Part shown: positions 1 to 21,909 of the stretch, piece after piece
Position numbering within the stretch: position 1 is the first letter of the stretch
Layout of the letters: each line of letters starts with the position of its first letter
Virus record (IMG/VR): IMGVR_UViG_3300023278_000861
Location: 1 to 21,909 of that record
From: a virus
DNA: 21,909 bases
Reading direction: 5' to 3' (one strand)
Notes under the pieces: generated by a model
Databases searched by the model: none
What the model saw: only the letters and a program-made list of their open reading frames with translations
What the model was told of the DNA's origin: nothing
Translations under genes and position numbers: made by a program

Positions 1-653
1 ATACCACTGGTGCTGTAAATACTTTAATTGGCAGGACTGCGGGGGAGTCCAACACGACAGGTAGCCAAAACACATTCTTGGGCAACAACTCGGGCAATGC
101 TGTCACCACAGGCAGTAATAACACCATCCTTGGACGCTACACCGGCAACCAAAATGGTCTCGACATTCGCACTGCCAACAACTACATCGTGCTGTCTGAT
201 GGGGATGGGAATCCACGGATGTGGATAGCGGGGACTAATGGTTATTTTGTTCCAAACATTAGAAGTTCTGCAACCGCAAACAATGACCTTCGGTTTAATG
301 CCTCAAATGGCGAGATGTATTACCAAACATCTTCTCAGCGGTACAAAACTAACATCGTAGATTTAGAGTTTGATACATCAAATCTATATAACTTGCGCCC
401 CGTTTCTTATGATGACAAGGCAACAGGCGAAAGATGCTTTGGCTTAATTGCAGAAGAAACATTTGCTCAAATCCCTGATGTTGTTGTGCAAAGAGATATT
501 GACGGGGAAATTCTTCCAGACAGTATTCCGTATTCAATGCTTTCTATTGTCATCATCAACGAAATGAAAAAACTCAAGACATTGGTTGATACACAAGCCG
601 CCATCATCACCCAACTCCAATCTGATGTAGCAGCACTGAAAGGCCAAGCATGA
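1..653 (+). CDS. Tail fibre/spike protein, C-terminal part with S74 intramolecular chaperone domain (5' truncated)
   Basis: The reading frame is open to the left edge (first full codon at 3), so only the C-terminal ~216 residues are present. The first ~70 residues are Gly/Asn/Thr-rich repeats (GSQNTFLGNNSG, GSNNTILGRYTGN) typical of trimeric beta-structured fibre shafts. The S74 chaperone follows: SSQRYK matches the family signature SDxRxK with the Asp replaced by Ser; the presumed catalytic Ser is coded at 330 and the Lys at 345. Downstream LYNLRPVSY and GLIAEE motifs and a C-terminal coiled coil (NEMKKLKTLVDTQ) are also typical. In this family the chaperone trimerises the fibre and then cleaves itself off. 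The adsorption role (receptor binding or glycan cleavage) lies in the missing N-terminus. The last 4 nt overlap the next gene. Confidence 0.88.
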   Translation, partial: TTGAVNTLIGRTAGESNTTGSQNTFLGNNSGNAVTTGSNNTILGRYTGNQNGLDIRTANNYIVLSDGDGNPRMWIAGTNGYFVPNIRSSATANNDLRFNASNGEMYYQTSSQRYKTNIVDLEFDTSNLYNLRPVSYDDKATGERCFGLIAEETFAQIPDVVVQRDIDGEILPDSIPYSMLSIVIINEMKKLKTLVDTQAAIITQLQSDVAALKGQA

Positions 654-856
654 ACATCACCCCCGAACAAATCGCGCAGCACTACTCTGCCGCCCTCGAC
701 AGCGTAGCCCTCATCAACGCAGGTCAGCCTGAGAAGATGACAGACGAAGACTGGGCCGACTGCCTCCAGCGTAACCGTGACCATCTGATCATCATGTTGG
801 CAAAAGACTTCTGGACTACGGAAGATTTGACACCGCTGCAAGGGGCGATAGTGTGA
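650..856 (+). CDS. Hypothetical small phage protein, 68 aa
   Basis: Begins with the ATGA overlap (ATG at 650) on the stop of the fibre gene, so it is probably translationally coupled. It is an acidic soluble protein with the N-terminus MNITPEQIAQHYSAAL and no membrane segment, cysteine pair or catalytic motif that I recognise. Its stop overlaps the GTG of the next gene. Position between fibre and lysis genes suggests a late gene, possibly tail-associated; no function is assigned. Confidence 0.7.
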   Translation: MNITPEQIAQHYSAALDSVALINAGQPEKMTDEDWADCLQRNRDHLIIMLAKDFWTTEDLTPLQGAIV

Positions 857-1083
857 GCGGCCACGATGTAACCCACCGAGAAATCTACGACAGGCTGGTG
901 GCTGTTGAGACTAAGGTGGATGGGCTGACAGAAAGCACCAAGGACGTGACGGCTGCGTTTGCTGCGGCCCAAGGTGCATTCCAAGTGCTGGAAACACTGA
1001 GCCGACTTGCCAAGCCCCTGCTGTGGATTGGCGGTCTGTTCGTGGCGGCAGCGGCCTTCTGGGATCACTTCAAGGCACGCTAA
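853..1083 (+). CDS. Small coiled-coil plus one-TM membrane protein, XhlA/holin-like
   Basis: GTG start in a GTGA overlap with the previous gene. The first ~50 of 76 residues form a predicted amphipathic helix (REIYDRLVAVETKVDGLTES), then one hydrophobic segment at about residues 55-70 (LLWIGGLFVAAAAFW) and a short basic tail. This layout, coiled coil followed by one C-terminal TM, resembles XhlA-type haemolysin/holin accessory proteins and fits the neighbouring lysis genes. The family assignment rests on architecture alone; it could also be a spanin or anti-holin-type partner. Confidence 0.7.
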   Translation: MSGHDVTHREIYDRLVAVETKVDGLTESTKDVTAAFAAAQGAFQVLETLSRLAKPLLWIGGLFVAAAAFWDHFKAR

Positions 1084-1208
1084 TGGACGCGCTGCCGCCA
1101 CCCCCGCCAGCGATCACAGCACCCGCTCCAGTGTTTGAGTGCGTGCGCTGGTCGTGGTCGTCTGACCGCTCTGTGGTGTGGTGCCTCAAGTGGCGTGAGA
1201 AGAAATGA
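1083..1208 (+). CDS. Proline- and tryptophan-rich microprotein, 41 aa
   Basis: ATG at 1083 overlaps the preceding TAA and the TGA overlaps the next ATG (ATGA at 1205), so the ORF sits exactly in the overlap chain. The N-terminus is a Pro run (MDALPPPPPAITAPAP); the rest is aromatic and basic with two Cys and four Trp (CVRWSWSSD, VVWCLKWREKK). There is no lipobox or clear TM segment, so I do not call it an Rz1-type o-spanin, although its place between membrane genes in a lysis cluster makes a small lysis accessory conceivable. The support is the coupling at both ends. Confidence 0.6.
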   Translation: MDALPPPPPAITAPAPVFECVRWSWSSDRSVVWCLKWREKK

Positions 1209-1699
1209 TCGATCCAATCAGCGCCCTGGCCGGTATCCAGGCAGCGGTTGCGCTCATCAAGAAGGTCAGCAAGACCGTTGATGATGTGTCTAGTCTTGGC
1301 CCCGTGCTGGGCAAGTACTTTGACGCAAAGTCAACAGCCACCAAGGCGGTGGTTGCGGCCAAGAAGTCCAAGTCCAGCATGGGTACTGCCATCCAGATTG
1401 AGATGGCTTTAGATCAGGCCAAGCGCTTTGAAGACGAGTTGCAGCTTCTCTTCATGCAGAGCGGCAAGATTGATGTGTGGAACAAGATCAAGTCCAGGGC
1501 AGCGGCAATGGATGTGGAGTCTGCGCATGAAGCCCGCAGAGAAAAAGAAGCTGCGGCCAAGCGCAAGAAAGAGGTCGATGAGGTCATCGAGATTGTGCTA
1601 ATTGGCATTGTCTTTTTCATCATGGTGGGTGCCATCGTGTACTTTTCGTTTGGCATTCTTGACCAGTGCGCTGGCAATTGCAGCTTTCAGAAAGGCTAG
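1205..1699 (+). CDS. Membrane-anchored helical phage protein, 164 aa, unknown function
   Basis: Starts in an ATGA overlap. The N-terminus (MIDPISALAGIQAAVALIKK) is amphipathic, a long charged helix covers about residues 62-127 (rich in Lys, Glu and Ala), and one TM lies at about 127-150 (IVLIGIVFFIMVGAIVYF). A short tail follows with two Cys (CAGNC). The long charged helix next to a membrane anchor recalls spanins, but i-spanins have the TM at the N-terminus, so this would be inverted. Adjacent to the holin gene; a role in lysis or envelope attachment is inference. Confidence 0.75.
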   Translation: MIDPISALAGIQAAVALIKKVSKTVDDVSSLGPVLGKYFDAKSTATKAVVAAKKSKSSMGTAIQIEMALDQAKRFEDELQLLFMQSGKIDVWNKIKSRAAAMDVESAHEARREKEAAAKRKKEVDEVIEIVLIGIVFFIMVGAIVYFSFGILDQCAGNCSFQKG

Positions 1700-1701
1700 G
1701 T

Positions 1702-2112
1702 ATGTTCCCCCTCACAGCGCTACTTGATGTTGGCGGCAAGCTCATCGACAAACTCATCCCAGACCCAGAGGCCAAGGCCAAGGCGCAGCTTGAATTGGCG
1801 CAGCTTGCCCAGTCTGGTGAGCTTGCCAAGATGGCGAACGACACTGAGGTCTACAAGACCGAACAGAACAACGTCACTGACCGCTGGAAATCCGACAACG
1901 CCACGGACGGCTGGTTAAACAAGAACATCCGGCCACTGTCGCTGGTGGCTATCTTTGTAGGCTACTTCCTGTTCGCGCTCATGAGCGCCTTTGGCTACGA
2001 TGCCAAAGAGTCCTATGTCCAGTTGCTGGGCCAGTGGGGGATGCTCATCATGTCGGCCTACTTTGGCGGCAAGACCCTTGAGAACATCATGGAAATGAGG
2101 AACAAGAAATGA
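1702..2112 (+). CDS. Holin of the 3TM (GTA_holin_3TM) type
   Basis: The ATG at 1702 follows AAAGG and starts the protein at MFPLTALLDVGG; a longer in-frame extension into the previous gene is unlikely. The 136-aa product matches my knowledge of the gene-transfer-agent holin family: GGKLIDKLIPDPEAKAKAQ at the N-terminus, RWKSDNATDGWLNKNIRP in the middle, hydrophobic segments at about 77-97 and 103-122, and FGGKTLENI near the end. Such holins permeabilise the inner membrane so that the endolysin reaches the peptidoglycan. The endolysin gene lies one gene downstream, with ATGA overlaps between them. Confidence 0.85.
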   Translation: MFPLTALLDVGGKLIDKLIPDPEAKAKAQLELAQLAQSGELAKMANDTEVYKTEQNNVTDRWKSDNATDGWLNKNIRPLSLVAIFVGYFLFALMSAFGYDAKESYVQLLGQWGMLIMSAYFGGKTLENIMEMRNKK

Positions 2113-2267
2113 AACCAGGACTCTACGCCAACGTCAACGCAAAACAGGCTCGTATCAAAGCCGGCAGCGGCGAAAAGATGCGCAAGGTAGGCAGCAAGGG
2201 TGCCCCGACCAAGACTGCATTTACTCAGTCGGCCAAGACCGCTAAAAAGCCAGCCAAGGGTAAGTGA
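2109..2267 (+). CDS. Small basic phage protein, 52 aa
   Basis: ATG at 2109 overlaps the holin stop and TGA at 2265-2267 overlaps the endolysin start. The sequence starts MKPGLYANVNAKQARIKAGS, continues with EKMRKVGSKGAPT and ends in Lys/Ala-rich residues. It is very basic and probably disordered. I recognise the pattern of Leu-Tyr-Ala-Asn start followed by Lys/Arg-rich Gly-Ala-Pro-Thr sequence as recurring in many marine and freshwater phages, but know no function. Nucleic-acid binding is plausible from charge alone. Confidence 0.75.
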   Translation: MKPGLYANVNAKQARIKAGSGEKMRKVGSKGAPTKTAFTQSAKTAKKPAKGK

Positions 2268-2689
2268 TGACCCCGCATTTCACCCTTGCTGAATTGACGG
2301 CCACCAGTCATCGGCAGTTTGACAACACGCCAAACGAGACTGAGACCGCCAACCTGCAACGGCTGGCCGAGTTCTTGGAGCAAGTAAAGGCCGCGCTCGG
2401 TGGCAAGCCAATTATGGTGAACAGCGCATTCCGCTCAAAGCAGGTCAACGACAGCGTAGGCAGCAAGGACACCAGCCAGCACAGAATTGGCTGCGCGGCT
2501 GACATCCGAGTCCCAGGTATGACGCCGGACGCTGTGGTGCGTGCAGTGATTGCTGCTGGCCTGCCTTTTGACCAGATCATCCGCGAGTTTGATGCGTGGA
2601 CCCATGTCAGCGTTACCAATACGCCAGACGGCACACCTCGTCGTCAGGCGCTGATTATTGATAAGTCGGGCACTAGGGTTTTTACTTAG
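2267..2689 (+). CDS. Endolysin, M15-type zinc peptidase
   Basis: ATG at 2267 is preferred over the GTG three bases earlier because it makes the usual ATGA junction. The 140-aa protein is a single-domain Peptidase_M15_3: HFTLAEL at the N-terminus, VNSAFRSKQVN, then the zinc ligands H72 and D79 (HRIGCAAD) and H113 in WTHVS. The family hydrolyses peptidoglycan stem-peptide bonds. There is no signal peptide, so export depends on the holin two genes upstream. Confidence 0.92.
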   Translation: MTPHFTLAELTATSHRQFDNTPNETETANLQRLAEFLEQVKAALGGKPIMVNSAFRSKQVNDSVGSKDTSQHRIGCAADIRVPGMTPDAVVRAVIAAGLPFDQIIREFDAWTHVSVTNTPDGTPRRQALIIDKSGTRVFT

Positions 2690-2713
2690 GCTGACACAAG
2701 CCGGTCATAAGCC

Positions 2714-2735
2714 TGCGGTATTCTCCGCACGTTTT
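2714..2735 (+). terminator. Weak hairpin after endolysin gene, possible terminator
   Basis: In the 65-nt gap after the endolysin gene, TGCGG (2714-2718) and CCGCA (2725-2729) can form a 5-bp stem with a 6-nt loop, followed by CGTTTT. The stem is short and the T run is only four bases, so termination would be weak at best. Confidence 0.25.
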
Positions 2736-2754
2736 AGAGCAACAGGGGCGACGA

Positions 2755-3126
2755 ATGCGAAACCCAGTCAAGAACATGCCAAGCGCCGAGCAGGCGCTTT
2801 TGTTTGACCAGTGCATGAACCACTGGCAGGAAGAGTTGTCGCTTGGTGACTGGCGCATTGAGCGTGGCTCAAGGCCGGCCAAGGGCGCAATGGCATCCGT
2901 TGAATTCAACCAGCCTGCGCGTCTGGCGACTTACCGCATCGGTGACTTTGGCGCTGAAAGGATCACGCCGGACAGCCTGAAAAAAACAGCTTTGCACGAG
3001 TGCCTGCACGTCTTGATGCACGACCTAATTGAGATCGCAACCGACAGGGGTTCATCAGCAGAGCAGATTGAGGCCGCCGAACATCGTGTAATTAACGTGC
3101 TTGAGCGCGTCTTGACGAAAGATTGA
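2755..3126 (+). CDS. Putative zinc metallopeptidase-like protein with HExxH motif
   Basis: 123 aa, with a purine-rich AGGGG upstream of the ATG. The key feature is HECLH at residues 81-85 inside a predicted helix (ALHECLHVLMHDL), the classic zinc-binding HExxH; a second acidic helix (EAAEHRVINVLERVL, ~107-121) could give a third ligand (E109 or H110). The preceding segment reads as a beta-rich lead-in (SVEFNQPARLATYRI). Overall it resembles SprT-like/minimal gluzincin folds. Substrate unknown; it could be a virion or host-targeting protease. It is followed 1 nt later by the phosphoesterase gene. Confidence 0.7.
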   Translation: MRNPVKNMPSAEQALLFDQCMNHWQEELSLGDWRIERGSRPAKGAMASVEFNQPARLATYRIGDFGAERITPDSLKKTALHECLHVLMHDLIEIATDRGSSAEQIEAAEHRVINVLERVLTKD

Positions 3127-3127
3127 T

Positions 3128-4099
3128 ATGCCAGCACCACAGATCACAGATGCCGAATTTATTGCACTTTGGCAGGACTTGAAGTCAGGAAAGAAGGTGG
3201 CAAAGGCTTTGGGGCAGGAGCAGGCGGCAGTCTTTGGCCGCAGGCGGTCGATTGAGCGCAGGCACCACATCAAGCTAAATTCTGAAGACTCAAGGGCCAG
3301 ACAGTTTGACCACTTGCAAACTGCGCACAACCACAAGGCTCGGCACCAGCTTGGCATCGAGAATGGGGTTGTCATTGTGTTCAGCGATGCACACTTCTGG
3401 CCTGGAATCCGCAGCACCGCATTCAAGGGCTTGCTGTGGGCCATCAGGGAATTCCAGCCAAAGGCCATCATTAACAATGGGGATGCCTTTGACGGCGCGT
3501 CAATCAGCCGGTATCCGCGTATCGGATGGGATACAAAGCCCAGCATCATCCAAGAACTCAAGGCGTGCGAGGCCAGCCTGGGCGAGATTGAGGAGGATGC
3601 CGGACGGGCCAAGCTGGTCTGGACAGTGGGAAACCATGATGCCCGGTTTGAAAACAGGCTGGCGGCCAACGCTGGAGAGTTTGAGGGAGTCAAAGGGTTT
3701 TCCCTTAGAGACCATTTCCCAGCTTGGACATCCTGCTGGTCCTGCTGGCCGACCGAGAATGTGGCCGTCAAGCACCGTTACAAGGGCGGCATCCACGCCA
3801 CCCACAACAATACGATTGGCGCTGGCAAGTCAATTGTCACTGGACATTTACACAGCCTCAAGGTAACCCCGTTTGCCGATTACAACGGCAACAGGTTTGG
3901 GGTTGACACAGGCACCCTGGCCGACCCAAGCGGCCCTCAGTTCCTTGATTATCTGGAAGACAACCCCACCAACTGGCGTTCAGGGTTTGCCGTCCTGACA
4001 TTTTTTAACGGGCAACTGCTGTGGCCCGAGCTTGTCCATGACTTTGGCAACGGCTGCATTGAGTTCCGTGGTCAGGTCTACGATGTGTCAGAACTATGA
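3128..4099 (+). CDS. Calcineurin-like metallophosphoesterase with N-terminal HTH-like region
   Basis: 323 aa. The metallophosphoesterase motifs appear in order: D87 and H89 (FSDAHF), D119 (NNGDAFDG), N169-H170-D171 (VGNHDA), His in GGIHATHNN (~H223-H226) and GHLH at 239-242, a complete dinuclear-metal site. Residues ~5-50 contain a short helical region (ITDAEFIALWQDLKSGKKVA) with a basic tail RRRSIERRHH, like a DNA-binding HTH fused to the catalytic domain. The substrate is not visible; nuclease, nucleotide or phosphoprotein phosphatase activity are all possible. Confidence 0.85.
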   Translation: MPAPQITDAEFIALWQDLKSGKKVAKALGQEQAAVFGRRRSIERRHHIKLNSEDSRARQFDHLQTAHNHKARHQLGIENGVVIVFSDAHFWPGIRSTAFKGLLWAIREFQPKAIINNGDAFDGASISRYPRIGWDTKPSIIQELKACEASLGEIEEDAGRAKLVWTVGNHDARFENRLAANAGEFEGVKGFSLRDHFPAWTSCWSCWPTENVAVKHRYKGGIHATHNNTIGAGKSIVTGHLHSLKVTPFADYNGNRFGVDTGTLADPSGPQFLDYLEDNPTNWRSGFAVLTFFNGQLLWPELVHDFGNGCIEFRGQVYDVSEL

Positions 4100-4236
4100 G
4101 CGGATGGCTAATTATTCTGGTCACGGTGATCTATGCAGGGATCGCTGTGGAGCAGTTATTCAAAGGAAATATCCCGATGGGGGTGGTTTATGCTGGCTAT
4201 GCCTTTGCCAACATCGGGCTGTACTTGGCCGTTTGA
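4096..4236 (+). CDS. 46-aa membrane microprotein
   Basis: ATG at 4096 in an ATGA overlap with the phosphoesterase stop; TGA at 4234-4236. The protein is almost entirely hydrophobic: WLIILVTVIYAGIAV, a short polar turn (EQLFKGN), then a second segment MGVVYAGYAFANIGLYLAV. Two TM hairpins of this size are common microproteins in related phages (my recollection). It could be a second small holin or anti-holin or an exclusion protein; the sequence does not decide. Confidence 0.7.
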   Translation: MSGWLIILVTVIYAGIAVEQLFKGNIPMGVVYAGYAFANIGLYLAV

Positions 4237-4247
4237 GATGCTCTTAA

Positions 4248-4285
4248 ACCCCTGTGGCGTGAGAAAATAGCGATTATTCAGGGGT
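4248..4285 (+). promoter_or_regulatory. Inverted repeat enclosing the ribosome-binding site of the structural gene
   Basis: ACCCCTG (4248-4254) is the exact reverse complement of CAGGGGT (4279-4285). The right arm contains the AGGGG ribosome-binding site for the ATG at 4290, so a fold would hide the Shine-Dalgarno. Seven pairs with a 24-nt loop is a modest stem; the regulatory role is inference. Confidence 0.35.
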
Positions 4286-4289
4286 CACA

Positions 4290-5771
4290 ATGGCATACAT
4301 TCCGCTTCAAATTCCACCAGGCGTCTACCGCAACGGCACAGAACTCCAGTCTGCTGGCCGCTGGTTTGACGCCAATCTGGTGCGCTGGAAAGAGGGCTCA
4401 ATGCTGCCGGTCGGCGGCTGGCGCAAGCGCTCAGACAGCACAGTCTCCGGCAAGGCTCGGGGCATGATTACTTGGCGCACCAATGCAGCCGAGCGATTCA
4501 TCGGCATCGGCACGCACTCCGGCCTGTATGTGTCCAACACCGCCGGCACAATCAAGGACATTACCCCGACTGGCTTCACATCCGGCTACGCTGACGCCGT
4601 GGTGACGATTGGCTACGGGTACGGCTCCTACGGTGCGTATGCCTTTGGTGTGGCCCGCCCTGACCTCGGTAATGTGATTCCGGCCACCACATGGGCACTG
4701 GACACTTGGGGCGAGTACCTTGTCGGGTGCAGCAATGCGGATGGCAAAATTTATGAGTGGCAGATTGACTTTGCCACCCCCACCATTGCGGCCCAGATTG
4801 CAAACTCGCCCACCAGTTGCCAGTCGATGATGGTGACGGCAGAGCGTTTCGTCTTTGCGCTCGGCGCTGGCGGCAACCCCCGCAAGGTCGCATGGTGCGA
4901 CCAAGAAAATAACACCGTCTGGACGCCATCAACCACCAATCAGGCCGGCGACTACGAGATTGCCACCACCGGCAGGCTGATGGCTGGCAAGCGCGTTCGG
5001 GGTGTAAACCTGCTGTTTACAGACACCGATGTCCACCAGAGTCAGTACATCGGCCAGCCGTATGTGTACAACTTTGAGAAGATCGGCAGCGGCTGCGGCC
5101 TGATCTCGCAGCAGGCTGTGGCCGCAGTGGACACGATGGCGGTCTGGATGAGCCGGTCCGGCTTCTGGATGTTTGACGGTTATGTCAAGCCCCTGCCGTC
5201 TGATGTCAGTGACTATGTGTATCGCAACCTGAATACCAGCCAAGCCAGCAAGATTTACGCTGTCCACAACAGTGCATTCCGCGAAATCTGGTGGTACTAC
5301 CCTTCGGCCACCTCGAACGAAGTTGACTCCTATGTATCGTTCAACTACCAAGAGGGCCACTGGTCCATCGGCAGCTTGGCCCGTACCTGCGGAACTGACA
5401 GCGGCGTCTTTGTCAACCCGCTGCTGGTCAGTGTTGACGGCTATGTGTACGAGCACGAGGTCGGCTACGACTACGACAGCGCCACCCAGTTTGCTGAGTC
5501 CGGACCAGTGCAGATCGGCATTGGCGACAACCTGATGGCAGCGCGGCAACTGGTACCCGATGAGTTGACCCAGGGCGAGGTCAGCATGACATTCAAGACC
5601 AAGTTCTACCCGAACGGTGAAGAATCATCGTTTGGGCCTTACGCTATGGCTAACCCGACCGATGTCCGGTTCACGGCGCGGCAGGTCAAGATGCGGGTGG
5701 AGTCCAACGGGAATGACTCTTGGCGGCTCGGCATTCCACGGCTTGAGGCTGTGCAGGGTGGCAAGCGATGA
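4290..5771 (+). CDS. Virion structural protein, possibly P22 gp10-like tail-hub/stabilisation protein
   Basis: 493 aa, AGGGG five bases before the ATG. The N-terminus (MAYIPLQIPPGVYRNGTE, then RWFDANLVRWKEGSMLPVGGW) is a pattern I associate with a conserved structural protein of podovirus-like phages. The remainder is built of beta-rich repeats with many aromatic and Gly residues (FIGIGTHSGLYV, LVGCSNADGKIYEW, YVSFNYQEGHWSIG), consistent with a beta-propeller. Short head-completion or tail-hub proteins such as P22 gp10 have this look; that link is from memory of the family, not from an alignment. It heads the cluster of virion genes and overlaps the next gene by ATGA. Confidence 0.75.
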   Translation: MAYIPLQIPPGVYRNGTELQSAGRWFDANLVRWKEGSMLPVGGWRKRSDSTVSGKARGMITWRTNAAERFIGIGTHSGLYVSNTAGTIKDITPTGFTSGYADAVVTIGYGYGSYGAYAFGVARPDLGNVIPATTWALDTWGEYLVGCSNADGKIYEWQIDFATPTIAAQIANSPTSCQSMMVTAERFVFALGAGGNPRKVAWCDQENNTVWTPSTTNQAGDYEIATTGRLMAGKRVRGVNLLFTDTDVHQSQYIGQPYVYNFEKIGSGCGLISQQAVAAVDTMAVWMSRSGFWMFDGYVKPLPSDVSDYVYRNLNTSQASKIYAVHNSAFREIWWYYPSATSNEVDSYVSFNYQEGHWSIGSLARTCGTDSGVFVNPLLVSVDGYVYEHEVGYDYDSATQFAESGPVQIGIGDNLMAARQLVPDELTQGEVSMTFKTKFYPNGEESSFGPYAMANPTDVRFTARQVKMRVESNGNDSWRLGIPRLEAVQGGKR

Positions 5772-5971
5772 AGTTGCCAAATTCCACCGAACGATACGAT
5801 CAACTGGATCAAAACATGACGCGCAACATCATCGAGCGCGATGACTTGCAGAACTTCAAGCGCAATCAGGATGTCGAGGTCCGGACCAGATTGATCTTGG
5901 CCAGCCCTGACGGTACGCGATACCAGATTGTGGTCAGCAACCTTGGCGTCTTGACGGCGACTGCACTATGA
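5768..5971 (+). CDS. Hypothetical small protein, 67 aa
   Basis: ATGA overlap at both ends. N-terminal helical, polar region with ERYDQLDQNMTRNIIERDD, then a short beta-rich C-terminus (RTRLILASPDGTRYQIVVSN). No known motif. Its place between two virion-type genes suggests a small structural or assembly protein. Confidence 0.7.
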   Translation: MKLPNSTERYDQLDQNMTRNIIERDDLQNFKRNQDVEVRTRLILASPDGTRYQIVVSNLGVLTATAL

Positions 5972-6342
5972 GCGATACATTTTCAGAACTCAATCGCTGT
6001 CGCAAATTCATCGAGGCGGCTTTAGAATACTCACAGGGCACACACACATTTGACGATATTGCGGCGGGTGTGTTGAGCCAGCGTTACCAGCTCTGGCCGA
6101 ATCATAATTCGGCGGTGGTGACGGAGATAGTTGTCTACCCACGACTCAAGGATTTGCACTTCTTCCTTGCCGGTGGAGACCTCGACGAACTCAAGATCAT
6201 GCGTTCGCACATTGAAGGCTGGGGTAAGTCGGTGGGATGCACAAGGGTCTCGCTGGCTGGCCGCAAGGGCTGGGAGCGAACATTTTTGAAGGACGAGGGA
6301 TATAAACCCGAGTGGTTTATTCTTTCCAAGGAGTTGTTATGA
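5968..6342 (+). CDS. GNAT-like phage protein, 124 aa
   Basis: ATGA overlaps at both ends. The middle and C-terminus (VVTEIVVYPRLKDLHFFLAGG, LKIMRSHIEGWGKSVGCTR, LAGRKGWERTFLKDEGY) follow the beta-alpha-beta pattern of a minimal N-acetyltransferase-like fold; I recall a phage family with HFFLAGG and RKGWxxxLxxxGY motifs near internal virion genes. The acetyl-CoA loop signature (Q/R-x-x-G-x-G/A) is not evident, so enzymatic activity is doubtful and a structural role is possible. Confidence 0.65.
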   Translation: MSDTFSELNRCRKFIEAALEYSQGTHTFDDIAAGVLSQRYQLWPNHNSAVVTEIVVYPRLKDLHFFLAGGDLDELKIMRSHIEGWGKSVGCTRVSLAGRKGWERTFLKDEGYKPEWFILSKELL

Positions 6343-7448
6343 GTCTCGGTGGTAAAAATCTTACGGAAGAAGAAATCCGCAATTACTTGGCCGCGATGGG
6401 TTCTACACCTGCTGCCAATGCGATGCCCATGCCTTATGTTGACCCCACACTGGCCGCCCAGCAGGCTATCTTGGCCCGTCCAATGCGTCCTTCGTACACA
6501 GGCCAGCAATTGATGTCCCGTGAAGTGCCGCTGGGCATTCAGGGCAACAACGGCATGGCGTACCCAAGCATGAGCCAGTCTGGCCTGCTGAACGCACCGA
6601 GCTACACCAGCCGGTACGCTGGGTCTTCTGGCGGTAGCGATAGTGGTAGTGCCATGCCCAGCGAGTGGGACAACATGACCGATGCACAGCACGCTGCGTA
6701 CTATGCTGCAAACCCAAACATGGCCGCAGTTACTAGGTTTGGTCAAAAGGCTTTGTCTTACACAACACCAGGTCTTTTGATGGGTTTGCTTGCACCAGAA
6801 CGGGTTGCCAACAGCGCAATTATTGCCAGTGGCTACACGCCGGAAACGTACACATCTGAAACGGGCATGGGTATGGGAAGTAAGGCCGGCGGGACATCTT
6901 ACTCAAACCCGCAAACAATCGGCATTCAAGATTATGCAAATTTCGGCCAAGTTCAATCAAACAATGGCATGTTGAGCGATTCACCGACTGGTGGCAGCAT
7001 TGGTGAAACTGGTATGGGCGTAAACGCTGCCGGTCAGACCGTATCCAATGACGCCACAATTGCAGCCCAAGATGCTGCTAACTTTGGTGAATCTGCTGGG
7101 TCTTCAAGTGAAAGCAGCAGCAAGATCGTCTGCACCGCCATGAACCAGCAGTACGGCTTCGGGTCATTCCGCAATGCCATCTGGCTGAAGTACGCTGAAA
7201 ACAACTTGACCAAGGCCCACGAAGCTGGCTACCACGCCATTTTCTTGCCGCTGGTTGATTTTGGCTTCAAGCAGGGTGACGGCAAGGTGAACCTGATGGT
7301 GCGCAAGTTCCTTGAGAGTTGCGCCCGTCACAGGTCACTTGATTTACGCGCTGAGATGCGTGGCACAAAGCGCGACCCAATTGGCCGTGCTTATCGTTTT
7401 GTTCTCGAGCCGCTGTGCTATGCGGTTGGCAAATTTAAGGGGTACTGA
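6339..7448 (+). CDS. Virion-associated protein with low-complexity N-terminal part and conserved C-terminal domain
   Basis: Start at the ATG at 6339 because AAGGAG (6328-6333) sits 5 nt upstream and the ATGA junction fits; an in-frame GTG at 6312 lacks this. 369 aa. Residues ~1-260 are Gly/Ser/Asn/Met-rich and probably disordered, with short repeats (SETGMGMG, GETGMGVNAAG; NPQTIGIQDYANFG, TIAAQDAANFG). Residues 262-369 form a compact domain (KIVCTAMNQQYGFGS, EAGYHAIFLPLVDFGF, LEPLCYAVGKFKGY) that I recognise as a recurrent C-terminal module of phage tail or internal proteins, with no known function. Confidence 0.75.
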   Translation: MSLGGKNLTEEEIRNYLAAMGSTPAANAMPMPYVDPTLAAQQAILARPMRPSYTGQQLMSREVPLGIQGNNGMAYPSMSQSGLLNAPSYTSRYAGSSGGSDSGSAMPSEWDNMTDAQHAAYYAANPNMAAVTRFGQKALSYTTPGLLMGLLAPERVANSAIIASGYTPETYTSETGMGMGSKAGGTSYSNPQTIGIQDYANFGQVQSNNGMLSDSPTGGSIGETGMGVNAAGQTVSNDATIAAQDAANFGESAGSSSESSSKIVCTAMNQQYGFGSFRNAIWLKYAENNLTKAHEAGYHAIFLPLVDFGFKQGDGKVNLMVRKFLESCARHRSLDLRAEMRGTKRDPIGRAYRFVLEPLCYAVGKFKGY

Positions 7449-7449
7449 T

Positions 7450-8346
7450 ATGAGCAAGGGCGGCGGCACACAAACATCCACGACATCCATTGATCCGGAT
7501 GTCAAACAAGCGTACATGGGCAACTTGGGCTACGCCCAGCAGGTTGCCAACAACCTCGGCACCCAGCAGTTTGCTGGCTACAACCCGCAGTACACAGCCG
7601 GCGAGGCTCAGATCGAGCAAGCCGCGCAGGGTGGCGTGGGTATGCAGAATCTGGACACCGCAGCGGAACTTACCCGAGCGGGTGCCGGCTACCAGCCGAT
7701 GATGGTCGGTGCGGATCAGGCGGCCATTCAGTCGTATCTCAATCCGTACACGCAGGAGGTCATCAACACCGGCCTGAGTGATCTGGAGAAGGCTCGGCAG
7801 GCTGCCGTGCAGCAGACCGGCCAGCAGGCGATGCAGGCCAAGGCGTTTGGCGGTTCGCGTCAAGGCGTGGCCGAGGCTCTGACCAATCAGCAGTACGGCA
7901 CGCAAGCCGGCAACATGATTGCGAACTTGCGCAGTCAGGGCTACACGCAAGCCTTGAATGCTGCTCAGCAGGCCGCACTGGCCAACCAGTCCGCAGGTAT
8001 GCAGGGCGCTCAGTTCCGCATGGGCGCGGCCAGCCAGTTGGGTGGTTTGGGTCAGCAGCAGACTGCCGGCCAGTACGCTGCCGGCCAAGCCCTCATGGGT
8101 CTGGGCGGTGCCCGTCAGCAGTTCGCACAGCAGCAGCTTGACGCACAGCGCAATCTGAACTTGCAGCGTCTGAGCTTGATGCAGGGTGCCATCGGTCTGA
8201 ACCCTGCCAACTTGGGCGGGACGAGTTCAACGCCGACATACAGCAACCCAGCGGCTGGTGCCCTTGGTGGTGCGATGGCTGGCAATGCAATCTTTCCAGG
8301 CGGCCTTGGCGCAATCGGCGGCGGTTTGCTTGGTCTTTTCAGTTAA
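7450..8346 (+). CDS. Putative internal virion / DNA-ejection protein, Ala/Gln/Gly-rich
   Basis: ATG at 7450 with AAGGGG upstream; in-frame upstream starts lie inside the previous gene. The 298-aa protein is helical and Gln/Ala-rich, with the phage-typical sequence YLNPYTQEVINTGLSDLEKA, then AFGGSRQGVAEALTNQQYG, and a glycine-rich C-terminus (GGLGAIGGGLLGLFS) that could insert into a membrane. Proteins of this composition in blocks of three or four long genes are characteristic of internal virion or ejection proteins in podovirus-type phages. The function is inferred from composition and position. Confidence 0.75.
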   Translation: MSKGGGTQTSTTSIDPDVKQAYMGNLGYAQQVANNLGTQQFAGYNPQYTAGEAQIEQAAQGGVGMQNLDTAAELTRAGAGYQPMMVGADQAAIQSYLNPYTQEVINTGLSDLEKARQAAVQQTGQQAMQAKAFGGSRQGVAEALTNQQYGTQAGNMIANLRSQGYTQALNAAQQAALANQSAGMQGAQFRMGAASQLGGLGQQQTAGQYAAGQALMGLGGARQQFAQQQLDAQRNLNLQRLSLMQGAIGLNPANLGGTSSTPTYSNPAAGALGGAMAGNAIFPGGLGAIGGGLLGLFS

Positions 8347-8355
8347 GGAGGCATC

Positions 8356-9777
8356 ATGGCCGGTTTTATGGATTACTTCACGGGCGGTGCCGGCGGCACA
8401 GGCTTTGACCTGTTTGGCGGTGGCGCCAGTGGCATGAATGACCTCCTGACTGCGCAGCAGCAAGAAGCGATTAAGCGCCAGAGCATCATGGCGATGGCCG
8501 CTCAATTGCTGCAAGCTGGTGGCCGCTCACCACAGCGCACCAGCTTGGGCCAAGCACTTGGCCAAGGCGTCATGGCTGGCCAGCAGGCGCAGGAAAAGGG
8601 CACTACCGGCGCTGTCAACCAGATGCTGCTTCGCAGCAAGCTGGACGAGGCCAAGCGTGCGCAGGCTTTGGCTGGCCAGATTCAAGGCGTCTTTGCCGGT
8701 GGAATGCCAACTCAGCAAGATGCGGCACTGGCAGCACCAGAGTCTGTGGCCGGTCCAACGGGCCCGACCAATCAGCGTGCTGCACTGGCGCAGGCTCCAA
8801 CTGCCCAGATCAATCCAAGGATGGTGCAAGCCGAGCAATATCGTAGGGCTGCGGCTCTGTCGGCTGGTGATCCAACGAAGTCCAAGGCTTACATGGACAT
8901 CGCGGAAATGCTGAGTCCACGGGAAAAAGTTACGGGTCAGCCGTTTGAGGTGACTGACGCATCCGGCAAGCCGATCATGGTGCAGCAGATGGAAAGCGGC
9001 GAGTTGCGCACAATGGCTGGTTTCGGGCCAAAGCGTGACATTGTTCTGCAAAACCTTGGCGGCCAGACTGTTGCAATCGACAAGTCACAAGCCACGGCTG
9101 GTCAGGCTTTTCAGCAGACCATGACGCCAGCCGAGTTGGCCAACTTGCGGGTTGCGCAAGGCGGCTTGAATTTGCGCCAGCAAGAGTTCCTGCGTGGTGC
9201 GAATGAAATCAAAGAGACTCCGACTGGGTTTGTCTATGTGCCCAAGACACCAGGCGGTACAGCAATGCCTGTTATGGGCGCTGGTGGTCAGCAAGTAATG
9301 GGCGCTGGTGCAGCACCAACTGAAGGCCAATCAAATGCCGCCGGCTTCGCCCAGCGCATGGAGTTGTCCCAAAGCATTCTGGGCAAGTTGCCGGCTGGAT
9401 CGCAGCCTGGCGCTGGCACCCGAGTTGCCGAGGCTGTGCCATTTATCGGCGGGGCATTGGCTCGATCTGGTCAAACCGAAGAAACTCAGATGTACGACCA
9501 AGCTGCGCAGGACTGGATTCGCGCCAAGTTGCGCAAAGAATCTGGCGCTGCAATCGGTGCCGATGAGGCCCGCAAAGAGTACGAAACCTACTTCCCAGTA
9601 GTCGGTGATTCTGACGCCAAGATCAAGCAAAAGGCTGAAGCTCGGCGCGTGGTCACAGAGGGCATGAAAAAGTCTGCCGGTAAAGCGTACACGCCGTATG
9701 TCGCGCCACCGGCTGCTGGTGCCCTGCGCCCCACTGATATCCAAAGCATCATTGACTCTTACAACCGGAGCCGCTAA
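8356..9777 (+). CDS. Putative internal virion protein, 473 aa
   Basis: Strong AAGGAGG 4-5 nt before the ATG. Gly-rich N-terminus (MAGFMDYFTGGAGGTGFDLFG), helical Gln/Ala-rich middle (QQEAIKRQSIMAMAAQLLQ), and a C-terminal signature at about residues 385-450: KESGAAIGADEARKEYETYF followed by KQKAEARRVVTEGM, which I know from many phage structural proteins in this position. The stop is immediately followed by the next start at 9778. Acts presumably inside the capsid or during DNA delivery. Confidence 0.75.
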   Translation: MAGFMDYFTGGAGGTGFDLFGGGASGMNDLLTAQQQEAIKRQSIMAMAAQLLQAGGRSPQRTSLGQALGQGVMAGQQAQEKGTTGAVNQMLLRSKLDEAKRAQALAGQIQGVFAGGMPTQQDAALAAPESVAGPTGPTNQRAALAQAPTAQINPRMVQAEQYRRAAALSAGDPTKSKAYMDIAEMLSPREKVTGQPFEVTDASGKPIMVQQMESGELRTMAGFGPKRDIVLQNLGGQTVAIDKSQATAGQAFQQTMTPAELANLRVAQGGLNLRQQEFLRGANEIKETPTGFVYVPKTPGGTAMPVMGAGGQQVMGAGAAPTEGQSNAAGFAQRMELSQSILGKLPAGSQPGAGTRVAEAVPFIGGALARSGQTEETQMYDQAAQDWIRAKLRKESGAAIGADEARKEYETYFPVVGDSDAKIKQKAEARRVVTEGMKKSAGKAYTPYVAPPAAGALRPTDIQSIIDSYNRSR

Positions 9778-11721
9778 ATGGCAGACATGAACGAGGTTTA
9801 TGACGCACTGCGCAAGGCTGACGCTGCGGGTGATGTCGAGTCTGTTGGCAAGCTGATTGCCTACATTAACTCGCAGCAAGCTGCTGCCGCACCAGCGCCG
9901 CAGCCGTCAATGGCTGATAACCTGATGCGTCAACTTAGCCTGACTGGTCGAGCAGCAACGCCGGCAGTGGCTGGTGCTTTGCTTGGCGCTCCGTTTGGTG
10001 GCCCTATCGGTGCGGCTACGGGCGCGGCAGTTGCCACACTTGGCCCGATGATTGCCGACCCGATGGTGCAGTTGTTCAACCGCGCTGCCGGCACAAACAT
10101 CCCAACCGCATCACAGGGCATTGAGTCCCTTATGACGCGCATGGGTATGGCCGAGCCACAGACCCCGCAAGAGCGCATCTCATACGACATCGCCCGCGCC
10201 GCCGCTGGTGGTGCTGGCGCTCCGGCTGCCCTTGGCCGCATCGGCACGCAGATGGGTGCAAGCGCCATCGGCGCTGGCCAGATGCCATCGACTACAGCCA
10301 ATGTATTGCAGACGATGGCCAAGTACCCAGCGCAGCAGATCGCAGCGTCTGGCCTGTCAGCGGGCACGGGCGCTTCTTTGCGCGAAGGTGGGGCATCCGG
10401 TCCGGCTCAATTGCTTGGGGCCCTTGGCGCTGGCATGATGGCCCCTGGTGGCCCCAAGCTGCCGATCACCCAGCGTGCCATTGCCGCCTCCAAGACATTG
10501 GTTCAGCCCTTCACCGAGCCAGGCCGCGAGGTCATCATCGGCAACCTGCTGAACCGTCTGGCCACCAATCCCGAGCAGGCGCAGCGCAATCTGGCTGCTG
10601 GCGCTCCGCTGGTGCCAGGTGTTCGGCCAACGACTGCGGCACTGGCCCGTGACCCAGGTCTGGCTGCCGCTGAGACGCCGATTCGCGCACTGGACCAGTC
10701 TGGTGCGTTTGCTCAAACGCTGTCGGCCAACCAGCAAAAGCTGCTTGAGGCGTATCGCCGGATATCCGGCAAGCCTGGTTCAATTGAAGCTGCGGAGACC
10801 AAGCGCTACGAGGTGACTGCACCACTGCGCACGCAATCATTTGCCAATTCAACACCAGTGCCGGCTGGTCCAGTGCTTCAGGCTGTCAACATGACACTGG
10901 CCGACCCGATGAAGCAGCGCCAAAGCGTGGATCAGGCGATGGCCTATGTCCAGCAGTTGGTCAACAAGCGCATCGACCCAGAGACAGGCACCATCGACCC
11001 ACGGGCTTTGTACAGCGTGCGCAAGGACATCACAGACGCCATGAGTGGCAAGCTGTCCGGCGACTTGGCCAACATCCGTCTGGCCCGTGGTGAATTGGCC
11101 CAGTTGCTGCCGGTGATCGACAATGTGATTGAGTCCGGCGCACCAGGCTTTCAGCGTTACATGAGCCAGTTCGCAAAGTCATCGAGCGCCATCGACCAGA
11201 TGCGCCTGCTGCAAGGTATTGAGTCAAAGGTCACCACTGGCCAGCCCAACCTGATGACGGGTGAGCCGGTGCTGGCCGCATCCGCACTTCGCCGGCAACT
11301 GGCGGCAAAGAGCGAGGACATCGGCGCTGACTTGTCTCCGGCTGCTCAGACCAAGCTCGACAACATCATCAACGAGATCAACCGTGGTCAGGCGGCTACA
11401 GCGCCAGGCGTCAAGGCACCAGGCTCGGACACCTTCCGCAACATGAGCATGGGCAACCTGATCGGCCGAGTTTTCAGCGAGTCGATGGCCAGCAACACAA
11501 CGCTGCGCAGCATGACACGCCCGCTGGACTTTCTCTACAAGCTGCCGGATGAGAAAATCCAGCAGTTGCTTGTTGAGGCAATGCTAGACCCGAAGATTGC
11601 CGCCGTGATGATGAGCAAGGCAAATATGATGAAGGTTGACCCGCTGGCGAAGTCCCTGCGCCAGAAGGCCGAGCAACTTGGTTTTGGTTCTGAACTTGGA
11701 GCCGCGCAAGCGGGTGAATAA
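9778..11721 (+). CDS. Large internal virion / ejection protein, 647 aa
   Basis: Starts directly after the TAA of the previous gene. N-terminal amphipathic helix MADMNEVYDALRKADAAGD, followed at about 61-93 by a Gly/Ala-rich hydrophobic stretch (TPAVAGALLGAPFGGPIGAA) that looks membrane-active. The rest is mostly helical with Gln/Ala/Pro content. This composition fits a protein ejected with the DNA to form a channel or protect the genome, but no catalytic motif (for example a transglycosylase Glu) is evident. Longest of the four virion-type genes in the block. Confidence 0.75.
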   Translation: MADMNEVYDALRKADAAGDVESVGKLIAYINSQQAAAAPAPQPSMADNLMRQLSLTGRAATPAVAGALLGAPFGGPIGAATGAAVATLGPMIADPMVQLFNRAAGTNIPTASQGIESLMTRMGMAEPQTPQERISYDIARAAAGGAGAPAALGRIGTQMGASAIGAGQMPSTTANVLQTMAKYPAQQIAASGLSAGTGASLREGGASGPAQLLGALGAGMMAPGGPKLPITQRAIAASKTLVQPFTEPGREVIIGNLLNRLATNPEQAQRNLAAGAPLVPGVRPTTAALARDPGLAAAETPIRALDQSGAFAQTLSANQQKLLEAYRRISGKPGSIEAAETKRYEVTAPLRTQSFANSTPVPAGPVLQAVNMTLADPMKQRQSVDQAMAYVQQLVNKRIDPETGTIDPRALYSVRKDITDAMSGKLSGDLANIRLARGELAQLLPVIDNVIESGAPGFQRYMSQFAKSSSAIDQMRLLQGIESKVTTGQPNLMTGEPVLAASALRRQLAAKSEDIGADLSPAAQTKLDNIINEINRGQAATAPGVKAPGSDTFRNMSMGNLIGRVFSESMASNTTLRSMTRPLDFLYKLPDEKIQQLLVEAMLDPKIAAVMMSKANMMKVDPLAKSLRQKAEQLGFGSELGAAQAGE

Positions 11722-11722
11722 C

Positions 11723-12118
11723 ATGGCCGGACTACTCACAATTGACCTTTCCTCTGATGACGAGATGGAGCCCATCACCAAAGAGGAAAACAAGAAGAAT
11801 CGGGACCACTGCGCCAAGTACTGGGCGCTTGGCCCAGCCAAGACCGCTGGCCCCAACACCGAGTACTGGAAGGAGATGGCCATCCGCTGGAAGGTCAAGC
11901 CTGAGCAGGCCAAGCGCCAGCTTTGCGCCAACTGCGAGTACTTCGATGACACGCCGGACATGATGAAGATGATGGAAAATGTCCCGCAGGATGCGATGGA
12001 CAAGGACGGCGGTGGCCGAGGCTACTGCCACAAGTTCGATTTCATCTGCCACAACCTTCGCACCTGCATGGCGTGGGAAGGCAAGAGTGAATCGGATTCT
12101 GAATCGAATGATGAATAG
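11723..12118 (+). CDS. Six-cysteine putative metal-binding phage protein
   Basis: ATG at 11723 follows GGGTGA and lies just after the previous stop; the in-frame TTG further left overlaps the previous gene by ~85 nt and is less likely. 131 aa. Cysteines at 30, 68, 71, 102, 109 and 115 occur as CANCEYF ... GYCHKFDFICHNLRTCMAW, a C-x2-C / C-x6-C-x5-C set that looks like a zinc or iron-sulfur site. I recall this CxxCxYF...GYCxxxxFxC pattern as a conserved phage protein. Acidic, Ser-rich tail (SESDSESNDE). Confidence 0.75.
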   Translation: MAGLLTIDLSSDDEMEPITKEENKKNRDHCAKYWALGPAKTAGPNTEYWKEMAIRWKVKPEQAKRQLCANCEYFDDTPDMMKMMENVPQDAMDKDGGGRGYCHKFDFICHNLRTCMAWEGKSESDSESNDE

Positions 12119-12124
12119 GATTTA

Positions 12125-13186
12125 ATGATGGCAGACTACATTCGACCAACGCCGCGCAACCCGTTCCTCGGTGGCTTGGCCGACCTGCTGGAGGCGTCAA
12201 CATCGCCAGAGCGTACCCAGCAAATGCAGGGCATCATGTCAATGCTCGGCGCTCCAGCCGTGGCCAGCACATTGAACCGCATGAGCTACGGCGCACCACT
12301 GACCAGTGGTGCTGGTGGCCTTGGTGGTACGACCCGAGTGCTGCCTGATGTGCTGGAAGCAGCTCTGGCTGTGGCACCAATGGCACCGGCTGCCGGTCAG
12401 TTGGCCAAAGCCACTGCAAAAACAATTGCACCGACAGCAGCCGGCATGGCTGAAGGTTACTTGCAGCGACAGGGGTTGATGCCAAGCATCACTGCTTATC
12501 ACGCCGGCCCAAATTTGTTTAACCGGTTTGATGTCAGCAGGGCACCATCTACAGGCTCTGCTTACACGCAAGGAGCTTACGCCGCAGCATCACGAAGGGA
12601 AGCTCAGGGAAAGTACCTTCCGAGAACGGGTCCAGACTACGAGGAAAAAGTCATGGGCCTGTACAAATCTGCTGAAAAAAACAAAGACTACGAATCAATG
12701 GAAGTTCTTGAATCAGCAATGTTGAGTCAACTTCCAAGTGAGATGCGTCAGAATTTTATTAAAAGTGGCGAGTACTCGCCTGAGTTTGCGAAAAAGGCAG
12801 AAGGCATCATCAATAAACTGGAAAAGCTACCAAGAGACAGCTATTTGTACAAATTGGACATTGCTGACGAAGCATTGCCAAATTACATGTTGTTCGACAA
12901 GCCAATTTCGGAGCAGCCAGCAGCGGTGCAATCTTTTGCCAATGAACTTGGCATTTCCGGAAGTGACATGCTTGGCGGTGACATAGTTGGAAAACTAAGA
13001 GCCTCTGGTGTTAAAGAGGCTCAAATTCAAGAGATGATGAGAAAGAAGGGGATACCTGGCCTGATCTATGACTCTCCGGATGTACCTGGGTCTGTTAACT
13101 ATGTGACCTACGACCCTGATTTAATCAAAATTCTTGAGGTCAACGACATGCCAGCAACAGGCTTGCTCAACGCTTTTACCCCCTAA
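12125..13186 (+). CDS. Virion-linked protein with C-terminal ADP-ribosyltransferase-like (ART-PolyVal type) domain
   Basis: 353 aa; start at 12125 or the adjacent ATG at 12128 (AGGA upstream). Residues ~1-115 resemble neighbouring internal virion proteins (MMADYIRPTPRNPFLGGLADL, LPDVLEAALAVAPMAPAAGQ). From ~122 the protein changes: AYHAGPNLFNRFDVS (H126), then GAYAAASRREAQGKY (Y152), LYKLDIADEALPNYM with FDKPISEQP, GIPGLIY and NYVTYDPDLIKILE. These match, in order, the signatures I know for ADP-ribosyltransferase domains of polyvalent proteins (YHGSP..F..F, G.Y.A, L.VD..DE, DKP..EQ, NYVVFDP..I.IL). H126 and Y152 would be the H-Y of an H-Y-E triad; I could not assign the Glu. Coding DNA becomes AT-richer from about 12490. 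Confidence 0.75.
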   Translation: MMADYIRPTPRNPFLGGLADLLEASTSPERTQQMQGIMSMLGAPAVASTLNRMSYGAPLTSGAGGLGGTTRVLPDVLEAALAVAPMAPAAGQLAKATAKTIAPTAAGMAEGYLQRQGLMPSITAYHAGPNLFNRFDVSRAPSTGSAYTQGAYAAASRREAQGKYLPRTGPDYEEKVMGLYKSAEKNKDYESMEVLESAMLSQLPSEMRQNFIKSGEYSPEFAKKAEGIINKLEKLPRDSYLYKLDIADEALPNYMLFDKPISEQPAAVQSFANELGISGSDMLGGDIVGKLRASGVKEAQIQEMMRKKGIPGLIYDSPDVPGSVNYVTYDPDLIKILEVNDMPATGLLNAFTP

Positions 13187-13575
13187 CCCTTCTTCACCCC
13201 AAAGAATGCCGCCATCAGCGGGTCGATCTTGATTGTTCGACTTCTCTGACGGCGGCGTGCCTTCAGGAAGTCCCTGTCATCGGCGCTCATGCGCTTGCGA
13301 TAGTCCCGCTGGCGCTCGGCGTTCGTCCTGAATGTCGGGTACTCGGCGTCAACGCCAGCGCCCCAGGCCCAGACCGCAATCGGCACGCCGACCGCACCCT
13401 GCCGGTACGACTGAATGTGGATCAGTCGATCCAAATGCAACTGCCGCACCACCATGTAAGCGCTGCGCTCTGCGCAGAACACCCGAGGCCATATCTCTTG
13501 GACAGTCAACGGGCCAAGCGCCAAGAGCTTGACAATGGCCGGCTGGCAGCGTGGCTTTAGCCCTCTTTTTGCCAC
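13183..13575 (-). CDS. Putative winged-helix-like regulatory protein, 130 aa
   Basis: Minus strand; last gene of a four-gene minus operon. The N-terminal half (AKRGLKPRCQPAIVKLLALGPLTVQEIWPRVFCAERSA is read in short parts: IVKLLALGPLTVQEIWPRV, then SAYMVVRQLHLDRLIHI) has the helix-turn-helix-strand pattern of a winged helix. The C-terminal half is basic (RQRDYRKRMS, KARRRQRSRTIK) and may contact nucleic acid. Its stop CTA (13183-13185 on plus) overlaps the stop of the ART-like gene coming the other way. It overlaps the upstream gene by 19 nt. Confidence 0.6.
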   Translation of the reverse strand: MAKRGLKPRCQPAIVKLLALGPLTVQEIWPRVFCAERSAYMVVRQLHLDRLIHIQSYRQGAVGVPIAVWAWGAGVDAEYPTFRTNAERQRDYRKRMSADDRDFLKARRRQRSRTIKIDPLMAAFFGVKKG

Positions 13576-13739
13576 AGCTTGGGGTTCCCAGTCAGCGTGG
13601 CAAGTTCACGGCGCAGGATTTCGCGCACCACAAACACCCTGGTCCGAGCATCAGCCGGAACGGCATGGCCGTACACCTCGGGGCTCAGCAGGTCGTCCAT
13701 CAATTCCAAGGCCGCAACGATTCCCGTCTCCATGCTCAT
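13557..13739 (-). CDS. Hypothetical small protein, 60 aa
   Basis: Minus strand, begins in an ATGA overlap with the upstream 56-aa gene. Helical, starting METGIVAALELMDDLL and ending REILRRELATLTGNPKLW; no recognised domain. The overlap chain is the main support. Confidence 0.6.
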   Translation of the reverse strand: MSMETGIVAALELMDDLLSPEVYGHAVPADARTRVFVVREILRRELATLTGNPKLWQKEG

Positions 13740-13906
13740 TTGAGGTCTCCTGCGTCTTTTCTGTATATACGAGAAGTCCCAATCAGGGACGGCAGCTTGA
13801 ATGCATCCATGGCCCCAGGTCGGCCTGTGAACGGCTTGAGTTCAATCGGCTTGTAGATGCCGACCATCTTGTTCAGCGCTGGCGCTGGTGTTGCTTTTTT
13901 CTTCAT
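13736..13906 (-). CDS. Hypothetical small basic protein, 56 aa
   Basis: Minus strand. I chose the ATG at 13906 (MKKKATPAPALNKMVGIYKP) because it makes the ATGA overlap with the upstream 34-aa gene; a 4-residue extension to 13918 is possible. Basic, Pro-rich, ending KLPSLIGTSRIYRKDAGDLK. I recall similar short KMVGxYKP proteins in related phages but no function. Confidence 0.6.
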   Translation of the reverse strand: MKKKATPAPALNKMVGIYKPIELKPFTGRPGAMDAFKLPSLIGTSRIYRKDAGDLK

Positions 13907-14007
13907 GCTGACCACCATGCCACCAAGGCCAGTGCCAAGCAGACGCCGATGGTCAGCACCAGCAGGTAGTCCAATACCGCCTCTGCGCGGTCGCTTAATT
14001 TGCTCAT
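13903..14007 (-). CDS. 34-aa single-TM membrane microprotein
   Basis: Minus strand, first gene of the operon. AAGGAG lies 7 nt before its ATG (plus-strand CTCCTT at 14015-14020). The product starts MSKLSDRAEAVLDYLLVLTI and continues with VCLALALVAWWSA: a short polar N-terminus and one hydrophobic segment. The stop overlaps the next start. Size and single TM are compatible with an exclusion or host-membrane-targeting peptide, but there is no direct evidence. Confidence 0.6.
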   Translation of the reverse strand: MSKLSDRAEAVLDYLLVLTIGVCLALALVAWWSA

Positions 14008-14117
14008 GTTTTTACTCCTTGTTCATAGCGAATTTGCTATGTGTTACGGATTATGCACTAAATAAATAAAATTGCATAGTGGTCAACAAATAAACTTGCC
14101 ACCGTTAAAATTAAGTC
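14008..14117. promoter_or_regulatory. Divergent control region with two operator-like inverted repeats
   Basis: This 110-nt AT-rich gap separates the minus-strand operon from the HTH gene. CATAGC (14024-14029) and GCTATG (14036-14041) form a near-complete 18-bp palindrome; TATGCA (14052-14057) and TGCATA (14073-14078) form a second. CATAAT on the minus strand (plus 14050-14055) could serve as a -10 for the leftward operon, and TTGACC (plus 14081-14086) is a poor -35 candidate at wrong spacing. Autoregulation by the HTH protein would be typical; it is inferred. Confidence 0.55.
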
Positions 14118-14360
14118 ATGGAATCGGTACAAGACATCAGGGACAGGGCCAAGGCCAACGGCATCAGGATGAATGCTGTCTGCCGCGAGGCTGGCATCCA
14201 GCCCCCGCAGGTCAGCCGGTGGCTGTCCGGTGCCGTCAGTCCGTTATGGTCATCCGTAAATTCCTTGGCTGCTGCGCTTGATCGGCTTGCATCAGCCAGT
14301 GCGGATTCTGCAAGTAAGACTCCAGCGCCAGCCGAATCAAAGCAGACCGAGACATCTTGA
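14118..14360 (+). CDS. Cro/XRE-like HTH regulator, 80 aa
   Basis: Short HTH protein: DIRDRAKANGIRMNAVCREA and GIQPPQVSRWLSGAV give the four-helix Xre/Cro pattern with the recognition helix around QPPQVSRWL. Residues from ~57 are low complexity (Ser/Ala/Lys/Glu), and this tail is coded antisense to the RHH gene. There is no clear Shine-Dalgarno; TAAAAT at 14106-14111 lies just before the ATG, so the transcript may be leaderless, as known for lambda cI. Expected to repress the divergent promoters, possibly acting as immunity regulator, although no integrase is visible. Confidence 0.75.
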   Translation: MESVQDIRDRAKANGIRMNAVCREAGIQPPQVSRWLSGAVSPLWSSVNSLAAALDRLASASADSASKTPAPAESKQTETS

Positions 14361-14427
14361 GGCCGCTGGCCACTGCGGCCAGCTTTCCCAGCATCTCGTC
14401 AGGTATGTGGGCTGCAATGTATTTCAT
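14236..14427 (-). CDS. Ribbon-helix-helix (CopG/Arc-like) DNA-binding protein, 63 aa
   Basis: Minus strand; starts MKYIAAHIPDEMLGKLAAVA, then SGLKMSRSALIRLALESYLQ: a beta-strand followed by two helices with the turn GLKMSRS, the standard RHH pattern. An AGGACA-type site precedes the ATG. The C-terminus overlaps the 3' end of the plus-strand HTH gene by 125 nt. It may control the SSB gene upstream or the divergent region; it may also be an antitoxin-like regulator, but no toxin gene is adjacent. Confidence 0.7.
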   Translation of the reverse strand: MKYIAAHIPDEMLGKLAAVASGLKMSRSALIRLALESYLQNPHWLMQADQAQQPRNLRMTITD

Positions 14428-14496
14428 GAGTGTCCTAAAGGTGAGGGCTTACTCGCTGCACCGCTTTTGGCGGCATCCGCTTTCAGCCCCCGATTC

Positions 14497-15066
14497 TTAC
14501 CAGTTGTCGTCAGACTCAGCGGCCATCGCTGGCGCAGCCTTTGAGGCGCTGAGACCGAAGTCAGACGCTGCGCTCGGCTTGGCACCACCCAGCGGCTCAC
14601 CCTTGGCCACCAGCATCACATTGTTCAGACCGAACGAGACGCCATTGTTGCCGGCTTGGCTGTAGGCGTAGGCGTTCAGTGACACGCGGCCATAGTCGCC
14701 AGAAGCAATGTCATTGCTGCCCAACAGGTCGGCGCCATTGGCGTCCACAGCCCCTGGCTTGTTGGTGCTCTTGGTGTTGAAAAAGAAATGGCCGGCGTAC
14801 TCCTTGCCCAACGGCGAGCCATCGCTCTTGGTCTCTGTATCGCCGTCACGCAAAGGATTGCGTACATTCTTCGGAATCTTGTCGCCGAACTTGGCGGTCA
14901 GAGCTTCCTTGGCAGCGGCCTTCAGTGCTGCTACCGTCTCGGTATCAGTCTTGGGCACCAGCACCTGCGTGCTGAACTCGTCCTTGCCGTTCATCTCATT
15001 CTTGCGTGCGCTCATCACTGAGCAATACACAAAGCGGCATTTGCCGGTAACAACTCTTGTAGACAT
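14497..15066 (-). CDS. DUF2815 / Enc34-type single-stranded DNA-binding protein
   Basis: Minus strand, 189 aa. GAGGA precedes the ATG. The family pattern is visible: FSTQVLVPKTDTETVAALKA, NPLRDGDTETKSDG, GKEYAGHFFFNTKS, SGDYGRVSLNAYAYSQAGN and GVSFGLNNVMLV. The acidic, aromatic-ended tail (AAESDDNW) parallels the acidic C-terminal tail of T7 gp2.5-like SSBs and may bind replication proteins. It would coat ssDNA for the primase-helicase and nucleases encoded to the right, but its transcription is opposite to theirs. Confidence 0.88.
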   Translation of the reverse strand: MSTRVVTGKCRFVYCSVMSARKNEMNGKDEFSTQVLVPKTDTETVAALKAAAKEALTAKFGDKIPKNVRNPLRDGDTETKSDGSPLGKEYAGHFFFNTKSTNKPGAVDANGADLLGSNDIASGDYGRVSLNAYAYSQAGNNGVSFGLNNVMLVAKGEPLGGAKPSAASDFGLSASKAAPAMAAESDDNW

Positions 15067-15113
15067 ATCGTTTTCCTCGTTTTTACGTTAAAGCTGCGGA
15101 TTGCAGCGATTGC

Positions 15114-15143
15114 ATTGTAAGTCAAGTTTTTATTGTCTTGCAA
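15114..15143 (-). promoter_or_regulatory. Probable promoter for the SSB gene
   Basis: On the minus strand TTGCAA (plus 15138-15143) and TACAAT (plus 15114-15119) lie 18 bp apart, a good sigma-70-like pair 48 nt before the SSB start. The plus-strand helicase gene starts at 15169, so this region serves both directions; I could not find a clear plus-strand promoter. CAAGTTTTT occurs twice (15123 and 15141). Confidence 0.5.
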
Positions 15144-15168
15144 GTTTTTTTATGCGAGACTCCAAACC

Positions 15169-16398
15169 ATGACCATCACACTCTACCCCCACCAAGAAGA
15201 AGCCAAGCAGTTCCTGTTGTACAGGAGGCGCTGCATTCTGGCCGACCAGCCAAGGGTTGGCAAGACCCTGCCAACGGCTGCCGCTGCCCTTGAGCACCTG
15301 CCGGCCATCATCGTGTGCCCAGCCATTGCCAAGAGCGTCTGGGAGGCCGCATTCCATAAGCTGGACCCGTCCGTCAAGGTCAGGGTCATCAACGGGAAGA
15401 AGCAGGCCGGAGAGCTTATCGCCTCTGGTGTGACCATCATCAACTACGACATCTTGTCAAGCGTTACGGCTCATGCGGGAATACAAACTGTCGTATTTGA
15501 TGAGTGTCACAGGGTCAAAAACCACAAGGCGCTGCGCACCAAGGCGGCCATGCTGATGATGAAAAAGATTGATCGGGTGTACGCACTCAGTGGCACACCA
15601 ATACCCAACAGGCCCATCGAGCTTTGGCCCATCCTCCACGGGCTTGGAATCTTCCGTGGCGGCTGGTTTGACTTCGCTGCTCGGTACGCCAAGATGTGGA
15701 ATGCTCCCTGGGGGTTAGATGTGTCCGGTGCCAGCAACATCCCCGAACTTAAGGCGCTGATGCGACCCCATGTCCTGCGCAGGAAAAAGGAAGATGTCTT
15801 CGTGGACTACAAGGACCCGCAGGTCAGTCTCATCACCTTCGACCTGCCCGTGGACAAGAAAGAGCAGCAGTTCGATGCCGATGCGCTGGTGGCCAATCCA
15901 AACGCCCTGCTGGCCTTTGAGGGGCTGGCCGAGATCATGCGTGAGGCAGGGATGCGCAAGATCAAGGCCGCATCAGAGTTTATTGACGACCTGCTCCAGT
16001 CGGGTGAGCCGGTGGTGGTGTTTGCGCACCACAAGGATGTGGTCCACGGTCTGGTCGAGCAACTCAAGGACCACAAGCCCGTGGTGGTGGTGGGCGACAC
16101 GCCGAGGGCCAAGCGGGACGAGAACATCGCCGCATTCCAAGCCGGCAAGACCAAGGTCATCGTGGGGAACATTGCGGCCATGAGTGAGGGCGTGGACCTG
16201 AGTGCGGCTGACACAATTGTTTTTGTCGAATGCACATGGAGCACCAGTGCGCTGGAGCAGGCATCCAGCAGGGTGGAGAACATCAACAAGTCAGGCGTGA
16301 AGCCGGTGATCTACCTGCTGACCATCAGGGCATCGCTTGACCACAATGTGCTGGCCAAGGTGCTGAAAAAGCAGAACATCGTGAACCAGATCATCTAA
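15169..16398 (+). CDS. SNF2-like superfamily 2 DNA helicase
   Basis: 409 aa, ATG at 15169 (an in-frame TTG at 15133 adds 12 residues of A/T-rich DNA and is less likely). Domain 1: LYPHQEEAKQFLL (Q-motif-like), Walker A DQPRVGKT (K32, T33), DECH at 111-114 and SGTP at 141-144. Domain 2: VVVFAHHKDVVHGLVEQL, GNIAAMSEGVDLSAAD, and motif VI as QASSRVENINKSG (R368). Phages use such helicases in DNA remodelling, recombination or origin opening. The position of the usual second Arg of motif VI is Asn (N371). Part of the replication/recombination module. Confidence 0.88.
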   Translation: MTITLYPHQEEAKQFLLYRRRCILADQPRVGKTLPTAAAALEHLPAIIVCPAIAKSVWEAAFHKLDPSVKVRVINGKKQAGELIASGVTIINYDILSSVTAHAGIQTVVFDECHRVKNHKALRTKAAMLMMKKIDRVYALSGTPIPNRPIELWPILHGLGIFRGGWFDFAARYAKMWNAPWGLDVSGASNIPELKALMRPHVLRRKKEDVFVDYKDPQVSLITFDLPVDKKEQQFDADALVANPNALLAFEGLAEIMREAGMRKIKAASEFIDDLLQSGEPVVVFAHHKDVVHGLVEQLKDHKPVVVVGDTPRAKRDENIAAFQAGKTKVIVGNIAAMSEGVDLSAADTIVFVECTWSTSALEQASSRVENINKSGVKPVIYLLTIRASLDHNVLAKVLKKQNIVNQII

Positions 16399-16404
16399 AT
16401 CCTG

Positions 16405-16413
16405 TGATACAAT
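16405..16413 (+). promoter_or_regulatory. Extended -10 promoter element before the HNH gene
   Basis: TGATACAAT fits an extended -10 (TGnTAnAAT) in the 37-nt gap between helicase and HNH gene. No clear -35 is visible. It suggests that the inserted endonuclease gene carries its own promoter. Confidence 0.35.
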
Positions 16414-16435
16414 ATAAACTTACAGGAGGATGATT

Positions 16436-16978
16436 ATGGAAACTTGGAAGGCAATTGATGATGTGCCAGGGTACGAGGTCAGCAGCCTTGGTGATGTGCG
16501 CAGTGTTGATCGGGTGAGGCTTTTACGCAATCGTTACGGGTCATACAACGAAAGACGATTTAAGGGAAAGCCAATCAAGCCCCACACATTCCCCAATGGA
16601 TATGTTGCCGTGGTCTTGGGTCGCGGAAATTGCAAGCTGGTGCATCGTCTTGTCGCTGCCGCTTTCATCGATGGCGACAAAGCATTGCAGGTCAATCACA
16701 AGAATGGGCAGCGCAACGACAACAGGGTTGAAAACCTTGAGTGGCTTTCGTGCTCAGACAACCACCGCCACAGCTACCAATCTCTGCAAAGAAAAACCCA
16801 CACATGGACAAATCAGGTTGATGTCGATGGGGTCTTGTTTCCAAGCCAGAATGCCGCTGCCCGACATCTGGGTGTGCATGGTGCAAGTGTCGCGTCAGCA
16901 ATCATCAAAGGCCATAAAGTTCGGGGTCACTCAGTCAAATTAATCAAAGGAGAAAGCAACCATGCACCAAAATCGTAA
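16436..16978 (+). CDS. HNH homing endonuclease with NUMOD4 domain
   Basis: ATG at 16436 chosen since AGGAGG at 16424-16429 is 6 nt away; the ATG at 16430 touches it. 180 aa with three parts: NUMOD4 (ETWKAIDDVPGYEVSSLGDV) at 2-21, HNH core at ~69-112 (LVHRLVAAAFID, VNHKNGQRNDNRVENLEW), and a C-terminal NUMOD1/IENR1-like DNA-binding helix-turn region (PSQNAAARHLGVHGASV). Such free-standing nucleases cut intron-less alleles or related phages and so spread. It overlaps the next gene by 17 nt and interrupts an otherwise compact replication operon. Confidence 0.9.
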   Translation: METWKAIDDVPGYEVSSLGDVRSVDRVRLLRNRYGSYNERRFKGKPIKPHTFPNGYVAVVLGRGNCKLVHRLVAAAFIDGDKALQVNHKNGQRNDNRVENLEWLSCSDNHRHSYQSLQRKTHTWTNQVDVDGVLFPSQNAAARHLGVHGASVASAIIKGHKVRGHSVKLIKGESNHAPKS

Positions 16979-18011
16979 ACACGCAAGACTGTCGGCATCA
17001 CGCATGGATAGGGTAATGTCCTGCCCAGGCAGCTACAGGCTGGAAAGCCTCATGCCATACGAGCCGGCTGGGCCTGCTGCCGCCAAAGGCACGGCTATCC
17101 ATGAGCTATCCGAGAAGATGCTGCGGGGTGAGGAGATTGACGATCCAGACATTGATCCCGAGTTCATCACTATGGCGCGTGAGTATGCTGATTTTGTAAA
17201 CGGCTACTTTGCCAACCCACGCAAGAAGTTGATCGAAGTCAATGTGGATGAAGGACTGAAGGCCATCCACTACGCACTTGGCGGCACTGCCGATGCCATC
17301 CTTGTCGAAGGCGACACGCTTGCATGTATCGATTTAAAAACCGGAAGGGTTGCGGTCAGTGCAGAGGACAACATGCAGCTTAAAACATACGCGCTTGGCG
17401 CAATGCTCAAGCTCAACGCTCCAGAGTCAATCAATGTTGATCTGGTGATTTTCCAACCTGGCACTGGCGTATCTGTACACAAGACCACAGGGGCAGAGTT
17501 AAAAAAGCACGGCCAAGACCTGCTGGCCGCTGCCAACTTGGCCCTGACATTTGACGCGCCCACCAACCCCAGCACATCAGCCTGCAAGTACTGCAAGGCC
17601 AAGCCCATCTGCCCGTCCATGCGGCAGAAGGTGCAGGACAACGCACGCAAGGAGTTCGCTGAGACCGTCAAGCTGGCTGAGAAGGACGAGACAGTCAAAG
17701 TGCCACCAGTCACCCCCGACATGATTGAACTGGCCCAACTCGCTTTGATTTGGTCAGAGTCAGTTTTGGAATTAGCCAAGAAGCAGATCACCGAGGGTTC
17801 ATCCATCCAAGGCTGGACGCTGCGCCCAGGGCGAAAGACCAAGTTTTGGAAGAGTGATGCCTTGGCCTACGAGGCTCTGAAGTCATTCCCGCAGGCGTTC
17901 GATCTCAAGAGCCCGTCAGCCATCGCCAAGCTGGACATCGCCATCAGCGATGACCTGATCGGTGAGAAGCACGCGGCTGCCAGTTTGGTCAAAGAAAAAG
18001 CCAAGGACTAG
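16962..18011 (+). CDS. DUF2800 RecB/Cas4-like PD-(D/E)XK nuclease
   Basis: 349 aa, AAAGGAG before the ATG. Nuclease motifs in order: GTAIHE (H47), GTAD (D111), IDLKTGR (D124 and K126), MQLKTYA (Q139). A Cys set C21 (MSCPGSYRL) plus C208, C211 and C217 (CKYCKAKPIC) matches the four-cysteine iron-sulfur arrangement of Cas4/AddB-like nucleases. The C-terminus repeats helices ending LVKEKAKD. With the SSB, helicase and primase it forms a known phage recombination/replication set; end resection of dsDNA is the likely role. Confidence 0.88.
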   Translation: MHQNRKHARLSASRMDRVMSCPGSYRLESLMPYEPAGPAAAKGTAIHELSEKMLRGEEIDDPDIDPEFITMAREYADFVNGYFANPRKKLIEVNVDEGLKAIHYALGGTADAILVEGDTLACIDLKTGRVAVSAEDNMQLKTYALGAMLKLNAPESINVDLVIFQPGTGVSVHKTTGAELKKHGQDLLAAANLALTFDAPTNPSTSACKYCKAKPICPSMRQKVQDNARKEFAETVKLAEKDETVKVPPVTPDMIELAQLALIWSESVLELAKKQITEGSSIQGWTLRPGRKTKFWKSDALAYEALKSFPQAFDLKSPSAIAKLDIAISDDLIGEKHAAASLVKEKAKD

Positions 18012-18013
18012 AA

Positions 18014-18061
18014 TCCTTTTTCCCAAAAAGAAAACCCCTGACAGCGTGAACCGTCAGGGGT
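18014..18061 (-). terminator. Strong hairpin with T-rich tail on the minus strand
   Basis: ACCCCTGAC (18034-18042) and GTCAGGGGT (18053-18061) form a perfect 9-bp stem with a 10-nt loop. Read on the minus strand it is followed by a TTTTCTTTTT tract (plus 18024-18033 region), as in an intrinsic terminator; on the plus strand the tail lacks T residues. Probably stops antisense transcription; it could also shape the plus mRNA ahead of the primase gene. Confidence 0.55.
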
Positions 18062-18092
18062 CAACTGGATTAACCAGAAGGAGAGAACAGCA

Positions 18093-18122
18093 ATGAAGTC
18101 AACCGCGAGATCAACGACATGA
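18093..18122 (+). CDS. Nine-codon leader ORF coupled to the primase-helicase start
   Basis: ATG at 18093 has AAGGAG (18078-18083) upstream, encodes only MKSTARSTT and ends in an ATGA overlap with the primase start at 18119, which has no good site of its own. Ribosome re-initiation at the junction would control primase levels. Functional status is inferred. Confidence 0.4.
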   Translation: MKSTARSTT

Positions 18123-20314
18123 GTATTTTACCCAAAGCAGACGCATCTGAAACATTCAGGGCGTCTCAGGCTGTTGCGACACGTCTCATCGAGCAGCACC
18201 CCGAAGCAGTGTTCTGCACGTTTGCAGTCACCGCCGACAAAAAGAAAATCCCATACAAGAAGTCAGGCCAGGGTGTAGCGCGTGACACTCCACCAGAGCA
18301 GCTTTACAACGCACAAGAGGTGCTGGCAATGACCACCGCGCCAGCCGGCGACTATCTGGGCATCGTGATGCAGTCGCCGGCCATGAGCCAAGGCGCGTAC
18401 CTCGTGTGCCTCGACGTGGACATGAAGCACTCCACAGCCCCGACAAACATTTCCATCCAGCGCATGGCCTCGTGGGTCAAGCAGCAGGATCAACTGACGG
18501 AGGTAAGCGTCTCCGGACGTGGCCGGCACGTCTTCCTGTTCGTGGCCGATGAAGACCTCGACAAGATCAAACCCAAGTACAAACTCGGCGGCGGCCAAGA
18601 GATCGAGGTGTTCGGGCTGCCGACATCCCCAGGCAAGTCTGTACTCTTGTCTGGCTCCAAGCTAACTGGCAAGCTATCTAACGAGATGCATGACAATCTA
18701 CTGTCCCTGCTGACCATGTGGGGCGTGATTGAGCAGGACAACTCCAACCAACCGGTCGAAGTGCCACGGTTGCTTAAGCCTGAGTACCAGCCCGTCACCT
18801 CATCGGCCACAGACGACTACTCCAAGGCCGCTGAGGCGCTCCAGTACATCAACCCAGATATTGACTACGACACATGGATTGACATTGGCCAAGCGCTGCA
18901 CGATGCATTCGGCGCCCAAGGCCACGGCCTTTGGTCAAGCTGGAGCGGCCAAGGCACAAAGTATGTCTCAGAGCAGGACATCAATACCCACTGGAAGTCA
19001 TTCAACCAGGGCAAGGGAGTCGCCATCGGCACGCTGTTCCACCACGCCAAGGAGGCCGGCTACAACCCACCATCCAAGGCCGCTGACCGCAAGTCGGCGG
19101 TCGAGGACTTCTCCACCTTCATCCAAGCGAGGCAGGCCACAAACCCAGAAGGGGTAGAGACGAACCCAAATCAGGTATCCAGTCCAGCCCCGTACTGGAA
19201 AGAACTCACCCTCGACCTGACCAAGCTGCACCCAGTCGAGTACCTGATTGACGGGTTCATGGCCCACAGCTTTTCCGTCACCGCCGGCCAGCCTGGGATA
19301 GGCAAGACCACGGCCATGGTGTCGGTCTGCCTTATCGTCGCCGGATTCCGCTTATCAGATTCCCCACTAAAGACCGAATCCCGCAGGAAGATTCTCTACG
19401 TCACCGAGGACGCCAACCAAGTCCGACAATCTCTCTATGCCTACGTCAAGTACTGGAATCTCAACTCAGAAGAAGTCGCCGAGTGGTTTATCGTCATTGA
19501 ATCAAAGCGCTCCAAGGTCCCAGAGATACTATTATTGGCCGAGAATGTGATTAATCACACTGTTAATAATGAGCGGCCTTTTCTTGTTATTGATACATCC
19601 AATGCGACCCTTGATATAGAAAATGAGAACGATAACTCTGAGGTCGGCAGCTTCATGGCCGCCATCAAGCAGACTATCTACACCCAGCTTTCCACCCCAA
19701 TTAAGATCATCGCCCACACGGCCAAGACGGCCACCACCAACGATGACGCAGCTCTGGCCCGTGGAGCCTCCGCGTTCACCGGAGACGCCACACTCACAGC
19801 CATCCTGTTCATGGATGAAGAAAAGAACAGGTTCATGCGGCTCGTCAAGACCCGCTACGAGCCCATAACCCGAGAGATCAGCCTTCAGACCCACATCCAC
19901 AACGAGGTGGTCATCACGCGCCACGGCACCCCTCAAGACATCCAGTGCATCACGGTCATCCCGTACCCGACAAGTGAAGCCAGCCGTAAGCAGGAAGCAG
20001 CCGCCCGAATTGAGGATAGCAAGTCCCTGCGCATGATGGACAAGTGCGACACGGCAGCAGCTTTCGTTCAATCCGTCATCAATGAGCACCCCGAAGGGGT
20101 CGTCCTCCGCCGCGGCTCCAACGCTCCAAAGGACTGTTTTGAGCATCCCAATGCGTACAAGCTAGACTGGGCCGAGGTCTATGCGGCGGTCCCAGGAAGC
20201 TCCAAGGGGGATGTAAAACGGGCAATCGGCATCTCCATTTTCAAGAGATTTGCCCCAAACACGGCCAATAATTCGTGGAACATTTTGTCCCAAGGGGGCG
20301 GCCATGAGGGCTGA
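18119..20314 (+). CDS. Primase-helicase: AEP primase, PriCT-2 and RepA-type ATPase
   Basis: 731 aa. Residues ~20-205: archaeo-eukaryotic primase-polymerase fold, with the metal DxD at D99/D101 (CLDVDMK), H137 in SGRGRHVFLF and acidic EIEVFG (~161-166). ~233-315: PriCT-2-like (YINPDIDYDTWIDIGQAL, WSSWSGQGTKY, THWKSF, LFHHAKEAGY). ~370-600: RecA-like ATPase with Walker A GQPGIGKTT (K396), RKILYVTEDA and Walker B FLVIDTSNA (D492). C-terminal ~620-731 has a helical region unlike the ATPase. It would prime and unwind DNA at the phage origin; the repeat cluster starts 17 nt after its stop. Confidence 0.9.
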   Translation: MSILPKADASETFRASQAVATRLIEQHPEAVFCTFAVTADKKKIPYKKSGQGVARDTPPEQLYNAQEVLAMTTAPAGDYLGIVMQSPAMSQGAYLVCLDVDMKHSTAPTNISIQRMASWVKQQDQLTEVSVSGRGRHVFLFVADEDLDKIKPKYKLGGGQEIEVFGLPTSPGKSVLLSGSKLTGKLSNEMHDNLLSLLTMWGVIEQDNSNQPVEVPRLLKPEYQPVTSSATDDYSKAAEALQYINPDIDYDTWIDIGQALHDAFGAQGHGLWSSWSGQGTKYVSEQDINTHWKSFNQGKGVAIGTLFHHAKEAGYNPPSKAADRKSAVEDFSTFIQARQATNPEGVETNPNQVSSPAPYWKELTLDLTKLHPVEYLIDGFMAHSFSVTAGQPGIGKTTAMVSVCLIVAGFRLSDSPLKTESRRKILYVTEDANQVRQSLYAYVKYWNLNSEEVAEWFIVIESKRSKVPEILLLAENVINHTVNNERPFLVIDTSNATLDIENENDNSEVGSFMAAIKQTIYTQLSTPIKIIAHTAKTATTNDDAALARGASAFTGDATLTAILFMDEEKNRFMRLVKTRYEPITREISLQTHIHNEVVITRHGTPQDIQCITVIPYPTSEASRKQEAAARIEDSKSLRMMDKCDTAAAFVQSVINEHPEGVVLRRGSNAPKDCFEHPNAYKLDWAEVYAAVPGSSKGDVKRAIGISIFKRFAPNTANNSWNILSQGGGHEG

Positions 20315-20537
20315 AATGATGTCTCCAGCCAAGTCGAGGATACGGAGATACCTCGAAGATACCTCGGAGATACGTATCCCCGACAAAGTGATGCGCTTGG
20401 GGATAACCCTGTGGAGTTATCCACAGGTTATCCACAGCCTAATCACCGATTTTCTGGGCTTGACAAAAGTCGAAGATACCGGAGATTTTTCCCATGGGGG
20501 GTATCTTCGACTTGGTATCCTCGACTTGTGGGCTTGA
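20304..20537 (+). CDS. Doubtful 77-aa ORF across the repeat cluster
   Basis: ATG at 20304 overlaps the primase stop by 11 nt and has AAGGGGG upstream, so the start looks real. The sequence, MRAEMMSPAKSRIRRYLEDT to GILDLWA, follows the DNA repeats and shows no domain. It may be translated but the DNA seems selected for its repeats. Treat as low confidence. Confidence 0.3.
   Translation: MRAEMMSPAKSRIRRYLEDTSEIRIPDKVMRLGITLWSYPQVIHSLITDFLGLTKVEDTGDFSHGGYLRLGILDLWA
20331..20383 (+). repeat. Tandem ~10-bp iterons, GATACC family
   Basis: TCGAGGATAC (20334), GGAGATACC (20344), TCGAAGATACC (20353) and TCGGAGATAC (20364) follow each other with periods of 10, 9 and 11 bp, then GTATCCCCGA (20374) in reverse orientation. 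The spacing near one helical turn suits cooperative protein binding. Confidence 0.7.
20401..20433. repeat. Imperfect palindrome containing the first DnaA box pair
   Basis: GGATAACC (20401-20408) pairs with GGTTATCC (20426-20433), and CCTGTGG (20408-20414) with CCACAGG (20421-20427), giving a bulged stem of about 13 bp across two TTATCCACA boxes. May fold as a cruciform or bind a dimer. Confidence 0.6.
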
Positions 20538-20878
20538 CAGTGAAAAGTTATCCACAGGCTGATGGCTGGTCCAACGAGACCCGCGTTTTGTGCAAAAACT
20601 GCGGAAATCTGGAGTCGAGGATACAGCGCTGGAATTTCACGGCAGCCGACTTTGAGAAGATGAGGAGGCTCAACGAAAAGCCTGCACAGTGGATGTTTCA
20701 CGGAGCCGTTACAAAGAACGGCTGGGTCAGGGTTGAGTTCAGTCAGGACTTTTGTACAAAGACGGATTTGCACTGCATTCCGGACGCAGTGCTGCATCAC
20801 TGCCACCTGTTCGTGGATCGGGACGCCGCAACGCCTGCGGAGTCCGTAGAATCGACGCCATGGTGGGAATTGACTTAA
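20411..20878 (+). CDS. Hypothetical protein, possible zinc-binding, start uncertain
   Basis: Open from GTG at 20411 (GGGGAT upstream); GTG or TTG starts near 20528-20540 would omit the repeats. The C-terminal ~100 residues look protein-like: RVLCKNCGNLESRIQRWNF with a CxxC, GAVTKNGWVRVEFSQDF, and a second Cys/His set (LHCIPDAVLHHCHLF), together suggesting a zinc site. It lies between the primase-helicase and VRR-NUC genes and overlaps the latter by 19 nt. No family recognised. The N-terminal part is probably an artefact of the repeat DNA. Confidence 0.45.
   Translation: MELSTGYPQPNHRFSGLDKSRRYRRFFPWGVSSTWYPRLVGLTVKSYPQADGWSNETRVLCKNCGNLESRIQRWNFTAADFEKMRRLNEKPAQWMFHGAVTKNGWVRVEFSQDFCTKTDLHCIPDAVLHHCHLFVDRDAATPAESVESTPWWELT
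20467..20527. repeat. 14-bp perfect inverted repeat followed by tandem 14-mer
   Basis: AAGTCGAAGATACC (20467-20480) and GGTATCTTCGACTT (20500-20513) are exact reverse complements with a 19-nt spacer. The right arm is directly repeated, with one mismatch, at 20514-20527 (GGTATCCTCGACTT). The unit is the same as the iterons to the left. Confidence 0.8.
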
Positions 20879-21228
20879 AGCGCAAAAGGAAAAGCATTGA
20901 GCATACCGAGCAGGTGCGGCTGGTGCAGCGGGTCAGGGCGTTTTATCCGGACGTGCTGATTGCGGCCATACCGAATGGGGGCGACAGAACGGCCTCAGAG
21001 CGCGTTAGGCTGCATGGTGAGGGGGTACTGGCTGGGATGCCTGATCTGTGCGTCCTAAAGCGATCCAAGGGCTTTGGCGGGTTGTTCGTGGAGATGAAGA
21101 CCAAGGTCGGGGTCGTCAGCAAGGAACAGAATTGCATTGCAAAGCAATTAAACGACGAGGGCTACCTGTGCGTCATCGCACGGTCAGCCGATGAGGGGTT
21201 CAAAATAATTGAGGAGTACTTGGGATGA
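20860..21228 (+). CDS. VRR-NUC domain nuclease
   Basis: ATG at 20860 gives 122 aa beginning MVGIDLKRKRKSIEHTEQVR; an earlier in-frame start would overlap the previous gene strongly. VRR-NUC motifs: E17-Q18, IPNGG (37-41), AGMPDL (D62), FVEMKT (E78, K80), Q90, then VIARSADEGFKIIEEYL. The family is a PD-(D/E)XK nuclease of structure-specific type, common in phages with DUF2800 and SNF2 genes. Its stop overlaps the terminase small subunit start by ATGA. Confidence 0.9.
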   Translation: MVGIDLKRKRKSIEHTEQVRLVQRVRAFYPDVLIAAIPNGGDRTASERVRLHGEGVLAGMPDLCVLKRSKGFGGLFVEMKTKVGVVSKEQNCIAKQLNDEGYLCVIARSADEGFKIIEEYLG

Positions 21229-21743
21229 GCCGAGACACATTGGCCGAGATGGCAGACCAGAGCGCAGCCAATGTCGCTGCAGCGCACGTCAAGAAGGCCG
21301 AGATGAGTTCGGCGAATAAGGCTATTCACGCATTCGGTGGGGAAGCTGCCGTGATCGAATCAGTTGCATCGGGCTGCACCATCTCAGCACTGTGCAAGGG
21401 ATTGGGTATCGCGGTCACTACGTTCGACCGATGGGTCGATAGGGGCGGAGAGGCACGCCGCTCGGCATATGCGCAGGCGCGCACGCGAGCCGCACAGAGT
21501 TTAGCAGAGCAGACCATCGACATCGCTGACGCTGCGACCGTACAGGAGGTGCAGCTAGCCAAGCTGCGCAGCGATAACCGCTGGAGGATGGCCGCCAAGC
21601 TCAATCCCGAAACCTATGGCGACAAGCAGCAGCCGCTCATCAGCATCGACCTGGGCTCGATGGCGCTCGATGCACTGCGTCACCGTGTAATCGATGTCAT
21701 GCCCGTAAACGGGATTGACAGCGACCCAATTGATGAGGGTTAA
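21225..21743 (+). CDS. Terminase small subunit
   Basis: 172 aa, ATGA overlap at the start. Central HTH (IESVASGCTISALCKGLGIA, TTFDRWVDRG) binds the packaging site in this family. It is followed by the signature AQSLAEQTIDIAD and LAKLRSDNRWRMAAKLNPET plus YGDKQ, which I know from phage small terminase subunits. The C-terminus could contact the large subunit, which is not in the window; the gene for it presumably lies to the right. Expected to start headful or cos packaging. Confidence 0.82.
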   Translation: MSRDTLAEMADQSAANVAAAHVKKAEMSSANKAIHAFGGEAAVIESVASGCTISALCKGLGIAVTTFDRWVDRGGEARRSAYAQARTRAAQSLAEQTIDIADAATVQEVQLAKLRSDNRWRMAAKLNPETYGDKQQPLISIDLGSMALDALRHRVIDVMPVNGIDSDPIDEG

Positions 21744-21747
21744 CCCT
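21736..21747. repeat. 12-bp perfect palindrome at the terminase small subunit stop
   Basis: AGGGTTAACCCT reads the same on both strands and contains the TAA stop. A second hairpin, CTGGGC (21754-21759) with GCCCAG (21766-21771), follows. Neither has a T tract. Confidence 0.6.
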
Positions 21748-21909
21748 AAGTTTCTGGGCATCTGAGCCCAGTCTGGCCGCTGGCTGGACCCCCCCCGTCC
21801 GCCGGCTTATGGGGGAGCGTCTGCTGCTGTACCCCCACATTCATTCCCCGCATACCCCCAAAAAAATTTTTTATAAAAATTTTTATAAAAAGCACTTGAC
21901 ACCCCGTCA
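21744..21909. other. Non-coding region after terS: C-tracts and A/T tract, possible packaging site
   Basis: No plausible gene. It has an 8-C run (21789-21796), TACCCCCA twice (21830-21837, 21853-21860), TGGGGG at 21810-21815, and a 32-nt A/T run (21860-21891). A long gap between small and large terminase genes is unusual in such a compact genome. Confidence 0.5.
21868..21901 (+). promoter_or_regulatory. Tandem AT palindrome and TTGACA box, truncated promoter
   Basis: TTTTTATAAAAA, itself palindromic, occurs twice in tandem (21868-21879, 21880-21891), directly before TTGACA at 21896-21901. This looks like an UP-element plus -35; the -10 would lie beyond the window edge. Confidence 0.5.

Follow-up and report, generated by a model that had tools for sequence, protein, structure and literature searches.

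Comparison with related phages indicates that DNA copying in a freshwater phage very probably starts directly behind its repA gene. The sequence analyzed, called the window from here on, is a 21.9-kb phage fragment from IMG/VR (IMGVR_UViG_3300023278_000861). The explanation that we favor as a whole, and with good confidence, is that block 20315–20626 is the theta-type replication origin of a ~36-kb phage, with RepA as the reader of its iterons, help from host DnaA, and a bulged hairpin serving for priming or helicase loading. An earlier note on this DNA had proposed a replication origin here and had set out beforehand checks of skew, relatives, and coding that could refute it; these checks support the proposal. 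The features of the block and its surroundings are listed below, with window coordinates and strand.

18119–20314 (+): repA, 731 aa; NrS-1-like PrimPol, PriCT-2, AAA_25 (RecA-like) helicase, putative C-terminal winged helix
20084–20290 (+): putative RepA C-terminal winged-helix domain, residues ~656–724, from AlphaFold2 models
20207–20251 (+): putative RepA recognition helix, residues 697–711; codon of residue 703 at 20225–20227
20334–20383: left iteron array with 11-bp period, 20334–20344, 20342–20352, 20353–20363, and 20364–20374 (+), 20373–20383 (−)
20398–20406 (−): degenerate DnaA box TTATCCCCA, not retained in more than half of the near relatives
20401–20433 (no strand): bulged hairpin, GGATAA, bulged C, CCTGTGGA, loop GTTA, TCCACAGG, TTATCC
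20417–20425 (+): DnaA box 1, exact in the window and in 19/28 near relatives
20428–20436 (+): DnaA box 2, exact, at the 3′ foot of the hairpin; exact in 26/28 near relatives
20467–20513 (no strand): inverted iteron pair, 14-bp perfect arms 20467–20480 and 20500–20513, 19-nt loop with T5
20514–20527 (−): third inverted iteron GGTATCCTCGACTT
20540–20878 (+): small CxxC (zinc-ribbon-like) gene, probable GTG start, 111–112 aa open in all near relatives
20548–20556 (+): DnaA box 3, exact, in the first codons of the CxxC gene; exact in 27/28 near relatives
20615–20625 (+): iteron inside the CxxC coding sequence, coding for ESRIQ just past the second cysteine of the CxxC motif
20860–21228 (+): VRR-NUC nuclease gene (Pfam VRR_NUC 2.4e-6; annotation of MW202879)
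21225–21743 (+): terminase small subunit gene (terS), Sf6-like (Pfam 1.7e-18)

Genomic setting of the block

At most tens of bases separate the start of the block from the repA stop codon, both in the window and in its relatives. GC skew in the window turns from negative to positive at ~20.3–20.5 kb, at the block, and the global minimum of the detrended cumulative GC skew falls between −220 and +57 b relative to the repA stop in all 16 near-complete relatives, which cover all clades. The skew change anticipated by the earlier note is thus present. Genes run in the same direction on both sides, and therefore gene strand does not explain the minimum. In 15 of the 16 genomes, no more than 15 of 1000 block permutations reached the observed skew amplitude; in the remaining one (G019), the amplitude was not significant (221 of 1000). 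The measure treats contigs as circular, and most are without a terminal repeat, which we count against our explanation.

The core of the block is non-coding. Among 28 near relatives, no third-position signal is seen between ~20310 and 20549, and the reading frame over the repeats is broken at many places. A small ORF at 20304–20537, annotated in MW202879, was rejected as a gene, as its length varies from 27 to 191 aa among relatives with no codon-position signal; no conserved protein across 20315–20540 accounts for the sequence. The coding signal resumes at ~20550 in the frame of the next gene, which is open for 111–112 codons in the near relatives. The cluster had been placed in less than 300 bp after a RepA-type gene. 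It does lie directly behind repA and spans ~300 b, but DnaA box 3 and the last iteron are inside the next gene's frame, so the origin would extend into the first codons of that gene. At this iteron, 15 bases are unchanged throughout the near clade except in three phages that have GGGAC both in the left array and here. At the same spot in the CxxC gene, most third-clade genomes checked carry the phage's own iteron (TAAAGCGGTAG or TAATGCGGAA). The CxxC-gene residues encoded over the iteron differ between clades, fitting the iteron letters.

Upstream, a NUMOD4/HNH endonuclease gene (16430–16978) lies between an SNF2-type helicase gene and a DUF2800 exonuclease gene and is possibly a mobile insertion. 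A search of genome contigs for repA returned a sole match, a partial, 35%-identical relative in Methylophilales bacterium LSUCC0135. Methylophilales were considered as the host of the window phage by way of an integrated copy, and this was rejected, as neither the match nor the hairpins and tandem repeats behind it fix the host. TerL similarity pointed to mixed hosts. Behind the repA relative on the Methylophilales contig (L107:7396–7530) are two inverted repeats, both perfect, and tandem ATTGGAATNN units of ~10 bp.

Iterons, DnaA boxes, and a bulged hairpin

The earlier note had counted about ten full or partial copies of a repeat unit in both orientations, and nine 11-mers matching TCGRRGATACC with 0–1 mismatch bear this out. 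They start at 20334, 20342, 20353, 20364, 20470, and 20615 on the + strand and at 20373, 20500, and 20514 on the − strand, and none is found elsewhere in the 21.9-kb window at this threshold. Simulated windows contain at most three matches per 320 b, even allowing two mismatches. The 14-bp perfect inverted repeat claimed for this region is the inverted iteron pair, with the arms listed above. One near relative (L029) has one additional whole 11-bp unit in its left array.

The exact DnaA box TTATCCACA occurs three times in the window, at 20417, 20428, and 20548 on the + strand, all in the block and nowhere else; the three boxes themselves had been noticed before. Simulating the window 2000 times with a first-order Markov model gave not a single 300-b stretch with three exact boxes and one with two. 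Neither the 11-mer cluster nor the DnaA-box cluster is expected by chance. As in theta plasmids, direct repeats at helical-turn spacing (11-bp tandem units) and three exact DnaA boxes lie near an initiator gene.

Recruitment of host DnaA by these boxes is plausible from the sequence. The claim that the origin is DnaA dependent holds in part: both the near and the third clade retain boxes here, but the block of the far clade has none, which counts against our explanation; that clade instead carries a cluster ~1.5 kb downstream. Every third-clade block long enough to score has DnaA boxes, two or three in number, with the outer pair ~131 b apart. Located behind terS, 1.3–1.5 kb from repA, this second cluster is present in the far clade and in five of seven third-clade genomes checked, and is absent from the near clade. 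It consists of a + and a − box 56 b apart, with a third box between them in several genomes (L038:7592–7656, L042 ~7574–7630, L046 ~7604; also G016–G020). On a further contig (G013:7436–7546, the contig of L053), a stretch of 110 b located ~5.8 kb downstream of repA contains five exact DnaA boxes.

The imperfect palindrome reported earlier is actually a bulged hairpin at 20401–20433, in which stems of 6 bp and 8 bp are separated by a 1-nt bulge on the left and closed by a 4-nt loop. Near and far clades share this geometry at a matching position, with all 14 pairs in 35 of 37 sequences and 13 in L074; it is found neither in L053 nor in the third clade, which has a related bulged stem of other proportions with a DnaA box at its 3′ foot. 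The hairpin exists in 11 distinct versions, in which 153 of 154 cells are Watson–Crick and 13 of the 14 pairs have changed on both sides. The count of pairs used ungapped 33-mers, each being the best-pairing stretch of its genome, and because of this choice the comparison with 20,000 shuffles (mean 84 paired cells, best 104, versus 153 observed) is somewhat generous. The choice of 33-mers does not, however, account for pairs that change on both sides at one fixed place. In L036, a two-sided change keeps the stem and breaks DnaA box 2; therefore, conservation is tighter for the shape of the hairpin than for the box. Retention of the one-base asymmetry favors folding of a single strand over a simple palindromic binding site. 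Folded as single-stranded DNA, 20318–20540 reaches −50.1 kcal/mol (z = −7.1 versus shuffles). A search of Rfam gave no match for the block at E ≤ 1. The block contains no strongly AT-rich unwinding element; its richest 30-b stretch is 63% AT, at the ~95th–96th percentile of the window, and we count this against our explanation.

The relatives fall into three clades that share a common plan of tandem 8–11-bp iterons, inverted copies, and a hairpin, with different letters. Near relatives have a RepA that is ~80–87% identical (matched part), a nearly constant block length, and left arrays of the GATACC, GGGACC, or GCGCGACC type. RepA of the far clade is ~46–49% identical, and its repeats are GAAGGGAC and CGACCGGAC. 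In the third clade (RepA ~50–52% identical), the iterons are TAAASCGGTAG and CTAATRCGGAA, with tandem 11-mers from the stop codon on, followed by an inverted copy and the hairpin. Repeats thus persist in the relatives that keep the flanking genes, though their letters change, which is what the check on relatives had looked for.

RepA as the probable reader of the iterons

RepA fuses primase and helicase domains in a single 731-aa protein. Pfam identifies PriCT_2 (1.6e-20) and AAA_25 (1.3e-16), and the N-terminus of the RepA model matches NrS-1 PrimPol as the closest solved structure (E 1e-7). The helicase part is assigned to AAA_25 by Pfam; matches to RecA/KaiC/DMC1-like folds are weak, and the Pfam search gave no match to the SF3 helicase family in RepA. 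The AlphaFold2 models predict a putative winged helix at the C-terminus, with residue 703 in the helix preceding the last strand. VIA structure comparison of this domain gave mostly winged helices among the better rows (Z 4–5, maximum Z 5.4), Foldseek with the domain alone gave nothing significant (E ≥ 1), and a sequence search against solved structures gave no match; we count the weakness of the single structural matches against our explanation.

Among 28 near RepA proteins, residue 703 splits the GATACC phages (I, 19) from the GNGACC phages (V, 9) with no error. It is the only perfect column of 206 informative ones, and the columns ranking next all map to the C-terminal part of RepA. On a tree of RepA residues 1–600, residue 703 and iteron type each need about eight changes. 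L027 and L030 have near-identical RepA C-termini, yet they differ in both residue 703 and iteron type. Base by base, the strongest association is restricted to 20113–20251 and the iterons, and it is at background level in the rest of repA and in terS. The other clades show similar pairings. In the far clade, GAAGGGAC goes with DVKKAV and CGACCGGAC with DTRKAI, with one exception (L038, with EIRRAV). Third-clade helices of the QSYxRRAV type (24 genomes) and those with GYIRKHIG (18 genomes) are each paired with their own iteron family without exception. Against this, the middle iteron pair of the V703 phages is mostly still GATACC.

This tracking, together with the modeled winged helix, suggests that RepA itself probably reads the iterons, and its C-terminal winged helix probably binds them directly, as in SaPI Rep and P4 alpha. 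Since the RepA C-terminus adjoins the iterons, the two may have been inherited jointly in a single recombination block, which could account for some of the association. It is improbable, in our judgment, that the origin is real while another protein reads the iterons and RepA is tied to them by physical linkage only. Linkage is indeed tight, with ~110 b between the residue-703 codon and the first iteron, and the tree indicates much recombination among these phages. However, codons closer to the iterons than 703 (e.g., residue 725) track less well, the other small DNA-binding genes in MW202879 are kilobases away, and the switch recurs about eight times, including in pairs with near-identical C-termini, and also in other clades, with new iteron families. 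Because the switch has happened repeatedly and in many backgrounds, direct reading by RepA explains the pattern better.

Under direct reading by RepA, the origin may work as follows. RepA, made from the gene just upstream, would bind the 11-bp iterons through its own C-terminal winged helix, assemble on the iterons that flank the central hairpin, and load its RecA-like helicase ring. Host DnaA at the two or three boxes beside or inside the hairpin may aid opening. The bulged hairpin, whose structure is conserved, would extrude as single-stranded DNA and offer a PrimPol priming or loading site, like the ssi sites of RSF1010.

Alternative readings and known systems

It is unlikely, though worth serious consideration, that the hairpin instead serves DnaA rather than PrimPol, as a loading site for the host helicase. 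R6K offers a model for such loading in its DnaA-dependent A-site hairpin, and two of the clades here (near and third) have a DnaA box across the 3′ foot of their hairpin. However, the far clade keeps the hairpin geometry without any DnaA box in the block, the change in L036 alters both hairpin sides and breaks box 2, and RepA has a helicase domain of its own.

Two readings would move the origin elsewhere or give the block another role. We consider it very unlikely that the iterons are operators, bound by RepA or another phage regulator, for transcription of the repA operon, with the hairpin as an mRNA element. Because the block lies within a run of same-strand genes, it is probably transcribed; covarying hairpins are typical of RNA, and iteron replicons often unite operator and origin roles. 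However, the iterons are downstream of repA rather than upstream, the block has no promoter- or terminator-like site and no Rfam family, and the reading leaves the DnaA boxes without a place and sits poorly with a skew minimum at the block in 16/16 genomes. Still less probable, to the point of being nearly negligible, is a role of the block in packaging, as the pac/cos site for the Sf6-like terminase. Sites of the pac type are often in or near terS, which starts 600 b downstream of the block, but the iteron letters track the RepA C-terminus with the association at background across terS, and DnaA boxes and a skew minimum are features of origins.

The origin that we favor is of a known kind, that of a self-loading primase-helicase; new here are a RecA-like helicase in place of SF3, the DnaA boxes, and the covarying bulged hairpin. 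Searches of the open-access literature found no report of this origin. SaPI Rep and SCCmec Cch2 have helicases of SF3/AAA+-type families. At the SaPI ori and the putative SCCmec ori, a self-loading helicase uses its C-terminal domain to read short iterons directly downstream of its own gene, and SaPI5 Rep holds primase and helicase domains in one protein (PMC7581432). Like these, the window has its origin repeats directly downstream of the initiator-helicase gene. Unlike the SaPI/P4 type, with its SF3 or D5 AAA+ helicase, RepA has the RecA-like AAA_25, and unlike SaPI and SCCmec, the window has additional DnaA boxes and a covarying bulged hairpin. P4 alpha joins primase, helicase, and an origin-repeat-binding winged helix in one protein; its primase is of the Toprim type, and no DnaA boxes or conserved bulged hairpin are described there (PMC4234260).

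The crenarchaeal plasmid pRN1 (ORF904) and phage BIP-1/BPP-1 have a PrimPol, a helicase, and a C-terminal winged helix in one protein, with a stem-loop downstream of the gene that is conserved in structure rather than sequence; in pRN1, the stem-loop is ~100 nt long and essential, and no specific binding was seen in vitro (PMC4234260). The window resembles pRN1 in its PrimPol, its winged helix (by model), and a stem-loop behind the gene that is conserved in structure (13/14 pairs) and variable in sequence. However, pRN1 has an SF3 helicase and no iterons, whereas the window has AAA_25, iterons, DnaA boxes, and a short bulged hairpin. NrS-1 encodes a phage PrimPol-helicase that starts at a specific template sequence (PMC7102993). 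It provides the nearest solved structure to the RepA N-terminal domain but differs in having an SF3-like helicase, two copies of an 8-nt start sequence, and no iterons.

RSF1010 oriV uses RepC iterons, the RepA helicase, the RepB′ primase, and ssiA/ssiB hairpins (PMC4434180, PMC4234260), priming at the ssi hairpins (PMC4434180). Iterons with short hairpins, a hexameric RepA helicase, and an archaeo-eukaryotic primase form a similar replication kit, but RSF1010 spreads it over three proteins with a separate iteron binder, whereas the window has one fused protein and putative hairpin priming. Theta plasmids of the Rep_3/pi/RepA class differ in that their initiator is without its own helicase, whereas RepA here has PriCT_2 and AAA_25. 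Since the defining features of each named family are not all present, we do not assign the block to any of them; the window unites elements of the SaPI/P4, pRN1/BIP-1, and RSF1010 schemes with a RecA-like helicase.

A more specific proposal, which we put forward tentatively and at somewhat below even chances, is that one protein with a PrimPol and a RecA-type helicase recognizes the iterons and also initiates synthesis, at a bulged DNA hairpin selected for shape and not sequence. Iteron specificity would switch repeatedly, the main contrast running through one I/V change in the recognition helix, to give a natural series of orthogonal origins.

To our knowledge, the origins of most environmental phages have not been described. 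Here, comparison alone narrows the origin to ~300 b and names its likely reader and a candidate specificity residue, and the family offers natural iteron/reader pairs suited to swapping. The far clade, with its hairpin and no DnaA boxes in the block, bears on whether hairpin function and DnaA help are separable. Such an origin would link the SaPI/P4 scheme, in which the reader is fused to the helicase, with the RSF1010 scheme of a RecA-like helicase, an archaeo-eukaryotic primase, and hairpins.
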